From: Micromonospora rubida
GTDB taxonomy: Bacteria > Actinomycetota > Actinomycetes > Mycobacteriales > Micromonosporaceae
NCBI RefSeq assembly: GCF_009908295.1
Contig: NZ_JAAALO010000002.1
Coordinates: 905,490 to 969,489, forward strand
DNA length: 64,000 bases
Direction: 5' to 3'
Part shown: positions 1-64,000 of the stretch, piece after piece
How positions within the stretch are numbered: the stretch's first letter is position 1
How the letters are laid out: every line of letters starts with the position of its first letter
The notes under the pieces: model-generated
What the model was told of the DNA's origin: nothing
Databases searched by the model: none
Seen by the model: only the letters and a program-made list of their open reading frames with translations
Translations under genes and position numbers: made by a program

Positions 1-14
1 CACCCCACCTTCCC

Positions 15-84
15 TGCGCGCACTTTCACGGAATGTGTGGCATCGGCGCACGCCATAGCCACACATTCCGTGAAAGTGCGCGCA
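15..84. repeat. Long perfect palindrome (hairpin repeat, copy A)
   Basis: Two 27-base arms (15-41 and 58-84) are exact reverse complements around a 16-base loop. The inner arm carries the core TTCACGGAATGTGTGGC, which recurs with two changes in the palindrome at 4101-4192. It lies upstream of the lipoprotein gene and codes for nothing obvious. There is no T-run, so a simple terminator is not the best explanation. A dispersed hairpin repeat is inferred. Confidence 0.8.
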
Positions 85-203
85 CCGGGAACAGCGGGAG
101 GCGGGAGGGACGGGAGACGGGGCCCGGCCGGGGCCTTGATCACCTGGGTGGCGCAGGGCCGCTACGGTGCGGGCAACCCGCCCTCCGAGAGAGGAACTGG
201 CCG

Positions 204-911
204 ATGCGCCGGACCCTGCCCAGCCTCGCGCTCCTCGCCCTGGTCTGCCTGTTGACCGCGGGCTGCGACCCCGGGGGGTCGGCCTCCTCGGCGGGTACGA
301 CCACCGCCCCGGCCGCCGCCGATCCGGCCGACCCGGCGGAGGAGGACGGCCCGGAGCCGGCCCCGGGGACGACGGGCCCCGCCGCCCCACCGGAGCCGAC
401 CGTCGCCGCCACCGCGCCGCCGAAGCCCGCGCCGAAGAAGGTGCCCGCGCTGACCTGCAAGCAGCTCGCCGGCGCCCACGTCGGCAGCACCAAGGTCCCC
501 TACCAGGGGTACGCCGACTACCTCCCGCTGGCCGAGGGCGTCTGGTCCGGCGAGGACGGCGACACGGTCACCCTCCAGAAGCCCTGCGGGATCGGCGACC
601 TGGACGGCGACGGCGCGGCGGACGCGGTCGGCGCAGTCGCGCTCAACGGCGGGGGCAGCGGAACCTTCTACACCCTCGTCGTGTGGCGCAACGCCGACGG
701 TGAGCCGGTCTACCGCAGCCTGGCCGAGCTGGACGACCGGACCCCGGTCGTCTCGATCACCGTGTCGGGCGGCAAGGCCAAGGTCGTCTGGCTGACCCGG
801 TCGAAGGATCGCAGCATGGCCGAGCTGGACATCCGGCGCACCTCGTACTACCAGCTCTCCGGCAGCACGTTCACCGAGGTCAGCCACACCGACGAGGCGT
901 ACAAGCCGTAA
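204..911 (+). CDS. Secreted lipoprotein of unknown function
   Basis: This 235-residue protein starts with a basic n-region and hydrophobic stretch ending in the lipobox LTAGC at about residues 19-23, so it should be lipidated and held on the outer face of the membrane. The ATG is chosen because GAGAGAGGA sits just upstream; the open frame runs further 5' but that part is not signal-like. A Pro/Ala/Glu-rich linker (about 30-85) precedes a globular domain with a GDLDGDGAADAV segment that resembles FG-GAP or dockerin-like calcium loops. Its 3' end is duplicated at 2414-2506. Function unknown. Confidence 0.85.
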   Translation: MRRTLPSLALLALVCLLTAGCDPGGSASSAGTTTAPAAADPADPAEEDGPEPAPGTTGPAAPPEPTVAATAPPKPAPKKVPALTCKQLAGAHVGSTKVPYQGYADYLPLAEGVWSGEDGDTVTLQKPCGIGDLDGDGAADAVGAVALNGGGSGTFYTLVVWRNADGEPVYRSLAELDDRTPVVSITVSGGKAKVVWLTRSKDRSMAELDIRRTSYYQLSGSTFTEVSHTDEAYKP

Positions 912-975
912 CGGATCGCGCCGCCGGCGGGGCGGTGTCCCCACGCCCCGGACACCGCCCCGCCGCTAGGTGTTT
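882..975. repeat. Direct repeat, copy 1 (3' end of lipoprotein gene plus terminator)
   Basis: Bases 882-921 are identical to 2414-2453, and similarity continues with substitutions to about 975 against 2506. This copy includes the last codons and stop of the lipoprotein gene and its downstream hairpin. The two copies bracket the toxin-antitoxin pair, spaced about 1.53 kb apart. Confidence 0.85.
928..962 (+). terminator. Hairpin terminator after the lipoprotein gene
   Basis: A perfect 13-base stem (928-940 with 950-962) closes a 9-base loop starting 17 bases after the stop codon. There is no clear T-tract, which is common for actinobacterial terminators. The equivalent hairpin in the second repeat copy has a decayed left arm. 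Confidence 0.7.
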
Positions 976-988
976 CGGGCGAAACGGG

Positions 989-1363
989 TCACGCCTTGAG
1001 GACGTCCACGTCGTACAGCGCGATTGACGCGTCGCGGGAGACCAACGTCAGGCCTTCGGTGACCGCTTGTGCCACCAGCATCCGATCGAAGGGATCACGG
1101 TGATGGAGCGGGAGGCGGCCGGCGGCGATCGCGTGGGCGTGGGTCACCGGCAGTTCGCGGAAGCCCATGTCCCGCACCCGTTCGACGAGGTCCGCCGGTC
1201 CAGCAAGCTTGCCGGTGGTCTGCTTGATGGCGATCTCCCACAGACTGACCGAGGACAGGAAGATGTCCGGGTCATGGCGCAGCCGATCGAGGAACTCCTC
1301 GCCGAGGTTGGCGTCGCCGGCGATGGCCCAGAGCGCGACGTGGGTGTCCAGCAGCAGGGTCAT
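989..1363 (-). CDS. vapC: PIN-domain toxin (VapC family ribonuclease)
   Basis: This 124-residue protein has the PIN-domain layout: D6 in LLLDTH, E43 in LWEIAIK, D93 in DPFDRML and D111 in SRDAS. Those four acidic residues bind the metal for RNA cleavage in the family. The type II group with LDTHVALW near the start usually pairs with Phd/YefM-like antitoxins. The antitoxin gene lies immediately upstream and overlaps by 4 bases (ATGA), so the two are translationally coupled. RNA target unknown. The pair sits between 90-base direct repeats, suggesting acquisition as a unit. Confidence 0.93.
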   Translation of the reverse strand: MTLLLDTHVALWAIAGDANLGEEFLDRLRHDPDIFLSSVSLWEIAIKQTTGKLAGPADLVERVRDMGFRELPVTHAHAIAAGRLPLHHRDPFDRMLVAQAVTEGLTLVSRDASIALYDVDVLKA

Positions 1364-1614
1364 TCGCCGAGCCCGAATTCCGCAGCGATCTCGGCGTTGG
1401 TGCGGGCCGAATCCCAGTCCCCCGACAGGTCGACCTGCCCGGCGAGCGAGCCGACGGCGATGCGGTTCACCCGACGCACCAGTGGAACCACTCGCGCCAC
1501 CGGGGTGCCCGCCCGGTCGATGATGATCTCCTCACCGCCCTCCACCCGCTCGATGATGCGCGACAAGTGCGTCTTTGCGTCATGCATGTTGAAATGCACA
1601 GCCTCCGCCGACAC
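1360..1614 (-). CDS. Antitoxin, Phd/YefM-like
   Basis: This 84-residue protein has the Phd/YefM N-terminal fold: FNMHDAKTHLSRIIERV, then an EEIIIDRAGTPVARVVP strand region. It is the DNA-binding half that normally represses the operon. The acidic C-terminal tail (DWDSARTNAEIAAEFG) would occupy the toxin active site. It precedes and overlaps the PIN toxin gene by 4 bases. An AT-rich palindrome 20-30 bases upstream of the start is a likely self-binding site. Confidence 0.9.
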   Translation of the reverse strand: MSAEAVHFNMHDAKTHLSRIIERVEGGEEIIIDRAGTPVARVVPLVRRVNRIAVGSLAGQVDLSGDWDSARTNAEIAAEFGLGE

Positions 1615-1630
1615 GGCCCACCTCCCCGGT

Positions 1631-1650
1631 TAGCTAAGATATTAGTCCAC
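1631..1650. promoter_or_regulatory. Candidate operator/promoter of the toxin-antitoxin operon
   Basis: An AT-rich palindrome CTAAGATATTAG (1634-1645, 10 of 12 symmetric) lies just upstream of the antitoxin start in a very GC-rich background. Position and symmetry fit autoregulation by the antitoxin. It may also contain the -10 region. Confidence 0.5.
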
Positions 1651-2413
1651 CCGACCCAGGCCGGGTCCCAAAACCTCACCGCTGGGCCACGAACGGCGGG
1701 TGGCCGCGATGAGGGATCCCACTGGATCATCGGCGCGACGTCCCGGTCCGAGGAACTCCGCCAGTCGGCGCGTACCACCGCCCCGTCGGAGGGGCCGTTT
1801 GCAACCAAGATCTTCTGAGGGCTGGCGATCTGCGCGACGGCAAGGCGGGCTGTGTTCAGGCCGTCAACCTGCGTGACCGTGACCAAGCCACCGAACACGG
1901 CAAGCTGCGTGCAGGTTCGACCGAATAAGAGGGTGCCTGGATTCGGCTACCGATCCCGATACCTGGATGCGGAAGCCTTAGCCTGCCACGCTCGGCGCTG
2001 CCGGCTTGAGGTCAGGCGGGGTTGCGCATGGCTGGATGGGCGTTGCCGTGTGCGGCCCGCCTCGACGGGCAGTGAGCGCTGTTCATCAAGGTTCTCGATG
2101 TCTTGCTGATCTGTCCAAGGTGAGCCGTGCCCGCCCCGCCCCCGCCCCCGTGCGCTTCCTCATGGGCCGGCCCTTGATCGTCTGCTGGTCACCGGAACGA
2201 CACGCCGGGCGGGGTGCCGGTACGCGACAGACGATCTCCGTGGCTGGCCGTCGGGCACCGCTGGCGTCGGCAGCATCCGCGGGCGGGATCGGCAGGAGTT
2301 GGGGCGGTGACCAGTGTGGCGGGGCGGGGCTCCGTGGGGCGGGACCGGCGGCGGGACGGGCGACCGGTTGCGCGGTGACCGCGGCACCGGGAGCATCCGC
2401 GCACGCGGCTTCG
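1651..2413. other. Gap without a convincing gene
   Basis: No reading frame on either strand shows both consistent codon bias and a recognisable family over these 760 bases. Base composition is lower in G+C than the flanks between about 1650 and 2000. It is probably decayed DNA inside the repeat-flanked islet. Confidence 0.5.
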
Positions 2414-2506
2414 AGCCACACCGACGAGGCGTACAAGCCGTAACGGATCGCGCTGCCGGCGGGCGATGTTTCCGTACTCCGGACACCGCCCCGCCCCTGG
2501 GTGTTC
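2414..2506 (+). pseudogene. Direct repeat, copy 2 (orphan 3' end of the lipoprotein gene)
   Basis: This stretch repeats the last residues (SHTDEAYKP and stop) of the lipoprotein at 204-911 plus its downstream sequence: 40 bases are identical, then about 50 diverged. The rest of the gene is absent. It is a remnant made by duplication or by insertion of the toxin-antitoxin islet. Confidence 0.8.
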
Positions 2507-2521
2507 CACCAGCCCGGTCGG

Positions 2522-3478
2522 TCAGCTTTCATACCGGGCGGAGGCAGCCCGCGTCTGAGCTGCCATCCGCGCCCGGAGCGTGGCTGGTGCCAACACCTGT
2601 ACCGCTGGCCCGAGCCCCAACAGGGCCGTGCACGCCCAGTTCTCGCCTTCGAAGGGGATGGTCAGTTCCACGTCGTCGCCCGTGGCGGTGAGGTCGATCC
2701 GGTCCTGCCCCGTCACGGCAACCAGACGACGCAGCCGAGGCAGGGCTGCTGTCGTGATCCGGACGGTGACCTCGATGAGGGCATGCTCGGTCTCCATCGC
2801 CTGGCGGGACTGGGTCCAGGTGTCTGCGAGGACGAAGCCGGCAGGGCGGTGCACGGCTTCGTCGAGGAGTTCCACCGTGCGGATCCGGGATGCTCGGTAG
2901 GTACGCCGTTGCCCGTCTCGCAGGGCTACCAGGTACCAGTCGCCGGCAGCAAGTGTGAGCCCAAGGGGGGCAACGGTCCGTTCTGTGAGCGTGCCACCGC
3001 GCACGTAGCCGATACGGATCCAACGGTCACGCCAGACTGCGGCGGCCAGATCCGCGAGGCAAGGCGTCGGTTCCCGCCGGCCGTACCAGCGGACCGGGTC
3101 AAGGTGGAACCGTTCCGCGCTGCGTTGAGCTCGCTGCCTGGCCTCTCCGGTCAGTGACGCCAACACTTTGGTGCGCGCGGTATCGAGCATCGCGGTCAGT
3201 CCGAGGTCATCGGCGACCCCATGCAGTCCGAGAAAGGCCAGCGCCGTCGCCTCGTCAGCGCCCAGGCCGGTGAGCCGGGTGCGGTAGCCGCCCTCCAGCC
3301 GGTAACCGCCAGCAGGGCCACGGACCGACCGCACCGGCACGCCGGCCGCGGCAAGTGCCTCCACGTCGCGTTGGACCGTACGTTCGTTGACCTCCAGACG
3401 CTGTGCGAGCTCACGAGCGGTGAGCTGACCGCGTACCTGTAGCTGCATGAGCAGGGCCAGCATCCTGGAAGCGCGCAC
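2522..3478 (-). CDS. WYL-domain transcriptional regulator (YafY-like)
   Basis: This 318-residue protein has an N-terminal helix-turn-helix of the HTH_11 type (LTARELAQRLEVNERTVQRD, about 19-38) with a wing GPAGGYRLEGGY. A WYL domain follows in the middle (WIRIGYVRGG, GLTLAAGDWYLVALRDG) and a WYL C-terminal extension to the end. Such proteins bind DNA and sense ligands, often nucleic-acid or nucleotide related. It is transcribed away from the VOC gene 86 bases off, a pairing often seen where the WYL protein controls its neighbour. Confidence 0.92.
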   Translation of the reverse strand: MRASRMLALLMQLQVRGQLTARELAQRLEVNERTVQRDVEALAAAGVPVRSVRGPAGGYRLEGGYRTRLTGLGADEATALAFLGLHGVADDLGLTAMLDTARTKVLASLTGEARQRAQRSAERFHLDPVRWYGRREPTPCLADLAAAVWRDRWIRIGYVRGGTLTERTVAPLGLTLAAGDWYLVALRDGQRRTYRASRIRTVELLDEAVHRPAGFVLADTWTQSRQAMETEHALIEVTVRITTAALPRLRRLVAVTGQDRIDLTATGDDVELTIPFEGENWACTALLGLGPAVQVLAPATLRARMAAQTRAASARYES

Positions 3479-3564
3479 TACGGAAGTTTGCCATCCGTAC
3501 TGGACAAGGGTTGTCGGGTATCGGTGGCACGGTGGTGGCGAAGCGAACGAACGAAGGGAACTCG

Positions 3565-3936
3565 ATGGCTGCCACAGCGAAGCTGATCATGTTTAACGTC
3601 GACTGTTCTGATCCTCGCCAGTTGGCTGCGTTCTACGGGCGGGTACTGGATTGGCCGGTCACGCACAGCGAGGAGGAATATGCGATGATCACCGATTCCA
3701 CGACGGCGATCGGGTTCGGCCGCGTACCGGACTACAAGCCGCCGGCCTGGCCCACGGACACCGACGCCAAGCGGTATCACCTTGACCTTGCGGTTGATGA
3801 CCTCGGCGAGGCTGAGGCGAGCTGTCTTGCACTGGGTGCCACAGTGCCCGACTTTCAGCCTGGCGGACAACGCTGGCGGGTCTTGCTCGACCCCGAGGGC
3901 CACCCATTCTGCCTCTGCCTGAGCAGCCAGAACTAG
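3565..3936 (+). CDS. VOC superfamily (glyoxalase/bleomycin-resistance-like) protein
   Basis: This 123-residue protein has two beta-alpha-beta-beta-beta halves typical of vicinal-oxygen-chelate proteins: LIMFNVDCSDPRQLAAFYG at the start, a YHLDLAVDDL second-half opening, and a LDPEGHPFCLC ending. The ATG at 3565 is chosen because GAAGGGAA lies 5-8 bases upstream; an in-frame start at 3511 has no such site. Substrate unknown. It is divergent from the WYL regulator. Its TAG stop lies inside the left arm of a short inverted-repeat element. Confidence 0.9.
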   Translation: MAATAKLIMFNVDCSDPRQLAAFYGRVLDWPVTHSEEEYAMITDSTTAIGFGRVPDYKPPAWPTDTDAKRYHLDLAVDDLGEAEASCLALGATVPDFQPGGQRWRVLLDPEGHPFCLCLSSQN

Positions 3937-4002
3937 TGTCGCGGGTCTGAGCTGATTTGACGCTTTGGGTGCGGGAGACTGACCTCGGACTCGCGACACT
4001 AG
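3933..4002. repeat. Short inverted-repeat element with CTAG ends
   Basis: The ends 3933-3951 and 3984-4002 form an imperfect inverted repeat of about 19 bases (left arm starts CTAGTGTCGCGGGTC; only two or three mismatches). Both outer ends read CTAG. It is about 70 bases long. It could be a terminator for the VOC gene or a MITE-like remnant inserted at CTAG. Confidence 0.6.
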
Positions 4003-4100
4003 GCCCCTGGTAGGCGTACCCGGCCGAAGTGGCGAGTCCGTTCACCCACCCGCACCCGCCCAGCCGAGGTCCTCTCGACTGCTCTTCCCGCGCCACCAAA

Positions 4101-4192
4101 AATCCCCACCCCGCCGGCAAATTCACGGAAAGAGTGGCTATTGCTGCGAGAATAGCCACTCTTTCCGTGAATTTGCCGGCGGGGTGGGGATT
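4101..4192. repeat. Long perfect palindrome (hairpin repeat, copy B)
   Basis: Two 42-base arms (4101-4142 and 4151-4192) are exact reverse complements around the 8-base loop GCTGCGAG. The inner arm includes TTCACGGAAAGAGTGGC, matching the core of the palindrome at 15-84 in 15 of 17 positions. The outer arms differ from copy A. No gene overlaps it. Confidence 0.85.
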
Positions 4193-4360
4193 CGGTTGTG
4201 TCCGGGGTGTGCCAGTTCCTGTCTGAGCAGGCACGGAGGAGGTACGGTCGGCCGGGCTCCAGCAGGCGGTGGGGGGCTCGGCGCACCCGTGCGGCAGAGT
4301 CGTGCTGGGCCGCTCGATCCGACGGCGCCGCTGCGACCGGGGCGTCGTCGCGACCATGTC

Positions 4361-4498
4361 CCTGAGGCACCCGGCTTCTACCGCCGTCACGGCTATCAGG
4401 AAGTCGGGCTTACGCCAGATATGCCGGACGGGACCGCGAAGCACCACTTCTACAAGCGGTTGAGTGCGGTGGATCCAACAGATTCTGCGAACTCCTGA
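4361..4498 (+). pseudogene. 3' remnant of a GNAT acetyltransferase gene
   Basis: The frame ending at 4498 reads PGFYRRHGYQEVG, then PDMPDGTAKHHFYKRL, which matches the last strand and helix of GNAT N-acetyltransferases. Upstream in this frame (4184-4360) nothing resembles the rest of the fold, including the acetyl-CoA loop. The gene therefore appears truncated at its 5' side, next to the palindrome at 4101-4192. Confidence 0.6.
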
Positions 4499-4893
4499 CC
4501 ACCCCGGCGGAGCGGCGCCGGTGGCCGATGGCGGCGCCACCGATCCCCGTCACCAATCCCCGCCTTTGACGCACGGCCCGCACGCCGATGGGGCCCCACG
4601 ATGTCGCACCTGAATCTTGGACAGCCTATGTCCATGGTGGACGACAACTGTCCAAGAATCATAGTTGGGGGTGCCTTATCCCTGCCGCGCCGCGCTACCA
4701 AAGGGCAATTACTCCGCCGCCTCCGGTCTGTCTGATTTGTGCGCCAGCGTCGACTGCCGCGAACTGGTGCCACTTCGCGGATGAACGCGCTCTCCATGAT
4801 CGTCTGCTGAAATCGGGAAAGACACCCGACGCGTCGTCTCATCAATCATCAAACGATCAAGGTGCTGCGCCGGCAATCGGCCGCGAGCGGCGG
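4499..4893. other. Gap holding a nested palindrome at 4611-4660
   Basis: No convincing gene is seen. At 4616-4656 the arms CTTGGACAG and CTGTCCAAG enclose a second symmetric pair, GTCCATGGTGGAC (4630-4642), so TGTCCA/TGGACA occurs four times in 40 bases. This could be a regulator-binding cluster or a hairpin left by a lost element. The remainder to 4893 has lower G+C and no family match. Confidence 0.45.
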
Positions 4894-5766
4894 TCAGCTC
4901 GTGATGTCCTTGCGGGTGAAGCGCCAGAAGGCCAGCGACCAGAACAGGGTGGCGTAGGCGATCGCCGAGATGCAGCCGCGCACCACGTCGTCGGTCTGCA
5001 CCGGGGTCGACAGCAGCCCCAGCCAGGCGTTGGCGTAGTGGGTGGGCAGGAACGCCCGGATCCCGCCGAGCGCGGTGATCTGGTCCAGGATGCTGGACAG
5101 GATCCAGAGCAGCACCGCACCGCCGACCGCGCCGAGCGCCGCATCCGTGACGACCGAGAGCAGGAACGCCAGCCCGGCCACCGCCAGCAGGACGACCGCC
5201 AGGTAGCCGAGCACGGCCAGCAGCCGCAGCAGCCCCTCCCCCGGGTCGAGCTGGGCCGACACCTGGCTGCTCAGCGGCTCCCAGCCGTACCGGAGGGTGC
5301 CGGCGAGCAGGGCGGTGCCGGCGAGCAGCAGCAGGGCCAGCCCCGAGTACGCGAGCGCGACCACCAGTTTCACCGCGAGCAGCCGGGCCCGGGGCACCGG
5401 GACGGCCAGCAGGTAGCGCAGGCTGCCCCAGCTCGCCTCGCTGGCCACCGTGTCGCCGCAGAACAGCGCCACCACCACGACCAGCAGGAACGATGCCGAG
5501 ACCAGCAGCGCGAAGAGGGTGAAGTTCAGCCCGCCCGAGGTGGCCAGGTCGGACAGGCTGGCGAACTCGCCCCCGCCGTTGCGGTCGTCCTCGCCGGAGT
5601 CGAACTGGAACGCGATCAGGATGATCAACGGCAGCAGCACCATGAACCCGAGCGCGAGCTGGGTACGCCGCCGGGACGCCTGCCGGCGGAACTCCGCCGC
5701 GAACGGCAGGGTGGCCGAGGGGCGGTAGCCCGCCGCCGCGCCCACCGTGGAGGACGACTGCGTCAT
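4894..5766 (-). CDS. ABC-2 type transporter permease
   Basis: This 290-residue membrane protein has about six hydrophobic segments. The first follows a basic Arg-rich N-terminus (FRRQASRRRTQLALGFM); the rest come in pairs (LLVVVVALFCGDTVASEASW, then VVALAYSGLALLLLAG and on). GDTVASEASWGSLRYLL is the loop typical of ABC-2 permeases. Its ATG overlaps the TGA of the upstream ATPase fusion by one base (TGATG), so the two form one transporter. Substrate unknown; efflux is likely from the family. Confidence 0.9.
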   Translation of the reverse strand: MTQSSSTVGAAAGYRPSATLPFAAEFRRQASRRRTQLALGFMVLLPLIILIAFQFDSGEDDRNGGGEFASLSDLATSGGLNFTLFALLVSASFLLVVVVALFCGDTVASEASWGSLRYLLAVPVPRARLLAVKLVVALAYSGLALLLLAGTALLAGTLRYGWEPLSSQVSAQLDPGEGLLRLLAVLGYLAVVLLAVAGLAFLLSVVTDAALGAVGGAVLLWILSSILDQITALGGIRAFLPTHYANAWLGLLSTPVQTDDVVRGCISAIAYATLFWSLAFWRFTRKDITS

Positions 5767-8636
5767 CACCGGTCCCCGCTTCCCCGAGAGTTCTCGCCCA
5801 CCAGGGCGAGGAACGCGTCCTCCAGGCGGCGGCGCGGCACCACCCGGTCCACCCCGATCCCGGCCCGGACCAGCTCGGCCACCACCTCGCTGCGCGCGGT
5901 GCCGTTCGTGTCCACCACCAGGTTCCCGTCGGAGTCCGGCAGCACCGTGACCCCGTCGAGCCGGCCCAGCACGTCGCGCGCCGCCGCCGGGTCGGTGACG
6001 TCGAGCAGCACGCTCGGCGACTCGCCGACGATGTCCTCGACCGGGCCGGACGCCACGATCCGCCCCTTGTTGACCACCACGGCGTGGGTGCAGGTCTGCT
6101 CCACCTCGGCGAGCAGGTGGCTGGAGACCAGCACGGCCCGCCCGTCGGTGGCGTAGCGCTGGAGCACCCGGCGCATCTCGGCGATCTGCGGCGGGTCCAG
6201 GCCGTCCGTCGGCTCGTCGAGCACCAGCAGCTCGGGCAGGCCGAGCATGGCCTGCGCGATGGCCAGCCGCTGCCGCATGCCGTGGCTGTACTTGCGGGTC
6301 CTGCGGTGCACCGAGTCGCCGAGCCCGGCGATCTCCAGCGCCTCGTCGAAGTGCGCGTCCGCCCACGGCCGGCCGGTGGCCCGCCAGTACGCCTTGAGGT
6401 TGTCCAGGCCGGACAGGTGCGGCAGGAAGCCGGGGCCCTCGACCAGCGACCCGATCCGGGACAGCACCGGCGAGCCGGGCACCAGCTTCCGGCCGAAGAC
6501 GTAGATCTCCCCGGCGGTCGGCTGGGTCAGCCCCATCAGCACCCGCAGCGTGGTGGTCTTGCCCGCGCCGTTGGGCCCGAGCAGGCCGACGACCTGGCCG
6601 GGGTGCACCTCGAAGTCGACGTTCGACACGGCGACGAAGCCGTCGGCGTACTCCTTGCGGAGCTGCCGGACGGCCAGCGGGACGCCCGCGTACTCGGGGT
6701 GGACCGAGCTGTCCTGGCGGCGGTGCCGGCGGCGGGCCAGCAGGACGACCGCGACGAGCCCGACGGCGATCGCGGCCAGCAGCCCGGCGAGCACCCAGCG
6801 CCAGACGACGGCCGTGGTGGGGATCGGCTCGCCGGCCACGGTGGGCAGCACGAGCGGGCCGTCGCCGGCCGCCACGGTGTAGACGGTCGGCTCGGCCGGC
6901 GTGGTGTACGCCTGGTCGGTGGTGGCCACCGTGATCCGCAGCCGGTGCCCGGCCTCGACCCGGCGGACGATCGCCGGGAGGGTGACGGTGACCGGCGTCG
7001 CGGCACCGATCTGCGCCGGCAGCCCGGTGAGCCGGACCGGGGCGACCAGCCCGTTCGGCAGGGTCGCCGCGCCTTCGGGATCGACGTCGTAGAGCTTGAC
7101 GAACAGCACCGCCTCCCCGGTGGGCGACGCGGCCCGGATCGAGACCGTCGGCGAGCCGGCCACGTCCACCGCCTCGGCCAGCGGCTGCGACTCGAACCGG
7201 GCGTGCTGGCCGGGGACGTCGCCGGCCACCCCGTCCAGCAGCGAGCCGAGCGCACCGGCGAACGGCACCGACGAGATGGCCGCCGGGTTGCCGTTCGGCG
7301 GGTTCGCGACGGGCTGGGCCGGGCCGGTCACCGCGACCTCGCGGCGCCCGTCGCCGGCCAGGCCGGGGTAGTCGGCGGTACGGAAGCCGGTGGCGACCAG
7401 GCCGCGGTCGAGGGCGTCGAAGCCGGCGATCCGGGAGTACGTGAAGTCGTCACCCGGGGCCGACCCCTCGCCCTTGACGTAGTGGTCGAGCCACTGGACG
7501 GTCAGGTACTTGACCCGGTCGGAGTCGTTTCGCGGCCCCGCGCCGCCGTCGTGGCCGCCGGTGTACCAGGCGACCCGGACCGGGGTGCCGTTCGCCGCGA
7601 TGCCCCGCGCGTTGGCGTCCGCCTCGGCGATCGGGAAGAGGCTGTCCGCCTCCCCCTGCACCAGCAGGGTCGGTGCCTTGATTTTGTCCAGCACGGGGGC
7701 CGGGCTGGACCGGCGCAGCAGCTCCACGTCGGCCTGTTCGGCCCGGCCGGTGGTGGCGATCCGCAGGTACGCGGCGCAGACGTCGGCGGCGAACCGCCCG
7801 CAGGCCGGGTCCGCCGCGCCCGCCGGGGTGCGCCCGGAGCCGGTGCCCGGCCCCGAGCCCGGTGCCGGGCTGGGCGGCCCGGCCGAGGCGGGGGCACCCT
7901 CCGGCTCGGCGGCCGAGGTGCCGGAGAGCCCTGCGGGGCCGGAGCCGGCGTTGCCACCGCCGCCGAAGAAGATCCCGGCCCAGCCCTTCTTGAACACGCC
8001 GGAGGTGGCGTCCTTGCCGGTGCTCTCCGGCAGGAACGCGCGGGACAGGTCGTTCCAGGTGATCATGGGGACGATCGCGTCGACCCGCTGGTCCTGGGCG
8101 GCCAGCAGCAGGGCCAGGCCGCCGCCGTACGAGCCGCCCACCACGCCGACCCGGGGGTCACCGGGGGCGTCGGTGCGCACCTCCGGGCGGGCGGCCAGCC
8201 AGTCCAGCAGCCGCTCGCCGTCGCGCACCTCGTGGTCGGGGCTGTCCAGGTGGATCTGGCCGCCGCTGCGGCCGAAGCCCCGGGCGGTCCACGCGAGCAC
8301 CGCGTACCCCTGGGCGGCCAGGTCCTCGGCGTCGGCCCGGACCGACTCCTTGGTACCGCCGAAGCCGTGCGCGAGCAGCACCGCGGGCACCTTGCGGCCG
8401 GCCGACGCGCCGTCCGGCAGGTAGAACGTGGTGTCCAGGTCCACCGGCTCGTCGCCGGCCGGCCCGGACCGGACGGTGACCAGCGCGGACTCGGTGCGGA
8501 AGCCGGCCTCGTCGGACCGGGTCGCCCACACCGCGACGGCGGCCACCAGCACGGCCGCCACCGCCCCGGCGACGATCCGGCGGGGGCGGGTGCCCAGGGC
8601 CCGTCGGACCGGCGCGGCCCGCAACGGCGATCTCAT
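5766..8636 (-). CDS. Alpha/beta hydrolase (S15/CocE-like) fused to ABC transporter ATPase
   Basis: This 956-residue fusion has a basic N-terminus and membrane segment (about 22-38), then an X-Pro dipeptidyl-peptidase/CocE-like hydrolase with HGFGG and the nucleophile elbow GGSYGG (Ser about 169). An S15-type C-terminal beta domain leads to a second membrane segment (about 610-633) followed by RRRHRR. The ABC ATPase (about 652-956) has Walker A GPNGAGKT, signature YSHGMRQ and Walker B LLVLDEP. Charge distribution puts the hydrolase outside and the ATPase inside. The permease gene is coupled downstream. The ATG at 8636 lacks a strong ribosome site; a TTG lies 9 bases upstream. Confidence 0.9.
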   Translation of the reverse strand: MRSPLRAAPVRRALGTRPRRIVAGAVAAVLVAAVAVWATRSDEAGFRTESALVTVRSGPAGDEPVDLDTTFYLPDGASAGRKVPAVLLAHGFGGTKESVRADAEDLAAQGYAVLAWTARGFGRSGGQIHLDSPDHEVRDGERLLDWLAARPEVRTDAPGDPRVGVVGGSYGGGLALLLAAQDQRVDAIVPMITWNDLSRAFLPESTGKDATSGVFKKGWAGIFFGGGGNAGSGPAGLSGTSAAEPEGAPASAGPPSPAPGSGPGTGSGRTPAGAADPACGRFAADVCAAYLRIATTGRAEQADVELLRRSSPAPVLDKIKAPTLLVQGEADSLFPIAEADANARGIAANGTPVRVAWYTGGHDGGAGPRNDSDRVKYLTVQWLDHYVKGEGSAPGDDFTYSRIAGFDALDRGLVATGFRTADYPGLAGDGRREVAVTGPAQPVANPPNGNPAAISSVPFAGALGSLLDGVAGDVPGQHARFESQPLAEAVDVAGSPTVSIRAASPTGEAVLFVKLYDVDPEGAATLPNGLVAPVRLTGLPAQIGAATPVTVTLPAIVRRVEAGHRLRITVATTDQAYTTPAEPTVYTVAAGDGPLVLPTVAGEPIPTTAVVWRWVLAGLLAAIAVGLVAVVLLARRRHRRQDSSVHPEYAGVPLAVRQLRKEYADGFVAVSNVDFEVHPGQVVGLLGPNGAGKTTTLRVLMGLTQPTAGEIYVFGRKLVPGSPVLSRIGSLVEGPGFLPHLSGLDNLKAYWRATGRPWADAHFDEALEIAGLGDSVHRRTRKYSHGMRQRLAIAQAMLGLPELLVLDEPTDGLDPPQIAEMRRVLQRYATDGRAVLVSSHLLAEVEQTCTHAVVVNKGRIVASGPVEDIVGESPSVLLDVTDPAAARDVLGRLDGVTVLPDSDGNLVVDTNGTARSEVVAELVRAGIGVDRVVPRRRLEDAFLALVGENSRGSGDR

Positions 8637-8759
8637 GGGGCACAACGGTACGGGGCCGTTCCTGACCGTTGGCTGAGATCCTCCGTACGTCCGTCCGGTG
8701 AGGCCGATCGGCTGCCGGATCGGATCGACCGCGCAGGGTCCGGCGCGGCCCAGTGAGTT

Positions 8760-8784
8760 GAATTCGGATCACGTGAATTCCGAT
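8760..8784. promoter_or_regulatory. Short direct repeats upstream of the conservon
   Basis: GAATTCGGAT (8760-8769) and GAATTCCGAT (8775-8784) are near-identical direct repeats with 15-base spacing in a relatively AT-rich stretch between the hydrolase-ABC gene and the conservon. They may be activator or repressor half-sites. No -35/-10 pair is obvious. Confidence 0.35.
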
Positions 8785-8849
8785 GTTCCTCTCAAAATCC
8801 ATCCGATCCATCCATGTCAACCGAGCTACCGACACCAGGAGTGCAACCG

Positions 8850-8930
8850 ATGCCCACACGGCGTGATGTCGCTCGAAGTGACGCAAAACTGACCGACCGG
8901 CGGCTCTGCACGCCCTGCCTGGTCGGTTAG
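8850..8930 (+). CDS. Possible 26-residue leader peptide upstream of the conservon
   Basis: An ATG at 8850 is preceded by CAGGAGTGC at good spacing and opens a 26-codon frame (MPTRRDVARSD...) ending at TAG 8928-8930. The stop lies inside the right arm of the terminator-like hairpin at 8885-8934. The arrangement resembles a translated leader controlling a downstream operon. Codon bias cannot be judged at this length, so it may be fortuitous. Confidence 0.35.
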   Translation: MPTRRDVARSDAKLTDRRLCTPCLVG

Positions 8931-8934
8931 TTTT
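8885..8934 (+). terminator. Terminator-like hairpin upstream of the conservon
   Basis: Arms 8885-8898 (AAAACTGACCGACC) and 8921-8934 (GGTCGGTTAGTTTT) pair over 14 bases with one mismatch around a 22-base loop, and the right arm ends in TTTT. It sits 75 bases before the first conservon gene, so it could be an attenuator or could end transcription entering from upstream. Confidence 0.55.
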
Positions 8935-9009
8935 CCGGTCCGGTGAGCGGGACTGCATCGGCGACACCCGACACCTGCCCGTCCACCGTCGTCGCCGGAG
9001 GAGCCACCC

Positions 9010-10257
9010 ATGACCGTCCCCGCGGAGCGGGTCCCCCGGCGGCCCGCCCTCCCGGGTCAGGCGCTGCCGCTGCTGCTCGTCGTGGCACTGCTCGCGCCGG
9101 TGTCGTTCCTCTTCGCCCAGCAGCGGCTGCTCACCGAGGACGACCGGGGGCTGGCGGTCCGCGAGCGGATGGGCGTGGAGTACCTGCGGGCCCTCGGCCC
9201 CGTCACCCTCGCCCTGGTCGACGCCCAGTCAGCCGCCGTCGCCGGGCAGACCGCGTCCCGCGAGGCGCTGACCCGGGCGGTGGAGGAGGCCGCCTCGGTG
9301 GACACCCGCCTCGGCGACCAGCTACGCACCCACGACCGGTGGACCGGGCTGCGGGCCAAGCTGGAGGCGCTGCCCGACCGGGCGCTCACCGACCCGGAGG
9401 CGGCCTTCGTCGCGTACGGCGAGGTCACCGACCTGCTGCTGGCCCTGCACCGCAAGGTACGGGAGGGTTCCGGCCTGATGCGGGACCCGCAGTCGGACTC
9501 GTTCTTCCTCCAGGACGCCGTCAGCGAGGAGCTGCCCGAGGCGCTCGTGACCGCCGGCCGCCTCGCCGACCTGGCCACCCTCGCCGCCCGCCGCCCGGCC
9601 GCCGAGCGGCTCCGCACCGGGCCCGAGCTGGCCGGCCTGCGGGTGGCCGCCCTCACTCCCGCCACCGACCTGGTCACCGACCTGCGCGCGGCGGTCGACA
9701 ACACGGAAAGCACCAAACTCGGCGCAAACGTGCTCGCCCCGCTCGACACGTACCAGCGGGCCGTCGAGCAGCTCGCCGCGCTCTCCGCCCCGACCGACCC
9801 GCCCCGGGCCGGGGGTGCCCCGGGGGCGGGCGGGCCGGCCGAGCTCACCGCCGCCCGGGACAACGCGCAGAGCGCCGCCAGGCAGCTCCAGCCGGTCATC
9901 CTCGACGAGCTGGACGAGCTGCTGCGGGAACGGATCGACCGGCTCGACCGGGGGCGGTGGCTGGCCGGGACGGCTGCCGGAGTGGCCGTCCTGCTGGTCG
10001 CCGCGCTCGGGGCGGTGCTGCTCTCCGCGTACCGTCGGGGCCGCCGGCAGGCCGTCGGAGGGCACCGGGCCGACGAGGACTCCGGCGCGGCACCGGGCGG
10101 CACCGGCTGGGAGCCGCCGGGCGAGCCCCGGGGGCCCGCCCCGCTCGGCACGCTCGCCCCGGCCGAGCCCCGGATGCTCCAGCCCGCCGGGCGAGGCCCC
10201 GCCGCCGGCACCGGCACCGGCACCGAACGGTGGGGGCCCTTCGATGCTGCTCGGTAG
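9010..10257 (+). CDS. Membrane protein with extracytoplasmic helical sensor-like domain, conservon-linked
   Basis: This 415-residue protein has an N-terminal membrane segment (about 18-36) ending in LFAQQRLL and a long Ala/Leu/Arg-rich helical region (about 40-310). A second membrane segment (about 318-338, GTAAGVAVLLVAALGAVLL) leads to a Gly/Pro-rich cytoplasmic tail. It looks like the sensing half of the following kinase, without HAMP or kinase parts. Its 3' end overlaps that gene by 14 bases, so the two are co-translated. GCCGGAGGAGCC upstream supplies the ribosome site. This component is not part of the usual four-gene conservon. Confidence 0.8.
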   Translation: MTVPAERVPRRPALPGQALPLLLVVALLAPVSFLFAQQRLLTEDDRGLAVRERMGVEYLRALGPVTLALVDAQSAAVAGQTASREALTRAVEEAASVDTRLGDQLRTHDRWTGLRAKLEALPDRALTDPEAAFVAYGEVTDLLLALHRKVREGSGLMRDPQSDSFFLQDAVSEELPEALVTAGRLADLATLAARRPAAERLRTGPELAGLRVAALTPATDLVTDLRAAVDNTESTKLGANVLAPLDTYQRAVEQLAALSAPTDPPRAGGAPGAGGPAELTAARDNAQSAARQLQPVILDELDELLRERIDRLDRGRWLAGTAAGVAVLLVAALGAVLLSAYRRGRRQAVGGHRADEDSGAAPGGTGWEPPGEPRGPAPLGTLAPAEPRMLQPAGRGPAAGTGTGTERWGPFDAAR

Positions 10258-13183
10258 GCTCCGCATCCGGGGCAAGCTCGCCCTGCTGGTGATCATTCCG
10301 CTGCTCAGCATGGCCGGGCTCGCCGTGCCGGTGGTGCTCGACCGGGTCGCCACCGCCGGGCGGGCCGCGGACACCGCCGAGAGCGTCCGGGTGGCCAGCC
10401 GGGTCGGCACCCTGGTGCAGGGCATCCAGCAGGAGCGCCTGCTCTCGGTCGGGCTGCTGCTCGGCCGGGTCACCCGCACCGAGCTGATCCAGGCGTCGGC
10501 CACCGTGGACGACCGGGTCGCCGACCTGCGCGCCGAACTCGGCGACCAGCTCCCCGCCCCGGTCGCCGCCGCCCTGGACGGGGTGCGGCGGCTGGCCGAC
10601 CTGCGTACCGCCGTGCTGGCCGGCCGGGCCACCCCGGCGCAGGTCATGGAGACCTTCGGCCCGGTCTCCATGACGCTGATCGACTCGCTGCGGCTGCCCT
10701 GGCAGGTCGACACCACCACCACGATCGGCCAGCAGGTGCTGGCCCTTGACTCGCTGCTGCGCACCGACGAGTCGATCGGGGCGTGCGCCACCCTGATCGT
10801 CCTGGTCCGGGCCACCGGCGACCCGGCGGTCTCCGCCAGCTACCTCGCCTGCATGGCCAGGCTCAACGTGAACAACGAGCGGTTCCGCAGCCTGATCACC
10901 CCGGAACAGCGCCAGCTCGCCCGGCTCGACGACGCGGCGGTGGCCGCCCGGACCAGCTCGACGTTCCTCGCCGACAGCGCGCGGGACCCCGTCGCCGCGA
11001 TCTCCATGATCCCGCTGGACACGCTCTTCCCGTCGGTCCGCTCGCTGATCACCCTCGGCCAGTTCGTCGAGAAGAAGATCGTCGCGGACGTCACCACGCA
11101 GGTACGGGCCGAACAGCGGCGGGCGCTCATCGCCGCCTGGTTGGTCGGCGACACGGCGTTCGCCATCCTGCTGGTCGTGGTGCTGCTCAGCGTGGCGGTG
11201 GCCCGGACGGTGGCCCGCCCGCTGACCCGACTCACCCAGAGCGCCGATCGGGTCGCCCGGGCCGCCGAGGCCGAGCTGGTCCGGATCGCCGACGACGAGA
11301 GCGAGAGCGCCCCGCCGATCCGCCTCGACCCGGTCGACGTCCGGGGGCGGGACGAGGTCGGCGACCTGGCCCGCGCGTTCGAGCGGGTGCAGACCACCGC
11401 GGCACGGCTGGTGGAACGGCAGGTCGCCGGGCGGCGCAACGTGGCGCAGATGTTCGGGCACGTGGGACGCCGCACGCAGAACCTGGTGGGCCGGCAGCTC
11501 GCGCTCATCGACCGGCTGGAACGGCAGGAGACCGACCCGACCCGGCTGGAGCACCTGTACCGCCTCGACCACGTCTCCAGCCGGCTGCGCCGCAACGCCG
11601 GCAGCCTCGTCGTGATCTCCGGGTCGACGGACGCCGACGGGCACGTCGCCCCGGTGCCGCTGGCCGACGCGGTACGCCTCGCCCTCGGCGAGATCGAGGA
11701 CTACACCCGGGTCGACGTGCAGGTCCCGCCCGGCGTGTCCGCGGCGCCGGCGATCGTCGGCGACCTGGTGCTGGCGGCCGCGGAGCTGATGGAGAACGCC
11801 ACCGTCTTCTCCCCGCCGCACACCAGGGTGACGGTCACCGCCGCGCCGACCGAGGGCGGGGTCCGGCTGTCGGTGGTGGACCGGGGCATCGGGATGGCCG
11901 AGGAGCGGCTGGCCGAGTCGAACGCCCGGTTCACCCGCCGGGAGCGACTCGACCTCGCCCCGACCGAGGTGCTCGGCCTGTTCGTGGTGGGCCGGCTGGC
12001 CCGCCGGCACGGCTGGACCGTGGACCTCGTCCCGACCGTCGGCGGCGGGGTCACCGCCCGGCTGGAGATCCCGTCGGCGCTGCTGGTCGTCCCGCCCCCC
12101 GACCGGGCGGGGGCCAGCGTGGCCCGGGCGTCGGTGCCGGACCGGGACCGGCGGACCAGCCCCGCCCGGCCGGAGCCGTCCGGCCCCAGGCGGGCCCTGG
12201 CCGCCGTCGCCGCGTCGCCCCACCCGACGATCGGGGCCGACCCGCTCGACCCGACAATGTCGCCCGGGTTCGACCCCGAGCTGCTAAGCCGGGCCACCCG
12301 GTCCATGGAGTCCGGCGAGCCCTGGAACGCCTTCGGGGCCAGCGCCGAGGCCCCGACCGCCGGGGCCGCCGGGCCGGGCCGGGCCGCAGTTCCCGCCGCC
12401 GGCCCGCCGCCACCCGTGATCACCCCGCCGACCGCCGACGTCACGCCGACCGCGTCCGGTGCCGCCGCTCCCCCGGCGGCCCCCGGCGCGGCCCGGCCGC
12501 ACCGTGACGGCGCGGCGGTCGGCGGGGCCGGCCCCGCCGCCGCGCCGCCGCTGCCCGTGCGGACCCGGGGCGCGTCCTTCCCCGTCGGGCCGCTGTTCGG
12601 CAGGCCCGGCGACCGTCCCGCCCCGCAGACCGGGCCGCCGACCGGGCTCCCGACCGGGCCGCAGACCGGGCTCCCGACCGGGCTCCCGACCGGACCGCCG
12701 ACCGGGCCGCAGACCGGGCCGACGCCCTGGGCGAGGGCGGGTGCCGGGTTGGCCCCGCCAGTCGCCGGGTCGGGTGGATCGGTGGCCGGCGCGCTGCGCG
12801 GGGGCTCGGGCATCCGGCAGCGCATCCCCGGGGCGAGCCTGCCCAGCACCGGGCCGGTGGCCGGCCCGGTGGACGTGCCCGCCGCCGACCCGGCCGCAGC
12901 CCGCGCCCTGGTCGAGGAGTTCGAGGCCGGGGTACGCCGGGCGGGGCTGCGGGGCCCGACCGGCGACCCGGCCGAGGCGGACACGCCGCCGACCCCGCAC
13001 CAGCTGAGCCGGCGGGTCCCCGGCGCCAACCTGACCGTCTCGCCGCCCCGCCCCCTGCCGGTCACCGACCCCGGCGACCCGGCCGAGGTGCGGGACCTGA
13101 TCAACCAGTTCGAGGCGGGCGTCGCCCGTGCTCTGCGCGAAGTCCGTCCAGCCCGTCGCTATGAAGAGGGATCAACACGGTGA
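10244..13183 (+). CDS. cvnA: CvnA-like sensor histidine kinase with NIT-type sensor domain
   Basis: This 979-residue protein has membrane segments at about 10-35 and 300-325 flanking a nitrate/nitrite-sensor-like helical domain (GIQQERLLSVGLLLG near its start). HAMP follows at about 320-385. The HATPase domain has N-box ELMENATVFSPP near 515 and DRGIGM, but no classical His box, as usual for conservon kinases. The C-terminal 380 residues are Pro/Ala/Gly-rich with TG-P repeats near 800-830. It begins inside the preceding gene and overlaps the roadblock gene (GTGA). It probably senses an envelope signal and passes it to the downstream roadblock/GTPase module. Confidence 0.92.
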   Translation: MLLGRLRIRGKLALLVIIPLLSMAGLAVPVVLDRVATAGRAADTAESVRVASRVGTLVQGIQQERLLSVGLLLGRVTRTELIQASATVDDRVADLRAELGDQLPAPVAAALDGVRRLADLRTAVLAGRATPAQVMETFGPVSMTLIDSLRLPWQVDTTTTIGQQVLALDSLLRTDESIGACATLIVLVRATGDPAVSASYLACMARLNVNNERFRSLITPEQRQLARLDDAAVAARTSSTFLADSARDPVAAISMIPLDTLFPSVRSLITLGQFVEKKIVADVTTQVRAEQRRALIAAWLVGDTAFAILLVVVLLSVAVARTVARPLTRLTQSADRVARAAEAELVRIADDESESAPPIRLDPVDVRGRDEVGDLARAFERVQTTAARLVERQVAGRRNVAQMFGHVGRRTQNLVGRQLALIDRLERQETDPTRLEHLYRLDHVSSRLRRNAGSLVVISGSTDADGHVAPVPLADAVRLALGEIEDYTRVDVQVPPGVSAAPAIVGDLVLAAAELMENATVFSPPHTRVTVTAAPTEGGVRLSVVDRGIGMAEERLAESNARFTRRERLDLAPTEVLGLFVVGRLARRHGWTVDLVPTVGGGVTARLEIPSALLVVPPPDRAGASVARASVPDRDRRTSPARPEPSGPRRALAAVAASPHPTIGADPLDPTMSPGFDPELLSRATRSMESGEPWNAFGASAEAPTAGAAGPGRAAVPAAGPPPPVITPPTADVTPTASGAAAPPAAPGAARPHRDGAAVGGAGPAAAPPLPVRTRGASFPVGPLFGRPGDRPAPQTGPPTGLPTGPQTGLPTGLPTGPPTGPQTGPTPWARAGAGLAPPVAGSGGSVAGALRGGSGIRQRIPGASLPSTGPVAGPVDVPAADPAAARALVEEFEAGVRRAGLRGPTGDPAEADTPPTPHQLSRRVPGANLTVSPPRPLPVTDPGDPAEVRDLINQFEAGVARALREVRPARRYEEGSTR

Positions 13184-13653
13184 CCAGCCCGTTCCTGCAC
13201 GACAACGTCGAGCACCAGAACCACTCCGGCGCCGGGGACCTCAGCCCGGAGGCCCGAACGTTCAACTGGCTGCTGGACTCGTTCACCTCCAGCACCGCCG
13301 GGGTGATGGAGGCGATCGCGGTCTCCTCCGACGGGCTGCTGATGGCCATGTCGGCGATCAAGGACCGGTCGAACGCCGAACGCCTCGCCGCCGTGGTCTC
13401 CGGCATGACTAGCCTCGCCGGCGGCGCGGCCAGCTGGTACGCCCTCGGCGGGCTGAACCGGGTGATCGTCGACATGACGGAGGGCTACCTGTTGATCAGC
13501 GCGATCAGCAGCGGATCCGTGCTCGGGGTGGTCGCCGACCGGTCAGCGAACCTCGGCACCGTGGCGTACGAGATGACTCTCTTCGCCGGGCGGGCCGGCG
13601 GCGCCCTCACCCCGCGACTGATCGCCGAGCTGAAGAACGCCGTCCAGCAGTGA
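13180..13653 (+). CDS. cvnB: CvnB-like roadblock/LC7 protein
   Basis: This 157-residue protein has a roadblock/LC7 fold: LNWLLDSFTSSTAGV-like first helix, then EAIAVSSDGLLMAMS, VDMTEGYLLISAISSGSVLGVVAD and a final helix. Family members bind small GTPases and act as exchange or scaffold factors. It starts with GTG overlapping the kinase stop by 4 bases and overlaps the next gene the same way. Position and sequence match CvnB of conservons. Confidence 0.93.
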   Translation: MTSPFLHDNVEHQNHSGAGDLSPEARTFNWLLDSFTSSTAGVMEAIAVSSDGLLMAMSAIKDRSNAERLAAVVSGMTSLAGGAASWYALGGLNRVIVDMTEGYLLISAISSGSVLGVVADRSANLGTVAYEMTLFAGRAGGALTPRLIAELKNAVQQ

Positions 13654-14132
13654 GTTCGGACGCCGCCGGCATCGGGCCGGATCCGGAACCCGTGGTCCGG
13701 ATCCGGCCCTACCTGCGGGCGTCGTCCCCGGGCGGCGACGGCAGGCCGGGCGGCGTCCCCGACACGCCGGCCGAGCCGGAGCCGCCGGCCGGTCCGCGCC
13801 CGTTCGTGTTGACCGCCGGCCGGGTGGCCGGGGCGGACCCGGCGATCGGGCTGGAGACCCAGGTGACCGCCCGGGCCGAGACCGGCGGTTGGAACGCCAC
13901 GCCCGCGTCCCGGCTCGCCCCGGAACTCCAGGCGATCATCGCGCTCTGCGGCGAGCCGATCTCGGTCGCCGAGATCTCGGCCCGAACCCGGATGCACTTC
14001 GGCGTCACCCGGGTCCTGGTCGGCGACCTGCGGGGCGCCGGCCACCTCGACGTGCACGTCGGCACGGCCGAGGACGCCCTTGACCCCGACATCATCCTGC
14101 GAGTGATTGATGGACTTCGTGCGATCTCCTGA
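13650..14132 (+). CDS. cvnC: CvnC-like DUF742 protein
   Basis: This 160-residue DUF742 protein has VVRIRPYLR at the start, RPFVLTAGRV in the middle, then a winged-helix-like region (ELQAIIALCGEPISVAEISA, HFGVTRVLVGDL) and the ending DIILRVIDGLRAI. Its GTG overlaps the roadblock stop by 4 bases, and its end overlaps the GTPase start by 23 bases. The role in conservons is probably bridging kinase and GTPase. The middle insert (about 25-50) is Pro/Gly-rich. Confidence 0.93.
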   Translation: MSSDAAGIGPDPEPVVRIRPYLRASSPGGDGRPGGVPDTPAEPEPPAGPRPFVLTAGRVAGADPAIGLETQVTARAETGGWNATPASRLAPELQAIIALCGEPISVAEISARTRMHFGVTRVLVGDLRGAGHLDVHVGTAEDALDPDIILRVIDGLRAIS

Positions 14133-14898
14133 ATGGCCGGCGGCCCCGCTCGGCGGGCTCGCCGCCAACAGCGCCACCACCCGCTACGGCACTCCGGTGG
14201 GCACCGCGCCGGCCACCGGGCGTGCCACCCCGCCGGCCCCACCGCCGACGGCTTCACTGCCGACGGCCCCACCGCTGCCGTACCGGCCGCCGGTCGGGCC
14301 GCAGCACGCCGCGCCGGGCCGCGGTCCGGGTCGGGTCGCCCCACCGATCCCCGTCAAGATCCTCATTGCCGGCGGCTTCGGGGTCGGCAAGACCACCACG
14401 GTCGGGGCCATCTCCGAGATCACGCCGCTGACCACCGAGGCGGAGATGACCAGCGTCGGGATCGGTGTCGACGACCCGGGCGGGCGGTCCGGCAAGACCA
14501 CCACCACGGTGGCGATGGACTTCGGCTGCGTGACCATCGACCGCAGCCTCAAGCTGTACCTCTTCGGCACCCCCGGCCAGGCCCGGTTCGGGTTCATGTG
14601 GGACGACCTGGCCCGGGGAGCGCTGGGCGCGCTGGTCGTGGTGGACAGCACCCGGCTGGACGACTGCTATCCGGCGATCGACTTCTTCGAGCGGGCCGGG
14701 CTGCCGTTCGTCGTCGGGGTGAACGCCTTCGACGGCCAGTTGGCCCTGGACCTCGCCTCGATCCGGTGGGCCCTGGCCATCGGCGACCAGGTGCCCCTGA
14801 TCCGGTTCGACGCCCGGGACCGACTCTCGGTGCGGGACGCCCTGCTGGTCGTCCTGGACCGGGCGCTGGACCGGGCCACCCGGGAGGGTCGGGACTGA
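14110..14898 (+). CDS. cvnD: CvnD-like GTP-binding protein
   Basis: This 262-residue GTPase has a Pro-rich N-terminal extension (about 25-80), P-loop GGFGVGKTT (88-96), a switch with TTTTVAMDFG, and G3-like TPGQARF (154-160), where the classical DxxG reads TPGQ. The G4 site reads NAFD (205-208) rather than NKxD, as in MglA/Cvn-type GTPases. ATG at 14110 is preferred over TTG at 14107. It is the last of the four core conservon genes and the likely output switch of the membrane complex. Confidence 0.93.
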   Translation: MDFVRSPEWPAAPLGGLAANSATTRYGTPVGTAPATGRATPPAPPPTASLPTAPPLPYRPPVGPQHAAPGRGPGRVAPPIPVKILIAGGFGVGKTTTVGAISEITPLTTEAEMTSVGIGVDDPGGRSGKTTTTVAMDFGCVTIDRSLKLYLFGTPGQARFGFMWDDLARGALGALVVVDSTRLDDCYPAIDFFERAGLPFVVGVNAFDGQLALDLASIRWALAIGDQVPLIRFDARDRLSVRDALLVVLDRALDRATREGRD

Positions 14899-14942
14899 AA
14901 CGAGCCCTGCCTCGGGGTCCGGCTCACGGAAGGGGTGGCGAC

Positions 14943-15707
14943 ATGAGAGGTGGCCTGGACGAGACACTCGCCCGGATGGCCCGGCGCGAGGAGGCACTCC
15001 GGCGACGGGGCGCCGAGCCCGCCGAGGAGCCCGGCCAGGAGGCAGCAGCCCCGTCCGCCGCCGCCGACGCCCTCGGGATGCCGCCGGGAGGCGACGTCGG
15101 GCCGGGCCGGCCGACGAGCGCCCCCGCCCCGGGCCCGGGGGGCGGTGACGTCGACCTGAGCAGGGTTGCGACCGGCGCCCCACCGGACCGGGCGGGCGGG
15201 GAGGCGGCCCGGTTGGTCGGCCCGACGGGCCGGGCAAGGGCCCTCCGCGCCCTGCCGGCCGGCCCAACAACCGGCACGACGGGCGGCACGACGACCGGCA
15301 GGGTGGACGGCGCTACGGGCGGCAGGGTGGACGGCGGAGTAGGGACTGCCGGCGGCACGGCGGGGTCTGCCGAAGGCAGGAGGGAGGCGTCCGTCGGGCG
15401 GGACCCGGTGGCGGAGGTCGCCGAGGCGGTCGCCCGGGTGGTGGCGACGCACCCCGGGGTGACGGTCACCGTCAGGGTGGAGCACGACGGGCAGGCGTAC
15501 CCGCTGCGGGTCGGCTGGTCGGGCGGGCGGGTGACGGTCGGCGCGGAGGCGGCCACCGTACCGCCGCCGGTCTGGCCGCTGTCGGTCAAAACCGTGCCGG
15601 CGTGGATGCCCGGACCGGAGCGGCTCACGGCGGACCCGGCGGCCCGGCTGGCGGAGCTGATCCGGCACGACCCGTCCCTGCTCGGCGACCCCGGCGACCG
15701 CCCCTGA
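14943..15707 (+). CDS. Unknown protein downstream of the conservon
   Basis: This 254-residue protein begins with a charged helix (LDETLARMARREEALRRRG) and has a long Gly/Ala/Thr/Pro-rich low-complexity middle (about 30-155). A small C-terminal globular part follows (VTVTVRVEHDGQAYPLRV onward, about 165-254). GGAAGGGGTGGCGAC precedes the ATG. It follows the GTPase by 44 bases and is probably in the same operon. No family recognised; a partner of the conservon proteins is inferred only from position. Confidence 0.75.
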   Translation: MRGGLDETLARMARREEALRRRGAEPAEEPGQEAAAPSAAADALGMPPGGDVGPGRPTSAPAPGPGGGDVDLSRVATGAPPDRAGGEAARLVGPTGRARALRALPAGPTTGTTGGTTTGRVDGATGGRVDGGVGTAGGTAGSAEGRREASVGRDPVAEVAEAVARVVATHPGVTVTVRVEHDGQAYPLRVGWSGGRVTVGAEAATVPPPVWPLSVKTVPAWMPGPERLTADPAARLAELIRHDPSLLGDPGDRP

Positions 15708-15730
15708 TCCCACACCGCCCTGCCCCGGCC

Positions 15731-15816
15731 GACACCACCGACCGACACCGATGGGCGACACCGCCGGCCGACACCGATGGGCGACGCAGACGGGCGACGC
15801 AGACGGGCGACGACGT
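15731..15816. repeat. Short imperfect tandem repeats
   Basis: Units built on CCGACACCGATGGGCGAC and GCAGACGGGCGAC repeat two to three times each in the gap between the unknown protein and the AAA ATPase. The region is likely untranslated. The repeats may reflect replication slippage. Confidence 0.6.
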
Positions 15817-15884
15817 GGGGCGTTCCGACCCGGCGTCGAGGCGCTTGTGCGGGTCTTCCTTTTCCCGGCGGCTACCCTCGGGCG

Positions 15885-18206
15885 GTGGCCGCACCCGACC
15901 TGACCCTCACCGCCAGCCTGCGTCCCGCCGCGCTGGACGCCCGGCGCGGCGTCGTCCGGCTGCACCCGGAGGTGCTGACCGCACTGGCGCTGCGGCCCGG
16001 CGACCCGGTCCGGCTGGCCGGGCGGCGGGTGACCGCCGGCATCGTCGCCCCGGCCGAGCCGGCCGCGAGCACCGTCCTGCTCTACGCCGACGATCTGCTG
16101 CTGGGCAACCTCGGCATCCGCGACGGCGGGCAGGTGACGGTGAGCCGGGCGCCGGTGGTCCCCGCCGGCCGGGTGACCCTGGCCGGGCCGGTCCAGGTCG
16201 TCGCCGCCGTCTCCCCGGAGATGCTGCGGCTCGCCCTGCTCGGCAAGGTGGTGACCACCGGGGACGACGTCTCCCTGCTGCCCCAGGACGTGCTGCCGGA
16301 CGCCTCCGTGCGCACCCTCGTCGAGGCCGCCCGGCGCAGCCTCTCCAACACCGTCGGGTACGCCTGGACCAGCACCCTGCTCACCGTGACCGCCGCCGAG
16401 CCGGACTTCGGGGCGCTGGTCACCATGGACACGGTGGTCGGCTGGGAGCACGGCCAGACCACCCGGACCGGCGGCCGGACCGGCGCGGCCCGGATCGGCG
16501 GCGCGGCGCGCGGACCCGGCACCGGGCCGGACGGCGGTGCGGCCGACCGGTCCGCAGGTGCCGGCGACGCCTCGGCCGACCGGGCCGCCGGGATCCACGA
16601 GCCGACCGACCGGGCCGACGAGGCGGGCGGGGCCGAGGACGCGCCCGGCGTGGACGAGCTGCCCGGGCTGCGGGCCCAGGCCGAGGAGCTGACCGAGCTG
16701 CTCGACCTCGGGTTCCACCACCGGGAGGTGCTGGGCCGGCTGAGCACCGCCGTGTCGCTCGGGGTGCTGGTCGCCGGGCCGGCCGGGTCGGGCAAGTCCG
16801 CGCTGGTCCGGGCCGTCGCCGCCCGGGTGGGCGCGACCGTCCACCCGCTCTGGGCCCCCGAACTGGCGGCGCTCACCAACGACGCGGCGGCACGTCGGCT
16901 GCGCGCCGCCGCCGACGAGGTACGCGGAAACGGCCCGGCCGTGCTGCTGGTCACCGACGTCGAGGCGCTCACCCCGGCCGAGAACCCCGGACCGCTGTCC
17001 ACGGTCTTCCGGCAGCTGCTCGCCGAGACCGTCCGGGCCGGGACGGCGGTGGTCTGCACGACCAGCCGCCCCGAGGCGGTCGACCCCGCGCTGCGCGCGC
17101 CGGACCTGCTCTCGCTGCGAATCACCGTTCCCCTGCCCGACCAGGCACTGCGCCGGGAGCAGCTCACCGTGCTGACCCGGCAGGTGCCGCTGGCCGGGGA
17201 CGTCCGGCTCGACGAGGTCGCCGGGCGTACCCCGGGGTTCGTCGCCGCCGACCTGGCGGCGCTGGTCCGGGAGGCCGGGGTACGGGCGGCCCTGCGGCAG
17301 AAGTCGGCCGAGTCGCCGACGGTGGCGATGACCGACTTCACCGCCGCCCTGGAGGTGGTCCGGCCGACCACGATGGCCGGGTCCACCCTGGAGCTGGCCG
17401 ACGTCACCCTCGACGACGTGGGGGACATGGTCGAGGTCAAGGAGACGCTGACCGAGTCGGTGCTCTGGCCGCTGACCTACCCGGACACCTTCGCCCGGCT
17501 CGGGGTGCAGCCGCCGCGCGGGGTGCTGCTCTACGGGCCGCCCGGCTGCGGCAAGACGTACCTGGTCACGGCGCTGGCCGGGTCGGGCCGGGCGAACGTC
17601 CTCTCCGTGAAGGGCGCGGAGCTGCTGTCGAAGTGGGTCGGCGAGAGCGAGCGGGCGGTCCGGGAGCTGTTCCGCCGGGCCCGGGAGGCCGCCCCGACGC
17701 TGGTGTTCCTCGACGAGGTGGACGCGCTCGCCCCCGTACGCGGGCAGGCCAGCGACGGGGGCACCACCGACCGGGTGGTCGCCGCCCTGCTCACCGAGAT
17801 GGACGGGGTGGAGTCGCTGCGCAACGTGGTGGTGGTCGGCGCGACCAACCGCCCCGACCTGGTGGACCCGGCCCTGCTCCGGCCCGGGCGGCTGGAGCGG
17901 CTGGTGTACGTGCCCCCGCCGGACGGTGCGGCCCGGGCGGAGATCCTGCGCGCCGCCGCCCGCAACGTCCCGCTGGCCGACGACGTCGACCTCGCGGCGC
18001 TCGCCGACGGGCTGGACGGCTTCTCGGCGGCCGACTGCGCGGCGCTGGTCCGGGAGGCCGCGCTCGCCGCGATGCGGGAGTCGCTGACCGCGTCGACGGT
18101 CACCGCCGGGCACGTCGAGTCCGCGCGGCAGCGGGTCCGCCCGTCCCTGGACCCCGACCAGGTCGCCTGGCTGGCGGCGTACGCGGAGGCCCGGGCGGCG
18201 CGCTGA
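15885..18206 (+). CDS. CDC48-like double AAA+ ATPase
   Basis: This 773-residue protein has a CDC48 N-terminal double-psi barrel (ARRGVVRLHPEVLTALALRPGDPVRL), then a Gly/Ala/Asp-rich linker (about 190-245) and two AAA modules. Module 1 has Walker A GPAGSGKS (about 298-305) but a weak Walker B (VLLVTDVEAL, no DE). Module 2 is canonical: GPPGCGKT (about 551), LVFLDEVDAL (about 606) and GATNRPDLVDPALLRPGR. It probably unfolds or extracts proteins. GTG at 15885 is chosen because the barrel begins directly after it. It is the last gene of the conservon region. Confidence 0.92.
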   Translation: MAAPDLTLTASLRPAALDARRGVVRLHPEVLTALALRPGDPVRLAGRRVTAGIVAPAEPAASTVLLYADDLLLGNLGIRDGGQVTVSRAPVVPAGRVTLAGPVQVVAAVSPEMLRLALLGKVVTTGDDVSLLPQDVLPDASVRTLVEAARRSLSNTVGYAWTSTLLTVTAAEPDFGALVTMDTVVGWEHGQTTRTGGRTGAARIGGAARGPGTGPDGGAADRSAGAGDASADRAAGIHEPTDRADEAGGAEDAPGVDELPGLRAQAEELTELLDLGFHHREVLGRLSTAVSLGVLVAGPAGSGKSALVRAVAARVGATVHPLWAPELAALTNDAAARRLRAAADEVRGNGPAVLLVTDVEALTPAENPGPLSTVFRQLLAETVRAGTAVVCTTSRPEAVDPALRAPDLLSLRITVPLPDQALRREQLTVLTRQVPLAGDVRLDEVAGRTPGFVAADLAALVREAGVRAALRQKSAESPTVAMTDFTAALEVVRPTTMAGSTLELADVTLDDVGDMVEVKETLTESVLWPLTYPDTFARLGVQPPRGVLLYGPPGCGKTYLVTALAGSGRANVLSVKGAELLSKWVGESERAVRELFRRAREAAPTLVFLDEVDALAPVRGQASDGGTTDRVVAALLTEMDGVESLRNVVVVGATNRPDLVDPALLRPGRLERLVYVPPPDGAARAEILRAAARNVPLADDVDLAALADGLDGFSAADCAALVREAALAAMRESLTASTVTAGHVESARQRVRPSLDPDQVAWLAAYAEARAAR

Positions 18207-18301
18207 CCGATGCCGACCGCCGGCCAGCTCGGCGAGGCCTACGGCAGGCGGTCACCCTCCGCGACCCCGCCGGAGATCCGCAGGTCCTGCGGGGCGGGCG
18301 G

Positions 18302-18811
18302 TCAGAGGGCGGGCGGGGTGGCGTCGAGGGAGATCTCGGCGCGCACCGCGTCACCGTCCTCGACCAGGGCTGCACCGCACCTGCCCAGCACCGAGAGGGC
18401 ACCGAGGTTCTTCCGGGTGGTCACCGCCACGACGGTACGCATCCCGGCCGCCGCCGCGAGGTTGAGCAGCTCGCGCAGGGCTGCGGCACCCACGCCCTGC
18501 CCCCGGGCGGACCGGCCGAGCCAGAGGCCGGTCTCGACCGTGCCGGGTGCCGGGCAGCGGGTCATCCGGATCATCCCCATCACCTCGCCGCCCACGAGGA
18601 TGGCGTACATCCGGGTACGGGTCGGGCCGTCGAACCCCGCGAAGCCCGTGCGGTAGTAGTCGCGGAACGCCTCCCGGCGCGCATGCGACCAGCCGGCCGG
18701 CGCGTCGACCGGGGGCATCACGTCGTCCGGCTCGGCCTCGGCGACCGCCACCGAGAGCAACGGCTCCAGGTTCCGCTCGTCCACCGGCTCCAACCGGACC
18801 ACACCTGTCAC
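18302..18811 (-). CDS. GNAT family N-acetyltransferase
   Basis: This 169-residue GNAT protein has LEPVDERNLEPLLSVAVAE at the start, GGEVMGMIRM, then the acetyl-CoA loop GRSARGQGVGAAALRELL and RKNLGALSVLGRCG near the end. It transfers an acetyl group to an unknown amine. The start is GTG 18811 (VTGVVRLEPVD); the frame is open further upstream but has no GNAT sequence there. Confidence 0.85.
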   Translation of the reverse strand: MTGVVRLEPVDERNLEPLLSVAVAEAEPDDVMPPVDAPAGWSHARREAFRDYYRTGFAGFDGPTRTRMYAILVGGEVMGMIRMTRCPAPGTVETGLWLGRSARGQGVGAAALRELLNLAAAAGMRTVVAVTTRKNLGALSVLGRCGAALVEDGDAVRAEISLDATPPAL

Positions 18812-18915
18812 GTGCCGCAGTCTGCCGGCCGGAGCCCGTCCGAGTCCACCCTTCCGGCCGGCGCCACCGCGGCGGCGGCGGGTACGAGCCGGCCGGACCG
18901 TGGCTGCGACCGGCG

Positions 18916-19848
18916 TCACGCCGGGCCGAACTCGCAGAGAACGACCGAGGCGTCGTCGGTGCGCTTGTGCCGGCGCAGCCGCTCCGGCAGGTCGCGCTCC
19001 GCGGACCGGACCCGGTCGATCAGCGCGCCCGGCCCTTCGGCGGTCACCAGGTCCACCAGCCCCGCCCAGTCGAACAGCCCGAACTGCTCGACCGCGCTGG
19101 AGGCGCCGTCGGTGAGCAGGACCGCCCGGCGCACCGCGTCGGGCCCGTGCAGCGGGGCCGTGCCGGTGACCGCGTGGTACGCGGCGTCGGGGTCGGCGGC
19201 GGCGACCCAGTAGCCGTGCGTGCGGTTCATCCGGCCTCGTTGCAGTCCGACGGCCTGCCGGAACCAGGCTGCCCGGTCGCCGTCGGAGGACAGGGTGGCC
19301 GCCATCCGGCGCAGGTCGGCCATCGCGGTCTCCAGCCGGTCGTCGTCGACCACGTCGACCCGGTCGCCGACGTCGAGCACCAGCGGGCTGTCGCAGAGCA
19401 CCAGCCAGTCCACCTCGTCGCCGCTCTCCCGGAGCAGACAGACCGTGGACGAGGGCGTGCCGGAGTCGTCCAGGTCGCACGCGCCGCCGTGGTCCGCCCG
19501 AACCGCGAGGATCGCCGCCGCGAGGCTGCTCATCAGCGTGGCCGCCGGTCGGGCCGCGACGGCCAACCCGATCCGGGCGGCGAGGTGCCGGACGTACCAG
19601 GCGGTCCCGTGCCGGCAGCCGGTGTCGAAGCCGTCCGGCACGGTCGCGCCGTCCAGCACCCCGACCAGCGGGCCGAACCGGAAGACCAGATCCTCGTTGA
19701 CCGCCCGGCCGGGCGCCGGGGCGGACGCCGACCGTACCCGCATCATCGGGCCCGTCGAGGCGGCCCGGGTGCCGGGCGCGGTCGCCGTCCCCATCGCCCG
19801 AGCTGGCCGGGCGTCCCCGCGCGGTACGCCCCCGTTTGCCGCCGCCAT
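18916..19848 (-). CDS. PP2C-like serine/threonine phosphatase domain protein
   Basis: This 310-residue protein has PP2C landmarks spread over its length: GRAVNEDLVFRFG, GVLDGATVPDG, VLLTDGASSAVEQFG and TDDASVVLCEFG at the end. Aspartates in these motifs would hold the metal pair, so it is probably active or only mildly diverged. The start at 19848 follows GGAGGGAG at ideal spacing. Substrate unknown. It is divergent from a small hydrophobic protein across a region with an inverted repeat. Confidence 0.8.
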   Translation of the reverse strand: MAAANGGVPRGDARPARAMGTATAPGTRAASTGPMMRVRSASAPAPGRAVNEDLVFRFGPLVGVLDGATVPDGFDTGCRHGTAWYVRHLAARIGLAVAARPAATLMSSLAAAILAVRADHGGACDLDDSGTPSSTVCLLRESGDEVDWLVLCDSPLVLDVGDRVDVVDDDRLETAMADLRRMAATLSSDGDRAAWFRQAVGLQRGRMNRTHGYWVAAADPDAAYHAVTGTAPLHGPDAVRRAVLLTDGASSAVEQFGLFDWAGLVDLVTAEGPGALIDRVRSAERDLPERLRRHKRTDDASVVLCEFGPA

Positions 19849-19932
19849 CACCGCGCTCCCTCCGTCACCGGGCCGGCTACCCCATGCCGCAGGGGACATG
19901 CCGATCACGGGGCACGGCGACCGACCATTCTC

Positions 19933-19989
19933 ACCACTTTGCATTATGCCCCAGTCACTGACGGTAGCGTCAAAAGTGGTTGGCTACCG
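19933..19989. promoter_or_regulatory. Divergent regulatory region with two inverted repeats
   Basis: ACCACTTT (19933-19940) and AAAGTGGT (19973-19980) form one inverted pair; CGGTAGC (19962-19968) and GCTACCG (19983-19989) form a second, interleaved pair. The stretch is the most AT-rich part of the gap between the PP2C-like gene and the small protein. Promoter elements cannot be fixed by eye. Confidence 0.4.
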
Positions 19990-20055
19990 GAGCGGCCCGA
20001 CGCGGCACACGCCGGGGCCAGCGACTCGGGAGCCGTTCGACGACAGGGGGATCGC

Positions 20056-20271
20056 ATGTTGGCACGGTTGCATCAGTCGGGCATCAAGGCAGAGCACGCC
20101 TACCTGGCCGGGTTCGTCAGTATCGGCCTGTCGTTCACCAGTTGGTTCATGTCCAAGCACCTGGAACGGGCGGGCTTGGCGCGGGCGGACCGCTGGGGCA
20201 TCTTCATCGGCGAGTGGGCCCCGACGTTCTTCGCCATCGGCAACGGGCTGCGCAGCTACGAGAAGCACTGA
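20056..20271 (+). CDS. Small hydrophobic protein, unknown
   Basis: This 71-residue protein starts at ATG after ACAGGGGGATCGC. A hydrophobic stretch (AYLAGFVSIGLSFTSWFM, about 15-32), a charged turn (KHLERAGLARADR) and a second apolar stretch (WGIFIGEWAPTFFAIGNGL) suggest a two-segment membrane-associated protein. The codon bias is genuine. No family name recognised. Confidence 0.75.
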   Translation: MLARLHQSGIKAEHAYLAGFVSIGLSFTSWFMSKHLERAGLARADRWGIFIGEWAPTFFAIGNGLRSYEKH

Positions 20272-20319
20272 GCGGGTGGAGTGCCGGCGGGCGGCCGACA
20301 CCGGTGCGGGCCGCGCAGC

Positions 20320-20859
20320 TCAGCGCCGCCGGTTGCGGGCCCGCGAGGAGCGCAGCCGGCGCAGCCGGCCGACCAGCAGCGGCTCGGCGGCCAACGCGGC
20401 CGGGTTGTCCAGCAGCCCGTTGAGCAGCTGGTAGTAGCGCGTCGCGGAGACGCCGAAGGCGTCCCGGATCGCCTGCTCCTTGGCTCCGGCGTGCCGCCAC
20501 CACTGCTGCTCGAAGGCGAGGATGCGCAGTTCCCGCTCGGTCAGGCCGGCGGCGGTGGCCGCGACCGGGCCGGCCGTACCCGCGTCGTCGGCCCCGTCGG
20601 CGGACTCCGCCAGGGCTACGGTCACCGGTTCGGGGGCGTCGTGGCCCGAGGCGTCGTGGCAGGGGGTCGCGGGGCCGGGAATCGCAGGGCCAGTAGCCGC
20701 AGGGCCGGCCGGCCCGCCGGGCAGCGGGGACCCCGGGGTAGCCGGGGTGGTCGACTCGGGCGCGGAGCGAGGCGGGGGAACGGTCACGCCCTCCCGGACG
20801 TTGGCGCCCGACGGCTCGGGCCGGTCGGTGGCGGCCGGGGAGGCGTCGGCAGGCGGCAT
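20320..20859 (-). CDS. DUF3263 domain protein
   Basis: This 179-residue protein has a Pro/Ala-rich N-terminal half and a compact C-terminal domain (GLTERELRILAFEQQWW, then KEQAIRDAFGVSATRYYQLLNGLLD), which matches DUF3263. The domain looks like a small helix-turn-helix (IRDAFGVSATRYYQLL), so DNA binding is plausible. ATG at 20859 is preceded by GAGGAG at 4 bases; a GTG 12 bases upstream has no ribosome site. The family is actinobacterial and poorly characterised. Confidence 0.88.
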   Translation of the reverse strand: MPPADASPAATDRPEPSGANVREGVTVPPPRSAPESTTPATPGSPLPGGPAGPAATGPAIPGPATPCHDASGHDAPEPVTVALAESADGADDAGTAGPVAATAAGLTERELRILAFEQQWWRHAGAKEQAIRDAFGVSATRYYQLLNGLLDNPAALAAEPLLVGRLRRLRSSRARNRRR

Positions 20860-20998
20860 GGCGCTCCTCACGCGGGCGGGCGAGGGGCCGGCAGCGGCGT
20901 GCCGACCGGCGGGACCCCCAGCCTAACCAGGGCCGACCCGGGCCGCATCGGACGAGCGGTGCGGCCCGGGCCGGCCGGTGTGGCGGATGCGCCGCAGG

Positions 20999-22018
20999 TC
21001 AGGCGATGTCGCGCCGGCGCATGGTGACCAGCGCCGCGCCGAGGGCGGCCACGAGCCCGACGGCGAGCAGGATCGAAGCGTGCTGCCAGGTCAGGTCGAG
21101 GGTCTCCGGCTTGCACTCCCCGTAGTAGGTGGCGTTGCAGGCCTCGTAGTTCTCCAGGGTGATTTTCTTCCGCATCCAGGCCAGCGCGTATGTCGGCAGC
21201 AGCCACGCCTCGATGAACCGCGTCCCGGCCATCGACAGCAGGATGCCGACGCCGAACTGGCCGACCACGACGAGCCCGATCGCCCCGCCGAGGGCCATCG
21301 CGGTGTGCCGGCCGAGCGAGGCGAGCGCGAACCCGATGGTCGCCGCGACCACGATCAGCACCAGCCCGCGCAGCCCGGTCAGCGCGAACGACTGCCACGC
21401 CCCGCCGGTCATCTTCGCGGTGCTGCCGCGCAGTGAGCCGACGAGCCAGAACCCGGCGGTCCAGACCGCAGCGGCGGCCACGGTCAGGGCGACCAGCCCG
21501 GTCAGCAGCGCCGCCAGCTTGGTCAGCAGCACGGTGAGCCGCCGGGGCCGCCAGAGCAGCAGGTTCATCATCCCGCCGGAGCTCCACTCGGCACCGACGA
21601 AGGAGGCGCCGACCACAAACCCGACCAGCGCCAGGATCGCGGTGAACGTGACGATCATTTCCTCGAAGCTGCCGCGGAAGTCGAACGTCGACGGCAGGAA
21701 CCACCTCGCCTCGACGCTCCCCTGCGGCGGCGGCTCGATCATCGCGCAGTCCGGCGGGTACCGGCCCTCCGACTGGTTCTCACCGGCCGCCTTGGCCCGC
21801 TCGCAGGAGGCCCGTTCCTGCTCGGCCCAGTGCACCTGTTCCTGGTACTGCTGATCGGCCTGGCGCTGCGCGGCGGCCTGCTGGTCGGGGCCGATCTTCT
21901 CGTTGGTGAAGAAGACCCCGACGAGCACCGCCCCGAGGACCAGCAGGCCGAGCAGAGTCGCCCAGCGGGTGAAGCGCCGCTTGCCCAGCCGGCGCAGCTC
22001 AGTGCGATAGAGGCTCAT
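20999..22018 (-). CDS. ABC-2 type transporter permease
   Basis: This 339-residue membrane protein has a first membrane segment near 20-40 and a roughly 100-residue extracytoplasmic loop with Cys residues (ASCERAK, YPPDCAMI). About five further membrane segments follow (ILALVGFVVGASFVGAEWSSGGM and on). The AEWSSGG loop is typical of ABC-2 permeases. Its ATG overlaps the ATPase stop by 4 bases. With that ATPase it forms an exporter of unknown substrate. Confidence 0.9.
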   Translation of the reverse strand: MSLYRTELRRLGKRRFTRWATLLGLLVLGAVLVGVFFTNEKIGPDQQAAAQRQADQQYQEQVHWAEQERASCERAKAAGENQSEGRYPPDCAMIEPPPQGSVEARWFLPSTFDFRGSFEEMIVTFTAILALVGFVVGASFVGAEWSSGGMMNLLLWRPRRLTVLLTKLAALLTGLVALTVAAAAVWTAGFWLVGSLRGSTAKMTGGAWQSFALTGLRGLVLIVVAATIGFALASLGRHTAMALGGAIGLVVVGQFGVGILLSMAGTRFIEAWLLPTYALAWMRKKITLENYEACNATYYGECKPETLDLTWQHASILLAVGLVAALGAALVTMRRRDIA

Positions 22019-23025
22019 GCGCCCCAACCTCCTCCGGCGACGCCGGGCTGGCCCGCGCCGCCGACCTTCGTGGACTCGTCGACTTGGCGGTGCTGACCCG
22101 GCACGGCGGCGGTCGCGGTCAGCTCCAGGAAGACGCTCTCCAGGTCGACCGTGACGGGTGCCAGCTCGCTGACATAGAGGCCCTGCTCGGCGAGCAGCCG
22201 GCTCACCATGGCCGGCTTGTCGACCCCGGCGAGCATCAGGTGGTCGGGCTCGGCGGTCACCGCCACGCCCGCCCGGGTCAGCGCGTCGGCCGCCCTCGGC
22301 AGGTCGGTGGCCGCCTCCAGGCGGACCCGCACCCCGCCGCCGGAGTGCTCGGCGAGCACCTCGTCGACCGGGCCGAACGCGACCCGCCGGCCGAGCGAGA
22401 TGATGGTGACCGAGTCGCAGATGAGCTGGATCTCGCCGAGGATGTGGCTGGAGAGCAGCACGGTCATCCCGGAGGCGGCCAGGTCGCGGGTCAGGCTGCG
22501 CATCTCCCGGATGCCGCCCGGGTCGAGGCCGTTGGCCGGCTCGTCCAGGATGAGCAGCTTCGGGTTCTTGAGCAGGGCCGAGGCGACCGCGAGCCGCTGC
22601 TTCATGCCCAGCGAGTACGTCTTGACCCGCTCGCCGGCCCGGTCCCGCAGGCCGACCTGCTCCAGCACCTCGTCGACCCGGTTCTGCGGCACCTCGCCGG
22701 CCCCGGCGAGCAGCGACAGCGTGTCGCGGGCGGTGAAGTGCGGGAAGAACTGCGGGCTCTCCACGATCGCGCCGACCTGGCCGGCCACGGCGGGCAGCGC
22801 GGCCGGCACCTCCTGACCGAGGATCACCATCCGGCCGCCGTTGGGCCGGATCAGGCCGAGCAGGGTACGCAGGGTGGTGGTCTTCCCCGACCCGTTGGGG
22901 CCGAGGAAGCCGTGCACCTGGCCCTGCTCGACCAGCATGTCGAAGCCGTCCAGGGCATGTCGCACGCCCCGGCGTCGACTCTTGTACGTCTTGCGTAGAC
23001 CTTCTATTTCCAGGACAGCCGGCAA
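22015..23025 (-). CDS. ABC transporter ATP-binding protein
   Basis: This 336-residue ATPase has Walker A GPNGSGKT (42-49), signature YSLGMKQ, Walker B LLILDEP, a switch His in SSHIL, and a C-terminal extension typical of drug/antibiotic exporters. The start is placed at TTG 23025: GGGGGAGG lies 7 bases upstream and family similarity begins right there. Frames starting further upstream would run into the predicted promoter. The permease is coupled downstream. Palindromes at 23065-23101 suggest local repression. Confidence 0.9.
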   Translation of the reverse strand: MPAVLEIEGLRKTYKSRRRGVRHALDGFDMLVEQGQVHGFLGPNGSGKTTTLRTLLGLIRPNGGRMVILGQEVPAALPAVAGQVGAIVESPQFFPHFTARDTLSLLAGAGEVPQNRVDEVLEQVGLRDRAGERVKTYSLGMKQRLAVASALLKNPKLLILDEPANGLDPGGIREMRSLTRDLAASGMTVLLSSHILGEIQLICDSVTIISLGRRVAFGPVDEVLAEHSGGGVRVRLEAATDLPRAADALTRAGVAVTAEPDHLMLAGVDKPAMVSRLLAEQGLYVSELAPVTVDLESVFLELTATAAVPGQHRQVDESTKVGGAGQPGVAGGGWGA

Positions 23026-23064
23026 AGCTGCGCCTCCCCCGATAGCTGCGGTGACGACGCACAC

Positions 23065-23101
23065 CATACGCGGTATGCAACGGGTCACAATACCGGGTAT
23101 G
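23065..23101 (-). promoter_or_regulatory. Promoter with twin operator-like palindromes for the ABC operon
   Basis: ATACGCGGTAT (23066-23076) and ATACCGGGTAT (23090-23100) are near-identical palindromes with centres 24 bases apart. On the minus strand TTGTGA and TATGGT sit about 16 bases apart as possible -35 and -10 boxes, with the second palindrome touching the -35 and the first overlapping the -10. No regulator gene of obvious fit lies adjacent; the DeoR gene next door has different sites. Confidence 0.55.
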
Positions 23102-23121
23102 CAGTTCGGCGTGTCGGCCGC

Positions 23122-23907
23122 TCAGGCGCAGACCACGTGCACGCCCGCCGCCCGGAACGCATCGACCACCCCGGGGTCCGCGCCGGAGTCGGTCACCAGC
23201 GTCTCCACCCGGTCGACCGGGCAGATCCGGGCGAACGCGTGACCGCCCAGCTTGGACGAGTCCGCGATGATCACCACCCGCTTCGCCCGGGCCACCATCA
23301 GGTTGTTCATCGCCGCCTCGCCCTCGTGGTGAGCTGCGGCGCCGAGCTGCGGGTCGATCGCGTCCACACCGAGCAGGGCCACGTCCAGGGTGACCTCGCG
23401 CAGCAGCGCCCCGCCCAGCGGGCCGACCAGCTCGAACGACTTGGGCCGGACCACCCCGCCGGCCACCACCACCTTCATCCGGGACCGAACCAGCAGCTCG
23501 TTGGCGATGTTGAGCGCGTTGGTGACCACGGTGAGCTGGGCGCCCTCGGCGTTGGTGTTCAGGTCCGGCCGGACGGCCAGCGCCCGGGCCACCTCCGTGC
23601 TGGTGGTGCCGCCGTTGAGGCCGACCACGGTGCCCGGGGAGACCAGCGCGGCGGCGGCGGCGCCGATCCGCTGCTTCTCGGCCGAGTGCTTGGCGGTCTT
23701 GTAGCGCAGCGGCAGGTCGTAGGAGACGCCGTTAGCCACCGCGCCACCCCGGGTCCGGGTGATCATCTGCTGCTGGGCGAGTTGGTCGAAGTCGCGCCGG
23801 ATGGTGGCCTGGGAGACGTCCAGCCGCCCCGCGGCGTCCTCGACGCTCACCCGGCCGTTGTCAGTGAGCATCTCCAGCAGTGCGTTCCATCGGGCGTACC
23901 GGTCCAC
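23122..23907 (-). CDS. DeoR/AgaR family transcriptional regulator
   Basis: This 261-residue protein has a DeoR-type winged helix (VSVEDAAGRLDVSQATIRRD, about 18-37, with TRTRGGAV wing) and a sugar-phosphate sensing domain (GLNGGTTSTEVARAL, TNALNIANEL, DVALLGVDAI, ADSSKLG). GTG at 23907 follows GTGGAGG at good spacing. It is divergent from the amino-sugar operon and probably represses it until a sugar phosphate binds. Palindromic sites lie in the shared gap. Confidence 0.93.
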   Translation of the reverse strand: MDRYARWNALLEMLTDNGRVSVEDAAGRLDVSQATIRRDFDQLAQQQMITRTRGGAVANGVSYDLPLRYKTAKHSAEKQRIGAAAAALVSPGTVVGLNGGTTSTEVARALAVRPDLNTNAEGAQLTVVTNALNIANELLVRSRMKVVVAGGVVRPKSFELVGPLGGALLREVTLDVALLGVDAIDPQLGAAAHHEGEAAMNNLMVARAKRVVIIADSSKLGGHAFARICPVDRVETLVTDSGADPGVVDAFRAAGVHVVCA

Positions 23908-23955
23908 TGCGGGGCCTCCACTGACTCTGCACGAAGGGTGATTGATTGCGTGCAC

Positions 23956-24053
23956 AGTAGTGCGCGAAACTACGTAGGCGCAAAACTTCGCTCTGCGCGA
24001 TCGGGCAGCCGGTTGCCAGGGTCCCGATGTTTCGCGCACAATGACGCGCGAAA
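23956..24053. promoter_or_regulatory. Operator cluster between the DeoR gene and the amino-sugar operon
   Basis: TTTCGCGC (24030-24037) and GCGCGAAA (24046-24053) form a perfect inverted repeat. A further TGCGCGAAAC half-site lies at 23961-23970 and a weaker GGCGCAAAAC at 23978-23987. The shared unit TGCGCGAAA is a good candidate binding sequence of the adjacent DeoR-type protein. The two clusters would cover both divergent promoters. Confidence 0.6.
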
Positions 24054-24103
24054 GACGGCCATATTGCGCCGTATTGCGCACGACCTCCCGGCGAGGAGTT
24101 CTC

Positions 24104-25033
24104 ATGGCGTTCGTCCACGCGGAGATCGCGAGTCAGCCCGACTGTTGGCGGGAGGCAGCGCTGCTGACCCCCACTGTCGCCGAGCACCTGCCGCGCCCCG
24201 GGGAGCGGGTCGCCGTCGTCGGCTGCGGCACGTCGTGGTTCATGGCGACGGCGTACGCCGGGCTGCGCGAGGCCGCCGGCCACGGCGAGACCGACGCCTT
24301 CCAGGCGTCCGAGTTCCCGGCCGGCCGGCGCTACGACCGGCTGATCGCCATCACCCGGTCCGGCACCACCACGGAAGTGCTGGAGTTGCTCGCCGCGCTG
24401 CGCGGTCAACTCCCCACCACCGTCATCGTCGGCGACCCCGGCTCCCCAGCCGTCGAGTTCGCCTCCGCCGCCGTCACCATGCCTTTCGCCGATGAGCGCT
24501 CGGTCGTGCAGACCCGGTTCGCGACCACCGCGCTGGCCCTGCTCCGCGCCCACCTCGGCCACAACCTCGCGGCGCTCTCCGCCGACGCCGAGGTCACCGT
24601 CCGGGCCCCGCTGCCGATCGACCCGGCCCGGGTCGAGCAGGTCACCTTCCTCGGCCGGGGCTGGACGGTCGGCCTGGCCCAGGAGGCCGCGCTGAAGTGC
24701 CGCGAGACGGCCACCTTCTGGGCCGAGGCGTACCCGGCCATGGACTACCGGCACGGCCCGATCTCGATCGCCGCCCCGGGCCGGCTGGTCTGGGCGTTCG
24801 GCGACATCCCCGAGGGGCTGGCCGAGGACGTCGCCGCCACCGGGGCCGCCTTCGTGCACAGCCGCACCCACGGCTGCCACACCGTGCTCACGAGCTGGGC
24901 TGCCGGGCGCACCCCGGTCGACCCGATGGCCGACCTGATCCTCGCCCAACGCTTCGCCGTCGCCCTGGCCACCAGCCGCGGACTCGACCCGGACGCGCCC
25001 CGGCACCTGAGCCGATCCGTGGTGCTCGCGTGA
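24104..25033 (+). CDS. SIS-domain sugar isomerase/deaminase-like protein
   Basis: This 309-residue protein has two SIS domains: VAVVGCGTSWFMATAYAGL with ITRSGTTTEVLEL, and TFLGRGWTVGLAQEAALKCRE with EAYPAMDYRHGPIS. This is the isomerase half of glucosamine-6-phosphate synthase without the glutaminase part, as in AgaS-type amino-sugar-phosphate deaminases. AGGAG lies 6 bases before the ATG. It overlaps the kinase gene by 4 bases. With the kinase and NagA it would convert an N-acetylhexosamine to a glycolytic sugar phosphate. Confidence 0.9.
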   Translation: MAFVHAEIASQPDCWREAALLTPTVAEHLPRPGERVAVVGCGTSWFMATAYAGLREAAGHGETDAFQASEFPAGRRYDRLIAITRSGTTTEVLELLAALRGQLPTTVIVGDPGSPAVEFASAAVTMPFADERSVVQTRFATTALALLRAHLGHNLAALSADAEVTVRAPLPIDPARVEQVTFLGRGWTVGLAQEAALKCRETATFWAEAYPAMDYRHGPISIAAPGRLVWAFGDIPEGLAEDVAATGAAFVHSRTHGCHTVLTSWAAGRTPVDPMADLILAQRFAVALATSRGLDPDAPRHLSRSVVLA

Positions 25034-25950
25034 GCCCAGCCGACGTCGTCGTCGCGCTGGACGTGGGCGGCACGGGGATGAAGTGCGCCCTGGTCGGCCC
25101 GGACGGCGACACCGTGCGCGCCGAGCGCCACTCCACCGACGCGGGCCGGGGCCCCGACGCGGTGGTCGACACCATCCTGGACGTCGCCGAGGGGCTGGCC
25201 GGAAAGGCTCGGGCCGACGGGTTCGAGCCGGTCGCGCTCGGCGTCGCCGTCCCCGGCGTCGTCGACGAGGCCGCCGGGGTGGCGGTGTGGTCGGCGAACA
25301 TCGGCTTCCGGGGCGTACCGCTGCGGGACCTGGCGGTGGCGCGGCTCGGGCTGCCCACGGCGCTCGGCCACGACGTGCGCGCCGGCGGCCTGGCCGAGGC
25401 CCGGCTCGGCGCGGGCCGGGGCACCGGGCATGTGCTGTTCGTGGCGATCGGCACCGGCATCGCCGCCGCCCACGTGGTCGACGGGTCGGCCGCCACCGGC
25501 GCGCACGGCGCCGCCGGGGAGATCGGCCACATCCTGGTCCGTCCCGGCGGCCCGCGCTGCGGCTGCGGCCGGCGCGGCTGCCTGGAGGCGGTCGCCTCGG
25601 CCTCGGCGATCGCCCGCCGGTACGCCGAGCTGGCCGGCGTCACCGCGACCGCCGCCGAGGTGGCCGACCGGGCCGCAACAGGCGAGCCGGTGGCGACCCG
25701 GGTCTGGGCGGAGGCCGTCGAGGCGCTGGCCGACGGCCTGGCCACCGGCCAGTCCCTGTTCGACGTGGAGACCGTCGTGGTGGGCGGCGGCCTGGCCCAG
25801 GCCGGGCCCCTCCTGTTCGACCCGCTGCGCGCGGCGCTGCACGAGCGGATGACCTTCCACCGGGAGCCGCGTCTCGTCGCGGCGGCCCTCGGCGACGAGG
25901 CCGGCTGCCTCGGCGCCGCCCTGCTCGCCCTCGACAATCTGGAGAAGTGA
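25030..25950 (+). CDS. ROK family sugar kinase (N-acetylhexosamine kinase likely)
   Basis: This 306-residue ROK kinase has phosphate loop ALDVGGTGMKCAL (about 8-20), GVAVPGVVD, GHDVRAGGLAEA, a GEIGH motif and the zinc-binding CGCGRRGCLE. ROK kinases with this motif phosphorylate glucose, GlcNAc or ManNAc. Position between an AgaS-like protein and NagA favours an N-acetylated amino sugar. The GTG start overlaps the upstream stop (GTGA), and its stop overlaps the nagA start by one base (TGATG). Confidence 0.93.
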   Translation: MSPADVVVALDVGGTGMKCALVGPDGDTVRAERHSTDAGRGPDAVVDTILDVAEGLAGKARADGFEPVALGVAVPGVVDEAAGVAVWSANIGFRGVPLRDLAVARLGLPTALGHDVRAGGLAEARLGAGRGTGHVLFVAIGTGIAAAHVVDGSAATGAHGAAGEIGHILVRPGGPRCGCGRRGCLEAVASASAIARRYAELAGVTATAAEVADRAATGEPVATRVWAEAVEALADGLATGQSLFDVETVVVGGGLAQAGPLLFDPLRAALHERMTFHREPRLVAAALGDEAGCLGAALLALDNLEK

Positions 25951-27059
25951 TGGCGCTTCGGGTGAACGGCAAGGTGGTGACCCCGACCGGCGTGGTCCGG
26001 CAGGGCTGCGTGGAGCTGGACGGCGACCGGATCACCGCCGTCGCCGAGTATCCGTCCGCGCGCGACGGGCACTGGATCGTGCCGGGCTTCGTGGACATGC
26101 ACACCCACGGCGGGGGCGGGCACACGTTCACCACCGGCGACGCCGACTCCGCCCGGCAGGCGGCGGCCTTCCATCTGGGACACGGCACCACCACGCTGCT
26201 GGCCAGCCTGGTCAGCTCACCGTACGAGCTGATGCGGGACGCCACCGCCGCGTTCCGGCCGCTCGTCGAGGAGGGGGTGCTGGCCGGCGTCCACTTCGAG
26301 GGGCCGTACCTCTCCTCGGCCCGGTGCGGCGCGCAGAACCCGGAGTTCCTGCGCGACCCGTCCACCGAGGAGCTGGCCGCGCTGGTCGAGCTGGGCGGCG
26401 GCGCGGTGCGGATGGTCACCCTGGCCCCGGAGCGGGACGGCGCGCTGGAGGCGATCAAGCTGCTCACCGCCCACCGGGTGGTCGCCGCGATCGGCCACAC
26501 CGACGCCACGTACGACCAGACCCGGGCCGCGGTGGCGGCCGGTGCGAGCGTCGGCACTCACCTGTTCAACGGCATGCGCCCGGTGCACCACCGCGAGCCG
26601 GGCCCGGTGGTGGCCCTGCTGGACGCCCCGAACGTGGTCTGCGAGCTGGTCGCCGACGGGGTGCACCTGCACGACGGGATGCTCACCTTCGCCACCTCGA
26701 CGGCCGGCCCGGAGCGGGCCGCCCTGATCACCGACGCGATGGCCGCCGCCGGCATGCCCGACGGCGAGTACGAGCTGGGCGGCCAGGCCGTCACCGTGGC
26801 CGACGGGGTGGCCCGGCTGAGCCGGGACGGCGCGATCGCCGGCAGCACCCTCACCATGGACGCCGCTCTACGGCACGCCGTGCACGCCGGAATCCCGATG
26901 GCGGACGCCTGCCGGATGGTGGCCACCACCCCGGCCCGGGCCATCGGCCTCGGCGACCAGGTCGGCGCACTCCAGGTCGGCCTCCGCGCCGACCTGGTCG
27001 TCCTCGACGACGACCTGAAGGTGGTCCGGGTGATGAAGGGCGGCTCCTGGGTGGAGTGA
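25950..27059 (+). CDS. nagA: N-acetylglucosamine-6-phosphate deacetylase
   Basis: This 369-residue amidohydrolase has metal motif DMHTHGGGG (about 48-56), GVHFEGPYL with the metal-binding Glu, IGHTDATYDQ, THLFNGMRPVHHREPG, and catalytic Asp in LITDAMAAAG. It removes the acetyl group from GlcNAc-6-P (or GalNAc-6-P) in the cytoplasm. It is the last gene of the three-gene operon; the upstream kinase stop overlaps its ATG. Length is normal for NagA. Confidence 0.95.
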   Translation: MALRVNGKVVTPTGVVRQGCVELDGDRITAVAEYPSARDGHWIVPGFVDMHTHGGGGHTFTTGDADSARQAAAFHLGHGTTTLLASLVSSPYELMRDATAAFRPLVEEGVLAGVHFEGPYLSSARCGAQNPEFLRDPSTEELAALVELGGGAVRMVTLAPERDGALEAIKLLTAHRVVAAIGHTDATYDQTRAAVAAGASVGTHLFNGMRPVHHREPGPVVALLDAPNVVCELVADGVHLHDGMLTFATSTAGPERAALITDAMAAAGMPDGEYELGGQAVTVADGVARLSRDGAIAGSTLTMDAALRHAVHAGIPMADACRMVATTPARAIGLGDQVGALQVGLRADLVVLDDDLKVVRVMKGGSWVE

Positions 27060-27115
27060 CGCCCCGCCCACGCGCCCAGGCCCGACGGGCAGGGCCTGGT
27101 TCGGCCCCGTCTGCT

Positions 27116-27138
27116 GCTGCCCCGTTTATGCGGGCAGC
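27116..27138. terminator. Weak hairpin between convergent genes
   Basis: GCTGCCC (27116-27122) pairs with GGGCAGC (27132-27138) around a 9-base loop containing TTTAT. It lies between the end of nagA and the convergent DUF4032 gene and may end transcription in both directions. The remainder of the 180-base gap shows nothing else. Confidence 0.4.
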
Positions 27139-27240
27139 TCCAAAGGGGCCGACTTGGCATGCCCGCTGGACGTGCTGGCCACCCCCGCGAGGAACCCCGG
27201 GGCGTTCCGCGCCGGGCAGGCGTCGCGGCCCGGCAGGCGT

Positions 27241-28464
27241 TCAGCCGAGGGCGTCGGCCTCGACGCCGAGGACGGCCTGCTCGTCCGGGCGGTGCACCAG
27301 CACGTCGGACAGGAACGACTGCACCGCCGGGCCCATGCCGACGTCCCGGCCGGCCCGCTCTGACAGCAGCCACTTGTGCTCGATGATCTGCGCGAACAGC
27401 TCCTGCGGCTCCAACTTGCGACGCAGGTGCGCCGGCACCGCCCGGACCACCGGCTCGAACACCTCGGTCAGCCAGCGGTGGGCTGCCTGCTGCTCGTCGG
27501 TCAGGTCGCTCTCCGCCCGGTACGCGTCCAGGTCGTTGAGGAGCCTGCGGGCCTGGTTCTCCTCGGCGTCCAGGCCGGTCAGCCGCAGCAGCCGGCGGGT
27601 GTGGTAGCCCGCGTCGACCACCTTCGGCCGGACCAGGTACCGCCCGTCGGCGATGGTGGACAGGGCCACCTCGGCCACGTCGAAACCCAACTCGTTGAGG
27701 CGGCGGATCCGGCCCTCGATGTCGTGCCGGGCCTCCCGCTCGATCTGCTGCTCGTAGGTGATCTCGTGCCAGAGCCGCTCGTAGCGCTGCACGACCTCCT
27801 CGCAGACCACCTCGGGATCGATGGACTCGTGCAGCAGCCCGGCCGCCTGGAGGTCGAGCGCCTCGCCGAAGATGTTGACCTGGGCGATCTCCAGGTCCTC
27901 GCCCCGCTGGCCGTTGGACAGGGTGTTGTGCAGCGCCCCGGTCTCGGCGTCGACGAGGTAGGCGGCGAACGCGCCGGCGTCCCGGCGGAACAGGGTGTTG
28001 GACAGCGAGCAGTCGCCCCAGAAGAAGCCGGTCAGGTGCATCCGGACGATCAGGGCGGCCAGCGCGTCGAGCAGCCGGCCCATCGTCTCCGGCCGCAGGG
28101 TGTGCGAGAAGAGCGCCCGGTAGGGCAGCGAGAACTGCAGGTGCCGGGTGATCAGCACCGATTCGAGAGCTTCCCCGTCCTCGGTCTGCCGGTCGGCGAC
28201 GACCGCCACCGCCTCGACCGACGGGAAGTCGATCCGCTCCAGGGCCCGGAGCAGGTCGTACTCCCGCTCGGCGATCCGCTCGCGGGTCTCCTTGAACGCA
28301 TACACGTACCCGCCGAACCGGACGAACCGGACGATGTGCCGAGAGATACCCTGCGGCAGCGCCACCAGGTGCTCGGCAGGCCACTCCTCCAGCGGGGTCG
28401 ACCAGGGGAGGTCGAGCAACGCCGGGTCCACAAGGGCAGAGGTGATCCGCACGTTGACAAGCAT
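27241..28464 (-). CDS. DUF4032 protein (kinase-like fold)
   Basis: This 407-residue protein has a protein-kinase-like N-terminal half: YVYAFKETRERIAEREYDLLRAL, a hinge VLITRHL, a catalytic-loop-like GFFWGDCSLSNTLF, and YLVDAETG resembling DFG. The C-terminal half is the DUF4032 part (EEQ-rich helices). The family is actinobacterial. Lipopolysaccharide-kinase-type phosphotransfer is suggested by the loop but unproven. ATG at 28464. It is divergent from the PAP2 gene. Confidence 0.88.
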   Translation of the reverse strand: MLVNVRITSALVDPALLDLPWSTPLEEWPAEHLVALPQGISRHIVRFVRFGGYVYAFKETRERIAEREYDLLRALERIDFPSVEAVAVVADRQTEDGEALESVLITRHLQFSLPYRALFSHTLRPETMGRLLDALAALIVRMHLTGFFWGDCSLSNTLFRRDAGAFAAYLVDAETGALHNTLSNGQRGEDLEIAQVNIFGEALDLQAAGLLHESIDPEVVCEEVVQRYERLWHEITYEQQIEREARHDIEGRIRRLNELGFDVAEVALSTIADGRYLVRPKVVDAGYHTRRLLRLTGLDAEENQARRLLNDLDAYRAESDLTDEQQAAHRWLTEVFEPVVRAVPAHLRRKLEPQELFAQIIEHKWLLSERAGRDVGMGPAVQSFLSDVLVHRPDEQAVLGVEADALG

Positions 28465-28541
28465 GCCGGGTAACCCGGCCGAGCGCCTCCCTTCGTGGCT
28501 CGCCCCACAGCCGCCGGGCGGCGGGCCGGTAGCGTGGTCGC

Positions 28542-29315
28542 GTGCGGGAAACCCAGACGGTACGGCGGAAGGTCCAGCTCAGGCCCGTACGGCCGGCGGG
28601 CTGGTGGTGGGACGCGCTGCTGGTCGCCGCCCTGGTCGGTCTGACGGCGGCGCTCGCCGCCGACCGGCTGTTCGGTGTCGACCGGGCGGTGGCCGACTGG
28701 GCCGAGGCGCACCGGCCCACGGCGGCGTACTGGGTCGCGGTCGTGTTCAACTACCTGGGCCAGGGCAGCCCGCTGACCCTGATCGCGCTGGGCATGGGGG
28801 TGCTGCTGGCCGTCCGGGCGCGGTCGGTGCGGCCGGTGCTGCCGCCGGTGCTCGCCTTCGTGTTCACGTACCTCACCATCGGCCCCCTGAAGGTGTGGAC
28901 CGCACGGCCCGCGCCGAGCGCCGGCGTCAAGGAGCCCTTCCTGCCCGCCGACGCGACCCTGCCACTGTTCCAGCACGACCTGCCGGTGCGGTTCGCCCAG
29001 TCCTACCCGTCGGGGCACGTCGCCAACGCGATCATCTGGTACGGCGTCATCGCGCTGCTGCTGGCGCCGCTGCTGGCCACCTTCGGCCGGACCGTCCCGC
29101 CGTCGCTGGTCACCGTGGTCCGGGCGGTGCCGCCGGTGGTCGTGCTCTGCACCACCACGTACCTGGGCTGGCACTGGCTGACCGACTCGATCGCCGGGCT
29201 GCTGCTCGGGCTGTTCCTCGACCGGCTGCTGCGCCGGGTGCCGTGGGACGACGTTCCGCTGCCCGGACGGCTGGGCGCCTGGAACCGGCCCGCGCTGTTC
29301 ACCCCGGCCCGCTAG
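28542..29315 (+). CDS. PAP2-family membrane phosphatase
   Basis: This 257-residue protein has about six membrane segments and the three-part PAP2 active site: KVWTARPAP, SYPSGHVAN and GWHWLTDSIAG. It dephosphorylates a lipid phosphate such as undecaprenyl or phosphatidylglycerol phosphate at the outer membrane face. It starts with GTG and ends one base before the convergent channel-like gene. Confidence 0.93.
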   Translation: MRETQTVRRKVQLRPVRPAGWWWDALLVAALVGLTAALAADRLFGVDRAVADWAEAHRPTAAYWVAVVFNYLGQGSPLTLIALGMGVLLAVRARSVRPVLPPVLAFVFTYLTIGPLKVWTARPAPSAGVKEPFLPADATLPLFQHDLPVRFAQSYPSGHVANAIIWYGVIALLLAPLLATFGRTVPPSLVTVVRAVPPVVVLCTTTYLGWHWLTDSIAGLLLGLFLDRLLRRVPWDDVPLPGRLGAWNRPALFTPAR

Positions 29316-29316
29316 C

Positions 29317-31113
29317 TCACTCCCCGCTCGCCCGGGGCGGGGGCGGGCCGGCAGGCGCGGCGGGCGGGTGCTCCGGCGGGGGCGGGGTGGTCTCGCGGAG
29401 CAGGGCGGTCAGCCCGGCCCGGCGGGCCACCACGGTCAGCCGGTCGCCGGCGGTGATCACCAGGCGGGGATCGGCCGACCAGTCCGCTTTCAGCCCGGCG
29501 CGGGCGTGCGCGAGCAGGCGTACCTCGCCGGGGTGGGCCACGGCGGAGAGCGGGCGGCCGTCCAGCGGCGACCCGGCGGCCACCGGCACCTCGGTGACCA
29601 GCAGCGCGTGCCGGCCCACCGGGATGGTGGCGATCACCGCCCGGTCCAGCAGGGCGGCGGCGAACGAGGGCGCGGCCAGGTACGACACGCTGCGCGAGAT
29701 GCCGATCCCGAAGGCCTTCTGGATGCGCTCGGCGAAGTCGCCGTCGAACAGCCGCAGCACCACCCGCAGGTCCGGGTTGAGCCCTCGGCCGTTCAGCGCG
29801 GCCCGCAGGTTGACCCCGTCGTCGGTGGAGGCCACGACGAGGGCCTGGCAGGTCTCCACGGAGGCGGACCGCAGCGTCTCCTCCCGCGCCGCGTCGCCGA
29901 TCAACACGGGCACCCCGAGCCGGTGGGCCAGCGAGGCGCCCCGCGCGTCCGGGGTCCGGTCGATGGCCACCACCTCGACGCCGAAGTCGTTCAGCTGGGC
30001 CATCACCCGGGTGCCGATGTTGCCCAGCCCGACGACCACGACGTGCCCGGACCGGTGGGGCTGGATCCGCCCGGCGTGCATTGCCAACCGGGCGTTGACG
30101 ATCCCGTCGACCACCACGGCGGTGATCAGGGGGATCAGCGCGAGCCCCGCCAGGTTGAGCACCACCTGCATGACCTGCGCGGCGACGGGTTTGGCGACGT
30201 CCGGGTCCTCGCCGGTGAGCGTGGTGACCAGGGTGAGGTAGAGCGCGTCGGCCCAGTTGACCCCGGCCGCGCGGGAGTTGAGCCAGCCCAGCGCGGCGAT
30301 GACCGCGAGCAGCACCAGCACCGCGATGCCGATCTTGCGGGTGGCGAAGCTGCGGACCGCGCGGAGCAGCACCGCGAGCGGCTGGCGGCGGCGCCGGGCG
30401 CGAACCAGCCGGCGGGCGGCCAGCTCGGTGCCGGGCGGCTGGCCGGTCGCCTCGGCGAGCACCACGTCGGCGGTCGCCTCGTCGGCGGGCAGCACCCGGG
30501 CCCGGGCGGGGTCGCCGGTGTCGGCCACCCCGCACACCACGTCCTGCGGGCGGACGTCGGCGCGGCGGGCCACGTAGAGGGTGCGCCCGCCGTGTCGGAA
30601 GTGGGTCGGGGCGACCTCGCCGAGCGCGGCGGCCACGAACGCGGGGGCGGCCATCGACGCGTCGGAGAGCACCGCCGAGTCGGGGAAGAGCTGCCGCACC
30701 CCGTTGGCCAGGCTGGTGTTGAACATCCGCACCACCAGCCGAAGCTGGGGCTCCACCTCCTGGGCGCAGAGCGCGGCGTGCATGTTGCCGACGTCGTCCT
30801 GGTGCAGCAGGGCCAGCCCGTCCGCGCCGGCCAGCCCGGCCCGGCGGAACGTCGCCTCGTCGAGCCGGTCCGCCCGGACGACCTGGATGCCGTCGACGTC
30901 CCGGCCGTCGGGGCCCTCGGAGCGGCGCCGCTCGGGCACCACGAGGGTGATCCGGACGCGGCCGGTGTCCAGCTCGGCGGCGAGCAGCGCCCGCACCACC
31001 CAGTACGCCAGCGGGTCCGACCCGCAGACGACGTAGTGCGGGCGGTTCTCCCCGTTCATCCGCAGCCGCCACCCGGTCGCGCGACGCGCACGGTCACGCA
31101 GGGGCTCCGCCAT
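29317..31113 (-). CDS. Two-TrkA-domain ion-channel-like membrane protein
   Basis: This 598-residue protein has one Rossmann NAD-binding domain at the N-terminus (HYVVCGSDPLAYWVV), a membrane pair with re-entrant loop (TM about 261-279, loop ALYLTLVTTLTGE about 290-302, TM about 311-335), then a second Rossmann domain (HVVVVGLGNIGTRVM) and a TrkA-C-like end. The pore loop lacks the potassium signature TVGYG, so ion specificity is open; CASTOR/POLLUX-type channels are a possible comparison. ATG 31113 is used; ATG 31059, just before the first Rossmann strand, is the alternative. Confidence 0.85.
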   Translation of the reverse strand: MAEPLRDRARRATGWRLRMNGENRPHYVVCGSDPLAYWVVRALLAAELDTGRVRITLVVPERRRSEGPDGRDVDGIQVVRADRLDEATFRRAGLAGADGLALLHQDDVGNMHAALCAQEVEPQLRLVVRMFNTSLANGVRQLFPDSAVLSDASMAAPAFVAAALGEVAPTHFRHGGRTLYVARRADVRPQDVVCGVADTGDPARARVLPADEATADVVLAEATGQPPGTELAARRLVRARRRRQPLAVLLRAVRSFATRKIGIAVLVLLAVIAALGWLNSRAAGVNWADALYLTLVTTLTGEDPDVAKPVAAQVMQVVLNLAGLALIPLITAVVVDGIVNARLAMHAGRIQPHRSGHVVVVGLGNIGTRVMAQLNDFGVEVVAIDRTPDARGASLAHRLGVPVLIGDAAREETLRSASVETCQALVVASTDDGVNLRAALNGRGLNPDLRVVLRLFDGDFAERIQKAFGIGISRSVSYLAAPSFAAALLDRAVIATIPVGRHALLVTEVPVAAGSPLDGRPLSAVAHPGEVRLLAHARAGLKADWSADPRLVITAGDRLTVVARRAGLTALLRETTPPPPEHPPAAPAGPPPPRASGE

Positions 31114-31201
31114 GCGCCGAATCGTAGTCAGCCGGCGGTTGCCGCGCAGCCCCACACGATCATGAACGAATGTCGCGGCACTGGACGGGTAGAGCAGCGG
31201 C

Positions 31202-31684
31202 ATGCAGACGTTCCTGCCCTACCCGGACTTCCTGGCCAGCGCCCGGACGCTGGACCAGAGGCGGCTGGGCAAGCAGCGGGTGGAGGCCATCCAGGTCCTG
31301 CGCGGGCTGACCTGGCCGGGGTACGGCTGGCGCAACCACCCGGCGGTCAAGATGTGGGCCGGGTACGAGGAGGCGCTGGTCCGCTACGGCCTGGACGTCT
31401 GCGCGGTGTGGTGCGAGCCGGGCCGGGCCGACACCTGCGCGGCGACGCTGGCCACCGACCTCGCCGCCGCCTGCGGCGTCGCCACCGTGCGCACCCAGGG
31501 GGTGCTGGCGCAGTCCGGGGAGCTTCCCCCCTGGCTGGGCCGCGACGACCTGCACCGCAGCCACCGCTCCTCGCTGCTGCGCAAGGACCCGGAGCACTAC
31601 CGCCCGTTCTTCGACGACGTCGGGCCCGACCTGGAGTACGTCTGGCCCGCCTCCGACCGCGAGCCGCACTGCCGCCCGTCGTGA
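31202..31684 (+). CDS. MSMEG_6728 family protein
   Basis: This 160-residue protein begins with MQTFLPYPDF, followed by ARTLDQRRLGKQRVEA and WPGYGWRNHPAVKMW, and ends with SRSSLLRKDPEHYRPFF-like sequence. This pattern matches the MSMEG_6728 family and is distantly similar to pyrimidine-dimer DNA glycosylases (conserved RLGKQR/HP motifs). A DNA-repair role is possible but unproven. It is divergent from the channel-like gene. Confidence 0.85.
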   Translation: MQTFLPYPDFLASARTLDQRRLGKQRVEAIQVLRGLTWPGYGWRNHPAVKMWAGYEEALVRYGLDVCAVWCEPGRADTCAATLATDLAAACGVATVRTQGVLAQSGELPPWLGRDDLHRSHRSSLLRKDPEHYRPFFDDVGPDLEYVWPASDREPHCRPS

Positions 31685-31756
31685 GCTGAAGGCCCTTCCC
31701 GGCCGCCCCGCGTCGGAGGGTGCCCCTCCCCCGCTCCCTCGGGCAGACTGGGTCGC

Positions 31757-33298
31757 ATGGCGCTGTCGCGGGTGATGGGCCGGTTCATCGGCGTACGAGA
31801 GCACGTGGTGGACCCGGGCGGCGGTGCCGCCCCGCGCGTGCCGCACCCGGTCGAGGCCGTGGTGGTCGGCGGCGGGATCGCCGGCATGTCGGCGGCGGTG
31901 GTGCTCGCCGAGCGCGGGGTGCGGGTGACCGTGTTGGAGGCCGCGCCGGCCCTCGGCGGCCGGTTGGGCGCGTGGCCGGAGCCGCTGGCCGACGGCACCC
32001 AGGTGAACGAGCACGGCTTCCACGCGTTCTTCCGGCAGTACTACAACTGGCGGTCGATCCTGCGCCGGATCGACCCGGGGCTGGCGTTCCTCAGGCCGGT
32101 TCCCGGGTACCCGGTCCTGAGCGCCGAGTGGCCCACGGAGGAGTTCGGGAAGCTGCCGCCGGCCCCGCCGGCGAACCTGCTCGCCCTGCTGCTGCGCAGC
32201 CCGAGCCTGCGCCTGGCCGACCTGCGCGGGATGGACCGGGACGCCGCGCTGCCGCTGCTCAGCTACGACCCGGTGCGCACGTACGCCGAGTTCGACGGCG
32301 CCACCGCCGACGACCTGCTCACCTCGCTGCGGCTGCCGGACCGGGCCCGGGCGATGCTGTTCGAGGTCTTCTCCCACTCGTTCTTCAACCACGAGGCGGA
32401 GATGTCGGCCGCCGAGATGATCGCCCAGTTCCACTTCTACCTGCTCGGCAACCCGGAGGGGTTGGCCTTCGACTGCCCGGACGCGGACTACGCCACCGCG
32501 ATCTGGCAGCCGCTGACCCGGCACGTGCAGAAGCACGGCGGACGGGTGGTCACGGGGGCCGCCGCGACCCGGCTGGACCGGGGCCCGGGCGGGTGGCGGG
32601 TGACCGCCGCCGACGGCACGGCGTACCGGGCCGGGCACGTGGTGCTGGCCGTCGACCCGCCGGCGCTGGCCCTGCTGGTGGGCGCCTCGCCGGTGCTCGC
32701 CGGCGCCGCCCCGGAGCTGGTGGCGGCGATGCCCGCGTTCGGCGCCCCCGGCCCGCCGTACGCGGTGGCACGGTACTGGTGCGGCGGGGACGTCGACGGG
32801 GGGCGGGCGGTGTTCAGCGGGGTGTCCCGGCAGCCCACGCTGGACTCGGTGACCCTGTACCACCGGCTGGAGGACGAGTCGCGCCGCTGGGCGGAGCGCA
32901 CCGACGGCTCGGTGGTGGAGCTGCACGCGTACGCCTGCGACGAGGGTGTGCCGGCCGAGGATCTGGCCGAGCGGATGCGGGTCGAGCTGGTCGCGCTCTG
33001 GCCGGAGGCGGCCCGTTTGCGGGTGCGCGAGCTGCGCGCCCGGGTGGAGGCGCGGGCCCCGGCGTTCACCCCGGGCAGTCACGCGTGGCGGCCGGGGGTG
33101 CGCACCGGCGCCGACGGGCTCTACCTGGCCGGCGACGGCATCCGGACCGACTTCCCGAGCGCGCTGATGGAGCGGTCGGCGGCGACCGGCATCATCGCGG
33201 CGAACCACGTCCTGCGGGCCGAGGGGGCGGCGGCCGAGCCGGTCCGCTCGATCCGCCCACGTGGCCTGCTCGCCCGACGGGAACCGAAAAGGCCCTGA
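31757..33298 (+). CDS. FAD-dependent carotenoid desaturase, CrtU-like
   Basis: This 513-residue flavoprotein has dinucleotide motif VVVGGGIAGMSAAVVLAERG (about 36-55), GGRLG, HGFHAFFRQYYNWRSILRR, AEMIAQFHFYLLGNPEG and a C-terminal FAD motif GLYLAGDGIRTDFPS. The HAFFRQYYN segment resembles CrtU (isorenieratene synthase) enzymes that aromatise carotenoid ends. No other carotenoid gene is nearby, so the substrate is uncertain and another squalene/phytoene-type oxidoreductase is possible. ATG 31757 is used; ATG 31775 is an alternative. Confidence 0.8.
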   Translation: MALSRVMGRFIGVREHVVDPGGGAAPRVPHPVEAVVVGGGIAGMSAAVVLAERGVRVTVLEAAPALGGRLGAWPEPLADGTQVNEHGFHAFFRQYYNWRSILRRIDPGLAFLRPVPGYPVLSAEWPTEEFGKLPPAPPANLLALLLRSPSLRLADLRGMDRDAALPLLSYDPVRTYAEFDGATADDLLTSLRLPDRARAMLFEVFSHSFFNHEAEMSAAEMIAQFHFYLLGNPEGLAFDCPDADYATAIWQPLTRHVQKHGGRVVTGAAATRLDRGPGGWRVTAADGTAYRAGHVVLAVDPPALALLVGASPVLAGAAPELVAAMPAFGAPGPPYAVARYWCGGDVDGGRAVFSGVSRQPTLDSVTLYHRLEDESRRWAERTDGSVVELHAYACDEGVPAEDLAERMRVELVALWPEAARLRVRELRARVEARAPAFTPGSHAWRPGVRTGADGLYLAGDGIRTDFPSALMERSAATGIIAANHVLRAEGAAAEPVRSIRPRGLLARREPKRP

Positions 33299-33375
33299 TT
33301 CACCACAAAATGCCACAAATCTGATCTATCCTCGACTGACATCCACCGGCGTCGCCGGCACGGGAGGTCGAGAGG

Positions 33376-34587
33376 GTGTCCACGGTGCACCGGCGCGACG
33401 CGGCCGGCGGGCCGCCCGGCGACGAGGCGGGCGGCGGCCGGCACGACGACGCGTACGGGCGGCTGCGCGACGAGCGGGCCTGCATCGTGACGGCGTTGCG
33501 GCTGGGCTGGTGGCTGGCGGACGCGTACCACCACGCGCGGACGGCCGACCTGTCGACGGACGGGCGGCCGGCGCAGCCACCGGCGAAGCTGACGAACTTC
33601 ACCGAGATGTCCGGCCGGCGGCGGCTGCGGATGTACCTGGACGGGATCGACGTGGCGCTCGCCCAGATCGCCGGGCTGACCGGCGGCGGCACCGCAGCGC
33701 CGCCCGTGGTCGCCCCGGGCGGCGGCACCCCGTCCACCGGGGACACCCGGGCCGCCCTGTCGGCCGGGGCGGGGGCGCTGCTGCTGGCCCTCGACGATCT
33801 CAACGTGGACGTGCTGCGCTGGGCGATGGCGACCAACCACCGGGTCGGGCTGGCCTACCGGCTCGGCAGGTCGCTGGCCGACACCGTCCGGCGCGGCGAC
33901 GCCGACCAGGTGCCGTGGCGCTTCGCCGGCCGCCAGGTCGAGATCAGCCGCTGGCTCGACGAGCTGGCCAGCGTGCTGCCGCCGTACTCGGCCTCGGTGG
34001 TGCGCCGGTCGCTGCGGGCGTGGGCCGACGCGGTCACCCGGGCCGGGGTCGGCGACCCGGCCGAGGCCGGCCTCGCCGAGCTGGCCCGCGAGCTGCGCAA
34101 CCAGGGCGACCTGTGGCGCAGCGTGCTGACCGGCGGGCTGCACCCCCGGGACCTGCTCGACGAGGAGGACTACGCGGTCGTCGCGCGAAACGTGATCATC
34201 CGGGACCGGAGGCTGGTGACGCGGGCGGCCCGGGGCATCTTCTGGCCGGTACTGGCCCCGCTGCTGGTGGTGCTCCTCGCCGTGGTCGGGGTGAGCGCCG
34301 CCGCGGCCGCCGGCTCCCCCACCGCCCGGGCCGCCGTCGCCCTGGTCGGCCTGGGCGCCGGGCTGACCGCGATCTGGCGGACGGTGTCCGGGCCGGCCCT
34401 CGCGGTGGCCGGGGAGGTGAACCGGCCGCTGCTGGAGGGCGAGCTGACCGTCCGGATGGCCGACCGGGTGACCCGGCCGCTGGCCGCCGCCCGCGCCACC
34501 GCCCGGTCCCGCCGCCGAAGCGGGCCCGGCGAGGTCGCCGGCGGATCGAAATACGTTGCCGACCTCACCCCCGCCGACCTACCGTGA
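33376..34587 (+). CDS. Unknown membrane-anchored protein
   Basis: This 403-residue protein starts with GTG preceded by GGGAGG. The first 270 residues are helical and soluble-looking (ACIVTALRLGWWLADAYHHAR, LTNFTEMSGRRRLRMYLDGID). Two membrane segments follow (about 293-312 and 318-335), then a basic tail. No domain name recognised. Codon usage is typical of the genome, so it is a real gene. Confidence 0.75.
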   Translation: MSTVHRRDAAGGPPGDEAGGGRHDDAYGRLRDERACIVTALRLGWWLADAYHHARTADLSTDGRPAQPPAKLTNFTEMSGRRRLRMYLDGIDVALAQIAGLTGGGTAAPPVVAPGGGTPSTGDTRAALSAGAGALLLALDDLNVDVLRWAMATNHRVGLAYRLGRSLADTVRRGDADQVPWRFAGRQVEISRWLDELASVLPPYSASVVRRSLRAWADAVTRAGVGDPAEAGLAELARELRNQGDLWRSVLTGGLHPRDLLDEEDYAVVARNVIIRDRRLVTRAARGIFWPVLAPLLVVLLAVVGVSAAAAAGSPTARAAVALVGLGAGLTAIWRTVSGPALAVAGEVNRPLLEGELTVRMADRVTRPLAAARATARSRRRSGPGEVAGGSKYVADLTPADLP

Positions 34588-34622
34588 TCGCGCAAGGTCA
34601 ACCAGCCCGACGGGAGCAAGTC

Positions 34623-34712
34623 ATGCCGTTGTCGCACGTCAGCACGGTGCCGACAATGCTGCCCGTCGATGGTTTTCGCAGTGAGGCCCCCCGGGACGGG
34701 TGGCCCGGCTGA
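34623..34712 (+). CDS. Possible 29-residue peptide
   Basis: ATG at 34623 follows GACGGGAGCAAGTC, a good ribosome site, and opens 29 codons (MPLSHVSTVPTMLP...) ending TGA at 34712. It lies between the unknown membrane protein and the HNH nuclease gene. It could be a leader or small protein; length prevents certainty. Confidence 0.35.
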   Translation: MPLSHVSTVPTMLPVDGFRSEAPRDGWPG

Positions 34713-34808
34713 CGCGTGCCCCCACGCGTCGAGCCGCCCGTCCCGCACCGGACCGGACGGCTCCTCGCCGGCCGGCCCACCTACCGTCGATTCTGGAGGG
34801 AGTGCCCG

Positions 34809-35252
34809 GTGGACGCCGTTCTCGTCATCAACGCCGACCTCGGCCCGCTGCACCGGGTCACCGTGCAACACGCGATCCGGATGCTCTGCCGGCGGGTCGC
34901 CGAGATCCACGAGGCCGAGCCGGACCGCGTGATCGGGGTCTTCCCTGTCCCCCGGGTGGTCCGCCTCGTCCGGTACGTGGTGACCCGCTGGCGGTTCAGC
35001 GCCGGCCCGGCCTGGTCCCGGGCGAGCGTGCTGCGCCGCGACGGCCACCGCTGCGCCTACTGCGGCGGGCCGGCCGGCACCGTCGACCACGTGCTGCCCC
35101 GCTCGCGCGGCGGCCGGAACACCTGGCGTAACACCACCGCCGCCTGCTACGGCTGCAACCAGCGCAAGAGCGACCGGACGCCGACCGAGGCGGGCATGCC
35201 GCTGCGGCACGAGCCGGTCGTGCCGAGCTGGGCGGCGCTCGCCGGGCGGTGA
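34809..35252 (+). CDS. HNH endonuclease
   Basis: This 147-residue protein begins VDAVLVINADLGPLHRV and has a C-terminal HNH domain: CAYCGGPAGTVDHVLPRSRGG, NTTAACYGCNQRKSD. The two CxxC pairs bind zinc and DH...N...H provide catalysis. GTG at 34809 is chosen because GGAGGGAG lies 6 bases upstream. The frame is open back to 34716 without similarity. It is a stand-alone nuclease with no intron or phage context here. Confidence 0.9.
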   Translation: MDAVLVINADLGPLHRVTVQHAIRMLCRRVAEIHEAEPDRVIGVFPVPRVVRLVRYVVTRWRFSAGPAWSRASVLRRDGHRCAYCGGPAGTVDHVLPRSRGGRNTWRNTTAACYGCNQRKSDRTPTEAGMPLRHEPVVPSWAALAGR

Positions 35253-35345
35253 CGGACCGGCCGGCGGGAACGGGGGGCCGCGTCAGGGGTACGCCCCGGC
35301 GCGGCACCCGCCGGCCCCCGGCAGGCCGAACCGGACGCAACCGGG

Positions 35346-36113
35346 TCAGTCGGTGGCGGGCGGGGCCCAGCGGAACCGGGGCGGCCGGCGCTCGTTGGCC
35401 GCCGCCACTCCCTCACGGGCCTCCCCGCTGGCCCGGACCTGCCCGTGCCACCAGGCGATCCGGTCCTCGTCGGCCCGCTCGTCGACGATCTCCTTGGCGG
35501 CGGTGACGGTGAGCCGCGAGCGCTCGGCGATCGTGGCGGTGACTGCGGCGACCCGAGCGGCGAGTTCGTCCGGCGGCAGCACCTCGTCGACCAGGCCGAT
35601 CCGCAGGGCCCGCTCGGCGTCGATCAGCTCGGCGGTGAAGAGCAGGTGCTTCGCGGCGGACGGGCCGACCAGCCGGGCCAGCCGCCGGGTGGTGGGCGCG
35701 GGGTAGACCAGGCCCAGCCGGGCGGGCGGCACGCCGAACCGGGCGTCGGCGGCGGCGAGGCGCAGGTCGCAGGCGACCGCGAGCTGGCAGCCGCCACCGA
35801 CGCAGGCGCCGGAGATCGCGGCCACGGTCGGCTGGGCGAAGGCGGCGAGCCGTTCCTCGGCTGCCACGGCGAGGCTGGCGTCCCCGGCGTCCAGCAGCTC
35901 GTCGAGGTCACCCAGGTCGGCCCCGGCGCAAAATGTTCCGGCCGCGCCGGTGAGCACCAGCGCGCGGACCCGCTCGTCCGCCTCCAGCCGGTCCAGCAGC
36001 ACCGGCAGCTGCCGCCACATCGCGGCGGTCATCGCGTTGCGCCGCCTTGGATTGGAGATCACGATCGTGGCCACCGGTCCGGCCGTCCCGACGGTCAGCT
36101 CCGCGTCCGACAC
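35346..36113 (-). CDS. Enoyl-CoA hydratase/isomerase family protein
   Basis: This 255-residue crotonase-fold protein has TIVISNPRRRNAMTAAMW, oxyanion segments GAAGTFCAGADLGDL and AAISGACVGGGCQLAVACDLRLA, then RFGVPPARLGL, where the acidic residue usual in hydratases is replaced. It may be a hydratase, isomerase or other crotonase. GTG 36113 has GGGAG 9 bases upstream; GTG 36119 is too close to that site. Confidence 0.88.
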   Translation of the reverse strand: MSDAELTVGTAGPVATIVISNPRRRNAMTAAMWRQLPVLLDRLEADERVRALVLTGAAGTFCAGADLGDLDELLDAGDASLAVAAEERLAAFAQPTVAAISGACVGGGCQLAVACDLRLAAADARFGVPPARLGLVYPAPTTRRLARLVGPSAAKHLLFTAELIDAERALRIGLVDEVLPPDELAARVAAVTATIAERSRLTVTAAKEIVDERADEDRIAWWHGQVRASGEAREGVAAANERRPPRFRWAPPATD

Positions 36114-36247
36114 CCCCACCAACTCCCTCGCCTCGCCGGCCCCGGTCCGCAGTGCGGAAGCGCCCGGCCGGTGCGGCGACCATAACGAGGCGGGCCCGAC
36201 GACCACCCGAGTGGGGTGGCCGCCGGGCCCGCCGGGGTACGGCTACG

Positions 36248-38629
36248 TCAGGCGACGTTGAGCGCGGTGTCGTCGATGACGAAGGAGGTCTGGAGCGAGA
36301 CGTCCTCCGTGCCGGTGAACTTCAGGGTGACGGTCTGGCCGGCGTACGAGGCCAGCGAGAACGACTTCTGGCTGTAGCCGGCGGCCTTGTTCAGGTTCGA
36401 GTAGGTGGCCAGGGTCGCCAGCACCGTCCCGGACGAGTTGAGCACCTGCACCGAAAGCTTGTCGTACTGGGTGCTGGTGGTGGTCTCGGCCGTGTCGATG
36501 TGCAGCCAGAAGCTCAGGTTGTACGAGGTGCAACCCGCCGGCACGCTCACCGACTGGGAGAGCGTCTCGGTCCGGGTGGAACCGACCCCGTTCAGCCAGG
36601 CGGCGTAGGTGCCGGTGCGAGCCGGCTGGCTCGTGCCGTGCTGAGCGATGACGCCGGAGCTGGCCGTCCACACCGTGTTGCCGGACTCGAAGCCGGGGTT
36701 GCCGAGCTTCTGGCCCGCGCTGGTGCAGCCGCCGCCGGTGCCGGTGACGGTCAGCGTGTAGGTGGCGCTGTGGGCCACCGCGCCGGTGCCGGTGACCGTG
36801 ACGTTGTAGGTGCCGGCCGGGGTGCCGGACGTGGTGGCGATGGTGAGGGTCGACGAGGCGCCCGAGGTCACCGAGGCCGGGCTGAACGACGCGGTCGCGC
36901 CGGTCGGCAGGCCGGACGCGGAGAACGTCACGGTCTGCGCGGTGCCGCTGGTGGTGGCGGTGGCCACGGTGGTGGAGACGGAGCCGCCCGCGGCAACCGA
37001 ACCGGAGGTCGGCGACAGCGTGACGGAGAAGTCGTTACCGGTCGACGAGCAGGGCACGTCGTTGCCGGCCACGTTCACCGCGGTCCACGCCGCCTGGACG
37101 GCCTTGTACTCCGTGGAGCAGTTGCCGTACAGGTCGGTCGCCGCCTTGAGGCTGTACGCGCGGGAGGTGTTCGCCGGGGTGGTCGTGTTGACGTACGACG
37201 TGTTGGAGGTGAAGTACACGTCGAGCGCCCGGAACCAGATCTTCTCGGCCTTGACCCGGCCGATGCCGGTCACGGCCGGGGCGGAGCCGCAGACCGGCGA
37301 GGTGCCGTACGCGGTGGCGCCGGTGCCCTCGGCGAGGTTGAAGAAGAAGTGGTTGCCCACGCCGGAGGAGTAGTGCACGTCCTTGTTCTTCGTGCTGGTC
37401 GACCAGCACGAGTCGGAGGAGCCATCCAGCGTCGGGTTGTACATGTACCGCAGCGGGGTGTTGTTGCCGTTGATGTTGATCTTCTCGCCGACCTGGTAGT
37501 CACCCGGGTCGCTCGGCGCGTTGGCGTAGAACTCCACCATGTTGCCGAAGATGTCGCTGGTGGACTCGTTGAGGCCACCGGACTCGCCGGAGTAGACCAG
37601 GCCAGCGACCGCCTCGGTGACGCCGTGGCTCATCTCGTGGCCGGCCACGTCGAGGGAGACCAGCGGGCGGTTGTTGCCGGAGCCGTCGCCGTAGGTCATC
37701 TGGGCGCCGTCCCAGAAGGCGTTGACGTAGGCGTTGCCGTAGTGCACCCGGCTCGGCACGCCGGTGCCGTTGCCGAAGATGCCGTTACGGCCGTGCACGT
37801 TCTTGAAGTAGTCGAACGTCATCGCGGCGCCGAAGTGGGCGTCCACGCCGGCGGACTGCCGGTTGGTGTTGGCGCCGGTGCCCCAGACGTTGTCGGCGTC
37901 GGTGAACGTGGTGCAGGTCGACGTGCCGTTGTTCATGTCGCAGGTACGGCCGTTGCCGCGCACCGGGTCGATCATCGAGTACGTGCTGCCGGAGAGCGTG
38001 GTGTCGACGCTGACCGCGCCGGTGTAGATGCCCGTGCCGCTGCCGGTAACCGTCTCGATCTCGTCGTACGAGCCGATCACCTTGCCGGTGACCGCGTCGG
38101 TGACGACGTGCAGCTTCGAGGGGGTCTGCTTGTCGGCCTTCCAGCCGGAGGCGACGGTCTCCCAGGCGAGCCGGCCCTTGCCGGAGCTGGCGTCGACGAA
38201 GAGCTCCGGGGCGCCCACGGCGGTGAGCGAGCCGGAGAACTCCTTGCGCGCAGCCTCCTTGGCCTTGGCCGAGGTGACCTTCGGGCTGGCGGCGAGGGTC
38301 AGCGGGGCCGCGAGGCCGACCGAGGCCCCGGCGTACTCGCCGTTCGCCTTGGCGTGGATGACGAAGTCACCGCCGTAGACCCGCAAGCCCTGGTAGGTCC
38401 GGGAGTAACGGGTGTGCGAGGCGCCGTCGGCGTCCACCTTGGTCCGAACTGCCTGGTATGCCTCTCCGCTGGCACCCTGGACGGCGCCGGGGTTACTGCG
38501 GAGGACCGAGTCGGCACGGGCTGCCGACGGGTCCGGGGCGGGGGCTGCCGCTTGCGCCGTGGTGGCGACGCAGGTGAGCAGGCCGCCGGTAAGCAGCGCT
38601 GCACTAGCGGCGGCGAGGGTTTTCTTCAC
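36248..38629 (-). CDS. Secreted M4 (thermolysin-like) metalloprotease
   Basis: This 793-residue protein has a signal peptide (KKTLAAASAALLTGG... to about 28), an FTP/PepSY propeptide (about 35-200) and the M4 catalytic domain with HEMSH (331-335) and third zinc ligand in GGLNESTSD (Glu about 355). An M4 C-terminal helical domain to about 545 is followed by an Ig-like domain (about 550-650) and a jelly-roll-like end (LGNPGFESG onward). GTG follows CAGGAGG at 4 bases. It cleaves proteins outside the cell after propeptide removal. A divergent lipoprotein resembles emfourin, an inhibitor of this family. Confidence 0.95.
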   Translation of the reverse strand: MKKTLAAASAALLTGGLLTCVATTAQAAAPAPDPSAARADSVLRSNPGAVQGASGEAYQAVRTKVDADGASHTRYSRTYQGLRVYGGDFVIHAKANGEYAGASVGLAAPLTLAASPKVTSAKAKEAARKEFSGSLTAVGAPELFVDASSGKGRLAWETVASGWKADKQTPSKLHVVTDAVTGKVIGSYDEIETVTGSGTGIYTGAVSVDTTLSGSTYSMIDPVRGNGRTCDMNNGTSTCTTFTDADNVWGTGANTNRQSAGVDAHFGAAMTFDYFKNVHGRNGIFGNGTGVPSRVHYGNAYVNAFWDGAQMTYGDGSGNNRPLVSLDVAGHEMSHGVTEAVAGLVYSGESGGLNESTSDIFGNMVEFYANAPSDPGDYQVGEKININGNNTPLRYMYNPTLDGSSDSCWSTSTKNKDVHYSSGVGNHFFFNLAEGTGATAYGTSPVCGSAPAVTGIGRVKAEKIWFRALDVYFTSNTSYVNTTTPANTSRAYSLKAATDLYGNCSTEYKAVQAAWTAVNVAGNDVPCSSTGNDFSVTLSPTSGSVAAGGSVSTTVATATTSGTAQTVTFSASGLPTGATASFSPASVTSGASSTLTIATTSGTPAGTYNVTVTGTGAVAHSATYTLTVTGTGGGCTSAGQKLGNPGFESGNTVWTASSGVIAQHGTSQPARTGTYAAWLNGVGSTRTETLSQSVSVPAGCTSYNLSFWLHIDTAETTTSTQYDKLSVQVLNSSGTVLATLATYSNLNKAAGYSQKSFSLASYAGQTVTLKFTGTEDVSLQTSFVIDDTALNVA

Positions 38630-38651
38630 GTGCCCTCCTGGCAAGGAATGT

Positions 38652-38690
38652 GTGACGGGGGTAGTCACGTATGTAGATATAGTGATCGCT
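38652..38690. promoter_or_regulatory. Divergent promoter region of the M4 protease
   Basis: GTGAC (38652-38656) and GTCAC (38664-38668) form an inverted repeat. The next 20 bases (ATGTAGATATAGTGAT) are strikingly AT-rich for this genome and likely contain a -10 element for the protease gene on the minus strand. Confidence 0.45.
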
Positions 38691-38757
38691 TGACGAAAGG
38701 GGAAGGGGGCAACCACTTCCGGACCCCAACACTGGCCGAACGGATGAGGAGGGCAAG

Positions 38758-39351
38758 GTGACGGAACCGGGCGGAGTCCGGACACGTCCGACGGGCATGA
38801 GACCGACTCCCCTTCGCGTCGCCATGATCGCCGCGCTGCTGGCGGCGGCGAGCGGATGCTCGGCCGGCGACCCCGGCGACCCCGGCGACCCCGCGCCGAC
38901 GCCGTCCGCCGCCGTCTCGGCGTCCGCTTCCGTCTCGCCGCCCGCCGCGACCGCCTCCCCGGGCGCCACCGCCGGAACCCCCGACGCCAGTGCCCCGGCC
39001 GAGGCGTCCCCGGCCGCCCGGGTGGTCGTCCGACGTTCGGGCGGCTTCCCCGGGGCGAGCGACACGGTCACCGTCGAACCGGACGGCCGATGGGCGGCGG
39101 TCGACCGCGCCGGCACCCGGCGCACCGGCCGGCTCACGGCCGCGGACCTCGACCGGCTGCGGCGGCTCGCCGCCGACCCCCGGCTCACCGAGGGCAGCAC
39201 CGCCGACCCCGCCGTCCGCTGCACCGACGCCTACGAATACCGGCTCACCGTCGGCACCGCCACGATCGACTGGACCGACTGCCCGGTCGCGGGCACGCCG
39301 CCGCAGGCCGCGTCGGCGCTGGCCGCGCTCGTGCTCACCGCCGCCGGCTGA
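38758..39351 (+). CDS. Lipoprotein resembling the M4 protease inhibitor emfourin
   Basis: This 197-residue lipoprotein has lipobox AAASGC (about 29-34), a low-complexity Ala/Ser/Pro linker and a C-terminal domain of about 105 residues (VVVRRSGGFPGASDTVTV, LDRLRRLAADPRL, CTDAYEYRLTVGTATIDW, ASALAALVL). That order of strands and helix, and the SGGF opening, resembles emfourin. It is divergent from the M4 protease gene, as emfourin-type genes commonly neighbour their protease. GTG follows GAGGAGG. Family assignment is by eye. Confidence 0.7.
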   Translation: MTEPGGVRTRPTGMRPTPLRVAMIAALLAAASGCSAGDPGDPGDPAPTPSAAVSASASVSPPAATASPGATAGTPDASAPAEASPAARVVVRRSGGFPGASDTVTVEPDGRWAAVDRAGTRRTGRLTAADLDRLRRLAADPRLTEGSTADPAVRCTDAYEYRLTVGTATIDWTDCPVAGTPPQAASALAALVLTAAG

Positions 39352-39405
39352 CCCGTCGCCGCCCGGAGGAGCGCCTCGTCGAGGCGGGCGCGACCCGGCC
39401 GACCG

Positions 39406-40029
39406 TCAGAACCGGTAGCCCGGGGGCAGCCCGGTGCCGCGCAGCTCGGGCGGCAGGTGGGCCACGTCGTTGACGGCGATCAGGGTCGGCGGGCCGCCGT
39501 CGGAGTAGCGGATCACGGTCAGCCCCGCGTTGTGGTGGCTCAGCCCCAGCCAGCGCCCGGCCGGGGCGTCCAGCGCGTGCCGGACCAGCCAGGCGATCAG
39601 GAACGTGTGGGTGACCACCAGCACCCGGTCGTCGCCGTCCTCCGGCGCGGTGGCGAACCGCGCGACGGCCGCCGCCGTCAGTCGCGGCCCGTCGACCCGC
39701 TCGCTCGCGGAGAACCCGGCCAGGAGCCTCGCGTACGCCGGGGGCAGGCCGGCCGGGTCGGTGTCGTGCGGCAGGTGGTCGCCGGCCAGCTCCGTCGCGT
39801 ACACCGGGATCCCGGGCAGCGACCGGGCGACCAGCCCGGCGGTCTGCGCGGCCCGGGGCAGCGGCCCGTGGTGGACGGCGGTGAACGGCACGCCGGCCAG
39901 CCGCTCGCCGAGCAGCGCCGCCTGCCGCCGGCCCCGGGCGGAGAGCCCCACCTCCGGCGGGTCGTCCGTAGTGCCGGCGGGCACGTCCTGCTCGCCGTGC
40001 CGGGCCAGGAACAGCAGGCGGCTCGCCAT
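39406..40029 (-). CDS. Histidine phosphatase family protein
   Basis: This 207-residue protein begins LLFLARHGEQD, the RHG catalytic motif with the phospho-accepting His. SARGRRQAALLGERL, HHGPLPRAAQTA and VLVVTHTFLIAWLVRHAL supply the second His and the other conserved Arg. Substrate unknown. Three starts stack at 40029-40035 (ATG, ATG, GTG); the ATG at 40029 best fits the GAGG site. Confidence 0.92.
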   Translation of the reverse strand: MASRLLFLARHGEQDVPAGTTDDPPEVGLSARGRRQAALLGERLAGVPFTAVHHGPLPRAAQTAGLVARSLPGIPVYATELAGDHLPHDTDPAGLPPAYARLLAGFSASERVDGPRLTAAAVARFATAPEDGDDRVLVVTHTFLIAWLVRHALDAPAGRWLGLSHHNAGLTVIRYSDGGPPTLIAVNDVAHLPPELRGTGLPPGYRF

Positions 40030-40092
40030 CATCACCTCGTACGGGTCGGGAGGCGCGATGCTAACTGACGCCTCCCGACCCGCCCGCCCCGC

Positions 40093-40512
40093 TCAGCCGC
40101 GCGGGAACATCTGGCCGATGCGGATCTTGTTGCCGAACGGGTCCCGGACGCCGAAGTCGATGCCGTACGGGCGCTCGGTCGGCTCGTCGGTGATCTCCAC
40201 GCCCTTGGCCACCAGGTCCTCGTACGTCTTCTGCGCGTCGTCAGTGGTCATGAAGAGGGAGCCGGGCAGGGCACCCTTGGCGAGCAGCTCGCGGACCTGC
40301 TCGGCGGTGGCCGGGTCGAGGGCCGGCGGGCCGGGCTTCTCCAGCAGGATCTCCCGCTTCGGGTCGCCGGGCAGGTTGACCGTCAGCCAGCGCATGAAGC
40401 CGAGGTCCTGGTCGGTGTTGACCTCCATGCCGAGCTTGCCGACGTAGAAGTCGAGGGCCTCGTCCTGGTCGAGCACGTAGATCTGGGAGCGGCTGATCGC
40501 GTTCATCGTCAT
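40093..40512 (-). CDS. VOC superfamily protein
   Basis: This 139-residue VOC-fold protein has SQIYVLDQDEALDFYVGKLGMEV at the start and the second-half end GIDFGVRDPFGNKIRIGQ. These are typical of extradiol/glyoxalase-like proteins of unknown substrate. The AraC-type regulator gene lies 35 bases upstream in the same direction, so it may be co-transcribed and regulated by it. Start could be 40512 or 40506. Confidence 0.9.
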   Translation of the reverse strand: MTMNAISRSQIYVLDQDEALDFYVGKLGMEVNTDQDLGFMRWLTVNLPGDPKREILLEKPGPPALDPATAEQVRELLAKGALPGSLFMTTDDAQKTYEDLVAKGVEITDEPTERPYGIDFGVRDPFGNKIRIGQMFPRG

Positions 40513-40547
40513 GCCGAGAACGCTATTCGACCGCTCCGACCTGCTGC

Positions 40548-40946
40548 TTATCCAAAACTGCTGGGTCGCATCCAGGCCTTGGCGAAGCACGCGGGCACGT
40601 CCGTCGGCACCCTGCGCCGGCGGTACTCCGTCGGCGACTCGCCGACGATCTGACGGAACGTCCGGCTGAAGGTGCCGAGGCTGTTGAACCCCACCGCGAA
40701 GCAGACTTCCGTGACATCCCGGTCGGTCTGGGCGAGCAGGTACATGGCCCGCTCGACCCGACGCCGTTGCAGGTACCGGTGCGGGGTCTCGCCGAAGGTG
40801 GCGCGGAAGGTGCGGATGAAGTGCGCCTCGGAGACGTGCGCGATCCGGGCCAGGGCGGGGATGTCGAGCAGCTCGGCGTACGCCCGGTCCATGGCGTCCC
40901 GGGCGCGGAGCATGGCCCGGTTGGACTCCTCCACCGCGCGGCTCAT
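40548..40946 (-). CDS. AraC family transcriptional regulator (DNA-binding domain only)
   Basis: This 132-residue protein consists almost wholly of the double helix-turn-helix: LARIAHVSEAHFIRTFRATF and VTEVCFAVGFNSLGTFSRTFR, with GETPHRYLQRRR and GESPTEYRRRR between. There is no ligand domain, as in SoxS/Ada-like short AraC proteins. GGAGGTGGG precedes the ATG at 40946. The VOC gene follows in the same direction. Confidence 0.92.
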   Translation of the reverse strand: MSRAVEESNRAMLRARDAMDRAYAELLDIPALARIAHVSEAHFIRTFRATFGETPHRYLQRRRVERAMYLLAQTDRDVTEVCFAVGFNSLGTFSRTFRQIVGESPTEYRRRRVPTDVPACFAKAWMRPSSFG

Positions 40947-41020
40947 CCCACCTCCGTCCAGCGAGGGCGAACGCCGACGCCGCACCGGAATCCCGTCCTC
41001 CAGGACACCGGTGAAATCTG

Positions 41021-41065
41021 TGGAGCCCCCGGCTGGAATCGAACCGGCGACATCTCGCTTACAAG
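41021..41065. repeat. Partial copy of tRNA-Thr 3' half (attachment-site-like repeat)
   Basis: These 45 bases match 43116-43160, the 3' half of tRNA-Thr including the CCA end, with two mismatches. They have the same orientation as the tRNA. The distal copy left by site-specific integration at a tRNA 3' end has exactly this form. Downstream there is only weak further tRNA similarity. Confidence 0.85.
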
Positions 41066-41318
41066 CTCTTCAGAGTACGCGGGCCAGTCCGGCAATGGCC
41101 GTGCCCGGACCGGGGCTCCTCGCTGGGCTCTTCCGCACGTCGCCGTTCGGGCTCGTTGCTGCCAACGTCGCTCTCGACGTTCGGATGTGCCACCGAGCGC
41201 GAACCCCGCCGGTGGATAGTGACCTGACGTAGCAGCGAGTGTGGTCAAGTGCCGCATCGCGTGGTCAGACGTATCGATCGTGTCGTCGGCATGATCGAGA
41301 GTCGCCACGTGAAACGGA

Positions 41319-42026
41319 TTAGTCAAGATCATCGCACGCGCTCTGCACGGTCCGTGGCCCGGCGTGGCCCAGACGAAACCGGGCAGCAAGGTCATCGGCA
41401 AGGTCAGAAGCATCACGTGAGCCGTCGATGGTTACCACCGGCAGGTGCAGTTCGACGGCCTCCCGCCGGACTTCTGCATCCCACAGTTCATCGCGAGCAA
41501 GTCGCCGAGCGAGCGCCTTGCCGTGATCGCTGTCTCCCCAGTTCATTCGGGCTCTCTGGACGTCGGCGAATCGAGCCCGCAATGCCCGTTCCCTGAACTG
41601 TGGCGTTGGCAGGAGGAAGGCGGCCTGCTGGGGCCAGATCAGCAGCGGAGCAACCTCGCGGGGCAGGGTTCGGAAGTCATCGACCAGGACCGGATGCTCC
41701 GTGGGCATCGCCAGCAGGTCATCGACAACAAACCCGAACGTTTCCCCGCGCATGCTCGGCATCGACTCGAAGACTTCCTGTGCGCTGCGGCCATTCCACG
41801 TCTGCGCCAGTGGAGCTTGCAGCAACGCCCACAGGTACGGCTGCTTCTGGGCGGTGCACCGGCTGACGTAGTCGCGCTCCGCGCGGTCCCCGTCGTAGAT
41901 CAGCACGTCGTAGCGCTCGGCTAGGACCTGGGCGAGGGTGCTCTTGCCTGAACCCGTGCCCCCCGCGAGCCATCGAACATGCGAAAGGCGGCGAGCTAGG
42001 TCTACAGGATGATTGTCAGCGGCCAT
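41319..42026 (-). CDS. P-loop NTPase/kinase-like protein
   Basis: This 235-residue protein has Walker A AGGTGSGKST (about 22-31), followed by LAQVLAERYDVLIYDGDRAERDY as in nucleotide or small-molecule kinases and (d)NMP/AAA-ATP-binding enzymes. HPVLVDDFRTLP may serve as Walker B. ARRLARDELW and a C-terminal LPVVTIDGSRDASDLAD complete the fold. Substrate unknown. It lies inside the tRNA-flanked islet with less G+C-rich codons. ATG 42026 has no strong ribosome site; the frame is open to 42095. Confidence 0.75.
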   Translation of the reverse strand: MAADNHPVDLARRLSHVRWLAGGTGSGKSTLAQVLAERYDVLIYDGDRAERDYVSRCTAQKQPYLWALLQAPLAQTWNGRSAQEVFESMPSMRGETFGFVVDDLLAMPTEHPVLVDDFRTLPREVAPLLIWPQQAAFLLPTPQFRERALRARFADVQRARMNWGDSDHGKALARRLARDELWDAEVRREAVELHLPVVTIDGSRDASDLADDLAARFRLGHAGPRTVQSACDDLD

Positions 42027-42157
42027 GCCAAGAGACTGCCGCCTGCGGGCAGAGAAAAGCCGCCAGTTTGGAAGATCGTTCTCGGGCAGCAGCACGGCTT
42101 TTGCAGTCAGCGGTGGCGCGCACCTGCGCGTCGGGCGTGCGGGATACGGTCGCGAAC

Positions 42158-42903
42158 ATGACGTTCATGATGGATGACCCTGATGAGATCGCTGCGGTCT
42201 TGCGAGGAACGGCTTTGGAAGGGCATCCGGTGGAAGAGGGCATCGGGGGCACCTTCCTGATCACCGACGTTGTGCCGGAACATCTCCTCGACGCGTGGCG
42301 AGCGGCGCGTTCGGCGCTACCGAGGACTGGCCGCTGGCCGCTCCTGACTGGCCCCGGCGAGCTTTATCACGAGCCGACAGCCGAGGAAGTCGCTGCACTG
42401 ACCCAAGCCGCCTGCACTCTAGACCCATGGTCTATCTATCACCGCCGGAACGGCGATGAGTTAATTCCCAAGGATGCACTGGACGGCTATTTGACCAGCC
42501 TGCTGGTCATCGATCTCGTTCCACGGGCTAAGAGAGAGTTGGAGCTGCCGACGAAACGGGCGGCGATCGAACGATGGATCTGGGAAACCCTGCTGACGGA
42601 TCCGGAACTCGCGGAGCGCGGCCATCGGAGCGCCGCAAGCTTGGTCGGTACTCGGATCTGGTACACGCCGCGAGAGGTGCAACTCGTGCTGCTGCCGACC
42701 TCGACGCAGTGGCTGGCACCTGCCTGGATCAGCTACTTCGGAGCCACAAGTCCGCAGGGAGTGGAAGGACTTGCTGCGGCCATGCGGCAGTGGGAACGGC
42801 AGTGGGGAGCCGAACTGGTGGCCTGCTGGTCAACCATGCTGCAGTTCGTCGTCACCAGACAGCCGAAGCCTGGTGAAGAGGCGTGGCAGCTCGCGCTTGC
42901 CGT
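42158..42903 (+). pseudogene. DUF4253-like gene, 3' truncated
   Basis: The frame from ATG 42158 encodes about 248 residues with genuine-looking sequence ending in a DUF4253-like stretch (LAAAMRQWERQWGAELV, MLQFVVTRQPKPGEEAWQLALA). After about 42900 the frame turns Arg/Ser-rich, runs antisense through the tRNA gene and overlaps the next gene. The natural C-terminus and stop are missing. Truncation by the junction at about 42900 is inferred. DUF4253 function unknown. Confidence 0.6.
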
Positions 42904-43026
42904 GACCCGAAGCGACGAGAGATCTACGTCCAGAAGGCGGGCCTCCAGCGGGCGGCTCCCCCGCCGGCCGAGGTCCGACAACGCCTGGCGCGCCCCGATG
43001 GGGTCGACCAGGCTCAGCCGCTCGTT
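42904..43026 (-). pseudogene. Gene fragment, unknown
   Basis: On the minus strand about 41 codons (ERLSLVDPIGARQALSDLG onward to DVDLSSLRV) show very high G/C at third positions and protein-like sequence, unlike the opposite strand. No start or stop belongs to it. It abuts the truncated DUF4253-like gene, so two broken genes meet at about 42904. Family not recognised. Confidence 0.45.
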
Positions 43027-43115
43027 CGCCCGACCCTCACGAGCCCGACTACTGTCGGCACTGCTGACACTCCGGCGAGCAACGGCGGCGAGTGCCACCG
43101 AACGCCTTGTGAAAC

Positions 43116-43192
43116 TGGAGCCCCCGGCCGGGATCGAACCGGCGACATCTCGCTTACAAGGCGAGTGCTCTGGCCAGCTGAGCTACAGGGGC
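43116..43192 (-). tRNA. tRNA-Thr (anticodon TGT)
   Basis: The minus strand folds as a cloverleaf: acceptor GCCCCTG with CGGGGGC, D-arm with AGCTCAGCTGGCCAGAGC, anticodon stem CTCGC/GCGAG around loop CTTGTAA (anticodon TGT), and T-arm GCCGGTTCGATCCCGGC. CCA is encoded at 43116-43118. Its 3' half is repeated at 41021-41065, marking it as an integration target. Confidence 0.95.
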
Positions 43193-43557
43193 AGGTCTTG
43201 CGTGGCCAGCATAAGCGACAGACCTCGGGAGTTGTCCCTCGGCAGGCCCTCCCAGCACGGAAAACGCCGATTTGCCGACCCTGTCGGCTGTCATCCGCCA
43301 GCGGGCGGGCGGAACCACGCGGAGATTGATGCCTGCCTGTGCCCGACTGCCCGGAATGTGAATGCCGTCCGTCCCACCCCATGCTTCTCGTCTTGGCAGG
43401 CTGCGGAAACCCGTTTACGGTGCAGTGACACGGATGACAGTTCCGGCGGCCCCCGCTGCCCGGAGCGTCGCCCGGATGGCCGGCGCCACAGGGCGCCGGC
43501 TGCTCCTTCACTCGGATCGTCCGGCACGTTCCTGCCGGTGAGAGGAAGCGCTCCAGC
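43193..43557. promoter_or_regulatory. Upstream region of the sugar ABC ATPase gene
   Basis: No gene is seen in these 365 bases. AAACCCGTTT (43407-43416) is a small palindrome in a slightly AT-richer patch and resembles half-sites of LacI-type sugar regulators, but one copy is weak evidence. GAGAGGAAG near 43540 is the ribosome site region for the next gene. Confidence 0.3.
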
Positions 43558-44649
<1,092 letters not shown>

Positions 44650-44662
44650 CGTACGACGCAGA

Positions 44663-44692
44663 GGGGGTGCCCGCCGATCGGTGGGCACCCCC
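44663..44692 (+). terminator. Hairpin terminator after the MsiK-like gene
   Basis: GGGGGTGCCC (44663-44672) and GGGCACCCCC (44683-44692) form a perfect 10-base stem around a 10-base loop, 14 bases after the stop codon. Confidence 0.8.
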
Positions 44693-44788
44693 ATCGTCGT
44701 CTCCGGGCCGGTATCCGGGTGATCACCGAGGTGCCGCCGCGCCGGCGCGGCATAGGTTCGACGCGACCTGCGGAGAATCGAGGACACC

Positions 44789-45385
44789 ATGCCGACCACG
44801 GTCGACACCCCGCACCGGGCCCGTCCGTCCCGACCCCGCCGGGCGCACCGGGTCGTCCGGTCGACGATCCGGAGCCTGATCTACTGTGCGGCGCTGCTCC
44901 CGGTCGCGCTGGTCGCGCTGCCGGCCGGGCTGCTCGGTCAGGGGCGGTCGGTCGCGGGGTGGTGGGACGTCCTGCACACCCGCCTGCTGGGCGCGCACGG
45001 CGCGGACCCGACACGCCGGCCGGGGCCGGTGGCCGTCGTCAACCACGCCCTGCTGAGCCTGCTGCTGGGTACCGCCGCGCTGGTGCCGCTCGGGGCCATC
45101 CTGCTCATCGTGGCGCGCGGTGCCCTGTACGGCTTCGTCGAGCCCGGTCCGTTCGACAACTCCTGGGGCGGTCCTACCCTGGCCGGCGCCTGGCTCGCGC
45201 ACTTTTTGATCGGCATCCCGTTCGCCCTGGCCGGGCTGGCCGCCCTGGCCGGCATCGCCGCCGTTCACCACCGGCTGACGCTGGCCCTGCACGGCGCACG
45301 ACGGGCTCCCTGGCTCGTTCCGGCCACCGCGCTGGTCGCGCTGTTCGGAGCGTTGGTCATCTTCGCCTGGAGCCGGCAGTTGTAG
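44789..45385 (+). CDS. Membrane protein, unknown (sensor-domain-like)
   Basis: This 198-residue protein has a basic N-terminus and about four membrane segments (ALLPVALVALPAGLL; LLSLLLGTAALVPLGAILLIVA; FLIGIPFALAGLAALAGIAAV; LVPATALVALFGALVIFAW). An extracytoplasmic loop GPFDNSWGGPTLAGAW separates the middle pair. The arrangement recalls the membrane 'sensor' domain of some actinobacterial kinases without the kinase. Start ATG 44789. Confidence 0.75.
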   Translation: MPTTVDTPHRARPSRPRRAHRVVRSTIRSLIYCAALLPVALVALPAGLLGQGRSVAGWWDVLHTRLLGAHGADPTRRPGPVAVVNHALLSLLLGTAALVPLGAILLIVARGALYGFVEPGPFDNSWGGPTLAGAWLAHFLIGIPFALAGLAALAGIAAVHHRLTLALHGARRAPWLVPATALVALFGALVIFAWSRQL

Positions 45386-45400
45386 GCCCCGGACAGGCAG

Positions 45401-45436
45401 AAGGGGCGGCCCACCATCTCGGCGGACCGCCCCTTT
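45401..45436. terminator. Bidirectional terminator between convergent genes
   Basis: AAGGGGCGG (45401-45409) pairs with CCGCCCCTT (45427-45435), with further partial pairing inside and TTT at the right edge. It lies between the ends of the membrane protein gene and rlmB and can serve both. Confidence 0.75.
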
Positions 45437-45450
45437 CCGTGTCTGCGGGA

Positions 45451-46583
45451 TCAGCCCTCGGCGGCCCGGCGGCGGGACACCTCGGCGAGGGCCACCGCGG
45501 CGGCGACGCTGGCGTTGAGCGACTCCACCTCGGAGATCATCGGGATGCTCACGGTCAGGTCGCAGGTCTCGCCGACCAGCCGGGACAGCCCGCGTCCCTC
45601 CGAGCCGACCACCACGACCAGCGGCCCGACGGCGGCCTCCAGGTCGTACAGGTCGGTCTCGCCGTCGGCGTCAAGGCCGACGACCATGAAGCCGGCGTCC
45701 CGGCAGGCCTTGAGCGACCGGGTCAGGTTGGTGACCTGGGCGACGGGCACCCGCGCCGCCGCGCCGGCGCTGGTCCGCCAGGCGGTCGCGGTGATCCCGG
45801 CAGCCCGCCGCTCCGGTACGAAGACACCCTGCGCGCCGAATGCGGCGGCGGACCGGATCACCGCGCCGAGGTTGCGCGGGTCGGTGACGCCGTCCAGCGC
45901 CACCAGCAGCGGGGCGGTCTGCTCCAGCGACGCGGCGACCATGTCGTCGAAGGACTCGTACGCGAACGGCGGCACCTGGAGGCCGACGCCCTGGTGCAGC
46001 ACGCCGCCGGTCATCCGGTCCAGCTCGGCGCGGCTGATCTCCAGGAGGGCGATGCCCCGGTCCGCGGCGGTGCGGATGATCTCGTTGATCCGGTCGTCGC
46101 TCTCGATGCCCTGGGCGATGTAGAGCGCGGTGGCCGGCACCTGGGTGCGCAGCGACTCCAGCACCGGGTTCCGCCCGACCAGCAGCTCGGGGCTGTCCTT
46201 CGCCGGGTTGGACTTGCGGCCCGGCGCGACCCGGGGGCCGGTGCGGCCGGTCGGCTTGCCGCCCCGGCCGGCAGCCCCGGCACCCCGGCCGACCGGAACG
46301 CCCCGACCGCCGCCCCTGCCCCAGGTGGTGTCCTTGGTGCCCGGCTTGCCGATCTTCGGGGCACGCCCCTCCTCGGACGCCGCCCGGAGCTCCTTGTCCT
46401 GCTTCCAGGCGGTGCGCTGCGGCAGCTTCTCGGTGCCCGAGTACCCCTTGTGCCAGGGGCGCTCGTCGGCGGGCAGGGTCCTGCCCCGGCCCGCGAGGGA
46501 GTCCTTGTTCTTGCCTCCGGAGCCCTTCGGGGCGCCTGCCTTCGACGTCAGTCGCCGGCCACGGCGCTGCGAGTTGCCGGCCA

Positions 46584-46584
<1 letters not shown>
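45451..46584 (-). CDS. rlmB: 23S rRNA 2'-O-ribose methyltransferase, RlmB/TrmH family
   Basis: This 377-residue SpoU-family enzyme has a basic, Gly-rich N-terminal extension (about 1-130), a substrate-binding L30e-like domain (ELLVGRNPVLESLRT) and the SPOUT knot: DGVTDPRNLGAVIRSAAAFG, VVGSEGRGLSRL and SIPMISEVESLNASVAAAVAL. It methylates a ribose 2'-OH in 23S rRNA (G2251 in the E. coli homologue). The ATG overlaps the cysS stop by one base, a conserved actinobacterial pairing. Confidence 0.93.
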
Positions 46585-47999
<1,415 letters not shown>

Positions 48000-48062
48000 C
48001 TCACAAGGGTAGCCGTCCACGCATTCCCGGGTCGCCCGGTGCCGGGTCGTACGCTGCCCCTC

Positions 48063-48752
48063 GTGGATGAAGCGGCACGGCAGGACGGCACGACGGCCCG
48101 GCCCGGCGACGGGGCGCGCGGGGGCGAGACGGCCCAGACGCTGGACCGGGGGCTGCGGCTGCTGCACCTGGTCGCCGACGCCCCGGGCGGGCTGACCGTC
48201 ACCGAGGCGGCGAACCTGCTGGGCATCGGCCGGGCGGCCGTCTACCGGCTGGTCGGCGCGCTGAGCGGACACGGCATGGTGCGGCGGGACGGCGACGGCC
48301 GGCTGCGCCTCGGCGCGGGGGTGCTGCACCTGGCCCGTCGGGCCCAGCCGCTGCTCGCCGAGGGCGCGCTGCCCGCCCTGCGCCGGCTCGCCGAGCAGGC
48401 CGGCGCGACCGCCCACCTCACCGTGGTCGAGGGCGGCGAGGGGGTCGCACTGGCGGTGGTCGAGCCGAGCTGGACGTCGTTGCACGTGGCGTACCGGACG
48501 GGGACGCGGCACCCGCTGGAGCGGGGGGCGGCCGGGCGGGCCATCCTCGGCGGCCGGTCGGGCTCCGCCGACCCGGTGAGCACCAGCGGCGAGTTGCAGC
48601 CCGGCGCGTACGGGGTGGCCGCGCCGGTGCTCGGCGTGCCGGGTCTGGAGGCGAGCGTCGGGGTGGTCGCGCTGGCCCCGCTGGACCCGGAGGTGGTCGG
48701 CGAGCAGGTACTCGCGGCGGCCGCCGCCGTCGCCACCGCGCTCGCCCCCTGA
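48063..48752 (+). CDS. IclR family transcriptional regulator
   Basis: This 229-residue protein has an IclR winged helix (LDRGLRLLHLVADAPGGLTV, EAANLLGIGRAAVYRLVGAL) and a shortened IclR effector domain (RLAEQAGATAHLTVVEGGEGVAL, HPLERGAAGRAILGG, YGVAAPVLGVPGLEASVGVV). Ligand unknown. The GTG at 48063 is chosen; the frame extends 24 bases upstream. It is divergent from cysS with a 63-base gap. Confidence 0.88.
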   Translation: MDEAARQDGTTARPGDGARGGETAQTLDRGLRLLHLVADAPGGLTVTEAANLLGIGRAAVYRLVGALSGHGMVRRDGDGRLRLGAGVLHLARRAQPLLAEGALPALRRLAEQAGATAHLTVVEGGEGVALAVVEPSWTSLHVAYRTGTRHPLERGAAGRAILGGRSGSADPVSTSGELQPGAYGVAAPVLGVPGLEASVGVVALAPLDPEVVGEQVLAAAAAVATALAP

Positions 48753-48819
48753 CGCCGGCCTACGAACCCCGACGCGTTCGGGAGGCGGCCATTAGCACAG
48801 CCGGAGGGCATCCGGCTGG

Positions 48820-48863
48820 TTGTCCACAGGGGGATGGGTCGGCGGGGCGGGGTGTTGTCCACA
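48820..48863. promoter_or_regulatory. Two DnaA-box-like sites
   Basis: TTGTCCACA occurs at 48820-48828 and 48855-48863 in direct orientation, 35 bases apart, each followed by GGGG. This matches the actinobacterial DnaA-box consensus. The sites lie directly upstream of the DUF559 gene. Two boxes are too few for an origin, so titration or DnaA-linked regulation is more likely. Confidence 0.5.
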
Positions 48864-48902
48864 GGGGTATCCAGGCGCGGCGGCTGCCGGGAGCCTGGGC
48901 GC

Positions 48903-50273
48903 ATGCCCCGACACCCTGATCGCCCGTCCGCCCTCGCCTGGCAGGTCTTCCGCGCCTCCGAGGCGATCCGGCTGGGCCTCGTCACCGCGCACAAGCTACG
49001 CAGCTCGGCCTGGGTCAACCTGCGCCGCGACATCTACGCCGACTCCCGCCTCGACCTGGACCACACGCTGGCCTGCCGGGCGGCGTCCCTGCAACTGCCC
49101 CCGGGCTCGGCGCTCGCCGGCCCGTCGGCGGCGCTGCTGTACGGCGTCGAGCACGCCGCCGAGTTCTCCGACGAGGTGCACGTGGCCAGCCCCCGCACGG
49201 CGGGGCTGCGCAGCCAGCGAGGGCTCCGGGTGCACCTGACCGACCTGCGCCCCGCCACCTCGCCACCGGTTCCCGCCGCCCTGCTCACTCCGGTCCCGCT
49301 GCCCGCCCCTGACCCGCTGCCCGTCGCCGCCCCGCTGTCCCCCAACATTGCGCTGTCCCCGCACGTTCCGCTGTCCGCCCACTCCTCGCTGCCCGCCCTC
49401 GGCCCGGCCACGATCGGGGTGGCACCATCACCCGCCCCGGGTGCCATCCGCACGGCACCACAGCCGCGCGACGCCACCCGCTCGACGCCACCGCCGCGCG
49501 ACACCACCCGCACGGGACCACAGCCATGCGACACCACCCGCTCGACTCCACGACCGCGCGACGCCGCTCGCGCCGGGCCGCAGATCGGCCGGGACGCCGT
49601 GGGTGTCCCGGGCGGCGTGGCTGTCGCGAGTGTCGCGAGTGTCACGGGTGTCGTGAGTGTCACGGGTGTCGCGGGTGTCGCGGGGCGCCCGGAGGACCCG
49701 ACCGTCGCCGGGGCCGCGCCGATCGCGGTCGCGGCGGCGGCGTGGGCGCTCCCCCGCACCGATCCGGCGACGGCGGCCTGGGAGACCGCCGTCTGGCTGG
49801 AGCCCCTACGGGCCGTCGGGATCGTCGACAGCCTGCTCCGCAAGGGCCTGACCACCCGGGACTCCTTGACCGCGATCGGGGTCCGTAACGCGGACCGGCC
49901 CGGGGGCCGGCGGGCGAGGTGGGTCTTCGGCCTGGCCGATCCCGGGGCGCAGTCACCGCCGGAGTCCGAGTTGCGGGTCCGGCTGGTGCTCGCCGGGCTG
50001 CCCCGCCCGGTCGCCCGGCACCCGGTCCGGCTGGCCTCGGGTCTCGTCCTGCATCCGGGCCTGGCCTGGCCGGAGTTCCGCGTCGCGGTCGAGTACGACG
50101 GCGACTCGCACGCCGACGCCGAGCAGTTGCACCGCGACCGCTGGCGGCTCAACCAGCTCGTCTGCGCCGGATGGATCGTGCTGCACGCGTCGGGCCGCCG
50201 CCTCCGGCACGACTCCCCCGCGTTGACGCGGGAGGTCCATGCCGCCCTGGCCGCCCGGGGCTGGCGGCGTTGA
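48903..50273 (+). CDS. DUF559 endonuclease-like protein with AbiEi-type N-terminus
   Basis: This 456-residue protein has an N-terminal winged-helix-like region (VFRASEAIRLGLVTAHKLRSS, LRRDIYADSR) as in AbiEi-type antitoxin proteins. A low-complexity repeat linker (about 139-262) is followed by the C-terminal DUF559/restriction-like domain (RVAVEYDGDSHADAEQLHRD, RWRLNQLVCAGWIVLHA), whose E...D-based core belongs to the PD-(D/E)xK group. GGAG lies upstream of the ATG. The linker is unusual for the family. A terminator follows. Confidence 0.85.
   Translation: MPRHPDRPSALAWQVFRASEAIRLGLVTAHKLRSSAWVNLRRDIYADSRLDLDHTLACRAASLQLPPGSALAGPSAALLYGVEHAAEFSDEVHVASPRTAGLRSQRGLRVHLTDLRPATSPPVPAALLTPVPLPAPDPLPVAAPLSPNIALSPHVPLSAHSSLPALGPATIGVAPSPAPGAIRTAPQPRDATRSTPPPRDTTRTGPQPCDTTRSTPRPRDAARAGPQIGRDAVGVPGGVAVASVASVTGVVSVTGVAGVAGRPEDPTVAGAAPIAVAAAAWALPRTDPATAAWETAVWLEPLRAVGIVDSLLRKGLTTRDSLTAIGVRNADRPGGRRARWVFGLADPGAQSPPESELRVRLVLAGLPRPVARHPVRLASGLVLHPGLAWPEFRVAVEYDGDSHADAEQLHRDRWRLNQLVCAGWIVLHASGRRLRHDSPALTREVHAALAARGWRR
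49440..49680. repeat. In-frame tandem repeats in the DUF559 gene
   Basis: Units of about 33-36 bases encoding (T/S)xPxPRDxTR repeat four times (about 49450-49590). They are followed by 9-15 base units encoding VASVASVTGVVSVTGVAG (about 49617-49680). Both arrays keep the reading frame. They look like recent slippage expansions within a linker. Confidence 0.75.
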
Positions 50274-50286
50274 CCACCGGGACGAC

Positions 50287-50322
50287 GAGGGGCCCGGGCG
50301 ACCGTGGTCGCCCGGGCCCCTC
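50287..50322. terminator. Strong hairpin terminator between convergent genes
   Basis: Seventeen-base perfect arms (50287-50303 and 50306-50322) form a very stable GC-rich stem with a minimal loop. It lies between the DUF559 gene and the convergent subtilase gene. Confidence 0.8.
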
Positions 50323-50338
50323 CCGGTGGCACCGGTGG

Positions 50339-52018
50339 TCACCTGCGGGTCTTCACCGCCGCGTACGCGTCGATGATCCCGTGGCCGTAGAAGCCGTTGA
50401 ACTTCGAGTCACCCGCGCAGTAGGCGTTGAACTCGGCGTCCCGGCCCTCGTTGGTGTACGTCTGCAGGCGCGGCTCCGGGCAGGCACGCTCCGCGGCGGT
50501 GCGGTAGAGCTGCCGCTCGACCTTGGCCGGGTCCATGCCCAGGCCATCCCGGGTCTTCTTGCCGAACTTGCTGACGATCAGCGCGGCGACGCCACTGACG
50601 TGCGGCGACGCCATCGAGGTGCCCTGAAGGTAGGTGTAGTACCCGCAGTCGCCGTTGGCCTTGCACTGCTTGAACACCGACTCCTCGAAGCCCTCGACGA
50701 TGTTGCCGTTCTCGTCGACCGATCCCTCCTCCTGGAGCACGTGCTTCGGGTACGTGGAGAGGATCATGTTGGCGTCGAGGCGGTAGGTGTCCGTGCCGAA
50801 GCCGTCGCGGAACCAGCCACCCGGCGCGGCGACCGAGATCTGCTCGGTGCCGTAGTTCGAGTAGTCGGCCTTCTTGCCGGAGGGGCCGACCGCCGACACG
50901 CCGATCACGTGCGGGCCCTCCACCGGGAGGTCCCAGCAGGTGGCGTTGTCGATCGGACGGTCGTACGGGTCGGCGCCGTAGTCCGGGCTGGAGATGTCGG
51001 TGCGCGGCGCACCCAGGTCCTCGTGGTTGTTGCCCAGCGCGCCGACCAGGGTGACGCCCTTGCGGTGGGCGAAGTCGAGCGCCCGCTTCATGGCCTCGAT
51101 GGTCGCCCGCTGCTCGGTCTGCGCCTGCGGCGAGTCGGCCGGGTTCGCGGTGCAGTTGTAGAGCCACGGGTCGACGTAGAAGGACATGTTCACCACGTCG
51201 AGGCCGACCTTGCCCGCGTGCACCAGGGCGTTCACGACCGGGTCGAGGAAGAAGAAGCCGGAGTCCTGGCCACCCTTCAGCTCGACCAGGGTGACGTTCG
51301 GGGCGACGCCGGAGAGACCGAACCCGTTCGCGGCGGCGCCGACGGTGCCGGCCACGTGGGTGCCGTGCCCACCGTCGTCGGTGCCGACCGGGTCGAGGCA
51401 GCTCGCCACCTCGCACTCCCCGTCGATCTCGGGGATGTCCGGGGCGAAGTTGCGCGACAGGGACCAGCTGAAGTTCGGCGCGAGGTCGGGGTTGCTGGCG
51501 TCGACACCGGTGTCCAGGATGCCGACGGTGACCCGGCGGTCGCCCGGCTCCACCTTGCGGGCCTGGTCGGCCCGGATCATCTCCAGCCCCCAGAGCTTCT
51601 CGTCCAGCGGGTCCATCTTCTTGCCCCGCTTGGCGACCGTGCCCTTGGCCTTGGCCTTCGCCTCGGCCTGGGCGAGGAGGTGCTCCTGCTCGACCCGGTC
51701 GAGCTTGGGCCTGCGGCCGATCGCCTTGCGCTCGGCCGCGCCGAGCAGGGCCGCGTTCGCGGTCGCCCGGCTGGCGAAGTCGGTGCGGTCGCTGGTCACC
51801 TGGAACAGACCGACCTCGTCGGTGCGGGAAACCACGGTGCCGCCCGCGGCGGTGATGGCGGCGATCGCCGCGTCGGCGGAGACGCCGGCCTCCGCGACGA
51901 CGGTGAACTGCCGGGTCGCGGTCGGCTCGGCGTTCGCCGTGCCCACCACTCCGGTCACCGTGAGTGCCAACGCCGTCGCGGTTGCGACGGCACCGGCGGT
52001 GAAGCGCTTACTCACCAC
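50339..52018 (-). CDS. Secreted S8 subtilisin-family protease
   Basis: This 559-residue protein has a signal peptide (about 1-30, ending ANA), an I9-like propeptide (about 35-140) and a subtilase domain with catalytic D169 (GILDTGVD), H218 (GGHGTHVAG), oxyanion Asn in GALGNN (about 331) and S468 (GTSMASPHV). An insert (about 345-465) carries Cys pairs. It degrades extracellular protein. Starts GTG 52018 or 52015; AGAGGA lies just upstream. Confidence 0.95.
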   Translation of the reverse strand: MVSKRFTAGAVATATALALTVTGVVGTANAEPTATRQFTVVAEAGVSADAAIAAITAAGGTVVSRTDEVGLFQVTSDRTDFASRATANAALLGAAERKAIGRRPKLDRVEQEHLLAQAEAKAKAKGTVAKRGKKMDPLDEKLWGLEMIRADQARKVEPGDRRVTVGILDTGVDASNPDLAPNFSWSLSRNFAPDIPEIDGECEVASCLDPVGTDDGGHGTHVAGTVGAAANGFGLSGVAPNVTLVELKGGQDSGFFFLDPVVNALVHAGKVGLDVVNMSFYVDPWLYNCTANPADSPQAQTEQRATIEAMKRALDFAHRKGVTLVGALGNNHEDLGAPRTDISSPDYGADPYDRPIDNATCWDLPVEGPHVIGVSAVGPSGKKADYSNYGTEQISVAAPGGWFRDGFGTDTYRLDANMILSTYPKHVLQEEGSVDENGNIVEGFEESVFKQCKANGDCGYYTYLQGTSMASPHVSGVAALIVSKFGKKTRDGLGMDPAKVERQLYRTAAERACPEPRLQTYTNEGRDAEFNAYCAGDSKFNGFYGHGIIDAYAAVKTRR

Positions 52019-52164
52019 ATCAGATCCTCTCGTTGAGGGACGTGGCAGTCATCCCATAGCACCGATGGCCGTTCCGCCAGATAGGCGTCCGTATTACCCG
52101 GCATTCAGGCTTTCGTCGGCTCGCTGTCATCGCGGTGCCGGCGGGCACCCCGGCGTGGGAGGAG

Positions 52165-52866
52165 TTACGCCTCGCTCATCTCGCGGCCGGCGCAGAGCCG
52201 GTCGACCGCGTCCGGCAGGTCGGCCAGGGTGGAGACCTCGGCGTCGGCCGGCACATCGGGCGGGCGGGGCAGGCCGAGGCGGTTGAGCCAGACCGCCCGC
52301 AGCCCGGCCCGCCGGGGCCCGAACACGTCGTGGCTGGGCGAGTCGCCCACGTACACGATCCGCTCCGGCGGCACCCCGGCCGCCTCGACCACCGCGGCGA
52401 AGAACTCGGGGGCGGGCTTCTTCGGCAGGCCGTTCTCGTGCGCGTACAACTCGAAGGCGAACTCGCCGGCGAGGCCGCAGCGCTCGGCGCGGCTGTTGCC
52501 GTTGGTGGCGTAGCCCAGGGTGTACCGGCCGCGCAGCGCGGCGAGCGCCGGCAGCACGTCGGGGAAGGGGCGGGTCAGCGCGAAGCGCCGGGCGAAGAAG
52601 ATCGTCGCGACGTCGTCCAGGTGCGCGCCGAGGCCGGCCCGGGCGAGCGACCGGGCCAGCGCGGCCCGCCGGATCTCCATGACGGGGGCGGCGCTCATCG
52701 CGCCGAACACCGCGTGCCAGTCGGACTCCAGCTCCGCGAGGCTGATCCCGGCCGCCGCCGGGGTCAGCCTCCGCATCTCCTCCAGTACGGCCACCAGCCC
52801 GCCGGTGACCGCCGGACGCAGGTCGATCAGGGTCTCGTCGGCGTCGAACACGACATGGGTGAGCAT
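52165..52866 (-). CDS. HAD superfamily hydrolase
   Basis: This 233-residue HAD phosphatase has motif I VFDADETL (nucleophile D8), motif II TNGNS, motif III Lys in GLPKKPAPEFF, and motif IV GDSPSHDVFG. An alpha-helical cap follows motif I. Substrate unknown; a small phosphorylated metabolite is likely. It is on the same strand as the DMT transporter 39 bases upstream. Confidence 0.93.
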   Translation of the reverse strand: MLTHVVFDADETLIDLRPAVTGGLVAVLEEMRRLTPAAAGISLAELESDWHAVFGAMSAAPVMEIRRAALARSLARAGLGAHLDDVATIFFARRFALTRPFPDVLPALAALRGRYTLGYATNGNSRAERCGLAGEFAFELYAHENGLPKKPAPEFFAAVVEAAGVPPERIVYVGDSPSHDVFGPRRAGLRAVWLNRLGLPRPPDVPADAEVSTLADLPDAVDRLCAGREMSEA

Positions 52867-52905
52867 CCGGCCAGCCTCCCATCCCCGGGCGCGACCGTGG
52901 GGGCG

Positions 52906-53883
52906 TCAGACCTCGGCGGCGAGCGCGGGCTCGACGGGACGGCCGCCCGGCCGGTCGTCGACGCGCGCCCCACGCAGCTCGTCGAGGCGGACCAGGGCGA
53001 CCCCGGCGACGATCAGGGCGCCGCCGAACAGTTGCGCGACGGTCGGCAGCTCGCCCAGCACCAGCCAGGCGATGAGCACCGCGAACATCACCTCGGTCAG
53101 CCCGACGAACGAGGAGAGCCGGGCCCCGAGGATCCGGGTCCCAGCGATCCCGGCCAGGTACGCGACCACTGCGGCGACCAGCGACAGGCCGGCGATGGGG
53201 ACCAGCCAGCTGGTGCGCTGCCCCGCGAAGGTCACCTCGCCGAAGGTGGCCCGCAGCGGCAGGGCCCCGGCCAGGCCCAGCAGGAGCAGGACCGCCGCGC
53301 CGACGGCCATGCCGGCGCTGGCCATCGTCACGGACGGCAGGCCGTCGTCGAGGCGGCCGGCGACCACGAAGTACCCGGCGAGCCCGACCGCCGCACCCAG
53401 CCCCCAGAGCACGCCGACCGGGTCGAGGCTGCCGGCGCCGGTCAGGTCGAGGACGCCGACGAGACCGGCCAGCGCGGCGACCGCCCCGGCCACGGTCAGC
53501 CGGCGCGGACGCTGCCTGTGGACCAGCCACATCCAGCCGACCACGAGGATGATGCCCAGGTACTCCAGCAGCAGCGCCACGCCGACCGGAAGGTAGCGGA
53601 CGGCGTTGAAGAAGCACGCCTGGGCGAGCGCGACGCCGAGCAGCCCGAAGACGCCGACCGGGGCGAGGTTGCGCCGCAGCACGCCCCACCGGCCGCGCAC
53701 GGCCAGCGCCCCGGGCACCGCGAGGACGGCTGCGGCGATGCCGACCCGGGCGACCACTGCCGCCTCCGCGGACCACCCGGCCTCGATCAGCGACCGGGCG
53801 AAGGTGCCCGAGGTGGCGAACGTGACGGCCGACAGCAGCACCAGGCCGAGCCCGGTGGTGCCGGCGACGGGTCGTGGACGCAT
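52906..53883 (-). CDS. EamA/DMT family transporter
   Basis: This 325-residue protein has ten membrane segments in two EamA repeats (LLSAVTFATSGTFARSLI ... FFNAVRYLPVGVALLLEY; GLAGYFVVAGRLDDGL ... LVLGELPTVAQLFGGALIVAGV). It exports a small metabolite, class unknown. It is divergent from the CGNR regulator gene with a 75-base shared gap, so that regulator may control it. Confidence 0.92.
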   Translation of the reverse strand: MRPRPVAGTTGLGLVLLSAVTFATSGTFARSLIEAGWSAEAAVVARVGIAAAVLAVPGALAVRGRWGVLRRNLAPVGVFGLLGVALAQACFFNAVRYLPVGVALLLEYLGIILVVGWMWLVHRQRPRRLTVAGAVAALAGLVGVLDLTGAGSLDPVGVLWGLGAAVGLAGYFVVAGRLDDGLPSVTMASAGMAVGAAVLLLLGLAGALPLRATFGEVTFAGQRTSWLVPIAGLSLVAAVVAYLAGIAGTRILGARLSSFVGLTEVMFAVLIAWLVLGELPTVAQLFGGALIVAGVALVRLDELRGARVDDRPGGRPVEPALAAEV

Positions 53884-53891
53884 CGAATCCC

Positions 53892-53932
53892 TTAGTACGT
53901 CATGAGTGAAGTAGCCTTACACCGATGACGCT
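53892..53932. promoter_or_regulatory. Divergent control region with CGTCAT/ATGACG pair
   Basis: CGTCAT (53898-53903) and ATGACG (53925-53930) form an inverted pair in an AT-richer patch between the DMT transporter and the CGNR regulator. Placement suits a site used by the CGNR protein. Confidence 0.35.
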
Positions 53933-53958
53933 AGGCGGGTCGCCCGACAGGAGTCAAG

Positions 53959-54504
53959 TTGCTTTTCGCCCATGACACCGAGTGCGGGCTGATCGTCACC
54001 GCCGCCCTGGTCAACACCGCCGGCGACCAGGGCGAGGCACTACCCGACGTGGCGGCCCTGGACGCGTTCTTCGCCGCGCACGGCTGGACCGGTCGGCACG
54101 AGCACACCGAGGCGGAGCTGCGGTCCGTCCGGGACCTGCGCCCCCGGCTGCGCCGGATCTGGCACACCGACACCGACGGGATCGTCGCCATCGTCAACGG
54201 GCTGCTGCGGGAGGCCGGGGCGCTGCCGCAGCTCGTCCGGCACGACGACGAGCCGTACCACCTGCACACCGTGCCCGGGGACGCGCCGCTGGCCACCCGG
54301 ATGGCGGTCGAGGCCGCGATGGCCCTGGCCGACCTGGTACGCAGCGGCGAGCTGAGGCGGCTGCGCGTGTGCGACCACCCGGAGTGCGACAACGTGCTGG
54401 TCGACCTGTCGAAGAACCGTTCCCGGCGGTACTGCGACGCGGGCTGCGGAAACCGCGCCGCGGTCACCGCCTACCGGGCCCGCAGGGCCGCCGCCCGCCC
54501 CTGA
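53959..54504 (+). CDS. CGNR zinc-finger (ABATE domain) regulator
   Basis: This 181-residue protein has an ABATE domain (about 1-125: LVNTAGDQGEALPDVAALDAFF, ELRSVRDLRPRLRRIW) and a C-terminal CGNR zinc finger (RVCDHPECDNVLVDLSKNRSRRYC, then CGNRAAV). TTG at 53959 is the start because AGGAG precedes it at 5 bases. It is a likely DNA-binding stress regulator, divergent from a DMT transporter. Confidence 0.92.
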   Translation: MLFAHDTECGLIVTAALVNTAGDQGEALPDVAALDAFFAAHGWTGRHEHTEAELRSVRDLRPRLRRIWHTDTDGIVAIVNGLLREAGALPQLVRHDDEPYHLHTVPGDAPLATRMAVEAAMALADLVRSGELRRLRVCDHPECDNVLVDLSKNRSRRYCDAGCGNRAAVTAYRARRAAARP

Positions 54505-54686
54505 CCCACATCGCGCCGCTACCCGCCCTCGACGACCGGGGCGTCCCCACCCCCGGCGGCCTCCCGACACGCCCCCGGATCCGGCGCAGGCCGAGGGCGG
54601 TTACCTCATACCGGACCAGGGCCCGGGGCCACTCGGTCAGCCCTCCCCCCGCCGACCGACGCAGCCGGCGGGCGGGGGAGACGTGG

Positions 54687-55088
54687 TCAGGAGGAAGTGT
54701 CCGTCATCAGCCAACGGGAGACGGCGACGCGGAGCAGGACGTTGTCCCCGGCGGGCCCGGCCGGGGCGGTGACGTCCCAGTCGTACTTGCGGCGGAACCC
54801 GTCGACGGCCCACTCCGGGAAGGACGAACGCACGATGGTGACCGTGCCCTCCGCCACCACCGGGTACACGCCGTCCGGCAGCGCCAGCGACACCCGGGGA
54901 TCGGCAACGATGTTACGGGTCTTCCGGTTCCGCTCCTGCGTGCAGATCCACCACTCGCAGTCCCGGTAGAGGAACCAGACCGGCGTGACGTGCGGCGAAC
55001 CGTCCGGCCGCACCGTGCACAGCCAGACGATCCGTTCCCGGTCGAGCCTCTCCAGGATCTCCGGATCGAGCACCGCCTGTCCGGTCAC
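54687..55088 (-). CDS. PPOX-class F420/FMN-dependent oxidoreductase
   Basis: This 133-residue protein has the split-barrel pyridoxamine-oxidase-like fold: ERLDRERIVWLCTVRPDGSPHVTPVWFLYRD-type strands (short motif VRPDGSPHV), TRNIVADPRVSLALPD, VVAEGTVTIV. It may bind F420 or FMN. GTG at 55088 overlaps the stop of a small upstream ORF (GTGA), which favours this start over GTG 55118. Confidence 0.88.
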   Translation of the reverse strand: MTGQAVLDPEILERLDRERIVWLCTVRPDGSPHVTPVWFLYRDCEWWICTQERNRKTRNIVADPRVSLALPDGVYPVVAEGTVTIVRSSFPEWAVDGFRRKYDWDVTAPAGPAGDNVLLRVAVSRWLMTDTSS

Positions 55089-55252
55089 CGGGGCAACGCC
55101 ACTACGAAGGCCAGCCACGAGGCCGGGGCGACGGTCAGCACCGACCCCGCCGGTTCCGTGCTCCAGCCCCGACGCATCCGCGCCCGGCGCAGCCCCGCGA
55201 CCAGTGAGGCCGCCGCCGTCGTCTGTTCATCGGTCACCCGCGACCGCCCCAC
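55085..55252 (-). CDS. Small ORF coupled to the PPOX gene
   Basis: About 55 residues from GTG 55252 (or 50 from GTG 55237) end with VLTVAPASWLAFVVALPR, which recalls the C-terminal strand-helix of DUF397 proteins. GGAGGAG lies 12 bases before the first GTG. Its stop overlaps the PPOX start by 4 bases. It may be a small protein or the end of a decayed gene. Confidence 0.45.
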   Translation of the reverse strand: MGRSRVTDEQTTAAASLVAGLRRARMRRGWSTEPAGSVLTVAPASWLAFVVALPR

Positions 55253-55532
55253 ACTGATGATGATCTCCTCCGATGCTCCGCCACCTGCGGGAGGCCCAGC
55301 CCGGAACGGCTCCCGCGGCCGTCGGAGACCCTTCCGAAGGCAGCGACGCCCTCATCAGACGTCTCCCCCGACCACCGCGCGGAGCAGTTGCTCGACCGGG
55401 ACGTCCCGTCCGTTCCACCCGAGCACCGACTGTAGAGGGTGGACGACCACGTGGGCTCACCGATCCATGCCCGGCCCTCGCGACCAGCGGGTCGCACCCC
55501 GCCGACCCCGCCCCGCACCTCGGCTCACCCGG
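55253..55532. other. Gap with minus-strand ORF scraps
   Basis: The minus strand holds a 26-30 codon stretch (VVHPLQSVLGWNGRDV) and a 42-codon frame after it in TGATG overlap. Neither has a recognisable family. Decayed regulator or membrane gene pieces are possible. Confidence 0.35.
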
Positions 55533-56933
55533 TCAGGGGTGGGTCATCCGGAGCAGGTCGAGGGCCTCGTCGAGCTGGTCCGCGGTGAGCTTGCCGTCGG
55601 CCACGTGACCCCGGGCGATCACCACGTCCCGGATGGACATCTCCTTGGCCAGCGCCTCCTTGGCGATCGAGGCGGCCTCGTCGTACCCGAGGTGGCGGTT
55701 CAGGGGGGTGACGATCGACGGCGAGCCCTCGGCGTACGCCAGACAGACGTCGGCGTTCGCGACCAGGCCGGCCACGCAGCGGTCGGCGAGCAGGCGGCTC
55801 GACGCGGCGATCAACCGGATCGACTCCAGCAGGTTGCGGGCCATCACCGGCAGCATGACGTTCAGCTCGAAGTCGCCCTGGGAGCCGGCGAAGCCGACCG
55901 TGGCGTCGTTGCCGACCACCTGGGCGCAGACCTGCCGGACGGCCTCCGCGACGACCGGATTCACCTTTCCCGGCATGATCGACGAGCCGGGCTGGAGGTC
56001 CGGGATGCGCAGCTCGCGCAGGCCGGCCCGGGGGCCCGAGCCCATCCACCGGATGTCGTTGGCGATCTTGTAGAGGCCGATCGCGATGGTGCGGAGCTGC
56101 CCGGACGTCTCCACCAGCGCGTCCCGGGCGCCCTGCGCCTCGAAGTGGTTGCGGGCCTCGGTGAGCGGCAGGCCGGTGGACTCGCGCAGCTTGGCGATCA
56201 CCGCCGCCGCGAAGCCGAGCGGGGTGTTGATCCCGGTGCCCACGGCGGTGCCGCCGAGCGGCAGCTCGGCCAGCCGGGGCAGCGCCCCCTCCAGCCGTTC
56301 GACGCCGTAGCGGACCTGGGCGGCGTACCCGCCGAACTCCTGGCCCAGGGTGACCGGCGTGGCGTCCATCAGGTGGGTGCGGCCGGCCTTCACCACGGTC
56401 TCGAACTCGGCCGACTTGGCCTCCAGCGCCTCGGCGAGGTGGGTCAGCGCCGGCACCAGGTCCTCCACGACGAACTGGGTGGCGGCCAGGTGGATCGAGG
56501 ACGGGAAGACGTCGTTGCTGGACTGGGACGCGTTCACGTCGTCGTTCGGGTGCACGTCCCGGCCCAACTCCCGGCCGGCCAGGGTGGCGATCACCTCGTT
56601 GGTGTTCATGTTGGACGAGGTGCCCGAGCCGGTCTGGAACACGTCGATCGGGAACTGGTCGTCGTACCCGCCGGCGGCCACGTGCGCGGCGGCGGCGGCG
56701 ATCGCGGCGGCCACGTCCGCGTCGATCACGCCCAGCTCGCCGTTGACCTCGGCAGCCGCGCCCTTGATCTGGGCCAGGGCCTTGATCTGGGCCGGCTCGA
56801 TCCCCCGCCCGGAGATCGGGAAGTTCTGCACCGCGCGCTGGGTCTGCGCCCGCCACAGCGCCTCGGCGGGCACCTCCACCTCGCCCATCGAGTCGCGTTC
56901 GATCCGGTAGCCCGCTGCCTCTGGAGTCGTCAC
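55533..56933 (-). CDS. fumC: Class II fumarate hydratase
   Basis: This 466-residue enzyme has the fumarase/aspartase signature [41 protein letters not shown] and [18 protein letters not shown]. It interconverts fumarate and malate in the TCA cycle without an iron-sulfur centre. Start GTG 56933 suits homologues, though ATG 56942 is possible; both have crowded ribosome sites. A class I fumarase lies about 2 kb away. Confidence 0.95.
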
Positions 56934-57022
56934 GCCCTCCATCCTGCCGCGCCCGGCAGCCACTCGCAGCGAGGCTCAGGAGATAGCGGGGTCGCTACTG
57001 CGGCCGGGCCGCCGGTAGTAAT

Positions 57023-57106
57023 TGCGACGATCTCCACGGGAAGGCCTCGGAAGACACCAAGGATCTGTCGCCGCCGCTCGTCCCGCTCCTTGCAGAAGTG
57101 GATACC
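57023..57106 (-). pseudogene. Short remnant resembling a DUF3800-like protein
   Basis: About 28 codons on the minus strand read IHFCKERDERRRQILGVF and LPVEIVAI, a pattern seen near the centre of DUF3800-like proteins. No start, stop or further family sequence surrounds it. It lies in the gap between fumC and the GntR-like gene. Confidence 0.3.
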
Positions 57107-57213
57107 GCGCTGCCTCGTTGACGACGATGCCCGGGAGGCCGAGAAGGAAACAATCGAGGCGCACTTGCGCGGCCGGATCAGCCGCGCTCGTTCGGAGCCT
57201 TGACTCGCAAGCG

Positions 57214-57468
57214 TCAGGACTCCCCTGTCACCTCGGGTGGGACGTGCCAGCCCACACCGGGCACCATGACGGCCAGCGCATCGGCTGCCAGTGCGTCCAT
57301 TGCCTTCGAGGCGGTCTCGCGCGCCACCCCGTAAGTCTGGGTCAGCGTCTTCTCGGACGGGAGCCGACTCCCCGGCGGGCACTCACCGACCTCGATCGCC
57401 TTCCGAAGAATCGCGGCGAGTTGCCGGTATCGCGGCACCGGCGACATCGGGTCGATCCTCGCAGTCAT
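57214..57468 (-). CDS. Short GntR-type winged-helix protein
   Basis: This 84-residue protein contains just the GntR winged helix (RYRQLAAILRKAIEVGECP, SRLPSEKTLTQTYGVARETASKAMDAL). There is no effector domain, so it is much shorter than usual GntR proteins. It starts 12 bases after the class I fumarase gene, so they likely share a transcript. DNA binding is likely; target unknown. Confidence 0.8.
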   Translation of the reverse strand: MTARIDPMSPVPRYRQLAAILRKAIEVGECPPGSRLPSEKTLTQTYGVARETASKAMDALAADALAVMVPGVGWHVPPEVTGES

Positions 57469-57479
57469 GGCTTCATCAG

Positions 57480-59147
<1,668 letters not shown>

Positions 59148-59240
59148 GAGCGGAAAGCCTAGGGCAGACCGGTCGATCGATGACACCCGACGGGTCGGTC
59201 CTGGGACGCCGCTCTCACCCTCCGCGCTCAGCCGTCGCGC

Positions 59241-60731
59241 TCAGCCGTCCTTGTCGTCCCGTTCGGGGCAGAGTTCCCGCTTCGGCCCGCAATCGCCGCC
59301 GTCGCCGGGCCCCCCGTCGGAGCCTCCGTCAGTGCCCCCGCCGGGGTCACCCGGGCCGGGGACGCCACCGTCGCCGGACGGCCGGACGGGCGTCGCCCCA
59401 CCCGCCCCGAAGCGGACGTACCCGATCTCCCGACCCTCGCCGATGATCATGCCGGCCGGGCCGACGGCCAGGGCGTTCGCCGAGGTCCGCAGCACCACCA
59501 GTTCCTTGCCGGTACGCGGGTCCAGCGCGATCAGCCGGTTCGGCTTCTCCTCGGCGAGCACCGCCGCGTACGGGGTGAGCGTCCCGCCGCTCCTGCCGCC
59601 GGCCGCCCGGGTCCACCGGGTCCGGTCCGCGCCCAGCTCCCGGGCGACGATCGACCGCTTGTCGGCCGTGCGGACCAGCGCGTACCGGTCGTCGACCGCG
59701 ATCAGCTTCTCCCCCTCGCCGTTGACCTGGAGCAGCCGGCCGTCGTACCCGTCGATGACGGCCTCCCGGCCGTTCGGGGCGACGCCGATCAGCACGTTCC
59801 GCGCGCCCTGCGGGTCCTCCCGCTGGGCGCAGCCGGCGCTGTCGGCGGTGCGCAGGTTGATCCCGGTGCGCCGCCACACCTCCCGGCCGGTGGTCGGGTC
59901 GTGGGCGGTGAGGGTGAACGCGCACGCCCCGTCCTGCGAGACCGCCCGGATCCGCAGCATCCGGCCGCCGACCACCGCGAGCCGCTCGTCCCGGCCGGGC
60001 TCGACGTCCTGGAGCACCCGCCCGGTGGCGGTGTCCACGACGTGCACCCGGCCGTCGACCGGGAAGCCGAGCAGCGGGGGCACCGCCTCCGGGCCGGCCA
60101 CCCCGTCGTCGACCCGGGTGGTGCTCAGCCGGCGGGTGCCGAGCAGGTTCGGGTTGTCGGCGAAGAGGCCGGTGCTGACGCCGGGCAGGAACGCCGTCCA
60201 CAGGGGCGCGGTGCCGCGCGGGTCCCAGGCGCTCAGCGTGCAGTCGGTCGGCTCGGTGCACCGGGCGTCGAGCAGCAGGTTCCGGTACGTCCACACGGCC
60301 ACCGCGTCGCCGTCGCGTCGGCGGGTCGCCCCGGTTGTCGGGTCGAGCAGCTCGTACCCCTTGACCAGGAGCTTGCCCACGGCGACGACCGCGTCGCGGT
60401 CGCCGCCGGCCACGGCGGACCAGTCGGCCTTGCGCTCCCAGAGCTGGACGCCGGTGGCGAGGCTGCGCGCCTCGACCCGGGTCCGCTGCTCGACGACGAC
60501 GGCGCCGCCGGCGATCGTGACGCTCTTCGGGGTGCCGCCGATCCGCTGCTGCCAGACCACGTCGGGCTCGGAGATCGGCTCGCTACGGTCGACCCAGTCC
60601 CACACCCCGGGCCACGGGTTCCACACTCCGGCGGCGGCGAGGACGACCACCGTGACGAGGGCGAGCAGCAGCCAGCCACGCAACCTGAGGCCGCCCACCT
60701 TCGCCACACCGGACACGGTAGCGACGATCAC
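59241..60731 (-). CDS. Membrane-anchored PQQ-like beta-propeller protein
   Basis: This 496-residue protein has an N-terminal membrane anchor (about 17-36, GWLLLALVTVVVLAAAGVW) and an extracytoplasmic beta-propeller with repeated outer strands (SLATGVQLWERK, DTATGRVLQDV, DPTTGREVWRR, DPRTGKELVVL). The Gly/Asp-rich C-terminal tail has two Cys. Such propellers bind quinone or serve as protein scaffolds; no cofactor residues can be fixed. Starts GTG 60731, 60716 or 60707 are possible. Confidence 0.85.
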   Translation of the reverse strand: MIVATVSGVAKVGGLRLRGWLLLALVTVVVLAAAGVWNPWPGVWDWVDRSEPISEPDVVWQQRIGGTPKSVTIAGGAVVVEQRTRVEARSLATGVQLWERKADWSAVAGGDRDAVVAVGKLLVKGYELLDPTTGATRRRDGDAVAVWTYRNLLLDARCTEPTDCTLSAWDPRGTAPLWTAFLPGVSTGLFADNPNLLGTRRLSTTRVDDGVAGPEAVPPLLGFPVDGRVHVVDTATGRVLQDVEPGRDERLAVVGGRMLRIRAVSQDGACAFTLTAHDPTTGREVWRRTGINLRTADSAGCAQREDPQGARNVLIGVAPNGREAVIDGYDGRLLQVNGEGEKLIAVDDRYALVRTADKRSIVARELGADRTRWTRAAGGRSGGTLTPYAAVLAEEKPNRLIALDPRTGKELVVLRTSANALAVGPAGMIIGEGREIGYVRFGAGGATPVRPSGDGGVPGPGDPGGGTDGGSDGGPGDGGDCGPKRELCPERDDKDG

Positions 60732-60806
60732 CGCTGGGCCGAGTGCCCGCGCGCCCGTGTCGCGGTGCTTTCTGCGCGACGGACGTGTTAAAGGGGCCCC
60801 TAGACG

Positions 60807-61310
60807 TCAAGCGGGTGCCCTCGCCTCCCGTGCCGCGGAGCGGACGAGGGGGAGCACCCGGTACGGGATCTGCTGGGCGAGCGCGATGATCGTCGACGCC
60901 CGGCGGATGCCCTCGTACGAGACGATCTGGTCGATCACCCGCTGAAGGTCGGCGTTGGACCGGGCGACGATCCGGCAGAGCAGGTCGCTGGAGCCGGTGA
61001 TGGTGTGTGCCTCCAGCACCTCGGGGATGGCCGCGAGGTGCGCGGTGACCGCGTCGTGCCCGAGCCGCTGGCTGATCTCCAGGGTGACGAAGCTGGTCAC
61101 CCCGAAGCCGATCGCGGCCGGGGAGACGTCCGGCCCGAAGCCGCCGATCACGCCCCGGTCGATGAGCTTGTCGAGCCGGGCCTGGACGGTGCCCCGGGCC
61201 ACCCCGAGCCGCCGGGAGCACTCCAGCACCCCGATCCGGGGTTCCTCGGCGAGTAGCCCAATGAGTCTCGCGTCCAGCTCGTCGAGCTGGACATCCTGTA
61301 CGGCGGTCAC
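60807..61310 (-). CDS. Lrp/AsnC family regulator
   Basis: This 167-residue protein has an AsnC helix-turn-helix (LDELDARLIGLLAEEPRIGV, CSRRLGVARGTVQARLDKL) and a RAM ligand domain (VTSFVTLEISQRLG, AHTITGSSDLLCRIVA). It is divergent from hppD across 139 bases, so it probably controls tyrosine catabolism in response to an aromatic amino acid or keto acid. Confidence 0.93.
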   Translation of the reverse strand: MTAVQDVQLDELDARLIGLLAEEPRIGVLECSRRLGVARGTVQARLDKLIDRGVIGGFGPDVSPAAIGFGVTSFVTLEISQRLGHDAVTAHLAAIPEVLEAHTITGSSDLLCRIVARSNADLQRVIDQIVSYEGIRRASTIIALAQQIPYRVLPLVRSAAREARAPA

Positions 61311-61324
61311 GGGTGCAGACCATA

Positions 61325-62655
<1,331 letters not shown>

Positions 62656-62677
62656 CCCACCTGCGACACTGTCCAGC

Positions 62678-63469
62678 GTGACCCAGCCTCCGACGTACCC
62701 GACGCCGCCGGCCGGTGGGCAGCCGCCCGCCGGTGGCGTCACGCCGCCCCCCGCCCCGGCCCCGCAGGGGTACGCCGTCCCGGCGCAGCCCGGCCCCGCC
62801 GGCTACGCCCCGCCGGGAGGTTCCGGCGGTCCGCCGCCGCCGCCCGGCTGGGCCGGCCCGCCCGGGTACGTCCCGCCGCCTGGGTACGCCCCGCCGCCCG
62901 GCTGGGCCCCGCCGCCGCGTCCCGGGTTCGCGCCGGTGCCGGTCAGCCCCGGCGGGCAGCCGCTGGCCAGCTTCGGCGACCGCCTGCTGGCCTTCCTGAT
63001 CGACACCGTTCTCACCAGCATGGTCGCCATGGTGCTCTTCCTGCCGGTCTTCTTGTTCATCTGGTTCAAGATGTTCAACGATCTCACCCGGACCAACCCG
63101 GACGGCACGCTCGTCGAGCCCGACCCGAGCATCGTCATAACCGACTTCATGCTGCCGTTGCTCCTGGCCGAGCTGGGGCTGTTCGTCCTGATGTTCGGGC
63201 TCTACTGGCTCTACCACGTCGAGTACCTGCGCCGGACCGGGGAGACGCTGGGCAAAAAGGTGATGAAGATCCGGGTCGTCCCGCTCGACCCGACCGGGAC
63301 GCTGGACCGTGGCTTGCTCGGCAAGCGGTACCTGGTGCAGTTCGTCGGGTGCTCACTGGTGCCCGGGCTCAGCTACGTCGACGGGCTCTGGCAGCTCTGG
63401 GACAAGCCCTGGCAGCAGTGCCTCCACGACAAGTTCGCCCGGACGGTCGTCGTTAAGGTTGCTCCGTGA
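62678..63469 (+). CDS. RDD family membrane protein with Pro-rich N-terminus
   Basis: This 263-residue protein has a Pro/Gly/Tyr-rich cytoplasmic tail (about 1-95) and then an RDD domain (ASFGDRLLAFLIDTVL; membrane pairs near 105-128 and 155-178; GETLGKKVMKIRVV; LGKRYLVQFVG). The GTG start is 22 bases after hppD, so it may be read from the same transcript. Function unknown; some RDD proteins are sodium/proton antiporters. It overlaps a second RDD gene. Confidence 0.9.
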   Translation: MTQPPTYPTPPAGGQPPAGGVTPPPAPAPQGYAVPAQPGPAGYAPPGGSGGPPPPPGWAGPPGYVPPPGYAPPPGWAPPPRPGFAPVPVSPGGQPLASFGDRLLAFLIDTVLTSMVAMVLFLPVFLFIWFKMFNDLTRTNPDGTLVEPDPSIVITDFMLPLLLAELGLFVLMFGLYWLYHVEYLRRTGETLGKKVMKIRVVPLDPTGTLDRGLLGKRYLVQFVGCSLVPGLSYVDGLWQLWDKPWQQCLHDKFARTVVVKVAP

Positions 63470-64000
63470 GCGTGCAACCAGGCTGGTACGTCGACCCCGC
63501 CGACCGCGAGACCAGGCGGTACTGGGACGGTGAGGGCTGGATCGGTGCGCCGATCCCGGTCGACGCCACCCCGCCGGAGGGCCCACCCCCGGTCGAGACC
63601 CCGCCCCCGGTCAGCCCCGCCCCGCCGCCCGGCCAGCAGGCAGCGCCCCCGGGGCAGCAGCCCGGGTCGCCCGGCGTCCCGGGGCCGTCCGGGCCCGGCC
63701 CGTTCCCCGGCTGGCCCGGACCCGGCCAGCAGCAGGGACCGGGCGGCGGCCCATGGCAGGGCCCGGGGCACGGGCACGGCCCGCCACCCGGGTACGGGCA
63801 CCCGCAGGGGCCGCCGCCCGGCTGGCCGTACCCGAACTGGCCCGGACGCCCGCCCGCACCCCGCCCGCACGGGCTGCCGCTGGCCTCCTTCGGCGCCCGG
63901 CTGATGGCCCGGCTGATCGACTTCGGCGTCGTGTTCCTGCTCAACGCGGTCGTCAACGGCTGGTTCGTCTACCGGTACGTCGAGGATGTCACCCCGTACT
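63466..64000 (+). CDS. RDD family membrane protein, N-terminal part (runs off the window)
   Basis: This gene starts at GTG 63466, overlapping the previous stop by 4 bases, and is open to the window end. It begins with a DUF2510-like segment (QPGWYVDPADRETRRYWDG), then a Pro/Gly-rich tail (about 30-140), then the first RDD motif (ASFGARLMARLIDFGVVFLL). It is a tandem paralogue of the preceding RDD gene. Confidence 0.88.
   Translation, partial: MSVQPGWYVDPADRETRRYWDGEGWIGAPIPVDATPPEGPPPVETPPPVSPAPPPGQQAAPPGQQPGSPGVPGPSGPGPFPGWPGPGQQQGPGGGPWQGPGHGHGPPPGYGHPQGPPPGWPYPNWPGRPPAPRPHGLPLASFGARLMARLIDFGVVFLLNAVVNGWFVYRYVEDVTPY

Follow-up and report, generated by a model that had tools for sequence, protein, structure and literature searches.

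A 2.1-kb islet at the tRNA-Thr(TGT) gene of Micromonospora rubida is very probably a CIME-type remnant of an actinomycete integrative and conjugative element

We analysed a stretch of 64,000 nucleotides (the window; G000:C12:905490-969489) from the 7.47-Mb genome of Micromonospora rubida (G000), in which ARAGORN finds a single tRNA gene, tRNA-Thr(tgt). Between this gene and a displaced copy of its 3′ half lies an islet of 2.1 kb. Its features are given below in window positions; AICE stands for actinomycete integrative and conjugative element, and the paired 9-mers are presumably arm-type sites and are named accordingly.

41021-41065, minus strand: displaced tRNA 3′ half, the distal att core (43/45 against the tRNA; comparison with the empty site of genome G070)
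41155-41175, plus strand: distal paired arm-type site, two 9-mers 12 bp apart, 15/18, at +134 from the att core
41200-41317, plus strand: partly decayed copy of a 118-bp hairpin-forming sequence known from other Micromonospora genomes
41319-42026, minus strand: intact P-loop kinase-like gene, 235 aa from a conserved start
42158-42916, plus strand: decayed DUF4253 (PF14062) gene (Pfam E 7.7e-11; alignment with five homologs)
42904-42982, plus strand: fossil of the C-terminus of another AICE gene (DNA match 42913-42982)
42987-43032, plus strand: 46-bp fossil of an AICE tyrosine-integrase gene (match to relatives' loci)
43048-43068, plus strand: tRNA-proximal paired arm-type site, degenerate, 12/18, at -68 as in AICEs
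43116-43192, minus strand: intact tRNA-Thr(TGT) (ARAGORN, Rfam RF00005), with its 3′ half, 43116-43160, as the tRNA-side att core

The direct repeat (41021-41065 and 43116-43160) is 45 bp long, is identical at 43 of 45 positions and measures 2,095 bp from start to start. Read on the strand of the tRNA, the order is tRNA, cargo and 3′-half copy, as expected from integration at a tRNA 3′ end. Both substitutions fall in the T-arm half, and by our reading of the alignment one of them disrupts a T-stem pair. The copy ends at the anticodon, and a tRNA 5′ half was not found beyond it (from 41066 on) either by ARAGORN or by comparison of loci. The G+C content of the islet is 64.9%, against 73.3% for the window, and is lower in just 2 of 303 overlapping 2,050-bp tiles, in keeping with the distinct composition that had been noted earlier. 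At 43495-43553, an msiK RNA (RF01747, 47 bits) lies just upstream of a MalK-like ABC ATPase gene at 43558. The 118-bp sequence, directly downstream of the P-loop gene, has matches in 25 of 159 other genomes of the genus, at 79-88% identity over all or part of its length and in several unrelated places; seven aligned copies predict a long hairpin, the arms of which are partly broken in the window. It occurs once in its own genome and has no Rfam match.

A 911-bp query made of the tRNA and the ABC-transporter region could be placed in all 121 genomes of the genus that were searched. From the 120 matching relatives, 81 loci were fetched and read, ten of them shorter than 10 kb owing to contig ends, with genes called by a simple custom script; att copies beyond about 14 kb were looked for in nine genomes and found in three. 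In the closest relative, G070 (94% identity over the 911-bp query, the best of 120), the site is empty: the left flank, whose last base in the window is 41020, meets the tRNA directly, exactly where the copy would start. The empty site of G070 could instead be the product of a precise excision. Six of the 81 loci have additional copies of the 45-bp tRNA tail, 89-100% identical, at a greater distance. Because the G070 flank abuts the tRNA and because of these further copies, the repeat at 41021 is beyond what chance would give, and a tRNA 3′-half copy in the orientation of an integration, as originally predicted, is confirmed. Such a comparison of tRNA-Thr(TGT) loci had been proposed with the prediction, and besides the empty site it revealed variable content across the 81 loci, in which the distance from the tRNA to the AraC gene of the left flank varies from 48 bp to 12.7 kb, some stretches yielding no AraC gene. 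A tblastn search of the 81 loci (at least 45% identity) recovered neither of the cargo genes at this tRNA. Further out, about 0.7 kb of the window (39366-40089) is replaced by about 0.16 kb in G070; the ORF at 39406-40035 within it is one that we take to be histidine-phosphatase-like.

What, then, occupies this tRNA gene in the relatives? Judged from their sequences, these loci are a hotspot for AICEs of the pSAM2 type (integrase, RepSA, FtsK and NUDIX); in PMC3218068, the joint presence of genes for integrase, replication and transfer defines an AICE. Of the 81 loci, 11 have an open integrase frame of at least 400 codons (stop to stop) that faces the tRNA and ends 70-73 bp from it. Integrase fragments of at least 60% identity occur in 11 further loci, and a frameshifted copy in L181, among the same 81. 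In G050 (L101), an element of 12.5 kb between two att copies contains an integrase frame together with genes that Pfam assigns to RepSA (PF20199, 474 bits), FtsK_SpoIIIE and NUDIX proteins. The scan of the G021 locus (L118) covered the family integrase (Phage_integrase) and an HTH_17 protein that precedes it. PLSDB holds no close relative of the family integrase, the best match being 44%. At L102 (G086) and L118, att copies stand in tandem at the same tRNA, and in G085 (L165) two matches to the integrase end of AICEs are 13,135 bp apart; these arrangements suggest, at the level of sequence, that accretion occurs here. Two loci are reduced. In L184 (G104), the same att repeat encloses an islet of 601 bp in front of the tRNA; its proximal arm pair scores 18/18, and it has no integrase match. 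L104 (G102) has an integrase fragment and a proximal arm pair of 18/18, and its integrase is not intact; it is a 5.2-kb contig end, within which a second att copy is absent.

The ends of the AICEs have a recognisable structure. The 9-mer GTTGCTGTC occurs twice, 12 bp apart, in a pair that starts 66-69 bp from the tRNA; this proximal pair scores at least 15/18 in 19 of 81 loci. Of the 11 non-tRNA att copies of relatives, 7 have a distal pair with a score of at least 15/18 at +138, counted from where the distal att core starts; in the other four it was not seen at that place. The distal site of the islet is the sole one with a score of at least 15 in the 64-kb window, and none of 5000 shuffles of the 155-bp stretch matched it. 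The proximal site is weak when taken alone: 48 of 5000 shuffles attained its score at some position and 1 of 5000 at the same position, and 55 of 63,979 window positions score at least 12 for the arm pair. With att cores and paired arm sites, of which the proximal one is weak, the sequence identifies the islet ends as AICE ends.

Two gene fossils lie between these ends. Fifteen of the 81 loci have a match to the integrase fossil, 78-87% identical and invariably located between -332 and -270 relative to the tRNA; its alignment scores are 41-62 per target, and in 300 shuffles the mean over targets never exceeded 22. Beyond 43032, the islet lacks about 200 bp of the integrase 3′ end and picks up again in the arm region that follows the integrase. 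The second fossil has 81-86% identity over 70 bp (42913-42982) in G016 and G103, and at the protein level 77% over 31 columns, gaps included (tblastn E 7.6e-8 within the set of loci). In G103, its gene belongs to an element at tRNA-Arg, where it stands upstream of an integrase-like gene (28% in tblastn) and on the same strand; the interval between them holds an FtsK-like match (34%) and a sequence that matches a further G050 AICE protein at 68%. Two genes of the G103 element are presumably a Rep and a GntR gene. Diverged homologs of the second fossil's gene are found at tRNA-Thr(TGT) in L164 and L104, and both fossils in the islet keep the gene order and strand of AICEs. We dropped the reading of 42908-42986 as an extension of the integrase fossil, since this stretch matched the other AICE gene; against the integrase it gave a modest signal, equalled in 3 of 300 shuffles (11 targets, L102 and L108 excluded). 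A family-wide search with 42900-43115 in 150 genomes returned mainly short matches at chance level.

The P-loop gene has homologs of 75-84% identity in five of the 120 other genomes of the genus and distant or partial ones in 21 more, a patchy distribution that amounts to 27 of 121 genomes with its own included; 31 aligned proteins, 33-85% identical, come from mostly actinobacterial genomes, and homologs also occupy other chromosomal sites. Its predicted structure has a mean pLDDT of 90, a fold search with this model ranks adenylate kinases first (E 5.5e-5, TM-score by query 0.49), and profile matches lie mainly over the Walker-A region of small-molecule kinases. The model thus points to an adenylate-kinase-like protein, a putative small-molecule or NMP-kinase-like P-loop kinase. 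Pairwise dN/dS against three homologs of the genus is 0.17-0.23, which we read as past constraint and not as present function because the broken DUF4253 gene is also low, at 0.26-0.32 against its homologs. The latter gene, with homologs likewise in 27 of 121 genomes (its own included), has lost 18 internal codons (54 bp) and its last 8 codons with the stop, as judged from five homologs; its frame stays open because the downstream sequence to which it is fused happens to be free of stops. The original prediction of a DUF4253-like protein was therefore correct as to the domain, but the gene is truncated at its 3′ end, and the internal deletion and the lost C-terminus rule out a working protein. 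Elsewhere in the genus, a DUF4253 gene in L142 and a sequence matching a protein of the G050 AICE at 72% are about 0.9 kb apart, and in L137-L139 P-loop genes or pieces of them lie 2.3-4.0 kb from a gene that is also on the G050 AICE. These contexts give slight hints that such cargo genes ride on AICEs at other places.

Is the islet still able to move? Six-frame searches of the genome placed no integrase or RepSA match inside it, and Pfam scans of five of its ORFs gave no integrase, replication or conjugation family. In G000, nothing resembles the family integrase more closely than a match of 40% identity over residues 227-408, and two RepSA genes lie elsewhere, at C12:690877-692421 and C32:918306-919895, probably belonging to other AICEs. 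On the basis of these searches, the islet is probably immobile at present. At C12:677703, 13 kb from the first of these RepSA genes, the genome holds a sequence that matches the tRNA end of the islet. The absence of a mobility gene, as first described, thus holds for intact genes, but fossils of an integrase and of another AICE gene are present.

How might the islet have come to its present form? We consider it very probably an internally deleted AICE, a remnant of the CIME type. First, it is flanked by the att sites of the AICE family, with cores and arm pairs at the AICE positions, the proximal pair being weak. Second, two fossils in the order and on the strand of AICE genes speak for derivation by deletion, with no intermediate form seen in the loci compared. 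Third, a conjugation module or recombination genes of its own were not recovered in the six-frame searches for integrase and RepSA or in the Pfam scans of five ORFs. The shortness of the integrase fossil, 46 bp, and the weakness of the proximal arm pair limit the case. We propose that the tyrosine integrase of the AICE family would have inserted the element at the 3′ half of tRNA-Thr(TGT), and that one or more deletions, reaching into the DUF4253 gene on one side and into the integrase gene on the other, would have removed the AICE backbone. The islet, presumably unable to move alone, would persist with one possibly useful passenger, the P-loop kinase. Delivery of the cargo by the AICE is inferred from position, because neither cargo gene occurs at this tRNA in the 81 relatives. 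The integrase-driven insertion and the decayed accessory islet of the original prediction both find support in the empty site, the att ends and the integrase fossil; the AICE origin had been missed.

If an AICE of the same family inserted beside it, the islet might travel in cis. A stronger version, in which the AICE-derived CIME is still competent for recombination, so that an incoming AICE could accrete and carry the P-loop kinase gene, as retained and useful cargo, to new hosts, is rather unlikely. If it were true, the recurrent loss of integrase at one tRNA would offer a natural series of AICE decay and cargo capture.

Other origins fit less well. We consider it very improbable that the islet is a small satellite or non-autonomous cassette without integrase, moving as a 2.1-kb unit through the integrase of another element in trans. 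It does retain both att cores and traces of both arm pairs and carries one intact gene; however, a search of 159 further Micromonospora genomes gave no second copy of the unit and, at best, a 704-bp match that contains the P-loop gene. Its arm sites are degenerate, the genome holds no close integrase, and the remnants of three broken genes point to the deletion of a larger element. The fossils moreover match a conjugative AICE and not a phage satellite, so that the satellite-like character once suggested was not borne out. A phage satellite was rejected as a candidate: PHROGs searches with three ORFs gave at best E 2.6e-4 over 32 P-loop residues, with no phage or satellite gene among them, and the 159 other genomes show no mobile unit shared by several strains.

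An equally poor prospect is a two-gene anti-phage defence islet, in which the P-loop kinase and the DUF4253 protein would be parked together at the tRNA. The patchy distribution of each gene (27 of 121 genomes, its own included) and the integration hotspot are what one would expect of such an islet, but the DUF4253 gene is broken, the kinase has homologs at other chromosomal sites, and PADLOC gave no family for DUF4253 and only E 0.023 over 20 residues for the kinase. Of the 120 other genomes, 7 have homologs of both genes, and the search for P-loop and DUF4253 neighbours recommended in the original prediction found the pair side by side in none of them; with neither a known defence family nor a conserved defence gene pair in the islet, the defence role proposed there is not supported.

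The idea that the repeat at 41021 descends from a second, tandem tRNA-Thr gene that decayed in an ordinary variable intergenic region has next to no likelihood. The 45 bp do come from a tRNA and share the strand of the intact gene, but they halt at the anticodon with no 5′ half after them, and 6 of 81 relatives have the tail again at a greater distance. The region also holds arm sites and fossils of AICEs, G070 with its empty site has no tandem tRNA, and the AICE ends contradict the idea as well. A decayed tandem gene with invariant cargo, named beforehand as an alternative, was looked for in 81 loci and 159 genomes and not found.

The islet can be compared with remnants already described. PMC7563491 presents CIMEs of Streptococcus salivarius as decayed ICEs flanked by att sites, gives 1.2-13 kb for classical CIMEs, a range that includes the 2.1 kb of the islet, and names accretion as the route by which CIMEs move. 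In Streptomyces, PMC4891641 and PMC8369830 call XSAM1 and the TR1 region CIMEs, and PMC4891641 places XSAM1 next to pSAM2 in Streptomyces ambofaciens. Like the CIMEs in these accounts, the islet is derived from an ICE by deletion, keeps its att sites, carries cargo and has lost its conjugation and recombination genes. It differs in standing alone and not in tandem with an ICE, in its origin from an AICE at tRNA-Thr(TGT) and in its degenerate arm sites. With pSAM2-type AICEs, as described in PMC3218068, it shares insertion at a tRNA 3′ half and an integrase gene beside one att site; unlike them, it has no intact integrase, RepSA or recognised transfer gene, and so lacks the set of integrase, replication and transfer genes that makes an AICE. 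That paper also reports that some integrases, a pSE211-type group, have a tRNA-Thr gene as their target, and it refers to remnants of AICEs. Since it was the only paper in the literature searched that joins Micromonospora and tRNA-Thr with integrases or AICEs, the locus may be undescribed, while its kind, the CIME, is already known and its mechanism holds nothing new. Its value lies in the approach: comparison of the same tRNA in relatives reveals what gene annotation would overlook, arm sites and short fossils, and suffices to classify a small tRNA islet without integrase. L184 and L104 look like further products of the same decay, with a proximal arm pair and no intact integrase, their arm pairs being perfect where those of the islet are degenerate; L184, a smaller remnant, also shares the second att copy with the islet. 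Complete AICEs, broken ones and scraps with two ends form a graded series at this locus in Micromonospora, which can be used to study decay and the cargo it leaves behind.
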